This document shows, piece after piece, positions 1-64,000 of a DNA stretch of 64,000 nucleotides. Each line of letters opens with the position of its first letter. The first letter of the stretch is position 1. Where the stretch lies: positions 62,001 to 126,000 of the forward strand of contig NZ_SMKV01000016.1 of the NCBI RefSeq assembly GCF_004348445.1. Direction: 5' to 3'. Source of the stretch: Saccharopolyspora aridisoli. GTDB taxonomy: Bacteria > Actinomycetota > Actinomycetes > Mycobacteriales > Pseudonocardiaceae. A program made the translations under genes and the position numbers. Under the pieces are notes generated by a model. It did not search any database, was not told the origin of the DNA, and saw nothing but the letters and a program-made list of their open reading frames with translations.

Positions 1-616
1 GGCCGGTCGGGATGCGCGGGGCGATCCGATCGGCGCGGAAGGTGCGCCAGTCGTCGCGGTCCAGGTCCCAGGCGAGGAGGTACCAGCGCCCGCCCCAGGT
101 GATCAGGTGGTGCGGGTGCGTCCGACGAGGCGCGGGAGAGCCGGTGTAGTCGAACCGGAGTTCCTCCCGAGCGTGCACCGCGACGCTCAGGGCCATCAGG
201 ACCTCGCTGTCCACGCGCTGGGCCGTGCTGCGCTCGACCGCGGTGATCTGCAACGAATCGATCCGGTGGCGGAGCCGCGAGGGCATCACCTGGCGGAGGG
301 TGATCAGCGCGCGGGCAGCGGCCTCCTCGATGCCCGCGCCCGCCGTCGTGGCGATGCGCAGCGCGATCGCCAGCGCTACCGCCTGGTCATCGTCGAACAG
401 CAGCGGCGGCAGGTTGCTGCCCGCTTCCAGCCGGTACCCGCCGTCCGGTCCTTTGACCGCCGCGATCGGATAACCCAGGTCCCGCAGTCGGTCGACGTCG
501 CGCCGCACCGTGCGGTCGCTGACCTCCAGGCGCTCGGCGAGCACCGAACCCGGCCAGTCCCGACGCGCCTGGAGCAGCGACAGCAACGACAGCAGCCGCG
601 TGGAGGTTCTCCGCAT
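1..616 (-). CDS. WYL-domain transcriptional regulator (3' end outside window)
   Basis: Reading leftward from an ATG at 616, the protein begins MRRTSTRLLSLLSLLQARRD and is open to the window edge, so only about 205 residues are seen. Residues 1-60 form a DeoR/HTH_11-type winged helix (AERLEVSDRTVRRDVDRLRD). From about residue 135 a WYL-type domain begins (HAREELRFDYTGS, then HHLITWGGRWYLLAWD). The family usually runs to about 320 residues. These proteins are DNA-binding regulators that sense a ligand through the WYL fold. It is divergent from a DinB gene only 61 bp away, so it probably controls that gene and the AlkZ-like gene after it. The call is firm; the ligand is unknown. Confidence 0.88.
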   Translation of the reverse strand, partial: MRRTSTRLLSLLSLLQARRDWPGSVLAERLEVSDRTVRRDVDRLRDLGYPIAAVKGPDGGYRLEAGSNLPPLLFDDDQAVALAIALRIATTAGAGIEEAAARALITLRQVMPSRLRHRIDSLQITAVERSTAQRVDSEVLMALSVAVHAREELRFDYTGSPAPRRTHPHHLITWGGRWYLLAWDLDRDDWRTFRADRIAPRIPTG

Positions 617-677
617 GACCCCATCGTGCCCGCGGTAGCGGACACGAACTGACCGCTACCGGTGCGAAGCTGCTCCC

Positions 678-1247
678 ATGACTGCTTCCAGCACCGCACT
701 CGACTTTGAGAAGGGCGACCTGCTCACCGAGCTCGCCACCGTGCGCGGCCAGTTGCTCAACACCGTCCGGGGACTGACCGACGAACAGCTGGGCGAACGC
801 CCGACCACGAGCGAGCTGTGCCTCGGCGGGATCGTCAAGCACGTCGCGAGCACCGAGGAGTCGTGGCTGCGGTTCATCACCGACGGGCCCTCGGCGATGA
901 GCTTCGCGCTGCCCGACGGAGTCACCTGGGGCGACATCGAGGCCGGCACCGCGCGTGAGCACCCGCAGTGGATGATCGACCGGCTCGACGAGTTCCAGAT
1001 GCTCCCCGGTGACACCCTCGAAGGGATCGTGCAGCGCTGCGAGGACGTCGCCGCCCGCACCGAGGAGATCGTGACCGCGCTGCCCGACCTGCTGATCACG
1101 CACCCGGTGCCCGACGCGCCCTGGAACGAACCCGGCACCGAGCTCAGCGCCCGCCGCGTGCTGCTGCACGTGATCTCCGAGATCGCGCAGCACGCCGGAC
1201 ACGCGGACATCATCCGCGAGAGCATCGACGGCCAGACGACCACCTGA
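678..1247 (+). CDS. DinB-family (DUF664-like) four-helix protein
   Basis: This 189-residue protein has the helical-bundle layout of the DinB/DUF664 superfamily. Metal-ligand histidines are seen at GIVKHVASTEESW (about residue 55) and in LLHVISEIAQHAGHADII near residues 162-175. Members are metal-dependent thiol transferases (mycothiol or bacillithiol) or uncharacterised damage-response proteins. The ATG at 678 lies opposite the WYL regulator and only 4 nt separate its stop from the next gene, so the two are co-transcribed. A role in stress or alkylation response is an inference from the AlkZ-like partner. The fold is clear; the substrate is not. Confidence 0.85.
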   Translation: MTASSTALDFEKGDLLTELATVRGQLLNTVRGLTDEQLGERPTTSELCLGGIVKHVASTEESWLRFITDGPSAMSFALPDGVTWGDIEAGTAREHPQWMIDRLDEFQMLPGDTLEGIVQRCEDVAARTEEIVTALPDLLITHPVPDAPWNEPGTELSARRVLLHVISEIAQHAGHADIIRESIDGQTTT

Positions 1248-1251
1248 GCGC

Positions 1252-2334
1252 ATGACCGTTCTCGACACCCGCGCGCTCAACCGCGCGACGTTGGCCCGGC
1301 AGCTCCTGCTCCAGCCCGCGGACCTCGCACCGCGCGATGCCGTGGCGCACCTGTGCGGCGTGCAGGCCCAGGAACCGCAGGAACCCTTCGTCGGCCTCTG
1401 GTCCCGGCTGCGCGTCTTCGATCCGGCCGAGCTCTCGGAGCTGCTGATTCGGCGGAGAGTGGTGCGGACCCACCTGATGCGCCGCACCATGCACCTGCTG
1501 GCCGCCGAGGACGTCCTGTCCTGGAGGTCCCGGCACGACGCGATGCTGTTGCAGCGGGTCCTCGGCGTCCACCGGCGCGAGCTCGCGGAGGTCGACCTCG
1601 ACGAGCTCGCGGCGGCGGGCCGGGAGGTGCTGGCGGAGTGCGGACCGCATTCGCAGTCCGAGCTGGCGAGAGCGATCGCCCACCGCTGGCCCGGGCAGGG
1701 CCTCCGCGCGCTGGGCGAAGCGGTGGTCGGCGCCCTGGTTCCCGTCGTGCAGCTACCGCCGCGAGGTCTCTGGCGCACCAGCGGGGCTGCCCGCTACCTG
1801 CCGGTTTCCTCCTGGCTGGGCCGGGACGTCGACCAGGAGTCACCCGACGACCAGGTCGGCCGGAACCTGGTGCGCCGCTACCTCGCCGCGTTCGGCCCGG
1901 CCGCTACCGCCGAAATCCGCGCATGGTCGGGCCTGGCCGGCCTGCCGGGCGCGGTGAAGGCGGTGCGTGACCAGCTCGTGTCCTTCCGGGACGAGCGTGG
2001 ACGCGAACTGCTGGACCTGCCCGACGCGCCGCGCCCCGACCCGGACATGCCCGCGCCCGTGCGGTTCCTGCCCGCGTTCGACAACGCCATCCTCGGTTAC
2101 GACGACCGCAGTCGGATCATCGACGACGAGCACCGCGGCCTGTCGGTGGCCGGCGAACGCGTCGTGCTGGTGGACGGCCGCGTCGCCGGAACGTGGGAGG
2201 TCGCACGGAGAACCGTGGACGTCGCTCCGCTGCACGGCTTCTCGCGCTCGCAGCGCGCGCAGCTGGTCGAGCAGGGGAGCGCGCTGGCGCTGTTCCTCTC
2301 CGATGGCGAGAGCGACAGCGCCCGCGTGACATGA
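1252..2334 (+). CDS. AlkZ/AlkX-like winged-helix DNA glycosylase (HTH_42)
   Basis: The 360-residue protein belongs to the HTH_42 (PF06224) family of tandem winged-helix proteins. It carries the sequence CGVQAQEPQEP, giving Gln-Ala-Gln at residues 38-40. A Q-x-Q motif at this place is the catalytic signature described for Streptomyces AlkZ, a glycosylase that unhooks DNA crosslinks; Escherichia coli YcaQ has Q-x-D. Further family features are the LMRRTMHLLAAED segment and the later PAFDNAILGYDDRSRI segment. It starts 4 nt after the DinB gene. Base-excision activity on bulky or crosslinked alkyl adducts is likely, but the natural lesion cannot be read from sequence. Confidence 0.8.
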   Translation: MTVLDTRALNRATLARQLLLQPADLAPRDAVAHLCGVQAQEPQEPFVGLWSRLRVFDPAELSELLIRRRVVRTHLMRRTMHLLAAEDVLSWRSRHDAMLLQRVLGVHRRELAEVDLDELAAAGREVLAECGPHSQSELARAIAHRWPGQGLRALGEAVVGALVPVVQLPPRGLWRTSGAARYLPVSSWLGRDVDQESPDDQVGRNLVRRYLAAFGPAATAEIRAWSGLAGLPGAVKAVRDQLVSFRDERGRELLDLPDAPRPDPDMPAPVRFLPAFDNAILGYDDRSRIIDDEHRGLSVAGERVVLVDGRVAGTWEVARRTVDVAPLHGFSRSQRAQLVEQGSALALFLSDGESDSARVT

Positions 2335-2447
2335 GAGCTGTTGAGGAGTTGTCCTGCCTGGCGGTGCCGGTACCAGGATTGCCCGAAGGGGAGAGCGCAA
2401 CGGCTCCGCTGGGTTCCTCCGTGGGCCACTCGATGTGTTCCGCGCAC
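2335..2447. repeat. Intergenic repeat, copy A
   Basis: The stretch just after the AlkZ-like stop resembles the stretch after the sulfotransferase at 42896-42990. Both begin GCTG(c)TTGAGGAGTT, both have a GCGGTGC(C/G)GGTA core, and both end CTCCGTGNGCCACTC then GATGTGTNCC. The middle is diverged in this copy. This looks like a dispersed non-coding element that sits after genes. The comparison was made by eye. Confidence 0.45.
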
Positions 2448-2492
2448 CCCCGGGGGTGGCGTCGATCCTCACCGGTGTGCACAGTGGGGCCC

Positions 2493-3209
2493 ATGGTGTT
2501 CCGCGTACCGACGCCCTCTGACGTCCTCGGCCTGGCGAAGTCCACGGTGGGCTGGGCAGCTGAAACGGCCACGGCCGCTGCCACCGCTCCGGTCCGCGTG
2601 CTGGGTCTTCTCGGTGAGACCGAGAAGCTGGTCGGCCGCATCTCCACGGTGCTGGACCAGGTGGAAGACCTGGTCCAACGAGCCGGCGGCACCGTTGACG
2701 ACGCAGAGGAGACGATCCAGGACGCCCGTGCGGTCGCCGTCGCGGCCGCTCCCATCGTGGCCGCCGCCGGTCAGGTCTCGACCATGGCGGAGTCGGTCGT
2801 GGGCAGGGCCAACGGGGTCTGCGACGACGCGGCCAAGACCGTCGCCGAGGCCCAGCGCACCTCGGCGAACGCCGATGAGCTCCTCTCGCTCTACGCGCCC
2901 ACGGCCAAGAAGGCCGCGCCGCTGGTGGACAGGTTCGTCGAGGAGTTCTCCGACGCCGAGGTCGACGCGGCGATCCGCCTGGTCGACGAGCTGCCGCAGC
3001 TCACCGAGCACATCCTCACCGACATCCTGCCGATTCTGCGGACCCTCGACCGAGTCGGTCCCGAGATCCACGAACTCCTGGAAGTCACCTACGACGTCCG
3101 CCGGGCGATCGCGGGCATCCCCGGGTTCCAGTTCTTGCGCCGTCGAGGTGAGGACAAGGTCGACGACGAGGAGCCCGCGAAGCCGCAGCCGATCGCCGCA
3201 GCGAAGTGA
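2493..3209 (+). CDS. Alanine-rich coiled-coil protein of unknown function
   Basis: From ATG 2493 (MVFRVPTPSDVLGLAKSTV) the protein is 238 residues. It is almost entirely alanine- and valine-rich amphipathic helix, including TVDDAEETIQDARAVAVAAA and VCDDAAKTVAEAQRTSANADELL. A charged tail ends DKVDDEEPAKPQPIAAAK. There is no signal peptide and no clear membrane helix. Similar actinobacterial proteins are often mislabelled as RuBisCO large subunit, which is not credible here. The helices resemble apolipoprotein or phasin-like surface-coating proteins, but that is only a resemblance. A longer reading upstream lacks coding character and overlaps the intergenic repeat. Confidence 0.7.
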   Translation: MVFRVPTPSDVLGLAKSTVGWAAETATAAATAPVRVLGLLGETEKLVGRISTVLDQVEDLVQRAGGTVDDAEETIQDARAVAVAAAPIVAAAGQVSTMAESVVGRANGVCDDAAKTVAEAQRTSANADELLSLYAPTAKKAAPLVDRFVEEFSDAEVDAAIRLVDELPQLTEHILTDILPILRTLDRVGPEIHELLEVTYDVRRAIAGIPGFQFLRRRGEDKVDDEEPAKPQPIAAAK

Positions 3210-3403
3210 CCACGAGCCGGTCGTGACCTCAGGGCCGAGGTCAGCACTCCCACGGCTCCGCCGGAATGGGTTCCTCGGCCGGAACCCGCTGCCCCATGGG
3301 GACAGCCGGTGCGGCGCCGTGTGGTCCACCGGCACGGCGGGCGACCCGGGAGACCGGGTGATCGGGGTCACGCAGGTGGAACGAGTTGGGAGCGACTCCG
3401 GCT

Positions 3404-4051
3404 TCAGCCTTGCTCTGCCGAGCAACGCTCCTCGGGTGGCAGCAGTGCCGGGTACCAGATGTCGGTCAGCGTTTCCGCGGGGTCGGTGTCGGTGGTGTCC
3501 AACGTGCCCTGAACGGCCCAGCGTGTGAAGAAGCGCTCCAGCTGCGTCACCAGCAGCCCGACCCGCAAGCGCGCCTCGTCGCCGCGAGAGGGGCCCCACC
3601 GCTGCAGGTATCGCGGCATCGCGGCGGGCAGCTCGGCGACCGCTGCCGTCGCGATCGGCCGGAAGGAGGGCTCCAGGGCCACCGCCTCGTCCCACACCGG
3701 CAGGATGTCGCGGTTCGCCTCGAACCAGTGGAGGGCGTGGCGCAGCCAGTCGGTGAACCGGTCCCGCGAACCGCTGGCCAGCACCGCGTCCAGGTCGGCG
3801 TAGACCGAGACCGCGCGCTGTTGCGTCGTTTCGGCGCCGATCCGCCGCAGGACGTCGGGTTTGCCGTCGAAGTGCAGGTAGAAGGTCGCTCGACTGCACC
3901 CGACCTCGGAGGTGACGTCGTCGACCGTGACCGCCGCGTAGCCGCGCTCGACGAACAGTCGGCGGGCTGCCTCCAGCAGCGCGGCACGGGTCCGCTGCTT
4001 CTGCTGCTGCCGCAGCGTCAGGCGTTCGGTGTCGGTCACGGGCCCGACCAT
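3404..4051 (-). CDS. TetR-family regulator divergent from the FMO/esterase pair
   Basis: Started at the ATG at 4051 (MVGPVTDTERLTLRQQQKQR), the protein is 215 residues; an ATG at 4063 is also possible. Residues 16-62 are a classic TetR helix-turn-helix: RAALLEAARRLFVERGYAAVTVDDV then VGCSRATFYLHFDGKPDVL. The C-terminal ligand domain is variable, as usual. It is transcribed away from the flavin monooxygenase, with 80 bp between the start codons, and most likely represses that operon. The inducer is unknown. Confidence 0.88.
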   Translation of the reverse strand: MVGPVTDTERLTLRQQQKQRTRAALLEAARRLFVERGYAAVTVDDVTSEVGCSRATFYLHFDGKPDVLRRIGAETTQQRAVSVYADLDAVLASGSRDRFTDWLRHALHWFEANRDILPVWDEAVALEPSFRPIATAAVAELPAAMPRYLQRWGPSRGDEARLRVGLLVTQLERFFTRWAVQGTLDTTDTDPAETLTDIWYPALLPPEERCSAEQG

Positions 4052-4131
4052 ACAGCTGCCCATTCACTGGACACCACGTCAGCGAAATGGCAGAGTCGAT
4101 CGCCGATCGCATCGCGACGAGGAGGTTGCCG

Positions 4132-5448
4132 ATGGGTTCCGATCCGGTGGTCTGCATCATCGGCGCCGGTTGTTCCGGCTTCACCACGGCCAAGCGGCTC
4201 CACGACGCCGGAATCCGCTACGACTGCTTCGAAGAGTCCGACGACATCGGCGGGAACTGGTACTTCGACAACCCCAACGGGCGTTCCGCCTGCTACGAAT
4301 CGCTGCACATCGACACCTCGACCACCCGTTTGCAGTTCGAGGACTTCCCAACTGCCGGTGCGTGGCCGGACTTCCCGCACCACACGCTGATCCACCGCTA
4401 CTTCCGGGACTACGTCGAGCACTTCGGCCTGCGCGAGACCATCACCTTCAACACCCGGGTCGACGCCGCTCGGAGAAAACCTGGCGGGAGCTGGGAAGTC
4501 CGGCTGAGCAGCGGCGAGACGCGCGAGTACGACGCGCTGGTGGTCGCCAACGGTCACCACTGGAACCCGCGAGTCCCGCAGTACCCGGGCGAGTTCGACG
4601 GAACGACCCTGCACAGCCACTCCTACCGCAGCCCGTTCTCGCCGGTGGACATGCGCGGCAAGCGGATCGTGGTGGTGGGCATGGGCAATTCCGCGCTGGA
4701 CATCGCGGCTGAGCTATCGCACCGCTCGATCGCCGAGCACGTCTGGGTTTCGGCTCGTCGCGGGGTATGGGTGCTGCCCAAGTACCGGGGCGGCAAGCCT
4801 GCGGACAAGCTGATGATGCCGCCGTGGATGCCGAAACCGCTGGCACTGCGGCTGGCGCGCAAGGCCATCAAGAGCAACGTCGGCGCGATGCAGGACTACG
4901 GCCTGCCCGAGCCGGACCACGAGCCGCTGTCCGCGCACCCGTCGGTGAGCATCGACTTCCTGGCCAAGGCCGGTTCCGGTGACCTGACCTGCGTTCCCGC
5001 GATCGAGCGGCTGGCCGGCTCGGCCGTCGAGTGCGCGGACGGCGCGCGGATCGAGGCCGACGTGATCGTGTTCGCCACCGGTTACACCATGAGCTTCCCG
5101 TTCTTCGACGACCCGGAGCTGCAACCCGATGCCGAGCACCGGTTCCCGCTGTTCAAGCGGATTTTCAAGCCGGGCATCGACAACCTGTACTTCGCCGGCC
5201 TCGCGCAGGCGTCGCCGACGATCGTCAACCTCGCCGAGCAGCAGAGCAAGCTCATCGCCGCGCACCTCACCGGCGAGTACCGGCTGCCCGGCGCGGCGGA
5301 GATGGACCGCATCATGGCGTGCGACGAGCGCAAGCACCTTCGGCAGTACTACGACGCTCCGAGGCATACCATCCAACTCGACTTCGCCCGATACGTGCGC
5401 GATCTGCACCGCGAGATCGCCGCAGGCAGGAAGCGAGCCCACCGATGA
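4132..5448 (+). CDS. Flavin-containing monooxygenase (class B)
   Basis: The protein has an N-terminal FAD Rossmann motif (CIIGAGCSGFTTAKRL) and a second NADPH Rossmann motif (VVGMGNSALDIAAEL) near residue 180. Between them is FDGTTLHSHSYRS, which fits the FMO fingerprint FxGxxxHxxxY rather than the Trp form of Baeyer-Villiger enzymes. I place the start at ATG 4132 because GAGGAGG lies just before it; the ATG at 4087 has no such site. The enzyme should insert one oxygen atom into a soft nucleophile or ketone using NADPH and O2. Its stop overlaps the next gene's start, so the two are translationally coupled. The product is 438 residues. Confidence 0.88.
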   Translation: MGSDPVVCIIGAGCSGFTTAKRLHDAGIRYDCFEESDDIGGNWYFDNPNGRSACYESLHIDTSTTRLQFEDFPTAGAWPDFPHHTLIHRYFRDYVEHFGLRETITFNTRVDAARRKPGGSWEVRLSSGETREYDALVVANGHHWNPRVPQYPGEFDGTTLHSHSYRSPFSPVDMRGKRIVVVGMGNSALDIAAELSHRSIAEHVWVSARRGVWVLPKYRGGKPADKLMMPPWMPKPLALRLARKAIKSNVGAMQDYGLPEPDHEPLSAHPSVSIDFLAKAGSGDLTCVPAIERLAGSAVECADGARIEADVIVFATGYTMSFPFFDDPELQPDAEHRFPLFKRIFKPGIDNLYFAGLAQASPTIVNLAEQQSKLIAAHLTGEYRLPGAAEMDRIMACDERKHLRQYYDAPRHTIQLDFARYVRDLHREIAAGRKRAHR

Positions 5449-6551
5449 ACGGTCACTGCGCCTCCCGTTTCGCGCCGCTGCAGGAACTGCTGGAACGCCG
5501 ACTGGCCGAGGGCGAGGAGCGCGGCGCGTCGATCTGCGTCGTCCAGGACGGCGAGACGGTCGTCGACATCTGGGGCGGCGAAGCCCGCGAGGGCGTGCCC
5601 TGGGAGCGGGACACGCTGGTCAACACCTTCTCGGTGACCAAGACGATGCTCGCCCTCGTCGTGCTCGGCCTCGCCGATTCCGGTGAGATCGACCTCGACG
5701 CCCCGGTGGCCGACCACTGGCCGGAGTTCGCCGCCGAAGGCAAGTCGCAGGTTCTGGTCAGGCACCTCCTCGGGCACACCAGCGGACTTCCGGGCTGGGA
5801 CGCGACGATGACCGTGGACGACCTCTACGACACGCGCCGGGCCGCGGCGCTGCTGGCAGCGCAGCAGCCGTGGTTCGAGCCGGGGCAGGGCTCGGGCTAC
5901 CAGGCGATCACCCACGGCCACCTGCTCGGCGAGCTCGTGCAGCGCGCCACCGGGCGATCCCTGGGAACCGTGCTGCGCACCGACTACGCCGAGCCGCTCG
6001 GCGCGGATTTCTGGCTCGGCGCACCGGAATCGGTGGACGGCCGGGTCGCGGTCCTCAAGTCACCGCCGGGCGTGCCCGAGCTCGGTGAACTCGGTGCGCG
6101 GGCGCTGGCCAACCCGCTGCTGTCGATGCGGGTGACGACCGCGCGGGAGTTCCTGGCCGCCGAACTCGGCGGGTTCAACGGCCAGGGCAACGCCCGTTCG
6201 ATCGCGCGGTTGCAGTTGGTGATCTCCCACGGCGGTGCCCTCGACGGCCGGCGCTACCTCTCGCCGGAGGTGGTCGAGCGGATCTTCGAGGTCCAATCCG
6301 ATGCGCGCGACCGCGTTCTCGGCATCCACATCCCGTTCGGCATGGGCTACGCGCTGCCGATCCCGGAGCTGATGCCCACGCCGACCGGGCGGATCTGCTG
6401 GTGGGTCGGGCACGGCGGAGCTGTGGTGATCAACGACCTCGACCGGCGGATGACCATGGCCTACGCGATGAACAAGATGTCCGCCGAGCTCGTCGGCGCG
6501 ACCAAGACCCGCGACTACGTGCGCACCACCTACGAGTGCCTGTCGGCGTGA
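5445..6551 (+). CDS. Serine esterase of the class C beta-lactamase fold
   Basis: The 368-residue protein starts with an ATGA overlap on the monooxygenase stop. The nucleophile motif SVTK places Ser63 and Lys66 in the SxxK arrangement. A GYQAITHG segment near residue 150 supplies the tyrosine, and WVGHGGAVV near the C-terminus replaces the KTG box. This is the EstB-like esterase layout rather than a true beta-lactamase. No signal peptide is visible, so it is cytoplasmic. Coupling to the monooxygenase suggests it hydrolyses an ester or lactone made by that enzyme, which is inference. Confidence 0.85.
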   Translation: MNGHCASRFAPLQELLERRLAEGEERGASICVVQDGETVVDIWGGEAREGVPWERDTLVNTFSVTKTMLALVVLGLADSGEIDLDAPVADHWPEFAAEGKSQVLVRHLLGHTSGLPGWDATMTVDDLYDTRRAAALLAAQQPWFEPGQGSGYQAITHGHLLGELVQRATGRSLGTVLRTDYAEPLGADFWLGAPESVDGRVAVLKSPPGVPELGELGARALANPLLSMRVTTAREFLAAELGGFNGQGNARSIARLQLVISHGGALDGRRYLSPEVVERIFEVQSDARDRVLGIHIPFGMGYALPIPELMPTPTGRICWWVGHGGAVVINDLDRRMTMAYAMNKMSAELVGATKTRDYVRTTYECLSA

Positions 6552-6559
6552 GGACACGA

Positions 6560-6593
6560 CGACGCCGGCGACCCTTCCGGGCCACCGGCGTCG
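6560..6593. terminator. Bidirectional hairpin terminator
   Basis: The arms CGACGCCGG (6560-6568) and CCGGCGTCG (6585-6593) form a perfect 9-bp stem with a 16-nt loop. It lies between the convergent esterase and chitinase genes. There is no U-tract, which is common in GC-rich actinomycetes. Confidence 0.6.
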
Positions 6594-6600
6594 CGGTGCA

Positions 6601-7560
6601 TCAGGCTCCGAATCCCTTGAAGATGGTGGTGAACTCGAAGGGCTGCTGCTCGATGCTGCTGCACGTCGGCGAAACCGCGCCACCCGGGCAGTCGCCGTTG
6701 TCGCGGCCCGCGGACCAGAACGACAGCAAGCCGATCCCGTTGGCGTTGGCCCAGTCCAGCAGCTGGCGCGCGTGGTCCTGGGTGAAGGTGTTGCCGTTGA
6801 AGTTGCGGCCGATCATCGGAGTCACGCCCAGGCGGGCCTTGAGGTCGGCGTCGCTGAGGTTCGGCCAGATTCCCTTCATCTGGCGCAGGGTGCTCTCGGC
6901 GGCCGCGATCACCGCGTCGCCCCACGGCTTGCTGGAACCGAACTCCATCGTCATCGGGTTGACCAGCACGTCGACCCCGTACGCGGCTGCGCTCTGCAGC
7001 ACCTGCAGCGAGTAGGGGTCGAGGCCGGTCTCATCGGCCTGGACGCGCAGCGTGTAGCTGACCTTGGTGCCGCGCTCCGCCTGGAGCTTGGCCAGCGCCT
7101 CGTTGACGACGTCGTGCGGGATGGTCGCCTCGACGTCGACGTCGAGGTGGTTGGCGCCGGTCGCGTCGAGGATCGCCTCGTAGGCGCCCAGCAGCTCGTC
7201 CGCGGTGCCGCACACGCTTTCCAGGTACGGGCCCATGGCGCCGCCGGTGGCGACGATGACGTCGCCGCCCATGGCTCGCAGTTCGTCGATCTGGCCCTTG
7301 ATGGCCGGGTCGTCGACGGCCCGCTCGCCACCCCACATCGGGGTGCACCCGGCGGCGCTGCCGAGCACGAAGGCGAGCGTGAAGTGCTGCTGTCCGGTGG
7401 CCTTGGCGACCTCCGCCAGGGTGGGCTCCTCCTGCATCACGTCGATGTAGGGAGCGGACTTGATCTCGGCGGGCGCTTCCTGGGCGAGGGCGGAACCCGC
7501 GGCCAGCGGGAGCATCGAGCTCGCGACCAGGGCGGTGACGAGCTTTCGGGGGATTCGCAT
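6601..7560 (-). CDS. Secreted GH18 chitinase-like protein (second of a tandem pair)
   Basis: The 319-residue protein has a Sec signal peptide (MRIPRKLVTALVASSMLPLA, cleavage after SALAQ). A GH18 barrel follows, opening with APYIDVMQEEPTLAEVAKATG. The catalytic signature is LDVDVEA, giving the D-x-D-x-E triad at Asp140, Asp142 and Glu144, so it should be active. GH18 enzymes of this type hydrolyse chitin or related beta-1,4-GlcNAc polymers by substrate-assisted catalysis. It lies 17 bp after its paralogue and shares the C-terminal CSSIEQQPFEFTTIFK block with it. It carries no obvious separate carbohydrate-binding domain. Confidence 0.85.
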   Translation of the reverse strand: MRIPRKLVTALVASSMLPLAAGSALAQEAPAEIKSAPYIDVMQEEPTLAEVAKATGQQHFTLAFVLGSAAGCTPMWGGERAVDDPAIKGQIDELRAMGGDVIVATGGAMGPYLESVCGTADELLGAYEAILDATGANHLDVDVEATIPHDVVNEALAKLQAERGTKVSYTLRVQADETGLDPYSLQVLQSAAAYGVDVLVNPMTMEFGSSKPWGDAVIAAAESTLRQMKGIWPNLSDADLKARLGVTPMIGRNFNGNTFTQDHARQLLDWANANGIGLLSFWSAGRDNGDCPGGAVSPTCSSIEQQPFEFTTIFKGFGA

Positions 7561-7577
7561 GGTGCTACTCCGGGGGC

Positions 7578-8573
7578 TCACTGGAACTCGGCGATGATCT
7601 TGGTGAATTCGTAGGGCTGCTGCTCGACGCTGCTGCACTTGCCGTCGGCCCATCCGCCGGGCTGGGTGCAGACGCGGTCGCGGTTGAGCGCCCAGTAGGA
7701 GAGGCGGCCGATCTGCTTCTGCTCGGCGTAGTCCAGCAGCGCGCGGAAGGTGTCCGGGGTGAACAGCTCGGACGGCTGGTCGGTGTGACCGTTCATGAGG
7801 ATCACGCCGGTGCGCGCGTAGGCCGCGGCGTCGTCGAACTCGGGGTGCAGCTCGCGCAACTGCTCGTGGAACGCCTCGGCGACCGAGATGGCGCTGTTGG
7901 CCATGTCCTGCCCGGGGCCGCCGTAGTCGAAGTCCATGATCTTGAACAGGTCGATCTCGGCGCCCATGTCCTTGGCGCGCTTGATCTCGGCCTTGCCCGC
8001 TTCGTTGAGGCCGACGGTGGTCATCGGCAGCGTCAGCGTGACGTGAAGGTCGGGGTTGCTCTCCTCGAGCAGCTTGATGGCTTCGAAGCGCTTGGTCTCG
8101 TTGGGCACGTCGCCGAGGTCGTCGCCCTCGATGTCGAGGTCGATGTGCGTCAGCTGGTACTTGTCGATGACCTGCTGGTAAGCGTCCGCCAGAGCAGTGG
8201 CGTCGGCGCAGGCGGCGGCCAGCTCGATGCCGTTGTAGCCGCCGAAGGACACCGAGATGTCGCCGCCGGCAGCGCGCACCGCGTCCGCTCGGGCCTTCAC
8301 GGCGGTGTCGGTGGCGACCTCCTGGCCGACCTTGCCGTCCCATGTGGGAGTGCAGGAGTCGGTGGAAGGGGCCAGGGCGAAGGCGAAGATGTAGTCCTCC
8401 TGCCCGCTGGCCTGGATCGCCTCGGCGATGTCCTGCGGTTCGTTGTCCAGCGGCATGTAGTACGGCGCGGCCTTGAGCTCACCGGGGGCGGCCTGCGCCG
8501 TCATGGTTCCGGCGATCGGCAGCACCAGCAGGCCGGCGGCCAGCGCCGCCCATCGGATCGGTTTCCTCGTCAC
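7578..8573 (-). CDS. Secreted GH18 chitinase-like protein (first of a tandem pair)
   Basis: The 331-residue protein has a Sec signal peptide ending near TAQAA (residue 29). A GH18 catalytic barrel follows, opening APYYMPLDNEPQDIAEAIQASG. The D-x-D-x-E motif is HIDLDIEGD, with Asp145, Asp147 and Glu149. SFGGYNG fits the SxGG strand and MDFDYGG the later barrel motif. It is the first gene of a two-gene unit and is clearly paralogous to the downstream chitinase, so a tandem duplication took place. A DasR-like operator and a good promoter lie upstream, which fits induction by chitin breakdown products. Confidence 0.87.
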   Translation of the reverse strand: MTRKPIRWAALAAGLLVLPIAGTMTAQAAPGELKAAPYYMPLDNEPQDIAEAIQASGQEDYIFAFALAPSTDSCTPTWDGKVGQEVATDTAVKARADAVRAAGGDISVSFGGYNGIELAAACADATALADAYQQVIDKYQLTHIDLDIEGDDLGDVPNETKRFEAIKLLEESNPDLHVTLTLPMTTVGLNEAGKAEIKRAKDMGAEIDLFKIMDFDYGGPGQDMANSAISVAEAFHEQLRELHPEFDDAAAYARTGVILMNGHTDQPSELFTPDTFRALLDYAEQKQIGRLSYWALNRDRVCTQPGGWADGKCSSVEQQPYEFTKIIAEFQ

Positions 8574-9040
8574 AGGGTTCTCCCCTCACGGCGACCCGGT
8601 CGGTCGGGCGGGTCGTGGATCGATCCGGAAGCGCGGCGCGCTCGGCCCCGGATTCGCACTGCGGAGATCTCCGCTACCGGCGCGGCAGAAGCTATGTGCA
8701 CCACGCCACGCGGTCAACGGGTTCAGACCACTTTGGCGGGACTGCGCAACGCCTCTGGCCCGCGCGCGTCATCCGCAGCGTCCCCGTGCCCCAGCGGGTT
8801 CCGCCGGACGCCGCGCGACGTCGTTGCGGGGGTGCCCGGCGTTAGCGGATTCCGGCGGTGCGAAGGATCACGATCTGCCAGCGGTCCTCAGCACGTGGAC
8901 GAACGCATGCCACTTCAACCGTTCTTCCTGCGCACGACCGGGTTGAAGGTGTTTCGCCCGGTTCCGGCAGGTCCGGCCGGTGGGATCTAGGGTGACCGCC
9001 CATTGCCGCAGTACCCACTCGAAGGAGTGATCGGCTCCCC
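8574..9040. other. Divergent intergenic region between chitinases and NlpC/P60 gene
   Basis: This 467-bp region has no convincing gene on either strand. It holds the chitinase promoter and dre-like operator (8689-8732). A GAAGGAG ribosome-binding site lies shortly before the NlpC/P60 start at 9041. Nothing else was recognised. Confidence 0.6.
8689..8732 (-). promoter_or_regulatory. Chitinase promoter with DasR-like (dre) operator
   Basis: On the minus strand TTGACC (8717-8712) is followed by a 17-bp spacer and TAGCTT (8694-8689), a good -35/-10 pair. On the plus strand 8717-8732 reads ACGGGTTCAGACCACT, which matches 13 of 16 positions of the known DasR consensus ACTGGTCTAGACCACT. The operator touches the -35 box, a position suited to repression. 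In Streptomyces, DasR represses chitinase genes until GlcN-6-P accumulates. The motif match is seen directly; the regulation is inferred. Confidence 0.65.
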
Positions 9041-10075
9041 ATGTCGAACGCCAACCCAACTCCCAGGCGCACCGCGTTGGTGGCGGCTGCCGCGCTCTCC
9101 ACCGTGATGCTCGGCAGCACCCCGGCCACCGCCGAGCCCGAGTCGGGCGAGGCGTCGCAGGCAGCGCAGAAGCTGCGCGAGCTGTCCCGGCAAGCCGAGG
9201 TGATCACCGAGGACTACAAGAAGGCGCAGGACGATCACGCGGCCAAGCGCCACGACCTCGGCCGGTTCAACGCCGAGGCCCAGCAGGCTGACCGGGTCGC
9301 CGGCGAGGCCCGCGTGCAGGAGGAGAAGCTGCGCGGCCAGGTCGACCGGCTGAGCAAGGCCTCCTACAAGGGTTCGCAGATGAACTCGATCGCCGCGGTC
9401 CTCGGCAGCGAAACCCCGGACGCGTTCCTGGACCGGGCCTCCACGCTCGACCTGATGGCGCAGCACAACTCCGAGTCCGTGCACGCCTACGCCGATGCCA
9501 CGCACCGCGCGGAGAACGCCCGCCGCCAGGCGTGGGACGCGCGCGCCGGTGCCGCCAAGGCGGAGTCCGACGCCGCGCGGCTGGAGGGCGACATCGCCGG
9601 CCGCAAGAAGGAGATGGACTCCCAGGTCGCCAAGGTCAAGGACCAGTACAACGAGCTCAGCGAGAAGGACAAGGACCTGCTGTCGGGCGTGCAGAGCGCC
9701 GTCGGTCAGCTCGCCGGTTCCGGCGCGGCGATCGAGGCGGTCAACGCGGCGCTGGACAAGCAGGGCTCCCCGTACGTCTACGGCGCCAAGGGGCCCTCGC
9801 AGTTCGACTGCTCGGGTCTGGTGCAGTGGGCCTACAAGCAGGCCGGTGTCGACCTGCCTGGGTCGACGCGCTCGCAGGTGTCGGTGGGACGTTCGGTGTC
9901 GCAGTCGGAGATGAAGCCCGGCGACATCATCTTCTTCTACAGCTCGGCCAGCCACGACGGCATCTACATCGGCAACGGCAAGATGGTGCACGCGCCGACC
10001 GAGGGTCAGTCGGTCTCCGTCGAAGAGGTCGAGTACATGGGTGAGGTCCACTCGGTGCGTCGCGTCGCCGGCTGA
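9041..10075 (+). CDS. NlpC/P60 peptidoglycan endopeptidase with coiled coil
   Basis: The 344-residue secreted protein has a signal peptide ending near TPATAE (residue 31). A long coiled coil covers residues 38-215 and a C-terminal NlpC/P60 domain covers about 228-344. The catalytic triad is Cys257 in SQFDCSGLVQW, His305 in SASHDGIYIG and His317. The plan matches RipA-type D,L-endopeptidases, in which the coiled coil blocks or docks the active site. It should cut the peptide stem of peptidoglycan during growth or division. It is monocistronic, but an L,D-transpeptidase gene follows on the same strand. Confidence 0.9.
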   Translation: MSNANPTPRRTALVAAAALSTVMLGSTPATAEPESGEASQAAQKLRELSRQAEVITEDYKKAQDDHAAKRHDLGRFNAEAQQADRVAGEARVQEEKLRGQVDRLSKASYKGSQMNSIAAVLGSETPDAFLDRASTLDLMAQHNSESVHAYADATHRAENARRQAWDARAGAAKAESDAARLEGDIAGRKKEMDSQVAKVKDQYNELSEKDKDLLSGVQSAVGQLAGSGAAIEAVNAALDKQGSPYVYGAKGPSQFDCSGLVQWAYKQAGVDLPGSTRSQVSVGRSVSQSEMKPGDIIFFYSSASHDGIYIGNGKMVHAPTEGQSVSVEEVEYMGEVHSVRRVAG

Positions 10076-10235
10076 CGGCTGATTGCGCGCAGCGGGTGGT
10101 GTTCCGCCGTTTCCCGACCGCACCGAAATCGGTTCCGCTACAGTCTGTGCTGGCTTGATCACTGGAAGCCAGATTCCTGGTTCCGTCCTCGCGTGAACCG
10201 AGGTTCGGGCGAGGCGGAGGACGTTGGGAGAACCC

Positions 10236-10694
10236 ATGTTGAGCAGGATCGCGATGGTGTCGGTGACCGCTGCGGCCACCGTGCTGCCGTTCGGCGCGGG
10301 CAGCGCGGTGGCCGAACAGGCCTCGGCGCCCGAGCTCGTTGCGGGCACGCCGTGCACGGCGAGCGCGCATGCGTGCGTGAGCCTTTCGCGGAACCGCGCG
10401 TGGTTGATCCGCGCCGGCGAGGTCTACTACGGCGAAGCCTCGGCGCTCGGCGGCCGTCCGGAGAGCCCCACCCCGGCCGGCGTCTTCCACGTGACGTGGA
10501 AGGACGAGGACCACCACAGCGAGGAATTCGACGCACCGATGCCGAACTCGGTGTTCTTCACCAACACCGGCGTCGCGTTCCACCAGGGCAGCCTCACCGA
10601 GCGTTCCGCGGGCTGCATCCACCTGTCGAAGAAGTCCTCCGCGGTCTTCTTCGACAAGCTCCAGGTCGGCGACGAGGTCCAGGTCGTCCCGTGA
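10236..10694 (+). CDS. Secreted L,D-transpeptidase (YkuD)
   Basis: From ATG 10236 (MLSRIAMVSVTAAATVLPFG) the protein is 152 residues. It has a signal peptide to about residue 26 and a compact YkuD domain. The catalytic motif HQGSLTERSAGCIHL contains His116 and Cys127 in the expected HxnSxGC(I/V)H layout. The enzyme should make 3-3 crosslinks in peptidoglycan or anchor proteins to it. A TTG at 10224 would add four residues, but the ATG is better placed after the GGAGGACGTTGGGAG leader. It is short for the family and lacks the Ig-like domains of the mycobacterial enzymes. Confidence 0.88.
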   Translation: MLSRIAMVSVTAAATVLPFGAGSAVAEQASAPELVAGTPCTASAHACVSLSRNRAWLIRAGEVYYGEASALGGRPESPTPAGVFHVTWKDEDHHSEEFDAPMPNSVFFTNTGVAFHQGSLTERSAGCIHLSKKSSAVFFDKLQVGDEVQVVP

Positions 10695-10710
10695 GCGGAG
10701 AACCCTTGGG

Positions 10711-10755
10711 AGGGCCCGCGACCTTCGCGCACCACGTGCGGGAGTCACGGGCCCT
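10711..10755. terminator. Bidirectional hairpin terminator
   Basis: The arms AGGGCCCG (10711-10718) and CGGGCCCT (10748-10755) form a perfect 8-bp stem. A smaller CGCAC/GTGCG hairpin sits inside the loop. It lies between the convergent transpeptidase and TetR genes. Confidence 0.55.
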
Positions 10756-10764
10756 TCGTCGCCT

Positions 10765-11364
10765 TCAGGACTGGGGGAGCGCGGCGTGCAGCGTCGCCGC
10801 CCACTGGGTGACGATGTTCTCGCGGCGCGCGGAGTCGTCGGTGAGGACGTCGGCGAGGCCGAGCCCGCGGGCGAGGTCGAGGGTGGCCTGGACGAGCCGT
10901 CGGGTGGTCGGGTCGGTGTCGTCCGCACCGAGCAGCTCGATCGCCGTCTGGTGCACCGTGCGGCCGAACTTCGCTTCCAGCGGCACGATCCGCTCCCGCA
11001 GGGACGGGTCCGCGGCCGCCGCCGTCCAGACCTGGAGGGCGGCCTTGAACAGCTCGCCGGTGTAGTGGTCGACGACCCTGGAGACCACGAATTCGGTGCG
11101 GCCGGGCCCTTCGGGCAGGTGGGTGCTCTCCTCCCGGATCTCGGCCATCCGCGCGTCGAACATGTACTCCAGGGCCGCGGTGATGAGGTCCTCGCGAGCT
11201 GGGAAGTGGTGCTGCGCCGCACCGCGCGACACACCCGCGCGCTGTGCCGCGGCGGTGACCGTCGTGGCCTCCCAGCCCTGGTCGGCCAGGCAGTCGATGG
11301 TCGCTTCCAGCAGGCGTTGCCGCGTCGCCCGGCTGCGGTCCTGCTTCGGCTCGCGCGACGACAT
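10765..11364 (-). CDS. TetR-family regulator, last gene of the acyl-CoA operon
   Basis: The protein starts MSSREPKQDRSRATRQRLLE and is 199 residues; an ATG nine bases upstream is possible, but the G-rich ribosome-binding site fits this one better. The helix-turn-helix covers about residues 14-60 (TIDCLADQGWEATTVTAAAQ then GVSRGAAQHHFPAREDLI). It lies 34 bp after the acyl-CoA dehydrogenase on the same strand and closes the operon that starts at 19796. The arrangement suggests an autoregulated repressor of the pathway, with an acyl-CoA thioester as the likely ligand. The palindrome at 19827-19844 is its best candidate operator. Confidence 0.87.
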   Translation of the reverse strand: MSSREPKQDRSRATRQRLLEATIDCLADQGWEATTVTAAAQRAGVSRGAAQHHFPAREDLITAALEYMFDARMAEIREESTHLPEGPGRTEFVVSRVVDHYTGELFKAALQVWTAAAADPSLRERIVPLEAKFGRTVHQTAIELLGADDTDPTTRRLVQATLDLARGLGLADVLTDDSARRENIVTQWAATLHAALPQS

Positions 11365-11398
11365 TCCCCTCATCCCCCATCGGTGCTGCGGATCCGGC

Positions 11399-12559
11399 TC
11401 AGTACGACTTCGGCAGTCCCAGGCTGTGCTGGGCCACGTAGTTGAGGATCATTTCACGGCTGACCGGCGCGACCCGCGCGATGCGGGCGGCGCCGAGCAT
11501 CGCCGCCAGGCCGTGCTCGGCCGTCAGACCGGAACCGCCGTGCGTCTGGATGGCGCGGTCCAGGGCGGCGATGCTGGCTTCGGCGGCCGCGTACTTGGCC
11601 ATGTTCGCCGCCTCGGCGGCCTCCACGTCCACACCCGCGTCGTAGAGCGTGGCGGCCTTCTGCATCATCACCTTGGCCAGCTCCACCTCGATCTTGTGCT
11701 GCGCCAGCGGGTGGGCGATGCCCTGGTGCGCGCCGATCGGGGTCTTCCAGACCTGCCGCTGGTTCGCGTACTCCACGGCCCTGGTCAGCGCGTAGCGGCC
11801 CATGCCGGTGGCCAGGGCGGCACCGAGGATCCGTTCCGGGTTGAGACCGGAGAACAGCTGCATCAGCGCCGCGTCCTCCTCGCCGACCAACGCGTCGGCG
11901 GGCAGCCGCACGTCGTCGAGGAACAGCGTGAACTGCCGGTCCGGGGTGATGATGTCCATCTCCATCGGCTGCGCCACGAGATTCGGCGTGTCGGTGGGCA
12001 CTACGAACAGCGCGGGTTTGAGCTTGCCGGAGCGGGAGTCCTCGGTGCGCGCGACGACCAGCACCGCGTCGGCCTGGTCGACGCCGGAGATGAACACCTT
12101 CTGGCCCTGCAAGATCCAGTCGGCGCCGTCGCGGCGCGCGGTGGTGGTGATGTGGTGCGAGTTCGAGCCCGCGTCCGGTTCGGTGATGGCGAAGACCATC
12201 GTCGTGGTGGCGTCGGCGAGGCCGGGCAGCCAGCGCTGCTTCTGCTCGGGCGTGCCGTACTGGGTGATGATCGTCCCGCAGATCGCGGGGGAGACCACGA
12301 CGAGCAGCAGCCCGGCGCCCTGGGCGGCGAGTTCTTCCTGCACCAGCGCGAGTTCGTAGATCCCGGCACCGCCACCGCCGTACTCCTCGGGGATGTTCAC
12401 GCCGAGGAACCCGAGCCTGCCCGCCTCGGACCACAGCTCCGTGAGCGGTTCGCGCAGGCGCGCCTTGGGCAAGACGTAGTCGACGTGGTTGTAGCGCTGG
12501 GCGAGCTTGGCGACGGAGGCGCGCAGTTCCTTCCGCTCGTCGGTCTCGATGAAGCTCAT
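11399..12559 (-). CDS. Acyl-CoA dehydrogenase (FadE type)
   Basis: The 386-residue protein shows the three acyl-CoA dehydrogenase blocks: an N-terminal helical domain, the middle strand motif FAITEPDAGSNSHH, and the C-terminal four-helix bundle (RAIQTHGGSGLTAEHGLA). The usual YEGT(S/N)E loop that holds the medium-chain catalytic Glu is replaced by ARIARVAPVSRE, so the base must lie elsewhere or the substrate differs. It should oxidise an acyl-CoA to the 2-enoyl-CoA with FAD. Its ATG overlaps the carboxylase stop (ATGA), so translation is coupled. Confidence 0.9.
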   Translation of the reverse strand: MSFIETDERKELRASVAKLAQRYNHVDYVLPKARLREPLTELWSEAGRLGFLGVNIPEEYGGGGAGIYELALVQEELAAQGAGLLLVVVSPAICGTIITQYGTPEQKQRWLPGLADATTTMVFAITEPDAGSNSHHITTTARRDGADWILQGQKVFISGVDQADAVLVVARTEDSRSGKLKPALFVVPTDTPNLVAQPMEMDIITPDRQFTLFLDDVRLPADALVGEEDAALMQLFSGLNPERILGAALATGMGRYALTRAVEYANQRQVWKTPIGAHQGIAHPLAQHKIEVELAKVMMQKAATLYDAGVDVEAAEAANMAKYAAAEASIAALDRAIQTHGGSGLTAEHGLAAMLGAARIARVAPVSREMILNYVAQHSLGLPKSY

Positions 12560-14550
12560 GCGTTCTCCTCGGTGTCCGGAGCGTCGACCACGGCGAGCAC
12601 GGTTCCCACCTCGACCTGTTGTCCCGCGACCACGTCGAGCTCGCTGAGCAGACCGTCGGCAGGGGCTGCGACGGTGTGCTCCATCTTCATCGCCTCCAGC
12701 CACAGGATCGGCTGGCCTGCGGTGACGCGGTCCCCGGTGGCGGCGGCGAGACGGATGACCTTGCCGGGCATCGGGGCCAGCAGCGACCCCTCGGTGACCA
12801 GGTCGGCGGGGTCGGTGAAGCGCGGCACGCGCACCAGCGCGACCGGCCCGAGCGGGGAGTCGACGTGGACGCGGTCGTCGTAGCGGGTGATGTCGAAGCT
12901 CCGGCGGACCGGGCCGTGCTCGCCGGGAACGTCGAGCACGACGCGGTTCGGGGTCGCGTCCACCAGTGCGAGCCCCGGGTGGTTCGCGATCTCGAGGCCG
13001 GTTCGCTTGGCGGAGTAGGACACCTCGATCTCGCGGTCCCCGCAGGTGTAGGTCTTGGTCTGCGGCACCGACGGCAGGTTCCGCCACCCGGACGGGATCC
13101 CGGCGTTGGCGCGTGCGGTGAGCCGGTTCTCGGCGGCCGAGGACATCGCGGCGGCGACCGCGGCGAGGTCGGCGGCGTCGTCGGAGGCCAGCGGCCGGGA
13201 CAGGGCGGCCAGGCCGTGGCGGTCGAAGAACGCCGTGTCCGTGTCACCGGCCAGGAACGCCGGGTGGCGCAGGATTCGCACGAGCAGGTCCCGGTTGGTG
13301 ATCAGGTCGTGGATCTCGGCCCGCGTCAGGCTCGCGGCCAGCAGCCGTGCGGCCTCCTCCCGGCTCTCACCGAAGGAGATGACCTTGGCCAGCATCGGGT
13401 CGTAGTGGATGCCCACCGCGTCACCGCTGGCGAAACCGGAGTCCAGCCTGACCCCTGGAGAGCTCAGGGCGGAGAACTCCGCTGCGGTGTCGCCGAACTC
13501 GATGCGCTGCAGCGTTCCGCTCTGCGGGCGCCAGTCGTGCGCGGGGTCTTCGGCGTAGAGCCGGACCTCGATCGAATGACCGCGGGATGTGGGGGGTTCG
13601 GCGGGAAGCTCGTGCCCGTCGGCGATCTGCAGCTGGAGCCGAACCAGGTCGACTCCGGTGGTGTTCTCGGTGACCGGGTGCTCCACCTGCAGGCGCGTGT
13701 TCATCTCCAGGAAGAAGAACTCGCCCTGCTCGTCGGCCAGGAACTCCACGGTTCCCGCGCCCTCGTAGCCGATCGCCGAGGCCGCCAGTCGCGCTGACTC
13801 GAACAGCCGCTCCCGCAGCCGCGGACCGATGCGCTCGACCAGCGGAGAGGGCGCCTCTTCGACGACCTTCTGGTGCCTGCGCTGGATCGAGCACTCGCGC
13901 TCGCCGAGCGCCCACACCGTGCCGTGCGCGTCGGCGAGGACCTGCACCTCGATGTGCCGCCCGGCCTCCAGGTAGCGCTCGCAGAACACGGTCGGGTCGC
14001 CGAACGCCGACTCGGCTTCGCGGCGCGCGGCGTCGAGCTGCTCCGGCAGCTCGGCGAGCGTCCGCACCACCCGCATGCCGCGACCACCGCCCCCGGCCGA
14101 GGCCTTGACCAGGATCGGGAGTTCGGACTCGGTGACGGACTCGGGATCGAGCTCGGCCAGCACCGGGACCCCGGCGTCGGCCATCAGCTCCTTGGCCTCG
14201 ACCTTGGAGCCCATCGACTCGATGGCCTGCACCGGCGGCCCCACCCAGCGCAGCCCTGCGTCGGAAACCGCCTGCGCGAACGCGGCGTTCTCCGAGAGGA
14301 ACCCGTACCCGGGGTGCACGGTGTCGGCACCCGTGGACCTCGCGGCCTGCACGAGCCGCTCGGCCCGCAGGTACGTCTCGCCCGGGGTGTCGCCGGGCAG
14401 CCGGACCGCCACGTCGGCCTCGGCGACGTGCGGCGCGGACGCGTCGCTGTCGGAGAAGACCGCCGTGGTCGACAGGCCCATGCGGCGGGCGGTGGCGAAG
14501 ACCCGCCGGGCGATCTCACCGCGGTTGGCGACCAGAACATGGGTGATCAT
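12556..14550 (-). CDS. Biotin-dependent acyl-CoA carboxylase alpha subunit
   Basis: The 664-residue protein has a biotin carboxylase domain (about 1-450). It includes LVANRGEIARRVF at the start, the ATP-grasp loop KASAGGGGRGMR, and EMNTRLQVEHPVTE. A linker leads to a C-terminal biotinyl domain with the EAMKMEH motif, where Lys is biotinylated. This is the layout of methylcrotonyl- or geranyl-CoA carboxylase alpha chains (MccA, LiuD, AtuF). It uses ATP and bicarbonate to carboxylate biotin, and the beta subunit encoded 11 nt upstream transfers the CO2. The substrate, 3-methylcrotonyl-CoA or a terpenoid acyl-CoA, cannot be fixed from sequence; AtuA in the operon favours the latter. Confidence 0.92.
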   Translation of the reverse strand: MITHVLVANRGEIARRVFATARRMGLSTTAVFSDSDASAPHVAEADVAVRLPGDTPGETYLRAERLVQAARSTGADTVHPGYGFLSENAAFAQAVSDAGLRWVGPPVQAIESMGSKVEAKELMADAGVPVLAELDPESVTESELPILVKASAGGGGRGMRVVRTLAELPEQLDAARREAESAFGDPTVFCERYLEAGRHIEVQVLADAHGTVWALGERECSIQRRHQKVVEEAPSPLVERIGPRLRERLFESARLAASAIGYEGAGTVEFLADEQGEFFFLEMNTRLQVEHPVTENTTGVDLVRLQLQIADGHELPAEPPTSRGHSIEVRLYAEDPAHDWRPQSGTLQRIEFGDTAAEFSALSSPGVRLDSGFASGDAVGIHYDPMLAKVISFGESREEAARLLAASLTRAEIHDLITNRDLLVRILRHPAFLAGDTDTAFFDRHGLAALSRPLASDDAADLAAVAAAMSSAAENRLTARANAGIPSGWRNLPSVPQTKTYTCGDREIEVSYSAKRTGLEIANHPGLALVDATPNRVVLDVPGEHGPVRRSFDITRYDDRVHVDSPLGPVALVRVPRFTDPADLVTEGSLLAPMPGKVIRLAAATGDRVTAGQPILWLEAMKMEHTVAAPADGLLSELDVVAGQQVEVGTVLAVVDAPDTEENA

Positions 14551-14561
14551 CGCTGAGGACC

Positions 14562-16156
<1,595 letters not shown>

Positions 16157-16160
<4 letters not shown>

Positions 16161-17305
16161 CCTCGGTACCCCAATCGGTTCGCCGCCAGTCCGGTCATGA
16201 TCTCGGTGGTCCCGCCGCCGATGCCGAGGATGCGCATGTCCCGGTACTGGCGCTCGACCTCGGACTCGCGCATGTACCCGAGCCCACCGAACAGCTGCAA
16301 GGCCTGGTGGGCGACCCACTCGCCGGCTTCCACCGCGGTGTTCTTGGCGAAGCACACCTCGACGGTCAGGTCCTGCTCACCGGCGACGGCGCGTTCGGCC
16401 AGCCGTCGGGTGTAGACCCGGGCGACGTCGATCTTGCGGGCCATCTCGGTGAGCGTGTTCTGCACGGCCTGCCGGGTGATCAGCGCGCGGCCGAAGGTGT
16501 CGCGGTCGCGGCACCACTGCTCGGCCAGGCCCAGGCAGCGCTGCGCGCTGGCGTAGGCCTGCACCGCCAGCGAGAGGCGTTCGCTGAGGAACGCCTGGGC
16601 GATGTGGAGGAAACCGGAGTTCTCCGCTCCCACCATGTTCTCCGCCGGGACGCGGACGTCGGTGAAGGAGAGCTCGGCGGTGTCGGAGGCGTGCCAGCCC
16701 ATCTTCTCCAGCTTGCGGGAGACGGTGAAGCCCGGCGCGTCCTTCTCCACCACCAGCAACGACACCCCACCCGCTCCGTCGTCGCCGGTGCGCACGGCGG
16801 TGACGACGTAGTCGGCGCGGCAGCCAGAGGTGATGAACGTCTTGGCGCCGTTGACCACGTAGTGGTCGCCGTCGCGGTCCGCGCGGGTGCGCAGGTGACC
16901 GACGTCGGAACCACCGCCGGGTTCGGTGATGGCCAGCGCCCCGATCTTGTGCCCGGCCAGCGTGGGTCTCACCCACCGCTCGATCTGCCGCGGATCACCG
17001 GCAGAAACCATGTGCGGCACCGCGATTCCGCAGGTGAACAGCGAGGCGAAGGTGCCGCCGGAACAGCCGGCGTAGTGCATCTCCTCGGCGATGACCGCGG
17101 CGTCGATGAGGTCACCGCCGCCACCGCCGACCTCGACGGGCAGCGCAGCGCCGAGCAACCCCAGCGCACCGGCCTTCTCGTGCAGCAGGCGGGGCAGTTG
17201 GCCGTCGCGCTCCCACTGGTCCTGGTTCGGCAGGACCTCGGTCTCGACGAAGCGGCACGCGGTTTCGCGCAGCACGCGCCGCTCGTCGTCGTCCCACCGG
17301 TTCAC
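16157..17305 (-). CDS. Acyl-CoA dehydrogenase (AtuD-like candidate)
   Basis: The 382-residue protein starts at a GTG ([16 protein letters not shown]) that overlaps the AtuA stop by 4 bp. It has the FAD strand motif ALAITEPGGGSDVGHL, the block NGAKTFITSGCRADY, and the C-terminal QLFGGLGYMRESEVERQYRDMR. The loop that usually reads YEGT reads GIGGGTTEIM, so the medium-chain catalytic Glu is absent, as in some branched-chain dehydrogenases. In an Atu-type pathway this would be citronellyl-CoA dehydrogenase; in leucine breakdown, isovaleryl-CoA dehydrogenase. Confidence 0.9.
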
Positions 17306-19008
17306 AGCAGTGCCTCCGGAACGTCGATGTGCCGGGACCGCAGCCACTCGCCGAGTCCCTTCGCCTGGGGGTCGAAACGGGCTTGGGCCGCCGCTCCTTC
17401 ACCGAGGATTCCCTCCACGACGAAGTTCAGCGCTCGCAGGTTGGGCAGCACGGTGCGGGTGATCGGCAGCTCGGCGGCCTCCGGGAGCAAGGCGCGCAGG
17501 CGATCGACGGTGAGCGCGTGCGCCAGCCAGCGCCACTGCTGCTCGGTGCGCACCCACACGCCGACGTTGGCGTTGCCGCCCTTGTCACCGCTGCGCGCGG
17601 CCACGAACGTGCCCAACGGGACCCGCCTGCTGGGACCGTCGGGAAGTGGTTGCGGCAGAACCGGTTCGGGCAGCACCTCCAGCGATCGCGTCTCGGACGT
17701 CGGCGGCACGTCCACCCGTTCACCGCCCGGGAGCACCGCCACGTGCGGCACCTGGGCCGGGTCGACGTACCCCGCGGTGAACACCCCGTACGGCGAGGCC
17801 TTGCCGGGGACGCTGGTGAGACTGCACCCGGGGTAGCTCGCCAGCGCCATCTCCACGGCCACACCGGAGAACGCGCGTCCCACCACGTCCTGGTCGGGAT
17901 CTCGCACCACGCAGCGCAGGATCGCGCTCGCCCGCTCCTCGGTGTCGGCGTCCGGCCGGTCGAGCCGCGACAGGGTCCAGGTCAGCCCGGACGGTCGCCG
18001 GACCAGCCCGGCTTCCAGCTGGCGTTGGGCGAGTTGGGCCTTGGCCTCGACGTCCAGACCGGTGAGCACGAAGGCCATCTCGTTGCGGAACCCGCCGAGG
18101 TCGTTGAGCGAGACCTTCAGCTCGGGCGGCGGTGCTTCGCCACGCGTACCGCTGATGCGAACCCGGTCGGTGCAGTCCTGGCTGACCTCGATGGTGTCGA
18201 GCCTGGTGGTGACGTCCGGGCCCGCGTAGCGCGCGTCCTGGACCTCGTACATCAGCTGCGCGGTCACGGTGTCGACGGTGACCGCGCCACCGGTGCCGGG
18301 GTGCTTGGTGATCACGCTCGTCCCGTCCCGCCGCAGTTCGGCGATCGGGAACCCGGGCCGGGTCAGGTCGGCGATCTCGGTGAAGAACGCGTAGTTGCCG
18401 CCGGTGGCCTGCGTCCCGCACTCGATGACGTGACCCGCGGCGACCGCTCCCGCGAGCGCGTCGTGGTCGGCGCGGTCCCAGCCGAAGTGGGCCGCGGCCG
18501 GTCCGACGATGACAGAGGCGTCGGTGACCCTGCCGGTGACCACCACGTCGGCACCTGCGTTCAAGCACTCCGCGATGCCCCAGCAGCCGAGGTAGGCGTT
18601 GGCCACCAGGGGCGAGCCGAGGTCGAGTTCGGCGGCACGCGCGGTGAGGTCGTCGCCCTCGACGTGCGCGACCGACACCTCCAGCCCCAGCCGGTCGGTG
18701 AGCTCGCGGATCCGCGCGGCGAGACCGGTGGGGTTCGCGCCTCCTGCGTTGGCCACGATCCGCACGCCCCGCTCGGCGGCGAGGCCGAGGCATTCCTCCA
18801 GCTGGCGCAGGAAGGTCTTGGCGTAGCCGAGCTCGGGGTCCTTGAGCCGGTCGCGGCCGAGGATGAGCATCGTCAGCTCGGCCAGGTAGTCGCCGGTGAG
18901 CACGTCGAGCTCGCCGCCGGTGAGCATCTCGCGCATGGCCGAGAACCGGTCGCCGTAGAAGCCGGAGCAGTTGCCGACCCGGAGGAGTTCGGAGTCGGCG
19001 CCGATCAC
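17302..19008 (-). CDS. AtuA-family protein (acyclic terpene utilisation)
   Basis: The 568-residue protein starts at a GTG overlapping the TIGR03084 stop (GTGA). Residues 1-440 are the AtuA core (DUF1446), with [34 protein letters not shown] and [23 protein letters not shown]. The C-terminal 100 residues form the small AtuA-like domain with [21 protein letters not shown]. AtuA is required for citronellol and geraniol use in Pseudomonas, but its exact reaction is unsettled. Its position in a run of overlapping carboxylase and dehydrogenase genes points to an acyl-CoA substrate. Confidence 0.9.
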
Positions 19009-19796
19009 GAGTGCTGCCCCGGCTTCCGGCCCTCGCCGGGCGCTCCGGCGAACGCCTGCGCGATGGTCAGCCAGTGCGCGGCGTCGCCCCCGGTGGTCTC
19101 GACGGCGAGGTCGTCCGGATGCCGCCGCTGGGTGACCAGCAGGCAGAAGTCCAGCGCGGGGCCGGTGATCCGCTGCGCGGCGTCGGCTGGCCCCCACTCC
19201 CACGCTTCACCGCCGGGACCGACCAGTTCGACGCGGAACAGGTCGGCCGGCGGGGTCTGGCCGTGGGCGGCGTAGGCGAAGTCGCGGGTGCGCACGCCGA
19301 TGTGCGCGACGTTGCGGAGCCGCGCGGTGGGGGTGCGGGTGATGCCGAGCGCGTCGGCGATGTCCTGGCCGTGCGCCCACGTCTCCATCAGCCGCGCGGT
19401 GGCCATCGAGCCGACGCCCATGGGCGGTCCGAACCAGGGGAGCTTGCGCCCGTCCTCGACGCTGCGGAGCGCTTCGGCGAGCCGGGCGCGGCCGAGGCGC
19501 CACGTCGAGATCAGGTCGGCGGGCCGGGCGCGAGCGCGCTCCTCGGCGCCTTCGTCGACGAAGCCGAGGGGGTTGCGCGCGGCCTGGTCCACGACGGCCG
19601 CGAAGGCGTCGGGATCGGTCGCCGACAGCAGCGCCACGTCGTCGGTCCAGGCCAGGTGGGCGATCTGGTGCGCGATCGTCCACCCCTCAGCGGGAGTGGG
19701 GAGGGCCCAGCGCTCCTCGTCCAGCTCGGTGACGAGCTCGTCGAGCTCGTCACCTTCCACGCACATGTCGTCCAGCAGAGCGCCCACGTTGGCCAT
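19005..19796 (-). CDS. TIGR03084-family DinB-like metal-binding protein, first gene of operon
   Basis: From ATG 19796 ([22 protein letters not shown]) the protein is 263 residues. It shows the mycothiol-dependent maleylpyruvate-isomerase-type N-terminal fold, with [18 protein letters not shown] and [15 protein letters not shown] carrying histidines suitable as metal ligands. The family is a standing neighbour of AtuA in actinomycetes and its function is unknown. An ATG 36 bases upstream is rejected because it falls inside the operator palindrome. It opens the operon and overlaps the AtuA start. Confidence 0.87.
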
Positions 19797-19826
19797 GCCG
19801 ACCAGGGTGGGCCCGAGCCCGAGAAA

Positions 19827-19844
19827 AATCAAGCGCGCTTGATT
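19827..19844. promoter_or_regulatory. 18-bp perfect palindrome, probable TetR operator
   Basis: AATCAAGCGCGCTTGATT is its own reverse complement. It begins 31 bp upstream of the first codon of the acyl-CoA operon. Its size and symmetry fit a TetR dimer site, and the operon ends with a TetR gene. No second copy was noticed in the window. Confidence 0.65.
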
Positions 19845-19854
19845 GGTTTAGCGG

Positions 19855-20586
19855 GGACGTGAATTCGGTCGTTGTGGCGCAGGAGAGGGTGAGCAGCAGC
19901 TCTCCGGCGCCGTAGACGCGGTTGCGCAGGTCGCCGGTGCGCAGTTCGGCGAGTGGCCTCGACCCGGACCCGCGCGGTCATCGACGCCGTGGACCGCGGC
20001 AGGCAGCGCAGGCCGGTGGGTTCGCAGGTGTTGAGCTTGCCGACATGACCGCGCTCGACGAGCGGCGGGTGCCGAAGGTGACCACCGCGCCGCCCTCCTC
20101 ACCTGAAACCACTCGCGTCAGCACTGAAACAGCATGTTCCACAGCGATTTCCGTCGTCGATGGCGTCCCGGATCTCCGAGAGCATCGCTACCGGAGGGAC
20201 TTCCGCGTCGATCGCGCCACGACCGGTGAACCGGCCCACGTGCAGACCGGCGGGTTCGACCCGCGATGGTGTCCAGGTGCACGTTGAACATCGCCGTCGC
20301 GGATCGCGGCAGGTCGGGCCCGGTGCGCAGCAGCAGGCCCGGCTGCGCGTCGAGGAGTCCCGGCTCCGCGCGGCGAACGACCTCGGGCACGTCGGCGCGT
20401 TCGAGCACCCTCGGATCGGGCGGTCCGTGGTGCAGCACCTCGAACCCGACCTCCTCGGCGGCGCGGGCGTAGCGGCGCTTGGCCTGCTGCCAGAGCTGTT
20501 CGGGCTCCGCGGTTTCCAGCGGGCTGACCGTCGCGCGTGCCCACCAGCTCCAGGAGCAGCGCGCAGTCGTCGTCGGTGAAGGGCAT
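19855..20586 (-). pseudogene. Frameshifted M20-family metallopeptidase remnant
   Basis: Reading leftward from ATG 20586, the M20 peptidase pattern appears in pieces in three frames. MPFTDDDCALLLELVGT comes first, then after a one-base shift VSPLETAEPEQLWQQAKRRY, LHHGPPDPRVLERADVPEVV and the metal motif MFNVHLDTIAG. After a second shift come GRFTGRGAIDA and PPVAMLSEIRDAI, then VERGHVGKLN, CEPTGLRCLPRSTASMTARV and a final LRTGDLRNRVYGAGELLL. Internal sequence is missing and the 3' end is lost. The ATG overlaps the sugar-isomerase stop, so it was once the next gene of that operon. Several independent lesions make sequencing error unlikely. Confidence 0.72.
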
Positions 20587-21425
20587 CAGGCGACACCGGT
20601 GGATGCGGTTTGCAACAGCTCCTCCAGCCGTCGCCCGGCCCGCAGGAACGGAGCCGGATCGGTGGCGGTCAGTCCCTCGTGGGGTCGCGCGAGCAGGTGC
20701 GGTTCGAGGGAGAACGCGCCGTTGTAGCCGTGGTCGAGCAGCATCCGCAGGCACTCGTGCACGCGCGCGGTCCCGTCACCGGGAAGCACGTACTCGGCGT
20801 GGCCGGGAGAGCCGACGGCGTCCTTGACGTGCACGTGCTCGACGTGCGGCAGGATGCGCTGGAGCACGTCGACGGCGTCGTAGCCGTGATCGACGCCGTT
20901 GCCCACGTCGAACAGCAGTCGCAGGCACGGCCCACCGGCGTCCACCAGCCGCAGCATCCGCTCGGGGTCCGAACCGGCCCAGCCCGTGCAGTTCTCGTGC
21001 AGCAGCACCACGCCGTGGCGGGCCGCTCGGTCGCCCAGCAGCGCGATCCGGTCCAGTACACGCGCCTGCCACTCCGGTTCGTCCAGCCCGTCGGAGAGGT
21101 AGGACATGATCCTGATGTAGCGGGTGCCCAGGCTCGCGCACCGCTCGGCCAGCACGTCGAGTTCCCGCATGTCCGCGGTCGGTGGCGCGGTGATGGGACG
21201 TGACCGGTTGCCGATGCGCGAATCCAGGCACACCACGCGCAGCCCGGTGGCTCGGAGCGCCCGGCGCACCCGCAAGAACCGCGACGAGTCCAGGTCGGCC
21301 AGCGCGAGGCCGTCGACCGCGCGCAGCTCGATGCCGGGCCAGCCGAGGTCGGCGATCGCGGCGATCTGCTCCGGCAGCGCGGCGGCGGCTTCGTCCCCGA
21401 TCCCGGCGAGTTGGTCAGCGTGCAT
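20586..21425 (-). CDS. Sugar phosphate isomerase/epimerase (AP-endonuclease-2 fold)
   Basis: The 279-residue protein is a TIM barrel of the xylose isomerase-like family. Metal ligands are suggested by VLLHENCTGW (Glu), LLFDVGNGVDHG (Asp), VEHVHVKDA (His) and FSLEPH (Glu). It has no signal peptide. It overlaps the upstream Gfo/Idh gene by 11 bp, and a decayed M20 peptidase gene follows directly. Such pairs act on inositol-type or keto-sugar substrates, but the substrate here is unknown. Confidence 0.85.
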   Translation of the reverse strand: MHADQLAGIGDEAAAALPEQIAAIADLGWPGIELRAVDGLALADLDSSRFLRVRRALRATGLRVVCLDSRIGNRSRPITAPPTADMRELDVLAERCASLGTRYIRIMSYLSDGLDEPEWQARVLDRIALLGDRAARHGVVLLHENCTGWAGSDPERMLRLVDAGGPCLRLLFDVGNGVDHGYDAVDVLQRILPHVEHVHVKDAVGSPGHAEYVLPGDGTARVHECLRMLLDHGYNGAFSLEPHLLARPHEGLTATDPAPFLRAGRRLEELLQTASTGVA

Positions 21426-22377
21426 GCGCGAGCGTCCTCTCCTTGGCGGCGGTGAGCAGCCGGGTGATGTCGGCGTGCAGGCCGAAGGTGCCGTGCTCGC
21501 CTGCCGGTCGCAGGTGGTGGAGGTAGGTGCGGACCATCCAGCGGGTCAGCGCGTCGTCGCGGAAAACTGCTCTGCGCCCGTTGATGTCGAGCTGGGCGTG
21601 GTCGTCGTCGGCCCCGACCGGGTAGTGGCCGACGGCCCGGACGCCGTCGAGATCGAGGGTGATGCGGCGGCGCCGGTTCGGCGCGGTCAGGTCCGACCTG
21701 ATCTCGCTGCGCACGCCGCTCGCGTGCGTCAGAGCCAGCCGGGCGCTGCCCAGCCTGGGCAGGGCGGTGTCGGCGAAGCGCATGTCGGCGCACTCGGCCT
21801 CGGCGAGGTCGGCCGCACCTGCCAGCCGCAGCACCACGCCGAGCGCGTGCGGCAGCTCCACGTCGAACGCGGTCGGGTGCAGGCTGCTCGCGCAGGAACG
21901 GGTGGGGCGGGTTTCGTCCTGGTCGAAGGTGATCGACCGCAGTCCGCCGCGCCCGACGAGGCCGGTCAGGTGCTCGGTGAGCCGGGAATCGAGCCAGTGG
22001 CTGACCACCGCGACGTCCAAGGCGTGCCGGTCGCGCAACGCGCTGATCGCCGCGAGCCCGTCCAGGTCGGTGGCCAGCGGTTCCTCGACGATGAGGCGGC
22101 GGAAGCCGTGCTCGGCGAGTTCGGCGAGGACCGCCGCGCGACCCTGCGGCGGCGTGCAGACGTGGGCGACGGTGCGGTTCGGGTCGAGCAGCGCGGACGC
22201 GGAGGCGATCGAGTCGGTCGCGGTGACGTCCGGCCGGTGCCGTCTCGCGTCGGGGTCGCAGGCCACCACGGGACCTGGTGCGAACAGCCCGGACGCGACC
22301 TCGCGTGCCTGCGCCAGCGCCCGCAGGTGCAGGCCCGATCCGGCACGGCCGAACCCGATCACGAAGGGTTGCAGCAT
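21415..22377 (-). CDS. Gfo/Idh/MocA-family oxidoreductase with altered EKP motif
   Basis: The 320-residue protein starts MLQPFVIGFGRAGSGLHLRA after an AAAGGA ribosome-binding site. It has a Rossmann NAD(P) motif followed by the C-terminal alpha/beta domain, including SSLHPTAFDVELPHALGVV. The family's catalytic EKP motif reads IVEEPLATD here, so the usual lysine is glutamate. That may mean altered chemistry or a non-oxidoreductase role. It is the first gene of the small operon with the sugar isomerase. I keep the family call but not a reaction. Confidence 0.82.
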   Translation of the reverse strand: MLQPFVIGFGRAGSGLHLRALAQAREVASGLFAPGPVVACDPDARRHRPDVTATDSIASASALLDPNRTVAHVCTPPQGRAAVLAELAEHGFRRLIVEEPLATDLDGLAAISALRDRHALDVAVVSHWLDSRLTEHLTGLVGRGGLRSITFDQDETRPTRSCASSLHPTAFDVELPHALGVVLRLAGAADLAEAECADMRFADTALPRLGSARLALTHASGVRSEIRSDLTAPNRRRRITLDLDGVRAVGHYPVGADDDHAQLDINGRRAVFRDDALTRWMVRTYLHHLRPAGEHGTFGLHADITRLLTAAKERTLAHAR

Positions 22378-23037
22378 GACGCGATGTCCTTTGTGGACCA
22401 GTAGGTGGCGCGGGAACGCCGGAGAGCCCGGCTCCGGCCGACTGTACAGATCACCACCGGAGCCGGAAGTCGTTCTGCCGACGTGAAAACGGTGTCTCAC
22501 TGGAAGGAGTGAAGATGTCTCGTCCACCCGTCGGAGACGATCAGGAGTCGTTAGGTTCGATCCAGGTGCGGCAGCGGTGCGGAGTGCTTCGCAGGGGGTT
22601 GGTCGGCGGTGTCCCTCGGGACGGGATTCGTTGGGCGAGTGGCGGAGGGACCCGTTCCGTTCCTCTCCCAGGCGCGCACCTTCGAAAGGCCCTGCCCGGA
22701 GATCAGCGCCCAGGCCTGCGACGTCTTCGACGACCGCAAGTTCTCGCACGGGGAGCAGGTCGGCGAACTCGCGCTCGCGGGGAGTACCGGTGCGCGACGG
22801 GTGGTCGACGCTTCCGTGCACAACTGGGCACCCGGACGTGCTGAACGCGGCGACCTCCGGGCGTGATCCCCAGGAACCCGACACGTCCTGCGCGGCTGCT
22901 GGAGAGGGACGGCCGGGTGGTGCTTCCCGACGGCACGTCGGTGTGCACCGACCGGCGGGAACTCGCCGCCGACCCGCGGTCCGAGCGCGCCCCTGGACCA
23001 CACCACGCACGTGTCACCACAGCCCCTGGGAGTTCGC
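22378..23037. other. Intergenic region without a confident gene
   Basis: The 660-bp region separates divergent genes. A strong AAGGAG site precedes an ATG at 22515 (MSRPPVGDDQESLGSIQVRQ), but that frame soon loses coding character. A second frame from about 22609 to 22866 has good third-position GC but no start site. Neither resembles a family I know. A frameshifted small gene is possible. Confidence 0.3.
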
Positions 23038-24657
23038 ATGACCTGGACGTCGCGCAACGGGATCGAGATCCGCGACCTGGTGCCCGCCGAGCTGCGCGCG
23101 CACTGGGTCGAGCAGGGCTTGTGCCCGGACCGACCGATCTACGACCTGTTCACCGACCGGGTCAGGTCGCACCCGCGACGCGAAGCCGTCATCGACGGCG
23201 AGGTGGCGTTGGCCTACCAGGACCTCGACCAGGCGGTGCGGCGCGTGGCCGCCGCGCTGAGCGCCGAGGGGTTCGGCGAGGGCGACATCATCGGTATCCG
23301 GTTGCCCAACGGGTGGCGCACGGTGGTCGCGGAACTCGCGGTCGCCGCCATCGGAGCCGTGGTGCTGGCCTACCCCGGAGGGACCGGAACCAAGGACACG
23401 ATCAGCCTGCTGGGCCGATCCCGCGCCGCAGCGGTCATCTTCAGCGACCCCGCTGATGCCGAGGTCGCCACCGGGCTGCCGACGCTGCGCGCGGCGCACG
23501 TCTTCGACGACCTCGACAGCGGCGCCGACTGGCACCCGCCGGAACTCGACCCCGAGGCACCGGTGCGCATCCTGGTCACCTCCGGCTCGCAGTCCGAACC
23601 GAAGATGATCGCTTACTCGCACAACGCGATGGCGGGCGGCCGGGCCAACTACGTGAGGGCGTTGAGCGGAGGCGACGAGCCGATGCGGGCCCTGGCGCTG
23701 ATGGAGCTCGCGTCCTCCTACGGCTCGCTCGTCACCCACGTGAGCATCGCCGCGCTCAGTGCGACGGTCGTCCTGCAGGACCGCTTCGACGCGGGCGACG
23801 CGCTCCGCGCGATCACCCGGCACCGGCCGACCCACCTGTTCGGATTGCCCACGATGCTGCGCAGGCTCACCGAGCACCCGGCCGAAGCGGACGAGGACCT
23901 GTCGAGCCTGCGAGCGGTGGTGTCCAGTGCGGCACCGCTGTCGGACGTCACCGCCCGCGCGTGCACCCGACGGTTCGCCGCGCGCGTGATCACCGTCTAC
24001 GGCTCGTCCGACGGCATCAACTGCCACACGGCGCTCACCGGCACCGGCGAGGGGACGGGAACCGGCTCACCGGACCCGGAGGTCGCCGAGATCCGCATCG
24101 TCGACGAGCTCGGGCGTGACGCCGGTCCCGGTGAGGCAGGGGAGATCTGGGCGCGCGGGCCGATGACGCCGCTGAGCTACGTCGCCGATGCCGAACTCGA
24201 CGAGCGCTACCGCACGCGGGGCGGGTGGGTGCGCAGCGGTGACCGGGGCGTGCTGGACGAACTCGGGCGGCTGCACGTGCACGGCAGGATGGACAACATC
24301 GTGTCGCGCGGCGGTTACCAGATCAGCCCGGCCGAGGTGGAGCGGGAGATCGGCGCGCATCCCGGCGTGGTGGACGTGGCCTGCGTGCCGGTCCCGGACG
24401 ATGACCTGGGGGAGCGGCTGTGCGCCTGCATCAGCCAGGCCGCCGGGAGCGAGGACCTGACCCTGGGCGAGGTCACCGCGTTCCTGGAGGCGGAACGGGG
24501 GCTGGAGCGGCGCAAGCTCCCGGAGTTCCTGCTCCGGTTGCCCGAACTGCCGCTGGCGCCGACCGGCGAGGTCTGCCGGCGCACGGTCACCGCGCTCGCC
24601 ACCGAGCGCTTCGCTGCGGACCAGCCCGCGATGAGCTCCACGTCCGGCCTGCCGTAG
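23038..24657 (+). CDS. Acyl/aryl-AMP ligase-like protein with atypical A10 motif
   Basis: The 539-residue protein is a class I adenylate-forming enzyme, closest in feel to DhbE-type aryl-AMP ligases. The A3 loop reads LVTSGSQSEPKMIAYSHN, the A5 motif VYGSSDG, and the A7/A8 region WVRSGDRGVLDELGRL then GRMDNIVSRGGYQISPAEVE. The final A10 motif, normally containing an invariant catalytic lysine (xTGKxxR), reads LAPTGEVCRRTV, so the lysine is glutamate. That should weaken adenylation. It stands alone on the plus strand, divergent from the Gfo/Idh operon, with no carrier protein beside it. Confidence 0.82.
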   Translation: MTWTSRNGIEIRDLVPAELRAHWVEQGLCPDRPIYDLFTDRVRSHPRREAVIDGEVALAYQDLDQAVRRVAAALSAEGFGEGDIIGIRLPNGWRTVVAELAVAAIGAVVLAYPGGTGTKDTISLLGRSRAAAVIFSDPADAEVATGLPTLRAAHVFDDLDSGADWHPPELDPEAPVRILVTSGSQSEPKMIAYSHNAMAGGRANYVRALSGGDEPMRALALMELASSYGSLVTHVSIAALSATVVLQDRFDAGDALRAITRHRPTHLFGLPTMLRRLTEHPAEADEDLSSLRAVVSSAAPLSDVTARACTRRFAARVITVYGSSDGINCHTALTGTGEGTGTGSPDPEVAEIRIVDELGRDAGPGEAGEIWARGPMTPLSYVADAELDERYRTRGGWVRSGDRGVLDELGRLHVHGRMDNIVSRGGYQISPAEVEREIGAHPGVVDVACVPVPDDDLGERLCACISQAAGSEDLTLGEVTAFLEAERGLERRKLPEFLLRLPELPLAPTGEVCRRTVTALATERFAADQPAMSSTSGLP

Positions 24658-25098
24658 TGGTGTTCGCGGATCGCGAGGAGCAGTTCGTCGCGGCACAGCG
24701 TTCCGCGGAGGAGGTGGCGATCTGAGCTTCGGTGATCGTCCTCTCGCGGGGACCCCGGCCTGGTCGGCGCAGAGGTCGGAGAGTCCGCCGAGGGAGGCGC
24801 GGAGCCGCGAGGCCGCGGGGTAGGCCCGGTCGACGCCGAAGGCGCGGGCGATCCGCTCGGCCTCCAGCTCGACGTCCTGGCGGGTCAGCCGGCGCTGCCG
24901 ACGAGGTCCCAACGGGCGATCCGGGTCTTGATCCGGCCCTGCGCAACGCACCGATCCACCCGACACCGTCCACGACCGACTGTGAATTCCACTGGAACGA
25001 CGCGACAGTAGCCGGTGTGGATCAGCTCGCCGGATCGCGCGCCGCGACCGCGGGAACTGGGTAGGTTCGTTCGCGCCCCGTTCCGAGAGGTGGTGCTC
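24658..25098. other. Intergenic region with a possible minus-strand remnant
   Basis: No intact gene is seen in this 441-bp region. On the minus strand two short stretches look coding: RLTRQDVELEAERIARAFGV continuing to LRASLGGLSDLCADQ, and in another frame HLLRGTLCRDELLLAIREHH. They could be parts of one broken gene, but no family was recognised. The 3' end of the region carries the GAGAGG site of the next gene. Confidence 0.25.
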
Positions 25099-26220
25099 GT
25101 GGAGTCGTTGGCCGCGGAGATCGAGGGAATCGCGCTGGTGGACCACCACGCGCACGGGGTGCTGCCCGCTGATCCGGGTCGGGCGGAGTTCGAGGGCCTG
25201 CTCACCGAGTCCGATCGCGCCGTTCCGCCGTGGATGACGCAGTTCGACTCGCCGCTCGGGTTCGCCGTGCGGCGGTGGTGCGCCCCGGTCCTGGGGCTGG
25301 CGCCGCACACCTCGCCGGAGGAGTACCTGGCGGTCAGGCGATCGCTGGGATGGAACGAGGTGACCCGGCGGTTGCTCGACGCCTCCGGAGTGGGGTGCGT
25401 GCTGCTCGAAACCGGGCTGGACAGCGGTCTCGGTGTGGCGGACCTCGCCCGGTTGTCGGGAAGACCGGTGCACGAGGTCGTCCGCCTGGAAGCGGTGCTG
25501 GAGGAGGTCGCGCGGTCCGGGGTGTCGGCGGTGGAGCTGCCGTCGCGGTTCCGCGAGGCGCTGGCGAGCCGGTCGCCGGTGGGCCTGAAGAGCATCATCG
25601 CCTACCGGTACGGCTTCGACTTCGACCCGGAGCCGCCCGGTGAAGCCGAGGTCGTCCGAGCGGCCGGCACGTGGCTCCAGGAGGGCGCTCCCCGGGTGAG
25701 CGATCCGGTGCTGCTGCGGTTCGCGCTGTGGGCGGGCGTGGAGCGCGGACTGCCGATCCAGCTGCACACCGCCTACGGCGATCCCGACCTGGAACTGCAC
25801 CGCTGCGACCCGCTGCTGCTGACCCGGTTCATCAAGAACGTCGAGCCGCACGGCGTGGACCTGCTGTTGCTGCACTGCTACCCGTTCCACCGCAACGCCG
25901 CCTACCTCGCCCAGGTCTTCCCGCACGTCCACTTCGACGTCGGGCTGGCGATCAACCACACCGGCGCGCGGTCGGAGGCGGTGATCGCAGAATCCCTGGA
26001 ACTCGCCCCGTTCGCCAAGGTCCTCTACTCCTCCGACGCCTGGGGACTGCCGGAGCTGCACCACCTCGGCGCTCGGCTCTGGCGCACGGGGATGAGCCGG
26101 GTGCTGGCCCGCCACGTCGAATCCGGCGACTGGCACCTCGACGACGCGGTCCGGGTGGCCCGCATGATCGGGCGGGACAACGCCGGGCGCGTCTACCGCC
26201 TGCGCGACGCGCCACCGTGA
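25099..26220 (+). CDS. FluG-like amidohydrolase
   Basis: From GTG 25099, eight bases after GAGAGG, the protein is 373 residues. It has an amidohydrolase metal centre: DHHAHG near the N-terminus, a lysine in GLKSIIAYRYGFDFDP, QLHTAYGD, LLLHCYPFHR and YSSDAWG. This order is that of the N-terminal amidohydrolase half of fungal FluG and of actinobacterial partners of glutamine synthetase-like proteins. No glutamine synthetase gene is beside it. It probably hydrolyses a gamma-glutamyl or similar amide, which is inference. It is cytoplasmic. Confidence 0.83.
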   Translation: MESLAAEIEGIALVDHHAHGVLPADPGRAEFEGLLTESDRAVPPWMTQFDSPLGFAVRRWCAPVLGLAPHTSPEEYLAVRRSLGWNEVTRRLLDASGVGCVLLETGLDSGLGVADLARLSGRPVHEVVRLEAVLEEVARSGVSAVELPSRFREALASRSPVGLKSIIAYRYGFDFDPEPPGEAEVVRAAGTWLQEGAPRVSDPVLLRFALWAGVERGLPIQLHTAYGDPDLELHRCDPLLLTRFIKNVEPHGVDLLLLHCYPFHRNAAYLAQVFPHVHFDVGLAINHTGARSEAVIAESLELAPFAKVLYSSDAWGLPELHHLGARLWRTGMSRVLARHVESGDWHLDDAVRVARMIGRDNAGRVYRLRDAPP

Positions 26221-26362
26221 CGACGATCCGGTGAGGCGGTGGCGGATTCGAGCCAAGTGCCCGGTATCACCCACCGTGAGGTGTGGACGGTGGCGCCCCT
26301 GATCGTTACGTTGGTGGCCGCCCACCGGAGTTGACGACGTTGTTACGGGGAGGGATCAGGCG

Positions 26363-26536
26363 ATGGCGCCTCTTGACCTGCTGTGCGCTGTGCTGATCCC
26401 GCTCGCGCTGGTAGTCGGAACGGTTGCCGCGATGGTCGGCCGGAAGGTCGTCGCGCAGCGTCTCGCGGTGACCTCCGGCGCACTCGCTGTAGTGGGCCTG
26501 GCGTTGGTCTCGGTGGTGTCGTTGTTCGGCTTGTGA
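26363..26536 (+). CDS. Small two-helix membrane protein
   Basis: ATG 26363 follows a GGGAGGGATCAGG ribosome-binding site and gives a 57-residue protein. Helix one is DLLCAVLIPLALVVGTVAAMV, a basic loop GRKVVAQR follows, and helix two is SGALAVVGLALVSVVSLFGL at the C-terminus. No family was recognised. It lies between the amidohydrolase and aldolase genes on the same strand. The start site and clean hydrophobic pattern support a real gene. Confidence 0.6.
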   Translation: MAPLDLLCAVLIPLALVVGTVAAMVGRKVVAQRLAVTSGALAVVGLALVSVVSLFGL

Positions 26537-26627
26537 GTCGACGCCCCGGCGCGGGCTGTTGGAACGCGGTGTGCGGGTCGGTAGGAACGACGTGAGACCA
26601 CCTGATCGTCACGCCGGGAGGAACACC

Positions 26628-27401
26628 GTGTCCGCAGCCGAATTCGCGCGCGATCTGCGCGCTCGTGAGGAGCTCGTCGGGTACTGGATCGCGCTCGACG
26701 CCCCGGCCGCCACCGAGCGGATCGCGCGGGTGGGCTACGACTACCTGGTCGTCGACGTCCAGCACGGGCTCATCGGCCATTCCGGGGTGATCAACGCGTT
26801 GCTGGCCATCGATGCCGCCGGCGGTGCGAAGGGGCTGGTCCGGGTCGCGGCGAACGAGCCCAGCGGGATCGGCCACGCCCTGGACGCGGGGGCCGCCGGA
26901 GTCATCGTCCCGCTGGTCGACACGCCTGAGGACGCGGCCTCAGCGGTCGAGGCCACCCGCTACCCGCCGCGCGGGCGCCGCTCCTACGGTCCGATGCGGT
27001 CGGGCCTGCGAGTCGGCCCCCGGCCGATCGAAGCGGACGAGTCGACGGTGGTGATCGCGATGATCGAGACCGCGCAGGGCTTGGCCAACGTTCGCGAGAT
27101 CTGCGCGACCGCCGGGCTCGACGGGGTCTACGTCGGCCCTGCCGACCTGTGCCTGGCCGTCGGCGGTGCCCACCCGGGAGATCCGGACGTGGCCGAGGAG
27201 TTCGAGGCCGCGGTCGAGGAGATCCAGAGCGCGGCGGCGGAGGCGGGCATCGCCGCCGGGTTCCACGTGTCCGACGGCGACGAGGCCGGACCGCGGCTCG
27301 CCCAGGGCTACACGTTCGCCAGCATCTCCTGCGACCTGGTGCACCTGGAGGCCGCCGCAGCCGGTCACCTGCGCGTGGCCAGGGGGTCGGCCCAGCGCTG
27401 A
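26628..27401 (+). CDS. HpcH/HpaI-family class II aldolase
   Basis: The 257-residue protein starts at GTG 26628 after GGGAGG. It shows the class II pyruvate aldolase signature: VVDVQHGLIG with the catalytic His, LVRVAANEPSG with the pyruvate-binding Arg, AMIETAQGLANV with the metal Glu, and YVGPADLCLAVGG with the metal Asp. It should cleave a 4-hydroxy-2-oxoacid to pyruvate or a related product plus an aldehyde, with a divalent metal. A strong hairpin terminator follows. The substrate is not indicated by neighbours. Confidence 0.9.
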   Translation: MSAAEFARDLRAREELVGYWIALDAPAATERIARVGYDYLVVDVQHGLIGHSGVINALLAIDAAGGAKGLVRVAANEPSGIGHALDAGAAGVIVPLVDTPEDAASAVEATRYPPRGRRSYGPMRSGLRVGPRPIEADESTVVIAMIETAQGLANVREICATAGLDGVYVGPADLCLAVGGAHPGDPDVAEEFEAAVEEIQSAAAEAGIAAGFHVSDGDEAGPRLAQGYTFASISCDLVHLEAAAAGHLRVARGSAQR

Positions 27402-27419
27402 GGCCCTGAGCGCGCAGCA

Positions 27420-27482
27420 GCCCCGGAGCCGTTTCCTCCTCGGTGAGAAGGCCGAACCGGACGCAGTTCGGGGCTCCGGGGC
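27420..27482 (+). terminator. Two-stem terminator after the aldolase gene
   Basis: The arms GCCCCGGAGCC (27420-27430) and GGCTCCGGGGC (27472-27482) pair perfectly over 11 bp. Inside, CCGAAC (27452-27457) pairs with GTTCGG (27466-27471). The structure begins 18 bp after the aldolase stop. Confidence 0.7.
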
Positions 27483-27744
27483 CGGGTAGCTGCCTGGTAT
27501 TCGCCGACCGCTCTCCCGCGTCGGGATCCACAGGTTTCGGGATTCGCACACGTCGGGTCGGCTGATGTGCCGTGGGCGGTCCTAGCGGACAGCCACCTCA
27601 CAAGTCCTGTTGGTATTCAACGTCGGACCACCTCCTTTCCTGTGTGTCCGCAGGTTATGCCGCGTCCCGTTCCATCGGCAACAGATTTTTCCCGGTCCCG
27701 CTTTCGCAGGTCAGGGCCTCATCCAGTGGTCGACGCCCGGATCG

Positions 27745-27773
27745 TTGACACCCCTACCCCCTAGGGGTATGTT
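27745..27773 (+). promoter_or_regulatory. Consensus promoter with CsoR-like operator in the spacer
   Basis: TTGACA (27745-27750) and TATGTT (27768-27773) are separated by exactly 17 bp. The spacer contains TACCCCCTAGGGGTA (27755-27769), built on the perfect palindrome CCCCTAGGGG. This is the G-tract inverted repeat bound by copper-sensing CsoR repressors in actinomycetes. Bound protein would cover the spacer and -10, so copper should induce the downstream DUF4396 gene. The promoter match is direct; copper control is inferred. Confidence 0.75.
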
Positions 27774-27813
27774 TTTTGGCAGGATGAAGGTGGACCGTCG
27801 CGGGGAGGGCATC

Positions 27814-28293
27814 ATGGACCACGAGCACCACCACGCCGGTGTCGAGCAGCAGGACGGTCGCGCGCTGACCCGGTCAGCCATCAGCGCCACGGCGCACTGC
27901 CTGACCGGCTGCGCCATCGGCGAAGTCCTCGGCATGGTCATCGGAACCGCGCTCGGCTGGGGGGACCTGGCCACCATCGCGCTCGCGATCGCGCTGGCGT
28001 TCCTGTTCGGCTACAGCCTGACGATCGTTCCCGTGCTGCGCGCGGGCGTCGGCCTCGGCGCGGCCATCGGCGTCGCCTTCGCCGCAGACACGCTGTCGAT
28101 CACCGTCATGGAGATCGTCGACAACCTGTTCATGGTGCTGATCCCTGGTGCCATGGACGCGGGCCTGGTCAGCTGGCTGTTCTGGGTCTCGCTCGCCGCG
28201 GCCCTGGCCATCGCCTTCGTGCTCACCGTCCCGGTCAACCGGGTCCTGATCAGGCGGGGCAAGGGCCACGCCGTGATGCACCAGTACCACTAG
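27814..28293 (+). CDS. DUF4396 membrane protein, probably copper-induced
   Basis: From ATG 27814, placed after GGGGAGGG, the protein is 159 residues. The N-terminus is histidine-rich (MDHEHHHAGVEQQ) and the C-terminus ends HAVMHQYH. About four membrane helices lie between. The first contains the DUF4396 hallmark HCLTGCAIGEVLGMVIG, with His and Cys that could bind a soft metal. The later segments ADTLSITVMEIVDNLFMVL and LVSWLFWVSLAAALAIAF complete the bundle. The function of the family is not established. The CsoR-type promoter 40 bp upstream suggests copper handling. An ATG at 27784 is also in frame but less well placed. Confidence 0.85.
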   Translation: MDHEHHHAGVEQQDGRALTRSAISATAHCLTGCAIGEVLGMVIGTALGWGDLATIALAIALAFLFGYSLTIVPVLRAGVGLGAAIGVAFAADTLSITVMEIVDNLFMVLIPGAMDAGLVSWLFWVSLAAALAIAFVLTVPVNRVLIRRGKGHAVMHQYH

Positions 28294-28384
28294 TCAGGAG
28301 CTGTTGCGGAATCGCTCGTCCCACCTGGCGGCTCCACCAGAACCGGTCAACGCCGCTGGTGGCAGGCCCGGTTAGGCTCGGGCC

Positions 28385-28933
28385 ATGCCGATGTCTCTTC
28401 GTCTCGCCACCAAGGAGGACCGGCCCGCGATCCTCGAACTGCTCCGTTCCGCGCAGGAGAGCGCGGTGCCCGAGGCCAAGCGCGGGGAACAGGGGTTCGT
28501 CCCCGGCGAGTGGGACGAGGAGGTGCTGGAGGCGTTCACCGAGGGTCCCGGCACGTTCCTGGTGGAGGACAAGGACAAGCTCGCCGGGGTCGTGCTGACC
28601 TCGGAAGGCGGCAGCGCGCTGCCCGGACCGGCGCAGCGGACCGCGGAGCTGACCAAGAACCTCGAAGGTCCCGTCCTGCACTGCGGCCCGGTGGTGGTCG
28701 CGCCGAAGTACCGCGGCAAGGGCGTCGTCCGGATGCTGCTGTCGGGCATGGCCCTCATGCTCGGCGACCGGTACCCCAGCGCCGCGCTCTTCGTGGAGAA
28801 CACCAACCAGCGCGCGTTGAAGGCAACCCGGGCGCTCGGCATGAAGAAGCACACTCGGTTCACCCTCGACGACCGCGCCTACACGGTCTTCACCTTCGCC
28901 CCGGGTGACTTCAGCCCCAGACCGGCCAGGTGA
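28385..28933 (+). CDS. GNAT-family N-acetyltransferase
   Basis: The 182-residue protein begins MPMSLRLATKEDRPAILELL, a typical GNAT opening. The acetyl-CoA loop is VVVAPKYRGKGVVRMLLSGM near residues 103-122, and FVENTNQRALKATRALGM is motif B. It should acetylate an amine on a small molecule or protein; the substrate is unknown. It is convergent with the next gene, with almost no spacing. An ATG six bases downstream is an equally good start. Confidence 0.85.
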   Translation: MPMSLRLATKEDRPAILELLRSAQESAVPEAKRGEQGFVPGEWDEEVLEAFTEGPGTFLVEDKDKLAGVVLTSEGGSALPGPAQRTAELTKNLEGPVLHCGPVVVAPKYRGKGVVRMLLSGMALMLGDRYPSAALFVENTNQRALKATRALGMKKHTRFTLDDRAYTVFTFAPGDFSPRPAR

Positions 28934-29518
28934 TCACCCGCCGAGGCGGGCGAGGGCCTCGGCGCTGCTCAGGCAACCCGCGGTCGTGAGGTTCAGGTTC
29001 GCCACGGCCGCCTGGTGGACGGCCGGGTCCGCCGCCGTCGTGCAATCGGTGACGACGTGGGCGGTGAAGCCCAGATCGGTGGCGTGGCGGGCGGTCTGCT
29101 CGACCGTCAGGTTCGTGGCGACGCCGGTGATGAACAGCGTGTCGATCCCCCGGGCGGTCAAGCGGTCGGGCAGGTCGTTGCCCGCGAGGCCGGAGAGCTT
29201 CTGGTTGTCCACCACGTCCAGCGCGCCGGACATCTCCGGGATCAGCTGCGCACCGGGGGAGTCGGGGCGGAAGAGCTCCTGGGCCTCGCCGACCGCGCGC
29301 ATGAACTCGGTGTTGCGCACCAGCTGCCCCTCGCCCTCCGGGACGGTGAAGCGGGTGAACACCACCGGCGCGGTCGCCTCGGCGTGGAAGCGCGCCGCGC
29401 GCTCGACCACGCCGCTGCGGGCCACCGGTTCGGCGAGCATGCCGCCGAAGAACCCCTCGGGTTTGATCACGTTGACCTGCCAGTGCAGCGCCAGTACCGC
29501 GTGTGAACCGTTCGCCAT
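28934..29518 (-). CDS. Isochorismatase-fold protein lacking the usual catalytic residues
   Basis: The 194-residue protein has the isochorismatase/cysteine hydrolase fold. FFGGMLAEPVAR, VVDNQKLSGLAGNDL and LFITGVATNLTVEQTARHATDLGF align with family blocks. The first-strand aspartate (normally xxxIDxQ) is replaced in LALHWQVNVI, and the nucleophilic cysteine after GVATN is threonine (TNLTVE). The lysine block is kept. It is therefore unlikely to be a nicotinamidase-type amidohydrolase. It follows YchJ on the same strand after 114 bp. Confidence 0.78.
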   Translation of the reverse strand: MANGSHAVLALHWQVNVIKPEGFFGGMLAEPVARSGVVERAARFHAEATAPVVFTRFTVPEGEGQLVRNTEFMRAVGEAQELFRPDSPGAQLIPEMSGALDVVDNQKLSGLAGNDLPDRLTARGIDTLFITGVATNLTVEQTARHATDLGFTAHVVTDCTTAADPAVHQAAVANLNLTTAGCLSSAEALARLGG

Positions 29519-29632
29519 GCCCGAATCGTGCCCGATGCAACGGCCAGGTGGCGGGAGGGGGGAATGCGGACTCCACGTAGTGGATCCATGACCGATGTCG
29601 GTCTCGCGTGTTTCTGCCGGGAACGCCGTCGT

Positions 29633-30019
29633 TCAGCCGTGGTCGCCATCGACGTAGAACCAGGTCTTGCCACGGCGGGTGAAGCGGCTGTGCTCGGTGA
29701 GCGACCCGGTCGCACCGTCGTGGCGGTAGAGGGCGCGGAAGTCCACGGTTCCCTCGGCGTCGAAGGGACCGCCGCCGGTGCGGCTCAAGATTTCCAGGCG
29801 GAGCCAACGCTGCGCCGGGTCGAGGTCGAGCTCGGCCGGGCGCGTCTTCGGGTGCCAGGTGCGCAGCAGGTAGTCCGCGTCGCCGACCGCGAACGCCGAG
29901 TAGCGCGACCGCATCAGCTGCTCGGCCGTGGCCGCGTCGCGCTCACCGGCGTGCAGCGGTCCGCAGCACTCGCCGTAGGGTTCGCCAAGTCCGCAGGCGC
30001 ACAAATCCTTCACGCTCAC
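29633..30019 (-). CDS. YchJ-family SEC-C domain protein
   Basis: The 128-residue protein starts at a GTG and opens with a SEC-C zinc motif (CACGLGEPYGECCGPLH), followed by the YchJ block AEQLMRSRYSAFAVGDADYLLRTWHP. The rest is an NTF2-like fold ending TRRGKTWFYVDGDHG. The SEC-C motif binds zinc; the function of YchJ proteins is unknown. It lies 21 bp after the sulfatase on the same strand, so co-transcription is likely, though a functional link is not evident. Confidence 0.88.
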   Translation of the reverse strand: MSVKDLCACGLGEPYGECCGPLHAGERDAATAEQLMRSRYSAFAVGDADYLLRTWHPKTRPAELDLDPAQRWLRLEILSRTGGGPFDAEGTVDFRALYRHDGATGSLTEHSRFTRRGKTWFYVDGDHG

Positions 30020-30040
30020 CTGGGAAGTTTCTCATCCGCC

Positions 30041-31381
30041 TCACCGGTGCCGCCGGGTGCGCTCGATCGCGGCGGCGCGGTCGCGCAGGACCTCGTCGTT
30101 GAAGATGCGGGCGCGCTGGGCCAGCGAATCCCGGATCAGCGGGTGAGCGGCCGCGACGTCGGTGGACTCGGCGGGATCGGTGTCGAGGTCGAACAGCACC
30201 TCGCGCCCCAGCTCCGGCCAGACCGTCGCGGGCCACAGCAGCTTCCACCGGTCCTGGCGCGCGGCGGCGACGTTCCACACCCAGTCCGGGTCGACCTCGC
30301 CAGTCGGCCCTTCCTCCAGGTCGCCGTAGAAGTACAGCGTGCGTCCGCGCGGCATCGGCTCGCCCGCCAGCGCGGGAGCGATGCTGATGCCGTCGATGGG
30401 CCGATCGGCCGGGGGCGGGGGCGCACCGGCCAGGTCGATCAGCGTCGGCAGCAGGTCCACGAACGAGATCGGGTACCGGTTCTCACCGACGGGGACCCGG
30501 CCCGGCCAGCGGACCACGAACGGCACCCGGAGACCGCCCTCGAACGGATCGGTCTTGCGGCCCCGCAACCCGCCGGTGCTGCCCTCGAACCACGGACCGT
30601 TGTCGCTGGTGACGATGACCAGGGTGGAATCCACCAGCTCCAGTGCGCTCAGCTCGTCGAGCAGCCTGCCCACCTGCCGGTCGGCCTCGCTGATGACGTC
30701 GGGGTAGCGGCTGTCGACACCACCGGTCTCCTCGGGCACGTGGAACGGCTGGTGCACGGAGCTGTGCGGGACGTAGGCGAAGAAGGGTCGTTGCCGTGCG
30801 ACGCTCCTCCGGATGAACGCGATCGCCGCGTCGGTGTACTCGCCTGCCAGGCGCTCCTGCCCCTGCTCGGTGTTGACGTTGTCCACCGCCACCGCATCGC
30901 CCCGGTACAGCGGTAGCCACTGCTGGTCACCCCACCCCTGGTCGTTGCTGTAGGGGATTCCGCAGAAGTGGTCGAAACCGTGCGAGGACGGCAGGAAGCG
31001 GGGACGCGCGTCCCACGGGTTGCCGGTGAGCCGCGGATCGCCCAGGTGCCACTTGCCGAAAATCCCGGTGGCGTACCCGGCCGCCCGCATCGCCTCGGCG
31101 ACCGTGTGCTCGAACTCCGGCAGACCGCGGTCCTCCTCCGGCCACAGCACCTGCGGCAGACCGACCCGCTGCGCGTAGCGGCCGGTCATCAGCGCGGTCC
31201 GCGACGGGGTGCAGATCGGCGCCCCGGCGTACGCCTGCCGGAAGGTCATCCCCGCGCGGCCCACGGCGTCCATGCGCGGCGTGCCCACAGGCGAGCCGTA
31301 CCAGCTCAGATCGCCGTAGCCCAGGTCGTCGAGAACGATGAGCACGACGTTCGGTCGTGATCCCGAGAGCGCACCGGACAT
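30041..31381 (-). CDS. Sulfatase (formylglycine-dependent)
   Basis: The 446-residue protein starts MSGALSGSRPNVVLIVLDDLGYGD, with the two aspartates of the calcium site. The activation motif CTPSRTALMTGRY has the cysteine that is converted to formylglycine. GKWHLGD and TSDNGPWFEG are further active-site blocks. It should hydrolyse an organic sulfate ester. There is no signal peptide, so it is probably cytoplasmic. A longer upstream reading to 31549 lacks coding character. A sulfate-activation and sulfotransferase cluster lies 5 kb away, but a functional link is only possible. Confidence 0.9.
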   Translation of the reverse strand: MSGALSGSRPNVVLIVLDDLGYGDLSWYGSPVGTPRMDAVGRAGMTFRQAYAGAPICTPSRTALMTGRYAQRVGLPQVLWPEEDRGLPEFEHTVAEAMRAAGYATGIFGKWHLGDPRLTGNPWDARPRFLPSSHGFDHFCGIPYSNDQGWGDQQWLPLYRGDAVAVDNVNTEQGQERLAGEYTDAAIAFIRRSVARQRPFFAYVPHSSVHQPFHVPEETGGVDSRYPDVISEADRQVGRLLDELSALELVDSTLVIVTSDNGPWFEGSTGGLRGRKTDPFEGGLRVPFVVRWPGRVPVGENRYPISFVDLLPTLIDLAGAPPPPADRPIDGISIAPALAGEPMPRGRTLYFYGDLEEGPTGEVDPDWVWNVAAARQDRWKLLWPATVWPELGREVLFDLDTDPAESTDVAAAHPLIRDSLAQRARIFNDEVLRDRAAAIERTRRHR

Positions 31382-31624
31382 GTCAGCACCCCCTGGCGCG
31401 GTCGCGGCTCCGATTCTCCCCGGAAGACGGCGGTTTTCCCGTTCTTGCCACCCGGTCAGCGCACGGAACTCGATCGTCTGGCCCAGCGCGGGGAGCAGGT
31501 GTGAGAAGATTGCCCGACTCGACGAGGGATCGGCCGTGGTCACGGACATGGTTCGAGGTGATCGCCGCTCCTGCGACGAAGAGCTGCCCGACCCGAGGCA
31601 CCTTCGTCCCCGCAGGAGCAGGCA

Positions 31625-32755
31625 ATGGCCACGATCAGCTGGTCCGAGAACGGATCACCGCACTCCGCCCGTTGGCATTCCGAGAACTCGTCCCCGGCGC
31701 CCGCCAGCGTGGTCGTCGTCGACGACCGAACCACGGCGAAAGCCGCCCACCGCACCGCCGAGGCGGGCACGGCCATGATTTGGCGCGGTGACTTCCACGC
31801 GGCACGCCGCCTCGTGCAGGACCTCGACCGCCGCCTGCGCCGCCGTCCCGCGCCCGAGGGCGACGTCGCGTCGCTGTTCCGCGCGCAACGCGCCGCACGC
31901 GCCGAGCGGGCGGAACTGCTCGGCCGGGTGCTGCTGGTGCTGGAGCCCGACCACACGCTGACGCTGGAGCGCGCACCTGACGTGCGCGAGGCGTGCCTGC
32001 ACGCCTACGGCCCGCCCACCGGCGAACCGATGTGCGTGTCCGTGCCCGAACTGCTCGGAGTGGTCAGCGCTCACCAGTGGCACCAGAAGGGCGTGGACGT
32101 TCCCGCGCTCGGCGAGCGGATCCACCCCGACTACGGCGTCTTCGCACCCGTCCGGAGCGAGTACGTCGACCTCGTCGCCGAAGCGCCGCTGCCGGTCGAG
32201 CTTCCCGTCGCGTTCGACCTGGGCACCGGAACCGGCGTGCTCGCAGCGGTCCTCGGCAGGCGCGGCGCGCACGTGGTGGCCACCGACATCAACCCGCGGG
32301 CCGTGGCGTGCGCCCGTGCGAACATCCACCGGCTCGGCCTCGCCGAGCGGGTCACGGTCGGGGAGGCCGACCTGTGGCCGAGCGGACGTGCCGACGTCGT
32401 CGTGTGCAACCCGCCCTGGATTCCCGCGCGACCCACCTCAGCGCTGGAACTGGGTGTCTACGACCAGGATTCGGACATGTTGCACCGGTTCATCGACGGG
32501 ATCCGCGAGCACCTCAACCCCGGCGGCGAGGGCTGGCTCGTGCTCTCCGACCTCGCCGAACGGCTGGGCCTGCGGACCCGCGCCGCACTGCTCGACCGCA
32601 TCGCCGCCGCGGGACTGGGCGTGCGAGCCCGCTACGACACCGCGCCGAGCCACCCCAAGGCATCGGACGCCACCGACCCGCTGCACCAGGCCCGGCGGGA
32701 GGAGATCACGTCGCTGTGGCGGCTCAGCGCAGGAAGTCCAGCAGGTGGCCGGTGA
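31625..32755 (+). CDS. HemK/PrmC-like class I methyltransferase, with suspect N-terminus
   Basis: The 376-residue protein has a clear AdoMet domain: motif I AFDLGTGTGVLAAVLGRRG, VVATDINPRAVACARANI, and the (N/D)PP(Y/W) motif as VVCNPPWIP. That motif is typical of enzymes that methylate a planar amide or amino nitrogen. The first 28 residues look unnatural, while another frame at about 31649-31700 reads RITALRPLAFRELVPGA, a plausible native N-terminus joining VVVVDDRTTAKAAHRTAEAG. Two compensating indels or a sequencing error are possible. The 3' end overlaps the convergent hydrolase gene by 32 bp. Confidence 0.8.
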   Translation: MATISWSENGSPHSARWHSENSSPAPASVVVVDDRTTAKAAHRTAEAGTAMIWRGDFHAARRLVQDLDRRLRRRPAPEGDVASLFRAQRAARAERAELLGRVLLVLEPDHTLTLERAPDVREACLHAYGPPTGEPMCVSVPELLGVVSAHQWHQKGVDVPALGERIHPDYGVFAPVRSEYVDLVAEAPLPVELPVAFDLGTGTGVLAAVLGRRGAHVVATDINPRAVACARANIHRLGLAERVTVGEADLWPSGRADVVVCNPPWIPARPTSALELGVYDQDSDMLHRFIDGIREHLNPGGEGWLVLSDLAERLGLRTRAALLDRIAAAGLGVRARYDTAPSHPKASDATDPLHQARREEITSLWRLSAGSPAGGR

Positions 32756-33584
32756 CCTCGGCCGGCTTCTCCAGTTGCAGGAAGTGCCCCGCCCCGGACA
32801 GCCGCGCGGCGCGCGACGGAGGTGCGGCGCGGGACTGCGCGACCGCGAAGAAGCGCGGGTCGATGGCGCCGTCCCGTTCGCCGTGGAGGTAGAGCAGCGG
32901 GCACCGGGGTTCGGCGAGAGCCACCCGGCTGCCGCGCGAGGCCAGGGCGCGGTAGTAGGACACGACGGCCTTCGCGCGCGCCTGGTCGGGCACGGCGCGT
33001 GCGAGGTGGGCGAGGTCGTCGGTGGCGTCGTAGCCCGGTGACCACGTCCGCCACAGGCGCCGGGCCAGCCAGGTGAAGTTCCGCTCGGCCAAGCCGGGGA
33101 CCTGGTTGTAGGCGATGTACCAGGAGTGCAGCGGCTGCCTGACCAGCCCCGACAGCCAGGTCCGGGCCACCGCCCCGGTCGGGTTCATCCAGGCCAGTGG
33201 AGGCACCGCCAGGAGGGCCACGCGCGCGTAGGGCGAGGACGGGTCGGCGGCCAGTGCGCCCGCGGTGATCGCACCCCAGTCGTGGCCGATCAGCGCGGTC
33301 GAGGAGTCGCCGCCGAGGCGCTCGTGCAGCGCGATCGCATCGGCGGCGAGCGCGCTCACCGAGTAGTCGCCGTCGACCGGGGCGTCCGAAGGCGCGTAGC
33401 CGCGCAGGAACGGCGCCACCACCCGGTACCCGGCCTCGGCCAGCAGCGGCGCGACCGCGCGCCACGTCCACGCGGTGTCGGGAAAACCGTGCAGCGCCAC
33501 CAGGAGTTCACCGTCCACCGGCCCCCACTCCAGGACGCCGACGTCGTGCGTCGGGAGGGAGGCGGTGCGCTCGCGAGGTGTCAT
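32724..33584 (-). CDS. Alpha/beta hydrolase, epoxide hydrolase/dehalogenase type
   Basis: The 286-residue protein has the alpha/beta hydrolase fold with the oxyanion motif LHGFPDTAW (His32-Gly33). The nucleophile elbow GHDWG places Asp102 as nucleophile. The catalytic His is in GAGHFLQLEKP near the C-terminus. An aspartate nucleophile points to epoxide hydrolase or haloalkane dehalogenase chemistry rather than an esterase. It is divergent from the P450 gene, 113 bp apart, and could act on an epoxide made by that enzyme, which is speculation. Confidence 0.87.
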   Translation of the reverse strand: MTPRERTASLPTHDVGVLEWGPVDGELLVALHGFPDTAWTWRAVAPLLAEAGYRVVAPFLRGYAPSDAPVDGDYSVSALAADAIALHERLGGDSSTALIGHDWGAITAGALAADPSSPYARVALLAVPPLAWMNPTGAVARTWLSGLVRQPLHSWYIAYNQVPGLAERNFTWLARRLWRTWSPGYDATDDLAHLARAVPDQARAKAVVSYYRALASRGSRVALAEPRCPLLYLHGERDGAIDPRFFAVAQSRAAPPSRAARLSGAGHFLQLEKPAEVTGHLLDFLR

Positions 33585-33697
33585 GCTCCGCGACGCTAAC
33601 CGCTGCGAGCACCCGCTGCGGTGGTGGATCGATCCCGCTGGTGAAAGCCAAGTGCAAGCGGGTGCTCCTAGCGTCGGTGATCGACCTGGGAGACAAG

Positions 33698-34915
33698 ATG
33701 ACCACGATCGATCTTTCCGACCTCGACTTCTGGGCCAAGCCGCGCTCGGAGTGGGACAAGACTTTCGCGGCGCTCCGCGCGGCCGACGAACCGGTGTTCT
33801 GCCCGCGCGACCACGGTCCCGGCTTCTACGCGATCACCCGCTACGACCAGATCGCCGAGGCCAGCCGGAACCCGCAGGCGTTCAGCTCGGAGCCCATCGC
33901 CGTCGGCCTCGACGACCCACCGCCGGAGTTGTCCGGGCTGCTGGGGTCGATGATGAGCATGGACGACCCGCGTCACGCGAGGCTGCGCCGCATCGTCGCC
34001 CGCGCCTTCACCCCGAGGATGATCGCCAGGGCGACCGACGACGTCGCCAGGCTGGCCACCGAGATCGTCGACGCGCTGGTGGAGCGGGGGCCGTGCGACT
34101 TCGTCGCCGAGGTCGCCATGCCGATGCCCCTGGAGATCGTGTGCCGGATGATGGGCGTACCCGAATCCGCCCGGCCCGCGGTCGTCGAGGCGACCAACGC
34201 GCTCATCGCCGGTATCGGAGACCCCGACTACCAGGACCCGCGCGGCAAGCCCAGGGCGGCGGTGCTGGTCGACAGCGCGCGGTTCATGCACGAGCTGATG
34301 GGGGAGCTCGCCCGCGACCGGCGGGCGAACCCGGCCGTCGACATCGTCACCGCATTGGTCCACGGCGAGGTCGACGGTGAAGCGCTCAGCGACGCCGACC
34401 TGGGCAAGTTCTTCGTGCTGCTGGTCGTCGCCGGCAACGAAACCACCCGCAACGCCCTGTCGCACGCGCTGACGCTGTTCACCGACCACCCGGAGCAGCG
34501 CGACCTGCTGCTGTCCGACCTCGACGAGCGGATGCCCGCCGCGATCGAGGAGGTCGTCCGCTACGCCACACCGGTCAACTGGATGCGGCGCACCGCGACC
34601 CGCGACGTGGACCTGCTCGGCCACCGCTTCCGCGCCGGTGACCGGCTGATCATGTACTACGTGTCCGGCAACCGGGACGAGACGGTCTTCGTCGACCCGT
34701 ACCGGTTCACCATCACCCGAAACCCCAACCCCCACCTCGGTTTCGGCTCGCGCGGGCCGCACTTCTGCCTCGGCGCGCACCTGGCGCGACGCGAGATCGC
34801 CCTGATGCTGCGGGAGCTGTACACCCGGGTGCCCGACATCCACGCCACCGCCGAACCGGTCCGCCAGCGGACCAGCTTCGTCAACGGGGTGCTGGAACTG
34901 CCCTGCGCGTTCTGA
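33698..34915 (+). CDS. Cytochrome P450
   Basis: The 405-residue soluble P450 shows the I-helix oxygen motif VVAGNETTRNAL, the K-helix EEVVR, and the heme loop LGFGSRGPHFCLGAHLAR with the thiolate cysteine near residue 350. MDDPRHARLRRIVARAFTPR fits the C-helix WxxxR region. The style is that of actinobacterial CYP124/125/142-type enzymes that oxidise steroids or branched lipids, but the substrate is unproven. It starts at ATG 33698 behind GGGAGA. No ferredoxin or reductase gene is adjacent. Confidence 0.93.
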   Translation: MTTIDLSDLDFWAKPRSEWDKTFAALRAADEPVFCPRDHGPGFYAITRYDQIAEASRNPQAFSSEPIAVGLDDPPPELSGLLGSMMSMDDPRHARLRRIVARAFTPRMIARATDDVARLATEIVDALVERGPCDFVAEVAMPMPLEIVCRMMGVPESARPAVVEATNALIAGIGDPDYQDPRGKPRAAVLVDSARFMHELMGELARDRRANPAVDIVTALVHGEVDGEALSDADLGKFFVLLVVAGNETTRNALSHALTLFTDHPEQRDLLLSDLDERMPAAIEEVVRYATPVNWMRRTATRDVDLLGHRFRAGDRLIMYYVSGNRDETVFVDPYRFTITRNPNPHLGFGSRGPHFCLGAHLARREIALMLRELYTRVPDIHATAEPVRQRTSFVNGVLELPCAF

Positions 34916-34919
34916 GCGC

Positions 34920-35318
34920 TCAGCGCCCGGCGGCGCGCAGCGCGGTGCGGATCATCGGCCACTGCAGGGGCAGCCGTGCGACGGTGCCGGCGAAGAACGC
35001 CGCCGACACCGCTCCGCCCTTGCGCTTCGCGCGCTTGCCCGCGTCCACGCTCATCTTGACGTTGCCGGGGAAGACGCCGGCGAGCAGCGCGGCGCTGGCG
35101 AGCCCGGCGACGCCACGGGTGCGCGGGTGCAGCAGCCCGGCGGCGCACGCCAGCTCGGCGACACCGGAGATCTCCACCACCCGGCGGGGCGCGGGCAGCG
35201 CTGACGGGATCAGCGGCTCGAAGATCTGCGGCCTGACCAGGTGCAGCGTCCCGGAGGTGGCGAACAGCGCGGCGAGTCCGGCGATCGGGAGGTCCAGTGG
35301 TGCCGGGCGTGAGGTCAT
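34920..35318 (-). CDS. DoxX-family membrane protein
   Basis: The 132-residue protein has four hydrophobic segments: LPIAGLAALFATSGTLHLV, VVEISGVAELACAAGLL, GVAGLASAALLAGVFPGNV and a weaker C-terminal one. The block HLVRPQIFEPLIP and the GVFPGNVKMSVD turn are typical of DoxX-like proteins. Their function is loosely tied to membrane redox balance. It is convergent with the P450, 4 bp apart. The ATG at 35318 is chosen because upstream sequence in the same frame is not coding. Confidence 0.82.
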   Translation of the reverse strand: MTSRPAPLDLPIAGLAALFATSGTLHLVRPQIFEPLIPSALPAPRRVVEISGVAELACAAGLLHPRTRGVAGLASAALLAGVFPGNVKMSVDAGKRAKRKGGAVSAAFFAGTVARLPLQWPMIRTALRAAGR

Positions 35319-35416
35319 GGTGCCGAAGATAGATGACCCCGCCTGGCGCGGGGGACGAGATGGGTCACACCCGCCGTCCGCGACCTGGCCGAATCGAGCG
35401 CGGTGTCCGGGTGGTC

Positions 35417-35430
35417 GGGACTTTGGCCCC
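35417..35430. promoter_or_regulatory. DosR/DevR-like box
   Basis: GGGACTTTGGCCCC matches the dormancy-regulator core GGGACTTTNGNCCC at every fixed position. It lies 106 bp upstream of an Acg-type nitroreductase gene. In mycobacteria, acg (Rv2032) and its relatives are strongly controlled by DosR. The match is direct; regulation is inferred and no dosRS genes are in the window. Confidence 0.6.
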
Positions 35431-35536
35431 TGTGCGGGGCGCCAGGTGGCAAGGAGTCTCGGAGTCGGTCGGGGCGCCGTGCGCTCGGCGACCGCGCCGC
35501 CCTGCCCAGGGCGGATCCAGTCGGGGAGGGAACAGG

Positions 35537-36472
35537 TTGAGCGTCGCGCAGGTGGTTGGCACTGGAGCTCGGGCACCGGTCGAGTGGTCGCCCGTGGAGA
35601 TCGAGGAGATCGGCGAGGCGGTCTCGCGCGCTCCGTCGGTCCACAACAGCCGGCCCTGGTCGCTGACGCTGGAGCGGCGCACCGCCGTGCTGCGCGAGGA
35701 CCCGGCGATGCGGATGCAGCACGACCCGGAGGGTCGTGACCAGCGCATCTCGTGCGGTGCTGCGCTGATGAACATGGTGCTGGCGGTGCGGAGCCTGGGG
35801 TGGAGCGCGAAGGTCGAACTCGGGGCTTCCGGCGGTCTGGTCTCCGCGGCCGTCACCGTCGGTGAGCCCGCCGACCCGAGCCCGCGGGAGGCGACCTGGG
35901 CCCGTGCGATCCCGCAGCGCCGCAGCCACCGGCAGCCGTTCTCGGACAGGCCGGTGCCGGAGCTGCTCCGCGAGAAGATCTGGGACGCCGCCGCGGGCAC
36001 CCGCTGCGGTGGACGCTGGATCAACGCCGACGCCGAGGCCGCCGAGGTCGGGGGGATGCTGAGCCGGTCGGCCACCGCGTTCCAGGCAGACGCCGGATAC
36101 ACCCGCGAGCTGGCCGAGTGGGCGACGCCGGAGGGCAAGCGGCTGCGGACCGAGTCCGAGGGGTTGCGCGGCTTGGCGGCGGCCGGACTGACCGCCATGA
36201 CCACGAGCCTGCCCGACGGGTCCGTCCTGGCGCGGGTCCTCCGCGAGGAGGCGGTGCTGCTGGTGGGCACGCGCGGCGACCGCGCGATCGACCACCTGCG
36301 CGCGGGGCAAGCCGTCGAGCGGGCGTGGCTGGAGGCCACCAGCTCCGGCCTGTCGGTGTCGATGATGACCCAACCGCTGCACGTGGGGGAGGTCCGCACC
36401 GGCCTCGCCGATCGCCTCGGCACGTCCCTCATCCCCCAGGTGATCATGCGCTTCGGCTACCCGAAGTCCTGA
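35537..36472 (+). CDS. Acg-like nitroreductase-fold protein
   Basis: The 311-residue protein starts at a TTG (35537) seven bases after GGGAGG. It belongs to the Acg branch of the nitroreductase family: APSVHNSRPWSLTLE near the N-terminus, CGAALMNMVLAVRSLGW, AIPQRRSHRQPFSDRPVP, and TSSGLSVSMMTQPLHVGEVR. Mycobacterial Acg binds FMN but lacks reductase activity and is thought to sequester flavin during hypoxia. A DosR-like box stands upstream, which supports a hypoxia or nitric-oxide response. Confidence 0.87.
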   Translation: MSVAQVVGTGARAPVEWSPVEIEEIGEAVSRAPSVHNSRPWSLTLERRTAVLREDPAMRMQHDPEGRDQRISCGAALMNMVLAVRSLGWSAKVELGASGGLVSAAVTVGEPADPSPREATWARAIPQRRSHRQPFSDRPVPELLREKIWDAAAGTRCGGRWINADAEAAEVGGMLSRSATAFQADAGYTRELAEWATPEGKRLRTESEGLRGLAAAGLTAMTTSLPDGSVLARVLREEAVLLVGTRGDRAIDHLRAGQAVERAWLEATSSGLSVSMMTQPLHVGEVRTGLADRLGTSLIPQVIMRFGYPKS

Positions 36473-36917
36473 GCCCCACCGCGGTTCGTGCCCGATGATC
36501 GTGGCGGTCTGAGTGCTGGTCCGGACCGTCCGTGATCGATGTCGCTCCTGCCCTGTCGGTTCGGGCCAGGGCTGCCCGCTGCGGGGAACCTCGCCACCGG
36601 ACGGCCGTGCAGTCGGGAGAACGGGGAAAGCCACTGGTTCTGTGAACGGGAGGTGACTTCCGCTCACGTCGGCCGTGTGCAGGTGCGCGTTCCTCCGTGC
36701 GCGCCCGCCCTCTGGTCCCGCTGCTGTCCCGGCGGGCGAGGTTTGTCGGGTTGTGGCAGGTCGCGCGGCCCGTATTCGGTTCTGCTCCTGGGAAAAACCA
36801 AAACTGGCGAGTAATGGTCACCGGGCTTCTCCGTCCGGGGGTGGTCGGTCACCGTATGGATCCAGACGTCCCACGGGATGGACCGGTTCGTCCCTCGATC
36901 AGAGGACAGAGGTGCCT
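36473..36917. other. Long leader region before the sulfate-activation cluster
   Basis: This 445-bp region shows no convincing gene. It contains a locally A-rich patch near 36792-36815 and two copies of GGTCACCG, about 30 bp apart, near 36820 and 36850. These could be promoter or operator elements for the sulfur genes, but no known motif was recognised. Confidence 0.35.
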
Positions 36918-38420
36918 GTGAGCGCGAACGGAACGGCTGCCGAACGTCCGGGCGGGAGCGCGGAGGGCTCCGCCGGTCCGCGACGCCGCGCGATCTGGGT
37001 TCCCGAGCCCGCAGAGCTGTCCGATGTGGAATTGCTGCTGGACGGTGCTTTCCGGCCGCTGCGGGGATTGCTCACCGCCGACGAGGTCGAGTCGGTGCGC
37101 ACCCGCCAACGCCTCGACGCCGACGTGCCCTGGCCCGAACCGATCATCCTGACGGTTCCCGAGGAGGTCGCCGCGGCCGAGGAGATCGAGCTGCGCGACG
37201 CCGAAGGGGCCCCGGTCGCGGTGATCCGCAACGAAACCCCGTGGTCCGATGCGGTCGGCGCGCACCCGGCAGGTCCGATCGCGGCCGCCGAGGAACCCAC
37301 CGGAGTGCTCCGCCGGATGCGCCCGCCCGCCGACCGTGTCCGGGCCGCGCTCCCGGCCGGACCCGTGCTCGGCGTGCTGCCCGAGGCTCCGCTGCACCAC
37401 CGCGAGCTCGCCCAGATCCGCCAGCTGGCCGCCGAGATCCGCGCGCACGTCCTGGTCCTGCCGCGCATGATCGGTCCGCGTCCCGAAGCGCTTGTCCAGT
37501 CGGTGCTGGCCGCTCGCCCGGAACTGCCGGAGGGCAGCACGATCGTCCCGGTCCCGCTGGTGCGCCGCGCCGACCCCAAGCGCGACGCCCTGCTCGCGGC
37601 GCACGTCGCCGCCGCCTACGGCGCCACCCACCTGGTCTCGGGCGGCCCCCTCGAACGGGCCCCCATCCAGGTGCTCGAAGCGCCGGAGGTGGTGCGCGAC
37701 AACGCCGACCGCTGGCGTCCGGCCGCGCAGGTCGCCCCCGCGGAGAGCCGCCCCGGTCTCAGCGACGAGTGCCTGCGCGAGCTCCTCGACAGCGGCGCGG
37801 AACTGCCTGACTGGTTCACCACGCCCGCCATCGCCGAGCACCAGCGCAGGCTCCACCCGCCGCTGGCCGCGCGCGGGTTCACCGTCCTGTTCACCGGCCT
37901 GTCCGGCGCTGGCAAGTCGACCCTCGCCCGGGCGCTGCGCGACCAGCTCAGCAGGCACGACCACCGCGCGGTGACGCTGCTCGACGGCGACGTCGTCCGC
38001 CGCACGCTGTGCGAGGGCCTGGGTTTCTCCGCCGAGGACCGCAGCCGCAACGTCCGACGCATCGGCTACGTCGCCGCCGAGGTCACCCGCCACGGCGGCG
38101 CGGCGATCTGCGCGCCCATCGCGCCGTACCACGCCGACCGGGACGCGGTGCGCCGCATGGTCCACGAGGCGGGCGGGTTCGTGCTGGTCCACGTGGCCAC
38201 GCCGCTGGGGGAGTGCGAGCGGCGCGACCGCAAGGGGCTCTACCGGAAGGCGCGCAGCGGGTCGCTGCCCGAGTTCACCGGCGTCTCCGCTCCGTACGAG
38301 GTCCCCGATGACGCGGACCTCGTCCTGGACACCTCCGAGCTGTCGCAGGACGAGGCCGTGGAACTCGTCGTGGCCTTGTTGCGCGAGCGGGGCTGGGTGC
38401 GGTCGTGGACCTCGGTGTAG
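36918..38420 (+). CDS. cysC: APS kinase fused to a degenerate ATP-sulfurylase-like domain
   Basis: The 500-residue protein has an APS kinase domain at its C-terminus (about residues 320-500). It carries Walker A GLSGAGKST at 327-335, DGDVVRRTLCEGLGFS, and DRDAVRRMVHEAGGFVLVHVATPL. The kinase converts APS plus ATP to PAPS. Residues 15-300 resemble a homomeric ATP sulfurylase with its PUA-like part, but the nucleotide motifs are eroded: the HxxH region reads APLHHRELAQIR and the GRDHAG loop reads SGGPLERAP. The N-terminal half is therefore probably regulatory or structural, because CysD and CysN are encoded downstream. GTG 36918 is chosen for its AGAGG site. Confidence 0.88.
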   Translation: MSANGTAAERPGGSAEGSAGPRRRAIWVPEPAELSDVELLLDGAFRPLRGLLTADEVESVRTRQRLDADVPWPEPIILTVPEEVAAAEEIELRDAEGAPVAVIRNETPWSDAVGAHPAGPIAAAEEPTGVLRRMRPPADRVRAALPAGPVLGVLPEAPLHHRELAQIRQLAAEIRAHVLVLPRMIGPRPEALVQSVLAARPELPEGSTIVPVPLVRRADPKRDALLAAHVAAAYGATHLVSGGPLERAPIQVLEAPEVVRDNADRWRPAAQVAPAESRPGLSDECLRELLDSGAELPDWFTTPAIAEHQRRLHPPLAARGFTVLFTGLSGAGKSTLARALRDQLSRHDHRAVTLLDGDVVRRTLCEGLGFSAEDRSRNVRRIGYVAAEVTRHGGAAICAPIAPYHADRDAVRRMVHEAGGFVLVHVATPLGECERRDRKGLYRKARSGSLPEFTGVSAPYEVPDDADLVLDTSELSQDEAVELVVALLRERGWVRSWTSV

Positions 38421-39286
38421 CGGCGACAGGGCTGCTCACCGGCCTGATGGTGGGCGTGACCGGCATGGGCGGCGGCGCGCTGACGATGCCGCTGCTGACA
38501 CTGGTCTTCGGCGTGCCGCCGCTGGCCGCGGTGTCCTCGGACCTGGTGGCCGCGGCGGTGGTGAAACCGCTGGGCGCGGCGGTGCACCTGCGGCGCCGCA
38601 CGGTGCAGCCCGAGCTGGTCGGCTGGCTGTGCCTGGGTTCGCTGCCCTGCGCGGCCGCCGGGTCGTTGCTGGCGGGATCGCTGGGCAGCGGGGCCGAGTC
38701 CGTGCTCGAGGAGGTCGCGGGCGGCGCGGTGCTGCTGGCCGCGGTCACGCTGTTCGCCCGGGCGTTGCTCTCGCGCCTACCCTCCACATCGGACGGAATG
38801 CGGGTGCGCCCGGTCCCCACGGTGCTGCTCGGCGCGGTCGCCGGCCTGGTGGTGGGCACGACCTCGGTGGGTTCCGGATCGATCATCATCGTGGTGCTGC
38901 TGCTGCTCCACCGCGGGCTGAGCTCGGCGCGGCTGGTCGGCACGGACCTCGTCCAGGCGGTGCCGCTGGTGCTGGTCCCGGCGATCGGCCACCTGTTCGC
39001 CGGTGACGTCCACATCGGACTGGTCGGTTCGCTGCTGGCGGGGTCGATCCCGGGAGTGCTGGTGGGATCGGTGATCTCAGCGCGGGTTCCCGACCGGCCG
39101 GTGCGGGTGCTGCTCGGTGGAATGCTGGTGACCACCGGGCTGATCATGGTCGGCACCGACGTGGTGCCGGGAGTGTCGGCGGGACTGCTGGTCGTTCTGC
39201 TCGGCGCGGTGATCGCACCGCTGCGCAGCGCGATGTCGTCGCGGCGGGCACCCGTCGCGAATGATCACAGGGAGGTAGTGGGGTGA
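38405..39286 (+). CDS. TSUP (TauE/SafE) family anion transporter
   Basis: The 293-residue protein starts at a GTG within the last codons of cysC. It is a TSUP carrier with about eight membrane helices in two repeats: GLLTGLMVGVTGMGGGALTMPLL and later GAVAGLVVGTTSVGSGSIIIVVL. The family moves sulfite, sulfoacetate or other small sulfur anions. Its place inside the sulfate-activation genes suggests sulfate import or sulfite export. The direction of transport is not shown by sequence. Confidence 0.87.
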   Translation: MDLGVAATGLLTGLMVGVTGMGGGALTMPLLTLVFGVPPLAAVSSDLVAAAVVKPLGAAVHLRRRTVQPELVGWLCLGSLPCAAAGSLLAGSLGSGAESVLEEVAGGAVLLAAVTLFARALLSRLPSTSDGMRVRPVPTVLLGAVAGLVVGTTSVGSGSIIIVVLLLLHRGLSSARLVGTDLVQAVPLVLVPAIGHLFAGDVHIGLVGSLLAGSIPGVLVGSVISARVPDRPVRVLLGGMLVTTGLIMVGTDVVPGVSAGLLVVLLGAVIAPLRSAMSSRRAPVANDHREVVG

Positions 39287-40035
39287 GCGACGACCACGAG
39301 CTGGCCGCGCGGCTGGCGCGGCGAGCGGGCGACCGCCTGGTCGAGCTGCGAGACGGGTCCACAGCGCAACCCCGGGCGCTCGGTGACGCAGGTGACGCCG
39401 CGGCGCACCAGCTGCTCGTCGAGGCGCTCGCGCAGGAACGCCCGGCCGATCCGGTGCTGTCCGAGCACGGCGTGGCCGGTCCGGATCGCGTTCCGGGCGA
39501 ACGCGTTTGGATCGTCGACCCGCTCGACGGCACGCGCGAGTTCACCGAACCCGGCCGCGCCGACTGGGCGGTGCACGTCGCCCTCGTCGAACACCACGAG
39601 GTCATCGCTTCCGCCGTCGCGCTGCCCGCCCAGGGAGTCGTGCTGGACACCGGCGAACCGCCGAAGCAGCCCACGCGCCCCATCGAGCGCCCGCGCATCG
39701 CGGTCAGCCGCAGCAGGCCACCGGAGTTCGTTGCCGAGATCGCCGCCGAGATCGGTGCCGAACTGGTCCCGATGGGCTCGGCCGGCGCCAAGATCACCGC
39801 CGTGGTCCTCGGAGAGGTCGACGCCTACCTGCACGGCGGCGGCCAGTACGAGTGGGACAGCGCCGCGCCGGTCGGCATCGCCCGCGCCGCCGGACTGCAC
39901 ACCAGCCGCCTCGACGGCACCGAACTCGGCTACGACCGCCCCGACCCGTGGCTGCCCGACCTGCTGGTCTGCCGCCGCGAGCTGGCCGTGGACCTGCTCG
40001 CCGCCCTGTCCCACCGAATCGAGGGGAGTCACTGA
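39283..40035 (+). CDS. cysQ: 3'(2'),5'-bisphosphate nucleotidase
   Basis: The 250-residue protein is an inositol-monophosphatase-superfamily enzyme with the metal motif WIVDPLDGTREF and the second motif YEWDSAAP. It removes the 3'-phosphate of PAP, the by-product of sulfotransferases and PAPS reductase, and can also act on PAPS. Its GTG overlaps the transporter stop (GTGA). Having it in an operon with sulfotransferases makes sense, because PAP inhibits them. Confidence 0.9.
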   Translation: MSDDHELAARLARRAGDRLVELRDGSTAQPRALGDAGDAAAHQLLVEALAQERPADPVLSEHGVAGPDRVPGERVWIVDPLDGTREFTEPGRADWAVHVALVEHHEVIASAVALPAQGVVLDTGEPPKQPTRPIERPRIAVSRSRPPEFVAEIAAEIGAELVPMGSAGAKITAVVLGEVDAYLHGGGQYEWDSAAPVGIARAAGLHTSRLDGTELGYDRPDPWLPDLLVCRRELAVDLLAALSHRIEGSH

Positions 40036-40937
40036 TGCCCGCCGGGCTGTCTCGTCTGGACGTGCTCGAATCCGAAGCTGTGCACCTCATCCGCGAGGTG
40101 GTCGCCGAACGCGACCGCCCTGCGCTGCTGTTCTCCGGCGGCAAGGACTCCGCAGTGCTGCTCAAGCTCGCGGAGAAGGCTTTCGCCCCGGCGCCGATCC
40201 CGTTCCCCGTGCTGCACGTCGACACCGGTCACAACTTCGAAGAGGTCCTCGACTTCCGGGACCGCCGCGCCGCCGAACTCGGCGTGCGGCTGGTGGTGGC
40301 CTCGGTGCAGGAGTCCATCGACGCCGGCCGCACCACCGAGCCCGAGGGGCTGACCAGCCGCAACCGGCTGCAGACGGCCTCTCTGCTGGAGGCCATCGCC
40401 GAGCACGGCTTCGATGCTCTGTTCGGCGGCGCCAGGCGGGACGAGGAACGCGCTCGCGCCAAGGAGCGCATGCTGTCCTTCCGTGACACCTTCGGCCAGT
40501 GGGATCCGCGCAACCAGCGCCCCGAGCTGTGGAACCTCTACAACGGGCTGATCCACCCCGGTGAGAACGTGCGCGCCTTCCCGCTGTCGAATTGGACGGA
40601 GCGCGACGTCTGGACCTACATCGACCAAGAGGGCGTCGAGCTTCCGCCGCTGTACTTCGCCCACAACCGCAAGGTCTTCGCGCGCGACGGGATGCTGTTG
40701 GCCGACAACCCGTTCCTGCCGCGCGACGCCGACGAGCAGCTGGTCGAGCGGTCCGTGCGGTTCCGCACCGTCGGCGACATGACCTGCACCGGTGCTGTGG
40801 AGTCGACGGCGGCCACGGTGTCCGAAGTGATCGCCGAGATCGCCGCGACCAGGATTTCCGAGCGCGGCCAGACCCGCGCCGACGACCGCACCAGCGCGGC
40901 GGCGATGGAGGACCGCAAACGGGAGGGGTACTTCTGA
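40035..40937 (+). CDS. cysD: Sulfate adenylyltransferase small subunit
   Basis: The 300-residue protein begins MPAGLSRLDVLESEAVHLIR and has the PP-loop LLFSGGKDSAVLLKLAEK, VLHVDTGHNFEEVLDFRD, and FGGARRDEERARAKER. It adenylates sulfate to APS, driven by GTP hydrolysis on CysN. The length fits the family (about 300). Its ATG shares a base with the cysQ stop, and it couples to cysN the same way. Confidence 0.95.
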   Translation: MPAGLSRLDVLESEAVHLIREVVAERDRPALLFSGGKDSAVLLKLAEKAFAPAPIPFPVLHVDTGHNFEEVLDFRDRRAAELGVRLVVASVQESIDAGRTTEPEGLTSRNRLQTASLLEAIAEHGFDALFGGARRDEERARAKERMLSFRDTFGQWDPRNQRPELWNLYNGLIHPGENVRAFPLSNWTERDVWTYIDQEGVELPPLYFAHNRKVFARDGMLLADNPFLPRDADEQLVERSVRFRTVGDMTCTGAVESTAATVSEVIAEIAATRISERGQTRADDRTSAAAMEDRKREGYF

Positions 40938-42205
40938 TGACCACCACCGAACCGGTCTTCGCCCCGGCCGACAGCCTGCTGCGCTTCGCCACCGCGGGCG
41001 CCGTCGACGACGGCAAGTCGACCCTGATCGGGCGGCTGCTGCACGATTCCAAGTCGCTGCTGGCCGACCAGCTCGAGCAGCTGGAGGTGGCCAGCAAGGA
41101 GCGCGGGGACGAGCAGCTCGACCTGGCGATGCTCACCGACGGGCTGCGCGCCGAGCGCGAGCAGGGCATCACCATCGACGTCGCGCACCGCTACTTCGAG
41201 ACCGCGCGTCGGGCGTTCATCATCGCCGACACGCCCGGTCACGCCCAGTACACCCGCAACATGGTCACCGGTGCCTCCACCGCGGACCTGGCGATCGTGC
41301 TCGTCGACGCCCGCAACGGGCTCACCGAGCAGAGCCGCAGGCATGCGGTGCTGGCGGGCCTGCTGCGAGTGCCGCAGCTGGTGCTGGCGGTGAACAAGAT
41401 GGACCTGGTCGGCTACGACGAGTCCGTCTTCCGCGCCATCGTGCGGGAGTTCGCGACGCTCACCGAGCGGCTGGACCTGCGCGAGGTCACCGCCATCCCG
41501 ATCTCGGCGCTGCGCGGCGACAACGTCGTGGACCGCTCCGCGGCGATGCCGTGGTACGACGGTCCGTCGCTGCTGGAGCACCTGGAGCAGGTCGAGGTCG
41601 TCGACGAGACGGGCCTCTTCCGGCTGCCGGTGCAGTACGCCATCCGCGCGCAGGAGCAGGACTACCGGGGTTGCGCGGGACAGATCGCGGGCGGATCGAT
41701 CGCGCCGGGCGAGCAGGTGCTGCACCTGCCCTCCGGGATGCGCAGCCGCGTGGTCGCCGTCGACACCGCCGACGGGGAGCTGGAGCGCGGTCGGGCGCCG
41801 CAGTCGGTCGCGTTGCGGTTGGCCGAGGACATCGACGTCGGACGCGGGGACGTGCTCTGCTCGGTCGACCAGCCCTCGGCCGCGGCCGAGGAGCTGACGG
41901 CGTCGGTGTGCTGGATGTCGCCGAAGGCCCCGCTCGCCCCGGGCACCCGGTTGCTGCTCAAGCACACCACCCGCGTCGTCAAGGCGATCGTCACCGAGGT
42001 CCGCGAACGGCTCGACGTCACCACCTTGGAGCGCCGCCCGGCCGATTCGCTGGTGCTCAACGACATCGGCGAGATCACCGTGCGCCTCGCGCAACCGGTG
42101 TTCTGCGATCCCTACGAGCGCAACAGGTTCACCGGGGGAGCGGTGCTCATCGACGAGTCCAACCATGCGACGGTCGGTGCTGTCCTGATCACCGAAGCGC
42201 GCTGA
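40937..42205 (+). CDS. cysN: Sulfate adenylyltransferase large subunit (GTPase)
   Basis: The 422-residue GTPase has G1 AGAVDDGKSTLIGRLLHD, G3 DTPGHAQYTRNM and G4 NKMDL, then two beta-barrel domains ending GGAVLIDESNHATVG. It drives CysD by GTP hydrolysis. No APS kinase is fused at its C-terminus, unlike mycobacterial CysNC; the kinase is the separate gene at 36918. The ATG overlaps the cysD stop. Confidence 0.95.
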   Translation: MTTTEPVFAPADSLLRFATAGAVDDGKSTLIGRLLHDSKSLLADQLEQLEVASKERGDEQLDLAMLTDGLRAEREQGITIDVAHRYFETARRAFIIADTPGHAQYTRNMVTGASTADLAIVLVDARNGLTEQSRRHAVLAGLLRVPQLVLAVNKMDLVGYDESVFRAIVREFATLTERLDLREVTAIPISALRGDNVVDRSAAMPWYDGPSLLEHLEQVEVVDETGLFRLPVQYAIRAQEQDYRGCAGQIAGGSIAPGEQVLHLPSGMRSRVVAVDTADGELERGRAPQSVALRLAEDIDVGRGDVLCSVDQPSAAAEELTASVCWMSPKAPLAPGTRLLLKHTTRVVKAIVTEVRERLDVTTLERRPADSLVLNDIGEITVRLAQPVFCDPYERNRFTGGAVLIDESNHATVGAVLITEAR

Positions 42206-42237
42206 AAGACCCTGAACGGCACGACGGAGGAGCGAGA

Positions 42238-42894
42238 ATGGTCAAGATCATCGGAGCCGGCTTCGGCCGGACCGGAACCGCGTCGATGAAGGCGGCGCTG
42301 GAACACCTCGGCTTCGCGCCGTGCTACCACATGTTCGAGGTCATCGCGCAACCCGAACGCGCGAAGGACTGGGACCGCGCGCTGGACGGGGAGGTCGACG
42401 ACTGGGACACCGTGCTCGGCGGTTTCGAGTCCACCGTGGACTGGCCGGGCTGCACGTTCTGGCGCGAACTCATGGACTTCTACCCGGACGCGAAGGTGCT
42501 GCTCACCGTCCGCGACCCGGAGCGCTGGTACGACAGCGTTTTCAACACGATCTACCAGTTCGTGCAGGAGCCCCCGACCGACGACGACTTCAGCACCAAG
42601 ATGCGGCCGACCGTGGAGCGGATGATCTGGAACGGCACCTTCGACGGCCGCTTCGACGACCGCGAGCATGCCATCAAGGTCTTCGAGGCCCACAACGCCG
42701 CCGTGCGGGAGGCCGTTCCGGCCGACCGGCTGCTGGTCTACGAGGTCGGCGAGGGCTGGGACCGGCTGTGCGAGTTCCTCGACGTCCCGGTGCCCGAGGA
42801 GGCGTTCCCGCACGTCAACGACTCCGGTTCGATCCGCGATCTCGTGGACAAGACCCAGCGCGAGGGCAAGTTCACCTCACCGTTCGAATCTTGA
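42238..42894 (+). CDS. Sulfotransferase-family protein
   Basis: The 218-residue protein starts MVKIIGAGFGRTGTASMKAALEHLGF, the PAPS-binding loop of the small sulfotransferase family. LLTVRDPERWYDSVFNTIY is the 3'-phosphate-binding block. A GGAGG site precedes the ATG, 32 nt after cysN. It should transfer sulfate from PAPS to a hydroxyl or amine of a metabolite. It directly follows the PAPS-making genes, which is the best evidence that this cluster feeds sulfation. The acceptor is unknown. Confidence 0.88.
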   Translation: MVKIIGAGFGRTGTASMKAALEHLGFAPCYHMFEVIAQPERAKDWDRALDGEVDDWDTVLGGFESTVDWPGCTFWRELMDFYPDAKVLLTVRDPERWYDSVFNTIYQFVQEPPTDDDFSTKMRPTVERMIWNGTFDGRFDDREHAIKVFEAHNAAVREAVPADRLLVYEVGEGWDRLCEFLDVPVPEEAFPHVNDSGSIRDLVDKTQREGKFTSPFES

Positions 42895-42895
42895 T

Positions 42896-42990
42896 CGAGG
42901 CTGCTTGAGGAGTTCCCTTTGCTTTGCGGTGCGGGTAGCGGAACCTGAGCGGCTTCGTGGACTCCGTGCGCCACTCCTGATGTGTGCCAC
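42896..42990. repeat. Intergenic repeat, copy B
   Basis: This stretch starts at the sulfotransferase stop and is similar to 2335-2447. It shares TTGAGGAGTT, GCGGTGC(G)GGTA and CCACTC(ct)GATGTGTNCC. It overlaps the left arm of the long inverted repeat at 42945-43024. It is probably a dispersed, structured intergenic element. Confidence 0.45.
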
Positions 42991-43024
42991 GGCCTCGCGG
43001 CGTACTCGCCACGAAGCCGCTCAG
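42945..43024. repeat. 16-bp perfect inverted repeat between sulfotransferase genes
   Basis: CTGAGCGGCTTCGTGG (42945-42960) and its exact complement CCACGAAGCCGCTCAG (43009-43024) flank 48 nt. An outer pair GCGGGT (42931-42936) and ACCCGC (43026-43031) extends the structure. It may act as a terminator between the sulfotransferase and the ASST-like gene, or be the core of a mobile palindromic element. Confidence 0.65.
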
Positions 43025-43113
43025 AACCCGCGGCGGTGCGGGCTGAGTCCCGCGCCTGGAACGGCGGCTTCGCCGCACTCATGAACAGTGTCGAGCCTCT
43101 TCGAGGAGATCCA

Positions 43114-44610
43114 ATGTCCGCCAACGAGTTGGACCGCAGGACGGTGCTGCGGATGCTCGCCGCAGCACCGCTGGTTCCCGCGGCGTCATCGGGCACGGCA
43201 CAGGCCGCGCCCCGGCCGTCCGCCGGTGTCCTGGGCGCTGACCTGGTCAGCCGTCCCGACCTGCACCCGCCGCTGATGGAGATCGTCACCCCGGCCGCGG
43301 GCACCGAGCCGGGGCACGTGCTGCTCACGCCCACCGGTGCGAGCACGATGGACGTCAACGCGCCCGCGCCGCGCGCGCCCATCCAGCCGGGTTCGATGCT
43401 CATGGACGACACCGGGCAGGCCGTCTGGTTCGGTCCGGCGACCGAGGGTGTGAACTTCGACCTGAAGGTCCAGCAATACCGGGGAGAACCGGTGCTGACG
43501 TTCTGGGAGGGCGAGGTCGTGGTGCCGCCCGGATTCGGCCACGGCAAGTTCGTGGTCCTGGACGAGACCTACACCCGCATCGCCGAGGTCTCCCCGGTCA
43601 ACGGGCTGACCGGTGACCTGCACGAGTTCATCATCACGCCGCAGGGCACGGCCCTGCTCCTCGCCTACCGCGAGGTGCGGGTGGACACGACTTCCGTTGG
43701 CGGGCAGCCGAACTCGAAGGTCCTCGAGAACGTCGTGCAGGAGATCGACATCGCCTCCGGTGAGCTGGTCTTCGAGTGGAACAGCCTGGAGCACGTCGGC
43801 CTGGACGAGTCGTTCTACCCGGTCCCCGAGGACCCGGAGGCGTTCCACGACTACATCCACCTCAACGCGATCTGCGAGGACGGCGACGCGCTGCTGATCT
43901 CGGCCCGCTGCACGCACGCCGTCTACCGCATCGACCGCCGCAGCGGCGATGTGAAGTGGCGTCTGTGCGGGCGCAAGAGCGACTTCGCCATGGGTGACGA
44001 CGCGGCCTTCGCCTGGCAGCACGACGTCCGCCGGCACGCGGACGGCTCGATCAGCCTGTTCGACAACGCCGACGCGGCGGGGCGCGGCAAATCGCGCGGC
44101 ATGACGCTCAACGTCAACGAGTCGGCCAGGACGGCGACGCTGCTGCGCAGCGCGGAGAGCCCGGAAGGGCTGCTGGCGCCCAACCAGGGCAACGCCCAGA
44201 TGCTACCCAACGGTCACATGTTCGTGGGTTGGGGCGGCAAGCCCTACTTCAGCGAGTTCGGCCCGAACAACGAGGTGCTGTTCCACGGCCGCTTCGCGGA
44301 GTCGATGGGTTCCTACCGCGCCTACCGCGCTCAGTGGGTCGGCAAGCCCACCGACGCCCCGGCGGTCGCCGGGACGCCGGGCGACGGAGTGACCAGCGTC
44401 TACGCCAGCTGGAACGGCGCCACCGAGGTGACCAGCTGGCGAGTCCTCGCGGGTCCGGACGAGCAGAACCTCACGCCGGTCCTGGACGTCCCGAAGGCGG
44501 GCTTCGAAACCAAGATCGACATCCAGGGCTCCCACGCCTTCGCAGCGGTGGAAGCTCTCGACACCTCCGGCGCGGTGCTCGGCAAGTCGCCCGCGGTCCA
44601 GGTCGCATGA
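43114..44610 (+). CDS. Tat-exported arylsulfotransferase (ASST)-like protein
   Basis: From ATG 43114 after CGAGGAG, the protein is 498 residues. It opens with a twin-arginine signal (LDRRTVLRMLAAAPLVPAA, cleavage near AQAA), so it is exported folded. The body is a beta-propeller of the Arylsulfotran_2 type: LLTPTGASTMDVNAPAPRAP, DLHEFIITPQGTALLLAYRE, DYIHLNAICEDGDALLISAR, WQHDVRRHADGSISLFDNA. A fibronectin-like C-terminal segment follows. Classical ASST transfers sulfate between phenols without PAPS. Its place behind a PAPS cluster supports a sulfation role, but activity in this subfamily is unproven. Confidence 0.83.
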   Translation: MSANELDRRTVLRMLAAAPLVPAASSGTAQAAPRPSAGVLGADLVSRPDLHPPLMEIVTPAAGTEPGHVLLTPTGASTMDVNAPAPRAPIQPGSMLMDDTGQAVWFGPATEGVNFDLKVQQYRGEPVLTFWEGEVVVPPGFGHGKFVVLDETYTRIAEVSPVNGLTGDLHEFIITPQGTALLLAYREVRVDTTSVGGQPNSKVLENVVQEIDIASGELVFEWNSLEHVGLDESFYPVPEDPEAFHDYIHLNAICEDGDALLISARCTHAVYRIDRRSGDVKWRLCGRKSDFAMGDDAAFAWQHDVRRHADGSISLFDNADAAGRGKSRGMTLNVNESARTATLLRSAESPEGLLAPNQGNAQMLPNGHMFVGWGGKPYFSEFGPNNEVLFHGRFAESMGSYRAYRAQWVGKPTDAPAVAGTPGDGVTSVYASWNGATEVTSWRVLAGPDEQNLTPVLDVPKAGFETKIDIQGSHAFAAVEALDTSGAVLGKSPAVQVA

Positions 44611-44659
44611 ACCTCCGGCGGGTCCGCAACCAGGAGCCCGCCGGAGATCCCACCTCGGG

Positions 44660-45165
44660 GCGAACTCGCTGACCGGGCGATCGCCCCAGCGCGCCTGTTC
44701 GACCACGTCGAACCAGGTGCGGCCGCGCCGACGTCCGGGTGCAGGTCCACGACGTGCGTCGAAGAGCCCAACGGCACGGCCTCTGGGCGCTGCCGCTCCT
44801 GCTCGGCGATCAGGCCGGGCAGGCGTAGCCGTCGTCCGCGCGCGGGTGGTGCTCGTGGAAGTCGGCGATGAGCGCTTTCCGGGAACTCGTCCCGCTGGTC
44901 GCCAGCGATGTCGGTGGCCACGTCGACGTGCGGGAGCACCACCTCCGGTTGCTTGCGATCGGCGATGCCGGAGGAGGTGTGCGGCGCGATCGCGTCCGAC
45001 AGGACGTCGAGCTCGTACTCGGGCACTCCGGCCTCGCGCGCGAACTCCACGTCCGGATCGGCGCCGTGGACCTCGAACCGCTCGGGACTGCTCGTCGCAT
45101 CTGCCCCCGAGGTCGTGCAGGCGTTGCACAGAACAGCAGCTCGTCGTCGGGTTCGCTCACGGCTC
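44660..45165 (-). pseudogene. Broken HD-domain (cyanamide hydratase-like) gene
   Basis: Leftward from about 45165 the HD-phosphohydrolase pattern is split over frames. DELLFCAT comes first, then a shifted RLHDLGG carrying the HD dyad, then RFEVHGADPDVEFAREAGVP, ELDVLSDAIAPHTSSGIADR, KQPEVVLPHVDVATDIAGDQ, IADFHEHHPRADDGYACPA and GLIAEQERQRPEAVP. At least two frame changes are needed to join them. The N-terminus is lost. The lower boundary is approximate. Confidence 0.65.
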
Positions 45166-45199
45166 TTGCTGGGCCGCCAGCTCGCGACCGCAGACGTAG

Positions 45200-45470
45200 C
45201 TCCTGGTGCAGTGGTGGTGCACGAAGTGCGGGACGCGGAATCGTTGACCGAAACGGCCTGGCGCCGCTCAGATGGCTGCCGGACGCCAGGACCGAGCTGG
45301 CCGAGGACCTCCTCGAGACCACCGACCTCCCCGTGGAGCAGGTCGCCAGGAAGTCCGGCCTCCCCACGGCGGTCACCTTCCGCCACCACTCCACCCGAAC
45401 AGCAGTAATCCCGCCGCACCACTACCGGCGCTGCCTGACGGGTCGTTCCCCGGCCGTCGGCCGCCTCGCT
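45200..45470 (+). pseudogene. Remnant of an AraC-family regulator C-terminus
   Basis: One plus-strand frame reads LRWLPDARTELAEDLLETTD, LPVEQVARKSGLPTAVTFRH and IPPHHYRRCLTGR. This is the double helix-turn-helix end of a GlxA-type AraC regulator. Everything upstream is missing or out of frame. It abuts the HD-domain pseudogene, so this 1-kb stretch appears to be decaying. Confidence 0.6.
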
Positions 45471-45610
45471 CGGATCGTCGTGACCGATCCCACGCGCACC
45501 CACCACGAGCAGCGGCGGGACCCGGAGCTCGCTGGTCGTTGAGGTCCTCGGAGCAGCTCTCCGCTCCAGTGAGGAGGTTAGGATGCTTTAGACTCGAAGG
45601 AGTGCTGATC

Positions 45611-47086
45611 GTGACCAGGCGCGGACAGGACGCGAGTGGACGCGATGCGGCGGCTCCACAGGCCGACGACGAGCGGGAGGTCCGCCGCCTGTGCCGGCGG
45701 GCGCTCGGGGTGACCACGCTCGGGTTGATGCTGGTGCTGGTCAACGCCACTTCGGTGAACCTGGCGCTGCCCGCGCTGTCGGCGTCCTTCCGGGTTCCCG
45801 CTGCCACCGCCGACTGGTTCCTGGTGGCGTTCATGCTCAGCAACACCGCGTCGATCCTGGTGTTCAGCCGGATCTCCGACATGCTCGGGCGGCGGACGAT
45901 CTACCTCGCCGGTCTCGTGTGCTTCACCGTGATCAGCCTGCTGTGCGCGCTCGCGCCCAACGCCACCGTGCTCATCCTGCTGCGGGTGCTGCAGGGCATC
46001 GCTGCGGCCACCACCGTCACCAACACGACCGCGATCCTCACCGACGTCTTCCCGCCGGACCGCCTCGTGCGCGGCCTGAGCCTGAACATCACCGCCGCGT
46101 CGATCGCGCAGATGATCGGGCCCGCGTTGGGCGGGCTGCTGGTGACCTTCGCCGACTGGCACGCGTTGTTCCTGGTCAACGTGCCCATCGGAATCCTCGC
46201 CGTGGTGCTGGGTGCGAGGCTTCTGCCGAAGATCCCGCGCGGACGCGGACCGCGGGAGCGCTTCGACGTCGCCGGAGCGGTGCTCTCCAGCACGGGCTTG
46301 GCCGTGCTGCTGTTCGGCATCAACCGCATCGGGCCGTGGGGCGTGACCGATTTCCGGGTACCGGCTGCGATCCTGCTGGGCGTCGCGCTGCTGACGGCGT
46401 TCGTGCTGGTCGAGCTGCGGATCTCGGCTCCGCTGCTGGACTTCCAGCTGGTGCGCCGACCCGGACGCGGCCAGGCGTACGGGGCCGCTTTCTTCAACTC
46501 CTTCTGCCGCGCGGGAGTCGTGGTCCTGGTGGGCCTGCACCAGCAGATGGTCGAGCACCGCTCCGCGCTGGAGGCCGGCTTCGTGGTGATGCCGTTGGCG
46601 CTGCTGATGATGCTGTGCGCGCCGCTGAGCGGACGGCTGTCGTCGCGCTGGTCGGCGCGGACCCTGTCCAGCCTCGGCGCGCTGCTGGTCGTGCTCGGCA
46701 CCGCCGGACTGGCCAGTCAGCTGGCGACACCCGGTGCGCCGCTGGTGCTGATGGCGCTGTGGCTGGGGCTCATCGGAGGCGGCACGGGGCTGTTCACCGC
46801 CCCCAACACCGGCTCGATCATGGCCGGTGTGAGCAGCGACCGCCGGGCGGTGGCCAACGGGATCCGCTCGATGCTGTTCAACAGCGCCCAGGCCGCCGGA
46901 ACCGCCGTCGCGCTGCTGCTCCTGACCACCTGGCTGGGCTCCTCCGGCGTGGCCTCCTACGCGGCGGACGCCGACGACCCGGCCGTGCGCACCGGTTTCG
47001 CCGTGGCCGTGGCCGCGATGGGTCTCGCCGCGCTGTCGGGATTCGTCCTGTCCCTGGCGCGCGGCGGCCCGTGGCGGGCGCGCTGA
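45611..47086 (+). CDS. MFS drug:H+ antiporter (DHA2-like)
   Basis: The 491-residue protein starts at GTG 45611, eight bases after GAAGGAG; a GTG at 45602 is too close to that site. About 14 membrane helices are present. [18 protein letters not shown] in helix 1, [15 protein letters not shown] (the A motif) and [21 protein letters not shown] fit the DHA2 group. It should export a hydrophobic compound using proton motive force. It lacks an adjacent regulator; the nearby AraC remnant may once have served. Confidence 0.88.
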
Positions 47087-47099
47087 TCACCCCGGGACG

Positions 47100-47410
47100 T
47101 GCGCTCCGATGTGCGGCAGGTCGTGGGTGCCGACGGATGGCCGGGGGCGGTCGCCGAGTCACCGCACTCGCACCGCAGCGCGCCGGGGACGTCGCTGGTC
47201 AGGCGATCCGAGTGGACCGCACCAGCACGGCCTCGCTCGCCGAACCGAGGACCATCGCCAGGTGCGCGACCCCGTCGACCGGGTCGCGGAAGGCGATGCG
47301 GCGGAAGTCGCGCGTCCCGCCGCCACATGCGGTTCGGTGACGTCCACGTCGCGGATGGCGTCCTCGCGCATGGCCGCTCGCTCGTGCGTCCGGCCTCTCG
47401 TCACCTCGTC
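47100..47410 (-). pseudogene. Truncated GTP cyclohydrolase II (ribA) remnant
   Basis: One minus-strand frame reads [33 protein letters not shown], and after a frame change [18 protein letters not shown]. This matches the GTP cyclohydrolase II zinc-site region (VHSECLTGDxxGSLRCDCG). The frameshift falls just before the histidine, and the rest of the protein is gone because the MFS gene ends at 47086. It is divergent from the pterin-synthase homologue. A working copy may exist elsewhere in the genome. Confidence 0.65.
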
Positions 47411-47471
47411 CAGCTGTCTTTACGCTCGGTCGCAATCGCGACAGCAACCGGCAGACCACCGGAGGTCACCT

Positions 47472-47870
47472 TTGTTCACCGTCACGGTTCGCGATCACGT
47501 GATGATCGCCCACAGCTTCCGGGGCGAGGTCTTCGGTCCCGCGCAACGCCTGCACGGAGCGACGTTCGTGGTGGACGCGACGTTCACCCGCGAGGAGCTG
47601 GACGCCGACAACATCGTCGTCGACATCGGACGCGCCACCGAACAGCTCGGCGAGGTGCTGGCCGGGCTGAACTACCGCAACCTCGACGAGGAACCGGAGT
47701 TCGCCGGGGTCAACACCTCGACGGAGTTCCTGGCGAAGGTCATCGCCGATCGCATCGCCGACCGCGTCCACGAGGGAGCCCTCGGCGAATCCGCGCGCGG
47801 GCTCAGCGGTCTGCGCGTCGCGCTGCACGAATCGCACGTGGCCTGGGCCGGCTACGAACGCGCGCTGTGA
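47472..47870 (+). CDS. Divergent 6-pyruvoyl-tetrahydropterin synthase/QueD homologue
   Basis: The 132-residue protein starts at TTG 47472, five bases after GGAGGT, and reads [20 protein letters not shown]. The fold is recognised from the zinc-site start (IAHSF), [17 protein letters not shown], and the C-terminal [12 protein letters not shown]. In QueD and PTPS the middle motif is CxxxHGH; here the cysteine is replaced (PAQRLHGA) and the second histidine is alanine. The usual catalytic cysteine and one of three zinc ligands therefore appear to be missing. The gene begins a run of overlapping genes and may use a different pteridine-like substrate. Confidence 0.83.
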
Positions 47871-48862
47871 GGGTCCACGTCGTCGTCCCCGCCGACGACC
47901 AGCCCAGCGGCGGCAACGTCTACGACCGCCACGCCACCGCGGGTCTGGCAGCGCTGGGCTTCGACGTGCGCGTGAGGGCGCTCGCGGGAACCTGGCCGCA
48001 GCCCGACGACGACGCGCGCGACCGGTTGGCCGAGGTGCTCGCATCGGTGCCGGACGGGGGAGCGGTGCTGCTCGACGGGCTCGTGGCTTGCGGTGTTCCC
48101 GAGAGCATCGGCGCCCACGCCGACCGGCTGCGCACGGCCGTCCTGGTGCACCTGCCGCTGGCCGAGGAAACCGGGCTGAACCCGGCGACCACCGCGCGGC
48201 TCGACAACGCCGAGCGCACGACCCTGCGCGCGGCCGACCTCGTCATCGCCACGAGTCCGCAGGCCGCGCAGCGGCTCGCCCGCCACCACGGTCTCCACCG
48301 CGTGCGCACCGCGGCTCCGGGCACCGAACCCGCAGCGCTCGTACCCGGAACCGACGGGGTGTCACGACTCCTGTGCGTCGCTTCGCTGACACCCCGCAAG
48401 GGCCACGACGTGCTGGTCGAAGCCCTCGCGAACCTCCCGTTGACCTGCGACTTCGTCGGCCCGGCTCCCGATCCCGACCGCGTGCGGCGGCTGATCGAAC
48501 ACCACGAGGGGATCCGCTGGCGCGGCCCGTTGCACGGTGCGGAGCTCGCCGACGCCTACGCATCCGCCGACCTGCTCGTGCAGCCCTCCCTCGCAGAGAC
48601 CTACGGCATGGCCGTCACCGAGGCGCTGGCGCGGGGGATCCCGGTGATCGCCAGCGCCGTCCCGGACGCGCTCGGCGACGGCGGCCTGCTCCTGCAGCCC
48701 GGAGACACCGCGGCCCTCACCGAAGCACTGCGGCGCTGGTCCGACGACCCGGACTTCCGGTCCCGGCTTCGCGCGTCGTCGCTGCGCCGCCGCGATCAGC
48801 TGCCGACCTGGGAGTCGACCGCACGACAGCTGGCCGCGGCGCTGACTAGCCTGGAAGCTTGA
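47867..48862 (+). CDS. GT4-family glycosyltransferase
   Basis: The 331-residue protein starts with a GTGA overlap on the previous stop. It opens [20 protein letters not shown] and has the GT-B C-terminal half with [41 protein letters not shown] (the EX7E region) and [11 protein letters not shown]. It should move a sugar from a nucleotide donor to an acceptor with retention. The tight coupling suggests that the acceptor is the product of the pterin-like pathway or its lipid carrier. Confidence 0.88.
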
Positions 48863-49683
48863 CTGCTCCCCCTGCCTGGAGTCGGGGGTTCCCGCCGATT
48901 GGATCTTCGATGACCGCCGCCGGTTTCGCCCCGGAGTGGCTGGCACTCCGCGAACGCGCTGATGCCGAGGCTCGCGCGGCGGACCTGCTGGTACCGCTCA
49001 GCGAGTCCCTACCGGCCCATGGGCTGGTGATCCACGACCTGGGGTGCGGCACCGGCTCGATGGGACGGTGGCTGGCCGGACGGCTCGACGGCCCGCAGCA
49101 CTGGGTCCTGCACGACCGCGACCCGCGACTCCTCGCGCTCGCCGAAGCCGCCTTGGCAACCGAGGACGTCACCGTCGAAGCCCGGCGAGCCGAGCTCGCT
49201 GGACTGCGCGCGACGGACCTGGCCGGGACGTCGCTGGTCACCGCCTCCGCGCTGCTCGACGTGCTCACCGAAGCCGAAGTCCGCTCGTTGGCCGCCGCCT
49301 GCGTCGAAGCCCGCTGCCCCGCCCTGCTGACCCTCACCGTGGTCGGGCGCGTCGACTTCGATCCGCCGGAACCGCTGGACGCGGGGTTCGAGGAGGCGTT
49401 CAACCAGCACCAACGCCGCCACCTGCTCGGGCCCGACGCGGTACCCGCCGCCGTCGCGGCGTTCGAGGACCTCGGCGCGCGGGTGCTCACCCGTCCGAGC
49501 CCCTGGCGACTCGGACCGGGTCCGTTGACCGAGGAGTGGCTGCGCGGCTGGGTCGGCGCGGCCTGCGAGCAGGACCCCGAGCTGGCCGCAGCGGCACCCG
49601 ACTACCTGCGGAGGCGATCCGGTGACCTGCGGGTCCTGGTCCACCACGCCGACCTGCTCGCGATACCGGAGGAGCGAGCATGA
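48859..49683 (+). CDS. Class I SAM-dependent methyltransferase
   Basis: The 274-residue protein has AdoMet motif I LVIHDLGCGTGSMGRWLAGR and HWVLHDRDPRLLALAEAAL. A later TASALLDVLTEAEVRSLA fits motif IV/V. The TTG at 48859 overlaps the glycosyltransferase stop (TTGA); an ATG at 48910 would shorten the protein by 17 residues. It is the third gene of the coupled run and should methylate the same product. The acceptor atom cannot be told. Confidence 0.86.
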   Translation: MTAPPAWSRGFPPIGSSMTAAGFAPEWLALRERADAEARAADLLVPLSESLPAHGLVIHDLGCGTGSMGRWLAGRLDGPQHWVLHDRDPRLLALAEAALATEDVTVEARRAELAGLRATDLAGTSLVTASALLDVLTEAEVRSLAAACVEARCPALLTLTVVGRVDFDPPEPLDAGFEEAFNQHQRRHLLGPDAVPAAVAAFEDLGARVLTRPSPWRLGPGPLTEEWLRGWVGAACEQDPELAAAAPDYLRRRSGDLRVLVHHADLLAIPEERA

Positions 49684-50645
49684 TCCGCCGGCTGTGGCCC
49701 TGGCTGCGCGTGCTCGTGGCGGCCGGAATCCTCGCGCTGCTGGCGTGGCGGCTGGGCGCGGACGCGTTCCTCGACGGGCTGCGCGGCATCGACGTCGCGA
49801 CCGCGCTCGCGGCGCTGGGCATCGGGTTGGCCACCACGGTGTGCAGCGCGTGGCGGTGGTGCGTGGTCGCGCGCGGTCTCGGACTGCGGTTGCCGCTGGG
49901 CGCGGCGGTCGCCGACTACTACCGGGCCCTGCTGCTCAACGCCGTGCTGCCCGCCGGGGTGCTGGGAGACGTGCACCGCGCGGTCAGCCACGGGCACCGC
50001 TCCGGAGACCTCGGCGGTGGTGTTCGCGCCGTCGTGCTCGAACGCTTCGCCGGGCAGATCGCCCTCATCGCCGTCGCCGGGGTCGTGCTGCTGACCGGCC
50101 CGTCGCTGCCGTTCGCACTCGCTCCAGGGCTGATCGCCGCGGTTGCGGTGGCGGTGGCGGGGCTGAGCCTGCTCGTCCCAGCGGTGCGCCGTGCGTCGGT
50201 GACGTTCTGGCGCGACGCACGTCGCGGGGTGCTGACCCGGCGAGCCCTGATGCCCGTGGCGGTGGCCTCTGTCGCGACCGTCGCCGGGCACCTGGCGCTG
50301 TTCCTGGTCGCCGCGCGGGTCGCGGGTGCGGACGTTCCGGTCGCGGCCCTGCTGCCGCTGCTGGTGCTCGCGCTGCTGGTGATGGCGCTGCCGATCAACG
50401 TTGGTGGCTGGGGGCCGAGGGAAGCGTTCCTGGCGGTCGCCTTCGCCGCCACCGGGTGGGATCCGGCGCACGGCCTGGCGACTTCGGTGGCCTACGGGGT
50501 GCTGGCGGTGATCGCCGCGATGCCGGGCGTCATCCCCCTGGTCAGCCGTCAGCCAAGCGCCGCCAGGTGGTCGTCGAACGCCGCGACGAGTCCGGCGAGC
50601 TGGTCTCGGCCCGTGCGGGCTGAGACCAGCGACGGCCGCCGATGA
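49680..50645 (+). CDS. UPF0104/lysylphosphatidylglycerol synthase-like membrane protein
   Basis: The 321-residue protein starts with an ATGA overlap and has about eight membrane helices. Family blocks are ALGIGLATTVCSAWRWCVVARGLG, YYRALLLNAVLPAGVLGDVHRA, ERFAGQIALIAVAGVVLL and LPINVGGWGPREAFLAVAFAATG. This is the flippase-like part of the MprF/AglD superfamily, often paired with glycolipid synthesis. The last 34 residues (after IPLVSR) are antisense to the creatininase remnant and may not be native. Confidence 0.84.
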   Translation: MIRRLWPWLRVLVAAGILALLAWRLGADAFLDGLRGIDVATALAALGIGLATTVCSAWRWCVVARGLGLRLPLGAAVADYYRALLLNAVLPAGVLGDVHRAVSHGHRSGDLGGGVRAVVLERFAGQIALIAVAGVVLLTGPSLPFALAPGLIAAVAVAVAGLSLLVPAVRRASVTFWRDARRGVLTRRALMPVAVASVATVAGHLALFLVAARVAGADVPVAALLPLLVLALLVMALPINVGGWGPREAFLAVAFAATGWDPAHGLATSVAYGVLAVIAAMPGVIPLVSRQPSAARWSSNAATSPASWSRPVRAETSDGRR

Positions 50646-50957
50646 CGTCCGACTCCGAGTGGTGCGGCCATCCCGGCCGTGAGCGCGCGCCCGCGGTCGT
50701 CGGCGAGGCGATCGCCCGCCTCGTCGCCGGGACGGGCCGAATCGGGGTGGGCGTGCGGCGGGATGGGCGCTCCTGCTCGTCACCGGCGTCGGCAGCTACC
50801 GGGGTGGGCCGGCGACTTCCCGGGCGGTGGTGCAGGCGATGACGGTGTCGGCCACCAGCGGCAGGTGCGGCCCGTGCTGTTCGAGGTCGCCGATCGGCGG
50901 CACCGCGACAAAGGCTCGCCGGTCGCGCACGTCGTCGGTGGTGTCACGGACGAGCAT
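50549..50957 (-). pseudogene. Creatininase-family gene remnant
   Basis: From ATG 50957 the minus strand reads MLVRDTTDDVRDRRAFVAVP, then PIGDLEQHGPHLPLVADTVI, then ACTTAREVAG. The EQHGPHLPL block is the metal site of the creatininase/MftE/ArfB family. The frame then ends, and a C-terminal-like piece RDQLAGLVAAFDDHLAALG is found before the stop at 50549, so most of the middle is lost. The start overlaps the end of the dehydrogenase gene by 14 bp, as expected for a former operon partner. Confidence 0.65.
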
Positions 50958-51915
50958 GACCCGCACGGTAGTCAATCCGGTGGCACAGCGCCGGGAGCTC
51001 GCCCGTCAGCAGTCCGGGCAGGTCCTCGAAGGAGCTCTCACCGGTGATCAGGGCGTCGAAGGCGGGATCGGCGAGCAGGTCCAGCGCCAACGACATCCGC
51101 TCGGCGTAACCGCGGCGAGGATGCGCGACCACGCCCACCTGGCTGCTGCGGATCGTGAGCCGCCGGGAGTGGAAGAACTCGCCCAACGGCAAGCTCACCT
51201 CCGCGTCCCCGTACCAGCTCAGTTCGACGACCCGCCCTTCCGGTGCGAGCAGTTCCAGCGAGCGCACCAGGCCCTGCCGGTGGCCGCTGGCGTGCACGAC
51301 GAGATCGCACCCGTCGTGGGCGTGTTCTGGGGTGGCGAAGTCGACGCCGAGGGCGCGCGCGGTCGTCTCGCGGGCGGGGTCGACGTCGATCAACTGCGCC
51401 CGCACGCCGGGGACGCGGGCGAGGATCGCGGCCACGGCGCAGCCGACCATCCCGCCACCGACGACCGCGATCCGGTCACCGATCAGCGGGGCCGCGTCCC
51501 ACGCGGCGTTGACCGCGGTCTCCACGGTTCCGGCGAGCACGGCCCGCTCGGGCGGGACCTGCGGGGGCACGACGGTGACCGCGTCGGCGGGAACCACGTA
51601 CCGGGTCTGGTGCGGGTACAGGCAGAACACCACGCGGCCTTCCAGCTCGGTTGGCCCGCGTTCGACCACGCCGACGTTGAGGTAGCCGTACTTGACCGGC
51701 CACGGGAACTCGCCCTCCTGGAACGGCGCCCGCATCCGCCGGTGCTGGGACTCGGGGATTCGTCCGCGCAGCACGAGGTTTTCGGTGCCCCGGCTGATCG
51801 CCGAGTGCAAGGTGCGCACCCGCACCTGATCCGGCGAACGGTCCGGCAGCGCGGCGCGCCGGATCTCGCACTCGCCCTCCGACGTGACCCACAATGCTCG
51901 CGTGGCCTCTGCCAT
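50944..51915 (-). CDS. Zinc-type alcohol dehydrogenase, BchC-like
   Basis: The 323-residue protein is an MDR dehydrogenase with HSAISRGTENLVLRGRIP in place of the usual zinc-ligand CxxD/H start, like BchC (bacteriochlorophyllide dehydrogenase) relatives. The Rossmann motif is IAVVGGGMVGCAVAAILA. The catalytic zinc ligands are not all present, so the mechanism may differ. It is divergent from the phosphatidyltransferase, with 21 bp between starts. It probably oxidises a hydroxyl of the cluster product. Confidence 0.84.
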   Translation of the reverse strand: MAEATRALWVTSEGECEIRRAALPDRSPDQVRVRTLHSAISRGTENLVLRGRIPESQHRRMRAPFQEGEFPWPVKYGYLNVGVVERGPTELEGRVVFCLYPHQTRYVVPADAVTVVPPQVPPERAVLAGTVETAVNAAWDAAPLIGDRIAVVGGGMVGCAVAAILARVPGVRAQLIDVDPARETTARALGVDFATPEHAHDGCDLVVHASGHRQGLVRSLELLAPEGRVVELSWYGDAEVSLPLGEFFHSRRLTIRSSQVGVVAHPRRGYAERMSLALDLLADPAFDALITGESSFEDLPGLLTGELPALCHRIDYRAGHARP

Positions 51916-51936
51916 GGACGACCTCCGAGGACCAGA

Positions 51937-52623
51937 GTGGCGATGATCGAACTCCACCGCAACACAGCGGAGCACCTGACGTGGGCGGCCGTCCAGGTGG
52001 GTGCGCTCGGCGCGGTCGCCGCGACCACCGGTCTCGGACCCGCCGGTTGGGGTGCTGGGGTCGGCTGCGCGATCGTCACCCTGGTGCTGCTGCGCCGCTC
52101 GATGCGCCGGCACGACCGGACTTCCCTCGGCCCGGCCGACCGCATCACGCTCGTCCGGGCCGCGCTGACCGCGGTGATCGCCGCGCTGGTGGTCGACGGT
52201 GCTGGGCCCGCGATCATCGTCACCCTCGGCGTCGTCGCGCTGATCAGCGACCTCTTCGACGGCCTGCTGGCCCGGCGCACCGGCACGGTGTCGGTGTTCG
52301 GGGCGCGGTTGGACATGGAGGTCGACGCGTTCCTCATCCTGGTGCTCAGCGCGCACGTCGCTGTCGCGTTCGGCGTGTGGGTGCTGTCGATCGGGGTGAT
52401 GCGCTACCTGTTCGTGGCCGCGTCGTGGGTGTTGCCGCGGCTTCGAGGGGAGCTGCCGCCGAGCTTCGCCCGCAAGGCCGTGGCCGCGGTGCAGGGGATC
52501 GTGCTCGTCGCCGCGGCGTCGGGGGTCGTCCCGCACGCGGGCGGGCTGGTCGCCTGCGCGCTGCTCCTCCTCGTGTGGTCGTTCAGCCGAGACGTGCTGT
52601 GGCTCAGCCTTTCTCAGACGTGA
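51937..52623 (+). CDS. CDP-alcohol phosphatidyltransferase
   Basis: The 228-residue membrane protein carries the full CDP-OH-P signature: DLFDGLLARRTGTVSVFGAR then LDMEVD, that is DGx2ARx8Gx3Dx3D. Several membrane helices surround it. It transfers a phosphatidyl or similar group from a CDP-linked donor to an alcohol. The GTG at 51937 follows GAGGA; an ATG at 51943 is an alternative. Its presence is the main reason to think the cluster product is lipid-linked. Confidence 0.88.
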   Translation: MAMIELHRNTAEHLTWAAVQVGALGAVAATTGLGPAGWGAGVGCAIVTLVLLRRSMRRHDRTSLGPADRITLVRAALTAVIAALVVDGAGPAIIVTLGVVALISDLFDGLLARRTGTVSVFGARLDMEVDAFLILVLSAHVAVAFGVWVLSIGVMRYLFVAASWVLPRLRGELPPSFARKAVAAVQGIVLVAAASGVVPHAGGLVACALLLLVWSFSRDVLWLSLSQT

Positions 52624-53299
52624 CCTTCGGGAAGTAGCGCAGCACGGCGACATCGCCGAGCCGGGTCACGTCTTCGAGGTGGAAGCGGCGTGCCGGACCG
52701 CCGGGGAAGCTGTCCGGGTTGAGGAATCGCGGCGCGCCTGCTTGTCCGATGAGCGTCGGCGCGATCGCCATCCGGATCTCGTCCGCCAGACCGGCTTTGA
52801 GGAACTCGGTGTGGATGCAGGTCCCGCCCTCCACCATGAGCCGCTCGACGCCCCGGTCGGCGAGGTCGTCGACGAGCGCGGGGAAGTCGACTCGCGTTCC
52901 CAGGGAAGCGATTTCGGCCAGTCCGCCCACGCGGCCGCGCGCTGCGCGCGCGCCGTCGTCGGTGGTGTAGACGAGCTTGTCGCCGCCGCGCTGCCACAAG
53001 CGCAGCGCGGGGTCGAGGTCGCCACCGCCGGACACGACGACCTTCAGCGGGTGCTCCGGCAGGCCGCGCGCGGTCCGTTCGGCGCACCTGCCGGCGCTGC
53101 GGACCAGCAGTCGCGGGTCATCCCGGCGCACCGTGCCCGCACCCAGCAGGATCGCGTCGGACTCGGCGCGCACCTGGTCGACGTGGTCGAAGTCGGCCGC
53201 GTTGGACAGCAGGAACCGCTGCGGGTCGACGTCGTCGATGAAGCCGTCCGCGCTGACGGCGACGCTGAGCAGAACGTACGGGCGCGACACATCCGTCAC
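52604..53299 (-). CDS. RibD-like dihydrofolate-reductase-family reductase
   Basis: The 231-residue protein has the RibD C-terminal (pyrimidine reductase) fold: YVLLSVAVSADGFIDD, AESDAILLGAGTVRRDDPRL, LMVEGGTCIHTEFLKAGLAD and APTLIGQAGAPRF. In riboflavin synthesis such a domain reduces the ribosyl group of the GTP-derived pyrimidine with NADPH. No deaminase domain is fused. It overlaps the convergent phosphatidyltransferase by 20 bp. It supports a riboflavin- or pteridine-precursor substrate. Confidence 0.87.
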   Translation of the reverse strand: MTDVSRPYVLLSVAVSADGFIDDVDPQRFLLSNAADFDHVDQVRAESDAILLGAGTVRRDDPRLLVRSAGRCAERTARGLPEHPLKVVVSGGGDLDPALRLWQRGGDKLVYTTDDGARAARGRVGGLAEIASLGTRVDFPALVDDLADRGVERLMVEGGTCIHTEFLKAGLADEIRMAIAPTLIGQAGAPRFLNPDSFPGGPARRFHLEDVTRLGDVAVLRYFPKVTSEKG

Positions 53300-53341
53300 C
53301 GTACCCAGTCGTGATCGGGTTCGGCTCCCTTAAACAAAGTG

Positions 53342-53385
53342 TTGACAAGAGCCGGTGATGGCCGCCACTATTCTGTGAAACGGAA
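53342..53385 (+). promoter_or_regulatory. Promoter and operator of the glyoxylate operon
   Basis: TTGACA (53342-53347) is followed after 18 bp by CACTAT (53366-53371). Overlapping the start region is TTCTGTGAAACGGAA (53371-53385), an imperfect palindrome (TTCTG/CGGAA). A second ACGGAA half follows near 53401. An IclR- or GntR-type repressor is a likely binder. The -35 box is perfect; the -10 is weak. Confidence 0.55.
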
Positions 53386-53420
53386 ACAAAAATCCACGAT
53401 ACGGAATTAGGACGGTCGCG

Positions 53421-54233
53421 ATGAGTCACGCACTGCCCTACGAGGTCAACTGCTCGATCCTGCTCACCGATCTGCCGCTGCTGGAGCGACCGGCCGCCGC
53501 GAAGGAAGCCGGCTTCGACGCCGTCGAGTTCTGGTGGCCGTTCGACACCGCGGTGCCCGCGCAACGCGACGTCGACGCCTTCGTCCGCGCCGTCGAGGAC
53601 GCGGGAGTGCGGCTGGTCGGGCTCAACTTCTTCGCCGGGAACATGCCCGGCGGCGACCGCGGGCTCGTCTCGTGGCCGGCGCGCAGCCAGGAGTTCCGCG
53701 ACAACGTCGACGTCACCGTCGAGATCGGCGAACGGCTGGGCTGCACCGCCTTCAACGCCCTCTACGGCAACCGCGTCGACGACGCCTCCGCCGAGGAGCA
53801 GGACGCCCTGGCCGTGGAGAACCTCGCGCTCGCCGCGAAGTCCGCCGCCCGCATCGGCGGAACGGTGCTGGTCGAGCCGGTCAGCGGCCCGCAGCCCTAC
53901 CCGCTGCGCACCGCCGCCGACGCGCTCGCCGTCATCGACCGGGTGCAAGCCGAGGCCAGGGCGACCAACCTCGGGCTGCTCGCCGACCTCTACCACCTGG
54001 CGGTCAACGGCGACGACGTGGACCAGGTCATCGCCGACCACATCAGGCGCATCGCGCACGTGCAGATCGCCGACCACCCGGGCCGCAACGAACCCGGCAC
54101 GGGATCGCTGCCGCTGCAGCAGCAGCTCACCGCGCTCGAGCGCGGCGGCTACCGCGGTTGGGTCGGCCTGGAGCACAAGGCGAGCGGCCAGGCGGGCCCC
54201 TTCGACTGGCTCCCCCGCGAACGCCGCAGCTGA
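53421..54233 (+). CDS. hyi: Hydroxypyruvate isomerase family protein
   Basis: The 270-residue TIM-barrel protein reads YEVNCSILLTDLPLLERPAAA, GFDAVEFWWPF, GLNFFAGNMPGGDRG, VLVEPVSGPQPYPL and GLEHKASG. The two glutamates at VEP and LEH are the metal and catalytic residues of Hyi. It interconverts hydroxypyruvate and tartronate semialdehyde. It opens the operon behind a TTGACA promoter, with glxR 28 nt downstream. Confidence 0.9.
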   Translation: MSHALPYEVNCSILLTDLPLLERPAAAKEAGFDAVEFWWPFDTAVPAQRDVDAFVRAVEDAGVRLVGLNFFAGNMPGGDRGLVSWPARSQEFRDNVDVTVEIGERLGCTAFNALYGNRVDDASAEEQDALAVENLALAAKSAARIGGTVLVEPVSGPQPYPLRTAADALAVIDRVQAEARATNLGLLADLYHLAVNGDDVDQVIADHIRRIAHVQIADHPGRNEPGTGSLPLQQQLTALERGGYRGWVGLEHKASGQAGPFDWLPRERRS

Positions 54234-54261
54234 ACCAAGAGATCCGAGGAGGAAGCAAGCA

Positions 54262-55146
54262 ATGAGCTCGATCGCGTTCATCGGCCTGGGCGTCATGGGC
54301 AGCCCCATGGCCGTGCACCTCGCCTACGCCGGCCACGACGTGACCGGTTACAACCTCACGCCCGACAAGTACGGCCCGCTCGAGGCGGCGGGCGGGAGCC
54401 CGGCCGGCTCGATCGCCGAGGCCGTGGCGGGCGCTGAGATCGTCTGCGTGATGGTCCCCGACAGCCCCGACGTGCGCGACGTGCTCGCCGGTGAGGGCGG
54501 GGTCTTCGCCAACGCCAAGCCCGGCGCGCTGATCATCGACTTCTCCAGCATCCGCCCCGACGTCACCATCGAGCTCGCCGGTACGGCGGCCGAGAGGGGG
54601 TTCCGGCTGCTCGACGCCCCGGTCTCCGGTGGTGAGGCCGGCGCGAAGAACGCGGCGCTGTCCATCATGGTCGGTGGTTCCGAGGCGGACTTCGCCGCTG
54701 CGGCGGAGGTCTTCGACCACGTCGGCAAGACCGTCGTGCACGTCGGGCCGAGCGGTGCGGGTCAGACCGTCAAGGCCGCCAACCAGCTGATCGTGGCGTC
54801 GAACATCCAGGCGCTGGCGGAAGCCGTGGTGTTCGTCGAGTCCTACGGCGTGGACACCGAAGCCGCGCTGGAGGTCCTCGGCGGCGGGCTCGCCGGGTCG
54901 GCGGTGCTGGAGCAGAAGCGGCGGAACATGCTCGACCGCAACTTCGCCCCCGGTTTCCGCATCGACCTGCACCACAAGGACCTGGGCATCGTCACCGCCG
55001 CCGCCCGCGAATCCGGTGCGGTCGTGCCGCTGGGCTCGCTGCTCGCCCAGCTGATGGCCTCCGCTCGCGCCAACGGTGACGGCGGGCTCGACCACTCCGC
55101 GCTGCTGCGCGGCGTCGAACGACTCTCCGGTCTCAGCGACACCTGA
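54262..55146 (+). CDS. glxR: 2-hydroxy-3-oxopropionate (tartronate semialdehyde) reductase
   Basis: The 294-residue protein is a beta-hydroxyacid dehydrogenase. The N-terminal Rossmann motif is [17 protein letters not shown], the substrate loop [14 protein letters not shown], and the catalytic lysine is in [11 protein letters not shown]. It reduces tartronate semialdehyde to D-glycerate with NAD(P)H, using the product of Gcl encoded next. A GAGGAGG site precedes the ATG. Confidence 0.92.
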
Positions 55147-55169
55147 CCCCAGCCGAAACGAGGACGAAC

Positions 55170-56945
55170 ATGACGCGCATGCGCACCGTCGACGCCGCCG
55201 CCCTCATCCTGGAGAAGGAGGGCGCCACGCAGACCTTCGGGCTGCCCGGCGCCGCGATCAACCCGTTCTACAGCGCCATGAAGGAGCACGGCGGCATCCG
55301 CCACGTGCTCGCCCGCCACGTCGAGGCCGCCTCGCACATGGCCGAGGGCTACACGCGGACCGAAGCGGGCAACATCGGCGTCTGCGTCGGCACCTCGGGG
55401 CCGGCGGGCACCGACATGATCACCGGGTTGTACTCCGCTTCGGCCGACTCGATTCCGATCCTGGCCATCACCGGCCAGGCCCCGGTCGCCAAGCTGCACA
55501 AGGAGGACTTCCAGGCGGTCGACATCCAGTCGGTGGCCCAGCCCGTCACCAAGTGGGCGGTGACCGTGCTGGAACCGGCCCAGGTCCCGGGCGCGTTCCA
55601 GAAGGCGTTCCAGCTGATGCGGTCGGGAAGGCCCGGTCCGGTGCTCCTCGACCTCCCGGTGGACGTGCAGCTGGCGGAGATCGAGTTCGACATCGGCACC
55701 TACGAGCCGCTTCCGGTCGCCACCCCGGCGGCGACCCGTGCACAGGTCGAGCACGCCCTGGAGATGCTCAACTCCGCGGAGCGGCCGCTGATCGTCGCCG
55801 GTGGCGGCGTCATCAACGCCGACGCCTCGGACCTGCTGGTGGAGTTCGCCGAGACGCTGGGCGTTCCGGTCGTGCCCACGTTGATGGGCTGGGGCACGAT
55901 GCCCGACGACCACCCGCTGGCGGCCGGCATGGTCGGTCTGCAGACCGCGCACCGCTACGGCAACGCGACGATGCTCGCGTCGGACTTCGTGCTCGGCATC
56001 GGCAACCGCTGGGCCAACCGGCACACCGGAGGTCTCGACACCTATCGCAAGGGCCGGACCTTCGTCCACGTCGACGTCGAGCCCACCCAGATCGGTCGGG
56101 TCTTCGCACCGGATTACGGCATCGTGTCCGACGCCCGGGCCGCGCTCGAGGTCTTCGTCGAGGTCGCGCGCGAATGGCGGGAGCAGGGCAGGCTCGCCGA
56201 TCGCGGTGCGTGGATCCGGGGGTGCCAGGACCGCAAGGCGGAGCTGCTGCGCAAGACCGACTTCGACGCCGCACCGATCAAGCCGCAGCGGGTGTACCAG
56301 GAGATGAACCGCGCGTTCGGCCCCGACACCCGCTACGTCTCCACGATCGGGCTCTCGCAGATCCAGGCCGCGCAGATGCTGCACGTCTACCGGCCGCGGC
56401 ACTGGATCAACGCGGGTCAGGCCGGTCCGCTGGGCTGGACGGTGCCCGCCGCCATCGGCGTGGCCACCGCCGACCCTGAGTCCGCAGTGGTCGCGGTCTC
56501 GGGCGACTACGACTTCCAGTTCCTGGTGGAGGAGCTCGCGGTCGGCGCGCAGTTCAACATCCCGTTCGTGCACGTGCTGATCAACAACGCCTACCTCGGG
56601 CTGATCCGGCAGGCGCAGCGCGGGTTCGACATGGACTACTGCGTGCAGCTGTCCTTCGACAACATCAACGCGCCGGATCTCGCCGGGTACGGCGTCGACC
56701 ACGTCAAGGTCGTCGAAGGGCTCGGCTGCAAGGCGCTGCGGGTGTTCGAGTCCGAGGGCATCTTCGATGCGCTGGAGCAGGCCAAGAAGCTCGTCGCCGA
56801 ACACCGGGTCCCGGTGGTGGTGGAGGTCGTGGTCGAGCGGGTCACCAACGTGTCGATGGGCACCGAGATCGACGCGGTCAACGAGTTCGAGGCGCTGGCC
56901 GAGTCCGGCGCCGACGCTCCGACCGCGGTGGCGGGCCGGTCGTGA
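55170..56945 (+). CDS. gcl: Glyoxylate carboligase
   Basis: The 591-residue ThDP enzyme condenses two glyoxylate molecules to tartronate semialdehyde and CO2. The N-terminal block reads [20 protein letters not shown] then [16 protein letters not shown]. The valine in RHV replaces the glutamate found in nearly all other ThDP enzymes and is the known mark of Gcl. The C-terminal ThDP motif is [18 protein letters not shown] through INNAYLGL. The length matches the family. Its stop overlaps the next start. Confidence 0.95.
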
Positions 56946-57781
56946 GACTGGTCAGGGTGGGCGGACCCGGTGCCGAGCGGCCGGGGGTGTTGGACGCTGC
57001 GGGCCTGGTCCGCGACGTTTCCGGGTTCGCCCACGACATCGACGGGGACCTGCTGGCCGATCCCGAACGCCTCGCGGCCATCGAAGCCGGTCGTGAGGCG
57101 CTCCCGGAGCTGTCCGCGAGGCGCTTCGGTCCGCCGATCGCGCCACCGGGCAAGGTCGTGGGCATCGGCCTGAACTACCGCTGCCACGCGGCGGCCGCAG
57201 GTGCCGAACTCCCGGCGGAGCCGATCGTGTTCCTCAAGCCCAGCAGCGGGATCACCGGTCCGAACGACGAGATCGTGCTTCCGCCCGGCAGCGCGCACAC
57301 CGACTGGGAGGTGGAGCTGGGCGTCGTGATCGGCACCCGGCTGCGCGCCTGCCCGGACCCGGCGGAGGCCTTGCGCTCGGTGGGCGGCTACGTCGCGGCC
57401 AACGACGTCACCGAGCGAGCGCACCTCCAGAGCGGGCCGACGTGGGTGCGCGGCAAGTGCCACGACACCTTCAGCCCGCTGGGCCCGTGGCTGGTCACCG
57501 CCGACGAGATCCCCGATCCGCAGGCCCTGCGCCTGGACCTGCGGGTGAACGGGACCCACCGCCAGCGGGGCCGCACGGCCGACATGGTCTTCAGCGTCGC
57601 TGAGCTGTTGTCGCACCTCAGCGGCCTGATGACGCTGCACCCGGGGGATCTGGTCCTCACCGGAACCCCGGCCGGGGTCGCGGCTTCGCACCCGGAGCCG
57701 CGTCCGTACCTCCGTCCGCGCGACGTGGTCGACCTCGAGGTCCAGCACCTCGGGCGCCAGCGCACCACGGTGCGGGGATAG
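56942..57781 (+). CDS. Fumarylacetoacetate hydrolase family protein
   Basis: The 279-residue protein starts at GTG 56942, overlapping the gcl stop. FAH-family metal and active-site blocks are seen: [47 protein letters not shown] and [16 protein letters not shown]. Members act as acylpyruvases, oxaloacetate decarboxylases or hydrolases in aromatic breakdown. Its role in a glyoxylate operon is not obvious. A hairpin terminator follows immediately. Confidence 0.88.
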
Positions 57782-57790
57782 GGGCCCGGG

Positions 57791-57828
57791 GCGGGAGGCG
57801 AGCGCACTGCCGGGCGCGACCCTCCCGC
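57791..57828 (+). terminator. Hairpin terminator of the glyoxylate operon
   Basis: GCGGGAGG (57791-57798) pairs with CCTCCCGC (57821-57828) over 8 bp. It starts 9 bp after the FAH-family stop codon. No U-tract is present. Confidence 0.55.
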
Positions 57829-58093
57829 TCCGGGAGCACCCAGCACCGCAGCCGGCTTCCGGTGAGTCCAGCGCCGCGCGGCACGTCACCGAAGAGCTGC
57901 CCACGCCCCGACACCCGAGGTGACCGGAGCTCCACGTGGCGGTCAGCGGCTGGACCCTCGACCTCTCCGCGGCGCTGGCCGGTCTGCCGATTTCCGTGGA
58001 CTGGCCGGCGTTCGGCGTGCGCCTGCGGCCCGGCCCGGGTCCGCGGAGCTTCGGTACGGTGGTGAGGAAGAGATCGTCGGTGAGGAGCGGGGC
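57829..58093. other. Intergenic region before the PH-domain gene
   Basis: No gene is convincing here. A possible -10 box TACGGT lies at 58055-58060 and a GAGGAG site precedes ATG 58094. Confidence 0.4.
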
Positions 58094-58471
58094 ATGGGTC
58101 TGTTCGGCGGGATGATGGGCAACGCCTCGGGGATCGACCCCCGGGCGGCGGCGAAGGAGTTCGGGCGCCTGCTGGCGCAGGACGAGCAGATCCACGCCGC
58201 CTACCAGCTGATCCGGGACTCGCTGATCTTCACCGATCGGCGCCTGATCCTCGTCGACAAGCAAGGCGTGACCGGCCGGAAGACCGAGTACCACTCGATC
58301 CCGTACCGCAGCATCACCCACTTCTCCGTCGAGACCGCAGGCACTTTCGACCTCGACGCCGAGCTCAAGATCTGGATCTCCAGCACTGCCGAGCCGCTCT
58401 CGCAGCAGTTCGGCAAGGGCGTCGACGTCTACGAGGTGCAGGCTCTGCTGGCCGCCTTCGTCGCGCGCTGA
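58094..58471 (+). CDS. Bacterial PH-domain protein
   Basis: From ATG 58094, after GAGGAGCGGG, the protein is 125 residues. It matches the bacterial PH (YvlB/bPH) family: LLAQDEQIHAAYQLIRDSLI, FTDRRLILVDKQGVTGRKTE, YHSIPYRSITHFSVETAGTF and LDAELKIWISS. Such proteins are small cytoplasmic oligomers of unknown function. Longer readings upstream lack coding character. Confidence 0.87.
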   Translation: MGLFGGMMGNASGIDPRAAAKEFGRLLAQDEQIHAAYQLIRDSLIFTDRRLILVDKQGVTGRKTEYHSIPYRSITHFSVETAGTFDLDAELKIWISSTAEPLSQQFGKGVDVYEVQALLAAFVAR

Positions 58472-59222
58472 TCCACCGGGTCCGGACGTCGATCTCCTGG
58501 ACTGCTGGCACTCCTACCTCGGGCCCTACGACCCCACGCCCGGTGAGTGCGTCCACGCCGGCTTCCCTCCTGCGGAGGTCTTCGGGCACCGCAGGAGGCG
58601 AACTCTTCGCGAGGACGGCTCGGTGGTGCGCCTGTTCGCGGCCGGAGCCTGCGCGTTCACCATCGCCACCGACCGCAAGGACTACGCCTCGACCTCCAGC
58701 TCGGGGAAGCGTCGTGCATCGGCCGCCGCGTCGGAGTTCGCGCCGCACCCGCCGATCCAACGGCGATGCGGATCGCGATCGAGCACGGCCGCTCGAATCC
58801 ACGCCATGGAGTGAGCGTGTGCACTGGGTCGTGCGGTTCGGGTGCGTTTGACTTAATGTCGATCGCGCGTGATCGAATTGCGAGAGGTGCGAGATTCTTC
58901 TGCCAATCGCATCGCGACTGGCTCGGCAGGTGCGAGCGAATTGTCGGACGTGGGGCGCCACGTGCATGCCCGTCTTGCAGGGACGATCTTGGAGGTGCGG
59001 CGTGCCGGACCACGGTAGGCGGAAGATCCACCGCTGCACCGGATCCACGGGGAGAACGCCCGGCCTGACCAGTGTCGGCTCGCGAGAAATCCGACTCGCG
59101 GGTCCGAGCTGCTCGGCGAGATCGTTTCACCGAATCCGCCGCACCGCCTTAATCGCGCCGTTCGATTGATCAATTTTCGAACGGACCTCCTATTAATTCC
59201 TCGACCTTGCGCGAGTGCGATT
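58472..59222. other. Gene-poor region before the gtr-like operon
   Basis: This 751-bp stretch has no intact gene that I trust. One plus frame at 58473-58680 reads LLDCWHSYLGPYDPTPGECV, HAGFPPAEVFGHRRRRTL and DGSVVRLFAAGACAFTIATD. That looks coding, but it has no start codon and decays afterwards; it may be a remnant. The last 100 bases are clearly less GC-rich and contain a quasi-palindrome (59159-59183), probably the promoter region of the next operon. Confidence 0.4.
59159..59183. promoter_or_regulatory. AT-rich quasi-palindrome upstream of the gtr-like operon
   Basis: The outer arms CGTTCGA (59159-59165) and TCGAACG (59177-59183) flank an inner perfect palindrome ATTGATCAAT (59165-59174). 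It ends 39 bp before the glycosyltransferase start. It could be an operator or a leader hairpin. No regulator gene is adjacent. Confidence 0.45.
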
Positions 59223-60266
59223 ATGGATCTTTCTGTGGTGATTCCGTGCTTCAACGAGGAGCGCGGTTTGAAGGAGCTCCGCGATGAGCTCAACGCTGTG
59301 CTTCCCGCGCTCGTGAGCCGGTACGAGGTCGTGCTCGTCGACGACGGCAGCACCGACGGCACGCTCGAGGAGGCCCGCCGGCTGAGCAGCCTGGACCCGC
59401 GGTACCGGTACCTGTCGTTGAGCCGCAACTTCGGCAAGGAGGGGGCCATGCTCGCCGGGATCCGGGAGGCGGCCGGCGACCGGGTCCTGATCATGGACGC
59501 CGACCTGCAGCACCCGGCGTGGCTGATCGCGGACATGCTCGAGCTGCTCGATTCCGGCCACGACCAAGTCGTCGCGCGCCGCGACCGGCACGGGGAACCG
59601 CGCGTCAGGTCACTGCTGTCGAAGCTGTACTACATCGGGGTGAACAAGCTCGCGGACGTCCAGCTCGAGGACGGGGTGGGCGACTTCCGGGTGCTCTCCC
59701 GCCGGGCGGTCGACGCGATGCTGGCCATGCCGGAGAGCAACCGGTTCTCCAAGGGGCTGTTCGCCTACGTGGGTTTCCAGACCGCGACCGTTCCGTACCG
59801 CAACGTCACCCGCAAGTACGACCGGTCCTGCTTCAGCTTCGGCAAGCTCGTCAACTACGGGATCGACGGCGTGGTCTCGTTCAACAGCAAACCGCTCCGC
59901 GCGGCGGTGTACCTGGGCAGCCTGGTCACGCTGCTGGCCTTCGTCTACGCCGTGTACGTGATCTTCCGCGCGTTGGCCGGTTATCCGGGTGTTCCGGGAT
60001 ACGCGACGCTGATGGTGGGCATCACCGGGTTCGGTGGGATGCAGCTGCTGCTGCTGGGCGTGGTCGGCGAGTACGTCGGACGCATCTACCTCGAATCGAA
60101 GAATCGACCGCCCTACTTCATCAAGGAGTCCGGTGGTTCGGTGATGCCTCCCGCGCAGGAAGGCTCGGACAGCGCCCCGAGGATGATCGTGCCCCGGCGC
60201 CCCTCCGACGGCCCGCTGGTCGCCGACCCCGGCACGGGCAACGGAGGGCAGCAGTGCGCGGACTGA
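59223..60266 (+). CDS. GT2 polyprenyl-phosphate glycosyltransferase (GtrB-like)
   Basis: The 347-residue protein starts MDLSVVIPCFNEERGLKELR. The GT2 domain has VLVDDGSTDGTLEEA, MDADLQHPAWLI (the DxD region) and RNFGKEGAMLAGIREAAGD. Two membrane helices follow at about residues 225-290 (YLGSLVTLLAFVYAVYVIFR and GFGGMQLLLLGVVGEYVGRIY). This is the plan of GtrB and of enzymes that load a sugar onto polyprenyl phosphate. A proline- and glycine-rich tail is extra. The ATG at 59223 is preferred over upstream starts in a non-coding part. Confidence 0.9.
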   Translation: MDLSVVIPCFNEERGLKELRDELNAVLPALVSRYEVVLVDDGSTDGTLEEARRLSSLDPRYRYLSLSRNFGKEGAMLAGIREAAGDRVLIMDADLQHPAWLIADMLELLDSGHDQVVARRDRHGEPRVRSLLSKLYYIGVNKLADVQLEDGVGDFRVLSRRAVDAMLAMPESNRFSKGLFAYVGFQTATVPYRNVTRKYDRSCFSFGKLVNYGIDGVVSFNSKPLRAAVYLGSLVTLLAFVYAVYVIFRALAGYPGVPGYATLMVGITGFGGMQLLLLGVVGEYVGRIYLESKNRPPYFIKESGGSVMPPAQEGSDSAPRMIVPRRPSDGPLVADPGTGNGGQQCAD

Positions 60267-60685
60267 ACGAACCCGGCAGGTTCGCGCGCTTCGTGGGGGT
60301 GGGGGCCGTGAACACGGTCGTGCACTACTCGGTCTACCTCGCGACGTGGCCGCTGGTCGGATACCTGGTCGCGCACGTGCTCGCCACGATCGCGGCGATG
60401 TCGGTGTCCTACGTGCTCAACTGCCGGTACACCTTCCGCGTCCGGCCGCGGCTGCGGACCTTCCTGCTCTACCCGGTGTCGAACTGCGTCAACCTAGGGC
60501 TCAGCGCCGCCGCGATGTGGCTGCTGGTCGAAGTGGTCGGCATCCACCCGTTGCTGGCGACCGTGCTCGGCGGCCTGGTGGCCACCCCGGCCACCTACCT
60601 GGTGAGCCGCCTGGTCCTGACCTCCCGGAACCGCTCGCTCCGCCCTGGGCCCGATGAGTCGTTGCGGATGGGGAGGACATCGTGA
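60254..60685 (+). CDS. GtrA-family membrane protein (lipid-linked sugar flippase)
   Basis: The 143-residue protein starts at GTG 60254 inside the previous gene, after GGAGGGCA. It has four membrane helices and the GtrA blocks RFARFVGVGAVNTVVHYSVY, MSVSYVLNCRYTFRVRPRL and LVATPATYLVSRLVL. GtrA proteins are thought to flip polyprenyl-phosphate sugars across the membrane. It links the GT2 gene before it and the large membrane protein after it. Confidence 0.88.
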   Translation: MRGLNEPGRFARFVGVGAVNTVVHYSVYLATWPLVGYLVAHVLATIAAMSVSYVLNCRYTFRVRPRLRTFLLYPVSNCVNLGLSAAAMWLLVEVVGIHPLLATVLGGLVATPATYLVSRLVLTSRNRSLRPGPDESLRMGRTS

Positions 60686-62916
60686 CGCAAGCTGTCGCTG
60701 TCGCTCCGGCCGAGAACGTGAAGCCTCACGGGGCCGATGCCGCCCGCGGTCCCGGTCGGGTGTCGGCGCCGTTGATCACCTGCCTCCTCGTGGCCGCCCT
60801 GGCGCAGCTGCCCGTCCTGCGCCCGGGGTGGTTCTACTTCGCCGACGACTCGGCCACTCAAGTCCTGCCCATGTGGTACCACCTGGGCCACCAGGTGCGG
60901 AACGGGACCTGGCCGCCGGTGCTGGACCCGGACCTGCTGATGGGCGGGAACCTCGCCGCCGAAACGCTGTACGGCATCTGGAACCCGGTCAACGCCGTGG
61001 TGTGGGTGGGGGTTTCGTTCGCCGCGGACGTGGGGGTCGCCGGCATCGTCGTGCGGACGGTCGCGCTCGCGGCGGTCGCGCTGGGCTGCTACCTGCTGTG
61101 CCGCGAGTACGGAGCCGCCCGGTGGTCGGCGAGCGCGCTCGCCACCGCGCTGCCGCTGACCGGTTCGCTGCTGCACTTCGACGCCGCGAAGTGGCCCGCC
61201 GCGCTCCTGGCGTTCGTGTGGGTTCCGTTCGTCTGGCTGGTCGCGCGCCGCATGGTGCGCGGTCGCACCAACGCCTTCTGGATCTTCCTGCTCGGAGCGC
61301 TCGCGGTGACCGCGGGAAACCCCTACGGCCTGCTCGGTGTGTGCGTGGTCCTCGCGGCCCTGCTGATCGAGGCCGGGTTGCTGCGGCGATGGGCAGCGGC
61401 CTACCGGCTCGTGCTCGTCTCGGCGGCGATCGCGGCGGTCGTGCCGCTGGTGTACCTGCCGCTGGTGCGCACCGCGCACATGACCTGGCGCAGCACCTCT
61501 GGCGGCATCCACAACAGCGGTGGGCTCGCGCCGCACCTGGACGATCTGCTCAACCTCAGCATGCCGACCTACGTCCCCGCCATTCCCGGTGTGGGTGTGC
61601 CCGCGGTGTACTTCTGCTGGTTCGCGGTCCCGCTTGCGTTCTGGTGCGACTGGTCGGTGTTGCGCAGGCGGTCGCGCGAGCTCGCCGGGCCCTTGGTGAT
61701 CGCGGTCGTGTACCTGCTGGTCGTCCTGGGACCGTCCGAGGTGTGGATGTTCCGCTGGCCGCTGCGGGTGGTTCACTACGGCTACCTCGCCCTGGCCGTG
61801 CTGCTGGCCGTGGTGCTGGCCGCCGGGCTACGGCTGGATCGCCCGCGTGCTCGTGCGGCTGCCACGGCTGTCTTCCTGCTGTTGGCGGTGTACTTCAGCG
61901 CCGAGCGCAGTCCGGGTCTGGTGACGCTGCGCCGCGCGGTGCTCATCTCGCTCCTCATCGGACTGCTGGTCACCGCGGGCTTGGCCCTCTACCGCGCGCG
62001 CGGGAGCAAGCCGCTGGTCGCGGTGCTGCAGGTGGGCACCGCGCTCACCTTCTGCGCGCAGTGCTTGTGGTTCATCGGCGGCGGTGCCGACTTGCAGTAC
62101 TACTTCCCGAGTTCTCCGGAGCAGATGCGGGAGAACTACGCCGGACGTTACGAGGGGCGCGTGCTGCAGATCGCCGACACCGCGCTCAACGAGCCGGGCC
62201 CTGGGGAGGAATCGCGCGAGATGTGGCGCGACATGACCATGGGCAACGCCTTCCTCCTGTCCGGTGTGGACGGTCTCGGCTCGTACACCGGGATCGGTTT
62301 CCGCGAGCTGACCGACGTGCTGTGCATGCGCTACGACGGATCGTCGTGCCCGGCGGCCTACGACGCGCTGTGGCGCCCCCCGCCCGGTGCGGACGTCCGG
62401 CTCGCGGACCTCCTGCTGCTGGACACGGTCGTCGTCCAACACGAGATCGTCCCGCAGCCGGTCGTGCCGGAGGGCTGGCACCTCGTCGAGCGGAACTCCC
62501 GGATCAGCGTCCTGCGGCGGGATGTCCCGGCCTCAGCCGGAACGGGACACCTCAGCTGGGCCTCGCCGCACCTGCGAGTGGTCTCCGACGTCTCCGACGG
62601 GCCGCGCACCGAAGGGGTCGACGTCCTCCGAAGCGGCGGAGGGGCCGGGCGGCTGGTCTTCGCGAGGATGGCTTGGCCCGGCTACACCGCGACCTGGAAC
62701 GGCTCCGAGGTTCCCGCTCACGCCGGGCCCGCCGGCCTGCTGGAAGTCGCGTTGCCCGCTGGGCCGCCAGGGCCGGGGCGGTTGGAACTCACCTGGACGC
62801 CGCCGAGCATGCGCTTGGGGCTCGGGTCCGCGGCGGGCGGCGCGCTGCTCGCCGCGGGCGTCGGGATCCAGCAGGTCACCGCACGTCGCCGGGAGTCCGC
62901 CGGAGCTCCTCGATGA
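60682..62916 (+). CDS. Large polytopic membrane protein, probable GT-C glycosyltransferase
   Basis: The 744-residue protein starts at a GTG overlapping the GtrA stop. It has about 12 membrane helices followed by an extracytoplasmic C-terminal part of about 250 residues and a final helix (LGSAAGGALLAAGVGIQQV). An early periplasmic loop reads GWFYFADDSATQVLPMWYHL, with an acidic pair where GT-C enzymes keep their catalytic Asp. The overall plan resembles YfhO-type proteins. In gtr systems the third gene attaches the flipped sugar to the surface polymer, so that role is inferred. Confidence 0.8.
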   Translation: MTQAVAVAPAENVKPHGADAARGPGRVSAPLITCLLVAALAQLPVLRPGWFYFADDSATQVLPMWYHLGHQVRNGTWPPVLDPDLLMGGNLAAETLYGIWNPVNAVVWVGVSFAADVGVAGIVVRTVALAAVALGCYLLCREYGAARWSASALATALPLTGSLLHFDAAKWPAALLAFVWVPFVWLVARRMVRGRTNAFWIFLLGALAVTAGNPYGLLGVCVVLAALLIEAGLLRRWAAAYRLVLVSAAIAAVVPLVYLPLVRTAHMTWRSTSGGIHNSGGLAPHLDDLLNLSMPTYVPAIPGVGVPAVYFCWFAVPLAFWCDWSVLRRRSRELAGPLVIAVVYLLVVLGPSEVWMFRWPLRVVHYGYLALAVLLAVVLAAGLRLDRPRARAAATAVFLLLAVYFSAERSPGLVTLRRAVLISLLIGLLVTAGLALYRARGSKPLVAVLQVGTALTFCAQCLWFIGGGADLQYYFPSSPEQMRENYAGRYEGRVLQIADTALNEPGPGEESREMWRDMTMGNAFLLSGVDGLGSYTGIGFRELTDVLCMRYDGSSCPAAYDALWRPPPGADVRLADLLLLDTVVVQHEIVPQPVVPEGWHLVERNSRISVLRRDVPASAGTGHLSWASPHLRVVSDVSDGPRTEGVDVLRSGGGAGRLVFARMAWPGYTATWNGSEVPAHAGPAGLLEVALPAGPPGPGRLELTWTPPSMRLGLGSAAGGALLAAGVGIQQVTARRRESAGAPR

Positions 62917-64000
62917 GCAGAACGATCACGTTCGGCATCGCGGCCGTGCTCGTGTTCCTGGCCACCTGCCAAGCGCCGCCGCAGCGCGACGCTGCCCGGC
63001 CCGAGCCGCTCCCGCAGCCGCACTACGCGCAGGTGACCGCGCACCCCGACGACGACTTGCTGTTCATGAACCCCGACCTGGCCGAGGGGCTGCGCAGCGG
63101 ACACCCCACGACCGGCATCTACCTCACCGCGGGCGAAGCGGCCGTGCCGGACCAGGCGGGCTACAGCGCGGCGAGGCAGGAAGGCACCCGGGCCGCCTAC
63201 GCGCGGATGGTCCGCAAGCCCAACGAGTGGTCGCGTGGCACGATCCCGGTGGGGCGCGGGCGCTTGGCCGAGGTCGACACGTTGCACGCCGATCCCGACG
63301 TCAGGCTGGTCTTCCTGAACCTGCCCGAAGACGCCAACCCGCAGTCGGGGCGACACGCGTTGTCCAGGCTGCGGCACGATCCCGCGCTCACCGTCACCAC
63401 GACGGTTCCGGCGGGCGCCGCCGTGCCACACCCGCAGCTGTTCGATCGGCGTGCGGTGGTCGAGTCCATCACCGCGCTGCTGGACGCGTTCCAGCCCACC
63501 GTGATGCGCCTGCAGGACGACCAGCCCGACAGGCGCTACCAGTCCAACTGGGTCGGGGTGCACAACCACCCGGATCACGTCGCCGGCGCGGCGTTGGCGA
63601 AGGAGGCGCTCGCCGCGCACCGGCCGCGCGCCTTCTCGCCGATGGTGCTGACCTACCGCGACTACAACGTCGCCGACACCCCCTCGGCGCTGTCCGATGA
63701 GGACAAGGGCACGACCCGCGAGGCGTTCGCCGCGTACGCGGCTCACGACGTGCTCGCCAAGGGCGGCATCTACCGGAGTTGGAGCGACAACAGCGCCTAC
63801 CGGTGGCCGCGAGGAGGGGGGTGGGCAGTCCGAGGTGGAGATGGTGTGGTGCGTGCGTTCTCGGTGCGAGCGCACGGTCTCGCGCGCTGGACGCGCACTC
63901 CGCAGGGCTTCTGGAACGGCCCTGAGCTGATGCCGCTCCCGGAACCGCTCCGCCCGCGGATCTCGTTGCTGGGAGAGGGGCAGAGGCAGCCGGTGCTGGT
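62913..64000 (+). CDS. PIG-L family deacetylase with lectin-like C-terminus (3' end outside window)
   Basis: Starting with an ATGA overlap, 362 residues are visible before the window edge. The N-terminus MSRTITFGIAAVLVFLATCQ looks like a signal, possibly a lipoprotein with Cys19, though threonine before the cysteine is unusual. The PIG-L zinc motif AHPDDD is at about residue 43 and the second motif HNHPDHVAG near 211. After residue 300 a repeat of the kind DGVVRAFSVRAHGLARWTRT, PQGFWNGPELMP begins a beta-propeller or lectin-like domain. It should remove acetyl from an N-acetyl sugar outside the cell, perhaps the sugar added by the gtr genes. Confidence 0.87.
   Translation, partial: MSRTITFGIAAVLVFLATCQAPPQRDAARPEPLPQPHYAQVTAHPDDDLLFMNPDLAEGLRSGHPTTGIYLTAGEAAVPDQAGYSAARQEGTRAAYARMVRKPNEWSRGTIPVGRGRLAEVDTLHADPDVRLVFLNLPEDANPQSGRHALSRLRHDPALTVTTTVPAGAAVPHPQLFDRRAVVESITALLDAFQPTVMRLQDDQPDRRYQSNWVGVHNHPDHVAGAALAKEALAAHRPRAFSPMVLTYRDYNVADTPSALSDEDKGTTREAFAAYAAHDVLAKGGIYRSWSDNSAYRWPRGGGWAVRGGDGVVRAFSVRAHGLARWTRTPQGFWNGPELMPLPEPLRPRISLLGEGQRQPVL

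Follow-up and report, generated by a model that had tools for sequence, protein, structure and literature searches.

The gene cluster in Saccharopolyspora aridisoli

Positions 47472-53299 of the window, by which we mean the whole stretch of 64,000 nucleotides of DNA from the soil bacterium S. aridisoli that was analysed, hold seven intact open reading frames, each lying where the original prediction had placed it and confirmed by Pfam matches. The prediction had also recognised the remnants of a GTP cyclohydrolase II gene and of a creatininase-type gene in the same locus, and both were located by tblastn with the intact S. endophytica and Saccharothrix homologues. The features are:

47096..47389, minus strand: GTP cyclohydrolase II (RibA) remnant, middle deleted, frames broken (tblastn pieces 57-90% identical to intact S. 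endophytica RibA, the 90% piece covering 10 residues only)
47472..47870, plus strand: PTPS-like T-fold protein, SCO6650 orthologue (PF01242, 2.9e-22; PDB 3d7j, 4.6e-70, residues 1-132)
47867..48862, plus strand: GT4 glycosyltransferase (PF13692, Glyco_trans_1_4, 2.9e-23)
48859..49683, plus strand: SAM methyltransferase, TTG start (PF13649, Methyltransf_25, 2.1e-8; DLGCGTGS present)
49680..50645, plus strand: LPG_synthase_TM (LPG_TM, UPF0104) membrane protein (PF03706, 2.1e-24)
50555..50975, minus strand: creatininase-family gene remnant, middle deleted (tblastn gives two pieces, sharing 73% and 46% identity with the Saccharothrix protein)
50944..51915, minus strand: BchC-like MDR dehydrogenase (ADH_zinc_N, 1.2e-6; NCBIfam TIGR01202, 44.9 bits, sub-threshold)
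51949..52623, plus strand: CDP-alcohol phosphatidyltransferase (PF01066, CDP-OH_P_transf, 3.3e-13; full D-D-G-A-R-G-D-D motif)
52604..53299, minus strand: RibD_C-type reductase without deaminase domain (PF01872, 6.9e-39, sole domain detected)

The first four intact genes overlap by 4 bp at each of their three junctions (47867-47870, 48859-48862 and 49680-49683), as had been predicted; for the methyltransferase gene, an alternative ATG at 48910 agrees better with relatives than the TTG start. Among the solved relatives of the GT4 is the D-inositol 3-phosphate glycosyltransferase 7qsg. The C-terminal tail of LPG_TM differs from that of S. endophytica, the alignment stopping at residue 291 of 321, and the alignment with the S. 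ipomoeae protein reaches residue 321. The PTPS matches SCO6650 over its full length, and in S. aridisoli the gene shares its locus with the BchC-like dehydrogenase and the GT4. Compared with a canonical homologue from another locus (L124), it carries Ala at the position of the catalytic Cys and at one His-ligand position, with the Glu retained, and it scores 35.2 bits against the QueD model (cut-off 89.25); in canonical members this Cys is catalytic, the His residues are zinc ligands and the Glu binds the ligand. It is thus not a canonical PTPS or QueD.

The dehydrogenase stays below the cut-off of its Pfam family (ADH_zinc_N, 28.9 bits against 31.8) and of its top NCBIfam match, BchC (44.9 bits against 291), and has SRGTE and GYLNVG where the Cys and GHE zinc-ligand motifs usual in MDR dehydrogenases would stand. 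The CDP-alcohol transferase has the complete motif DxxDGxxAR...G...D...D of this enzyme class, at D101, D104, G105, A108, R109, G118, D122 and D126, all conserved in the family alignment. Of the NCBIfam models, the RibD_C protein scores best against that of the archaeal-type reductase TIGR01508, at 141.7 bits below the cut-off of 186, and the deaminase domain of a riboflavin-operon RibD is absent from the window protein.

Distribution of the cluster

PTPS relatives were encoded in 494 candidate stretches of genome contigs, of which the best 80 were kept, and a search of viral contigs for such relatives found none. Co-occurrence elsewhere, which the original prediction had set as its own check, was borne out: the gene set recurs in more than 100 loci, spread widely among Actinomycetota and also carried by plasmids in Alpha- and Gammaproteobacteria, and its arrangement in S. 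aridisoli is therefore not due to chance. The PTPS is accompanied most regularly by the dehydrogenase and the GT4, each present in 120 of 122 loci; the CDP-alcohol transferase and LPG_TM occur in 113/122 each, and among 296 genomes, all 43 with the PTPS encode the dehydrogenase. Lone PTPS copies also occur outside any such cluster in Streptomyces (L057, L223 and L231). A sulfatase-like gene (14 loci), PAP2_3 (11 Actinomadura), inositol monophosphatase (nine) and a second GT4 (seven Amycolatopsis) are recurrent neighbours, and were rejected as core genes for being too variable.

A linked RibD_C gene was present in only 41 of the 122 loci, 13 of these being distant relatives. All 18 cluster genomes searched nevertheless encode RibD_C, although in 16 no copy is linked to the cluster, compared with a comparably strong match in 6/60 cluster-negative genomes and some match at a loose cut-off in 24/60, and in two loci (L132 and L160) RibA and RibD_C lie in one open frame. 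Of 25 cluster genomes, 24 encode lumazine synthase and all encode GTP cyclohydrolase I, in each case over 330 kb from the cluster or on a separate contig; lumazine synthase, expected of a riboflavin operon, was not found inside it.

RibA type and the creatininase-family gene

The RibA enzymes of these loci differ at a switch position that aligns with the Tyr of the GTP cyclohydrolases 2bz0, 4i14 and 4rl4. We compared the 120 loci with adequate flanks, i.e., at least 3.5 kb before and at least 4.8 kb after the PTPS, and scored a creatininase as intact only above 300 bits. Seventy-two loci combine a RibA with Met, His, Gln or Leu at the switch position and an intact creatininase, 18 have a Tyr-type RibA and lack the creatininase, and 28 have neither within the fetched stretch, to which this class solely refers. 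Both exceptions can be explained: in L042 the creatininase is split across two frames, and in L048 (S. sediminilitoris) the creatininase has no linked RibA, but elsewhere the genome encodes one (L215) whose switch residue is His. S. marina (L038), counted among the 28, has a truncated creatininase, and its genome showed no non-Tyr RibA among the matches with a readable motif. Thirteen loci failed the flank criterion and were dropped; the dropped loci include L036 and L082, which have a non-Tyr RibA without creatininase because their contigs end there, and L158, with a Tyr RibA and no creatininase. Loci without the dehydrogenase were also left out, namely L133, whose contig is short, and three loci with a lone PTPS, L057 and the plasmid-borne L223 and L231.

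The non-Tyr enzymes form one supported clade of the RibA tree, the Tyr-type cluster enzymes form a clade of 12 plus two placed apart, and all 24 RibA copies fetched from outside clusters have Tyr. On the dehydrogenase-PTPS tree, the non-Tyr RibA changes 11 times, the creatininase 11 times and their joint state, with the Tyr type included, 20 times, which implies that most changes coincide. Three supported independent pairs nearly always agreed and were never opposed in 200 random pairings (sign test, median p 0.25), and most of the five independent pairs for the Tyr-type RibA showed no difference in creatininase. The number of independent events behind the association is small.

From this swap pattern, which is what is new here, the creatininase is most likely a FAPy deformylase, and APy (2,5-diamino-6-ribosylamino-4(3H)-pyrimidinone 5'-phosphate, the riboflavin precursor) the intermediate shared by both types of locus. 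A quite improbable alternative is that the creatininase-family enzyme acts elsewhere, for example as an MftE-like peptidase, its link to the non-Tyr RibA reflecting the shared ancestry of neighbouring genes. The closest curated match of the intact Saccharothrix protein is indeed MftE, at 135.9 bits below the cut-off of 172 (ArfB, 40.7 bits against 180), and the single non-Tyr clade and the few independent events would suit such an explanation. However, it fits poorly with the coincidence of most changes on the tree, with one Sciscionella in which the pairing is kept though RibA has relocated, and with the lack of a linked creatininase in all 20 Tyr-type RibA loci (14 plus six on Alphaproteobacteria plasmids).

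The S. aridisoli locus is a trimmed copy of the conserved cluster. Against the DNA of its sister species S. endophytica (L017), in which both entry genes are intact (RibA of the Gln type), ribA shows a single alignment break, with about 340 bp missing and the remaining pieces in different frames, and the creatininase gene likewise a single break, with about 280 bp missing. The only RibA of the S. aridisoli genome is a RibBA with Tyr at the switch position, and with both entry genes broken the locus could run only if this housekeeping enzyme supplies the precursor. The two deletions might also mark a pseudogenising cluster, dead in this strain, which we regard as unlikely: the remaining seven genes have uninterrupted reading frames, and the same seven are kept without ribA and creatininase in S. 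rhizosphaerae, S. ipomoeae and S. flava. In pairwise comparison with S. endophytica, dN/dS ranges from 0.055 to 0.35 in the cluster (flank genes, 0.11-0.23). One flank row, flank_MFS, is left out of these values because its reading frame was wrong. Non-synonymous to synonymous codon changes of 30:82 on the window branch against 31:54 on the S. endophytica branch reveal no excess of amino-acid change (Fisher p 0.16); the corresponding figures for four flank genes are 30:61 and 8:43. A plainly dead locus was rejected on the dN/dS values and these branch-wise changes.

A proposed pathway and its relation to known systems

Our main reading, to which we assign a probability of roughly 0.6, is a conserved pathway started from GTP. 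The specialised RibA, lacking the switch Tyr, would halt at the formylated pyrimidine FAPy, and the creatininase-family enzyme would strip the formyl group to give APy; a single Tyr-type RibA may substitute for both steps in other lineages, and those that have lost both genes, S. aridisoli included, might draw APy from the housekeeping RibBA. RibD_C would probably then reduce the ribosyl chain of APy, with no deamination. That RibA, creatininase and RibD_C act in turn on GTP had been predicted, and the swap pattern, the RibA-RibD_C fusions and the co-occurrence of RibD_C point the same way. The PTPS-like protein, without its canonical catalytic residues, may bind the guanine-like pyrimidine or a pterin derived from it; the dehydrogenase, GT4 and methyltransferase would modify the intermediate, and the CDP-alcohol transferase and LPG_TM could couple the product to a membrane lipid or move it with one, no order being implied among these later steps. 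We infer glycosylation, methylation and lipid coupling from these gene families. A flavin is an unlikely product. A further, tentative idea is that Actinomycetota and Proteobacteria share a so far undescribed family of membrane lipids, in which a ribitylaminopyrimidine (or pterin) derived from guanine and bearing methyl and sugar groups would form the head group. Their synthesis would branch off riboflavin biosynthesis at APy, by way of two entry modules that can replace each other; such lipids would be a new class common to two phyla.

The end product could be different in kind. That it is a soluble nucleoside-like natural product, with the CDP-alcohol transferase and LPG_TM serving export or self-protection and no lipid attachment, seems doubtful to us; four loci do keep dehydrogenase, PTPS and GT4 with neither membrane gene found (L131 and L160, where some 10 kb per side were covered; L232; and L159, whose sequence breaks off 1.5 kb upstream of the PTPS), and the variable neighbours suit specialised metabolism, but against this stand the presence of each membrane gene in nearly all loci, the recurrence of the two in Rhizobiaceae next to an annotated sulfatase gene, and two Amycolatopsis in which LPG_TM and RibA share a single open frame. 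Unlikely, too, is a cluster in which the PTPS-like protein performs ring closure on APy, or on a derivative of it, and the resulting dihydropterin is then glycosylated and methylated, as in the pterin glycosides of cyanobacteria, with RibD_C on another route. The retained ligand-binding Glu, the constancy of the dehydrogenase and GT4 as PTPS partners and the 81 of 122 loci with RibD_C unlinked would agree with it; it is opposed by the distance of GTP cyclohydrolase I from the cluster, by RibD_C accompanying the cluster in both phyla and being fused to RibA in two loci, and by the fact that ribose reduction would prevent ring closure onto the ribose. Returning to the APy pathway, we regard the cluster as widespread and as probably converting GTP to a modified, sugar-bearing, perhaps membrane-bound molecule.

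The original prediction thus holds for co-occurrence and for the GTP-acting trio, but to call the pathway undescribed was an overstatement: the structure of SCO6650 is solved (3d7j), and SCO6655 was reportedly shown in 2006 to be a cyclohydrolase that goes no further than FAPy, the formylated intermediate. Its switch residue is reportedly Met120, and we know of no explanation for the role of such an enzyme. The swap pattern would provide one, naming the partner enzyme and predicting residue against gene content, and it makes a widely conserved orphan pathway accessible to enzyme assays. In a literature search with most subscription journals outside its coverage, we found no paper that treats the cluster as a pathway or describes its product; S. 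coelicolor transcriptome and modelling tables list single genes, SCO6655 (PMC2853524) and SCO6652 (PMC3610822).

The SCO6650-SCO6655 region of S. coelicolor contains the same PTPS orthologue, and in the other Streptomyces loci of the family the genes for PTPS, GT4, methyltransferase, LPG_TM, creatininase and a RibA of the Met type, as expected for SCO6655, follow one another; the window differs in having lost RibA and creatininase, in having a strong RibD_C gene within the cluster, and in gene order and strands. The mycofactocin cluster is also actinobacterial and combines the creatininase-family MftE with a glycosyltransferase (PMC3023750), whereas the genes assigned here include no peptide precursor or radical SAM protein and the creatininase falls below the MftE cut-off. 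A PTPS homologue within a pteridine-derived specialised pathway is shared with the pepteridine cluster of Photorhabdus, which uses GTP cyclohydrolase I, absent from the window-type cluster, and an NRPS-like enzyme (PMC5384830). Closest in its first two proposed reactions, formation of a formylated pyrimidine and its deformylation, with a RibD-type reductase next, is riboflavin synthesis via FAPy by archaeal ArfB and Sinorhizobium BrbF, the latter originally annotated as a creatininase (PMC9478397). The cluster creatininase is only remotely ArfB-like, however, and FAPy would here derive from a GTP cyclohydrolase II relative, in a cluster that has no lumazine synthase and adds to the shared reactions a GT4, a methyltransferase, a dehydrogenase and lipid-type genes.

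Cluster locus and its distribution

The original prediction was of an undescribed pathway building a pteridine- or pyrimidine-type precursor into a glycosylated lipid. In the first three steps as now proposed, a RibA without the switch Tyr would convert GTP to FAPy, a creatininase-family protein would convert FAPy to APy, and a RibD_C protein would reduce APy; a Tyr-type RibA would perform the first two alone. These three steps are supported to the extent that comparative evidence allows; the later ones are putative. In the window, two neighboring features are concerned:

47096-53299: seven intact genes (PTPS-like, GT4, methyltransferase, LPG_TM, BchC-like dehydrogenase, CDP-alcohol transferase, RibD_C) and two remnants (ribA, creatininase-family)
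53421-56945: apparent glyoxylate carboligase operon (isomerase-like, reductase-like and TPP enzyme genes), recognized by reading alone and probably unrelated to the cluster

The predicted coordinates, gene order and 4-bp overlaps were right when checked on the window sequence, and the observation of seven genes is confirmed. Relative to Saccharopolyspora endophytica, close kin of this genome (PTPS 98% identical), both ribA and the creatininase gene have lost an internal stretch. The remaining genes are open, with dN/dS of 0.055-0.35, and the window branch shows no surplus of amino-acid changes in the cluster genes. A RibBA with Tyr is the only RibA of the genome, so that APy would still be available, and the same reduced set occurs in S. 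rhizosphaerae, S. ipomoeae and S. flava; together, these observations suggest that the locus is trimmed, not dead.

Searching with the PTPS turned up 494 relatives in candidate genome stretches; the best 80 of these, with 40 from later genome searches and two more from the genus, make up the 122 loci examined (numbered with L), all distinct in PTPS DNA. Uncorrected for contig ends, presence among the 122 was 122 for PTPS (the selection criterion), 120 for both dehydrogenase and GT4, 113 for both LPG_TM and CDP-alcohol transferase, 110 for methyltransferase, 93 for RibA, 79 for creatininase and 41 for RibD_C. PTPS occurs in 43 of 296 genomes of the class, and the identical 43 have the dehydrogenase, which at the cut-off used reached 45/296, the two beyond the PTPS set being weak matches. 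The two genes share a contig in 42 of these genomes, separated by no more than about 1.4 kb; in the remaining one, G478, they lie on two separate small contigs. Across the phylum, 24/398 genomes have a PTPS match above 90 bits, and 8/22 genomes of the genus have the cluster. PTPS is also found on 20 plasmid records, and of the 15 regions opened, ten were proteobacterial (nine Alpha, one Gamma), all with a partial or complete cluster set, and five actinomycetotal, two of them Streptomyces plasmids with a lone PTPS. Near these two copies are MEKHLA, cupin and MBL-fold genes. All told, lone PTPS genes of the SCO6650 type (the Streptomyces coelicolor orthologue) stand without a cluster at three Streptomyces loci, L057 and the two plasmid loci L223 and L231.

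The entry step

The switch position is the residue aligned with the Tyr of the GTP cyclohydrolases 2bz0, 4i14 and 4rl4. Most cluster RibAs of actinobacteria carry Met, His, Gln or Leu there; the others have Tyr. Spoonamore and colleagues (Biochemistry 2006) reportedly found that SCO6655, with Met at the switch, yields formylated FAPy, and APy once Tyr is put in.

Flanks were adequate at 120 loci, 107 of them from genomes and 13 from plasmids. Of the 120, 72 combine a non-Tyr RibA with an intact creatininase (above 300 bits), 18 have a Tyr RibA without creatininase, and 28 have neither. At L042, a non-Tyr RibA accompanies a creatininase split across two frames; L048 (Sciscionella sediminilitoris) has a creatininase without linked RibA, and a non-Tyr RibA elsewhere in its genome (L215). 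Its relative L038 (Sciscionella marina), one of the 28, has a truncated creatininase, and no non-Tyr RibA was found among the RibA matches with readable motif in that genome. A single clade of the RibA tree takes in the non-Tyr enzymes; of the Tyr-type enzymes from clusters, 12 make up a clade of their own, and L132 and L160 stand apart in a weakly supported pairing. The tree did not include six RibAs from alphaproteobacterial plasmids, which likewise have Tyr. All 24 RibA copies fetched from outside clusters have Tyr, several further matches being left out.

Creatininase thus goes with the non-Tyr RibA type, which is what a FAPy deformylase would show, although the protein scores nearer MftE than ArfB, which counts against that function. 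Independent events are also few: the dehydrogenase-PTPS tree gives 11 changes for non-Tyr RibA, 11 for creatininase and 20 for the joint state, with three supported pairs, below what significance needs.

Two gene arrangements were also observed here. In Amycolatopsis (L023, L029), a single open frame encodes both RibA and the LPG_TM membrane protein, as though the cyclohydrolase were membrane-tethered, and a PAP2_3 gene adjoins the creatininase gene at L030:13653-14558 and ten more loci, all Actinomadura.

The reductase and later proteins

RibD_C is linked in 41/122 loci (28 strong, 13 distant), and was found in all 18 cluster genomes searched, 16 of them without a linked copy (in G560 as two pieces). 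Cluster-negative genomes, which include smaller, less complete ones, had a match in 24/60 at a loose cut-off and a strong one in 6/60 (in G489 as two pieces). Within the genus, RibD_C occurs in 6/8 cluster genomes versus 0/14 others, the two remaining cluster genomes having a distant linked copy only. A single open frame joins RibA and RibD_C at L132 and L160, that of L132 also taking in GT4 and methyltransferase. The window protein has no deaminase domain and most resembles the archaeal type, below cut-off. Outside the cluster, a Tyr-type RibA adjoins RibD_C at L207, L208 and L212 (a Streptomyces and a Planotetraspora genome), pairs which we take to be perhaps the SCO2687-type locus. In three proteobacterial cluster copies, a cytochrome b561-type gene adjoins the RibD gene (L220:12055-12582, L229:12026-12565, L218:11528-12085).

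The PTPS family has Ala in place of the catalytic Cys and of one zinc-ligand His found in a canonical homologue, and retains the Glu that holds the pterin edge. The SCO6650 structure paper is said to describe zinc and the triad as absent and a pterin-like pocket as retained. The dehydrogenase is without the usual MDR zinc motifs, and the motif of the CDP-alcohol transferase is complete. Any action of these proteins on a lipid is putative. Both in Actinomycetota and in Rhizobiaceae, a sulfatase-like gene, with Pfam support sub-cut-off or absent, recurs close to the CDP-alcohol or LPG_TM genes:

L062:16616-18316: sulfatase-like gene
L220:2472-4115: sulfatase-like gene
L229:2516-4141: sulfatase-like gene

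Lumazine synthase (24/25 cluster genomes) and GTP cyclohydrolase I (25/25) are in every case either on a different contig than PTPS or over 330 kb away from it, which makes a flavin or GTP-cyclohydrolase-I-type pterin an unlikely product of the cluster by itself. The cluster was known in part before; what is added here is the entry logic, RibA type versus creatininase, and the spread to Proteobacteria.
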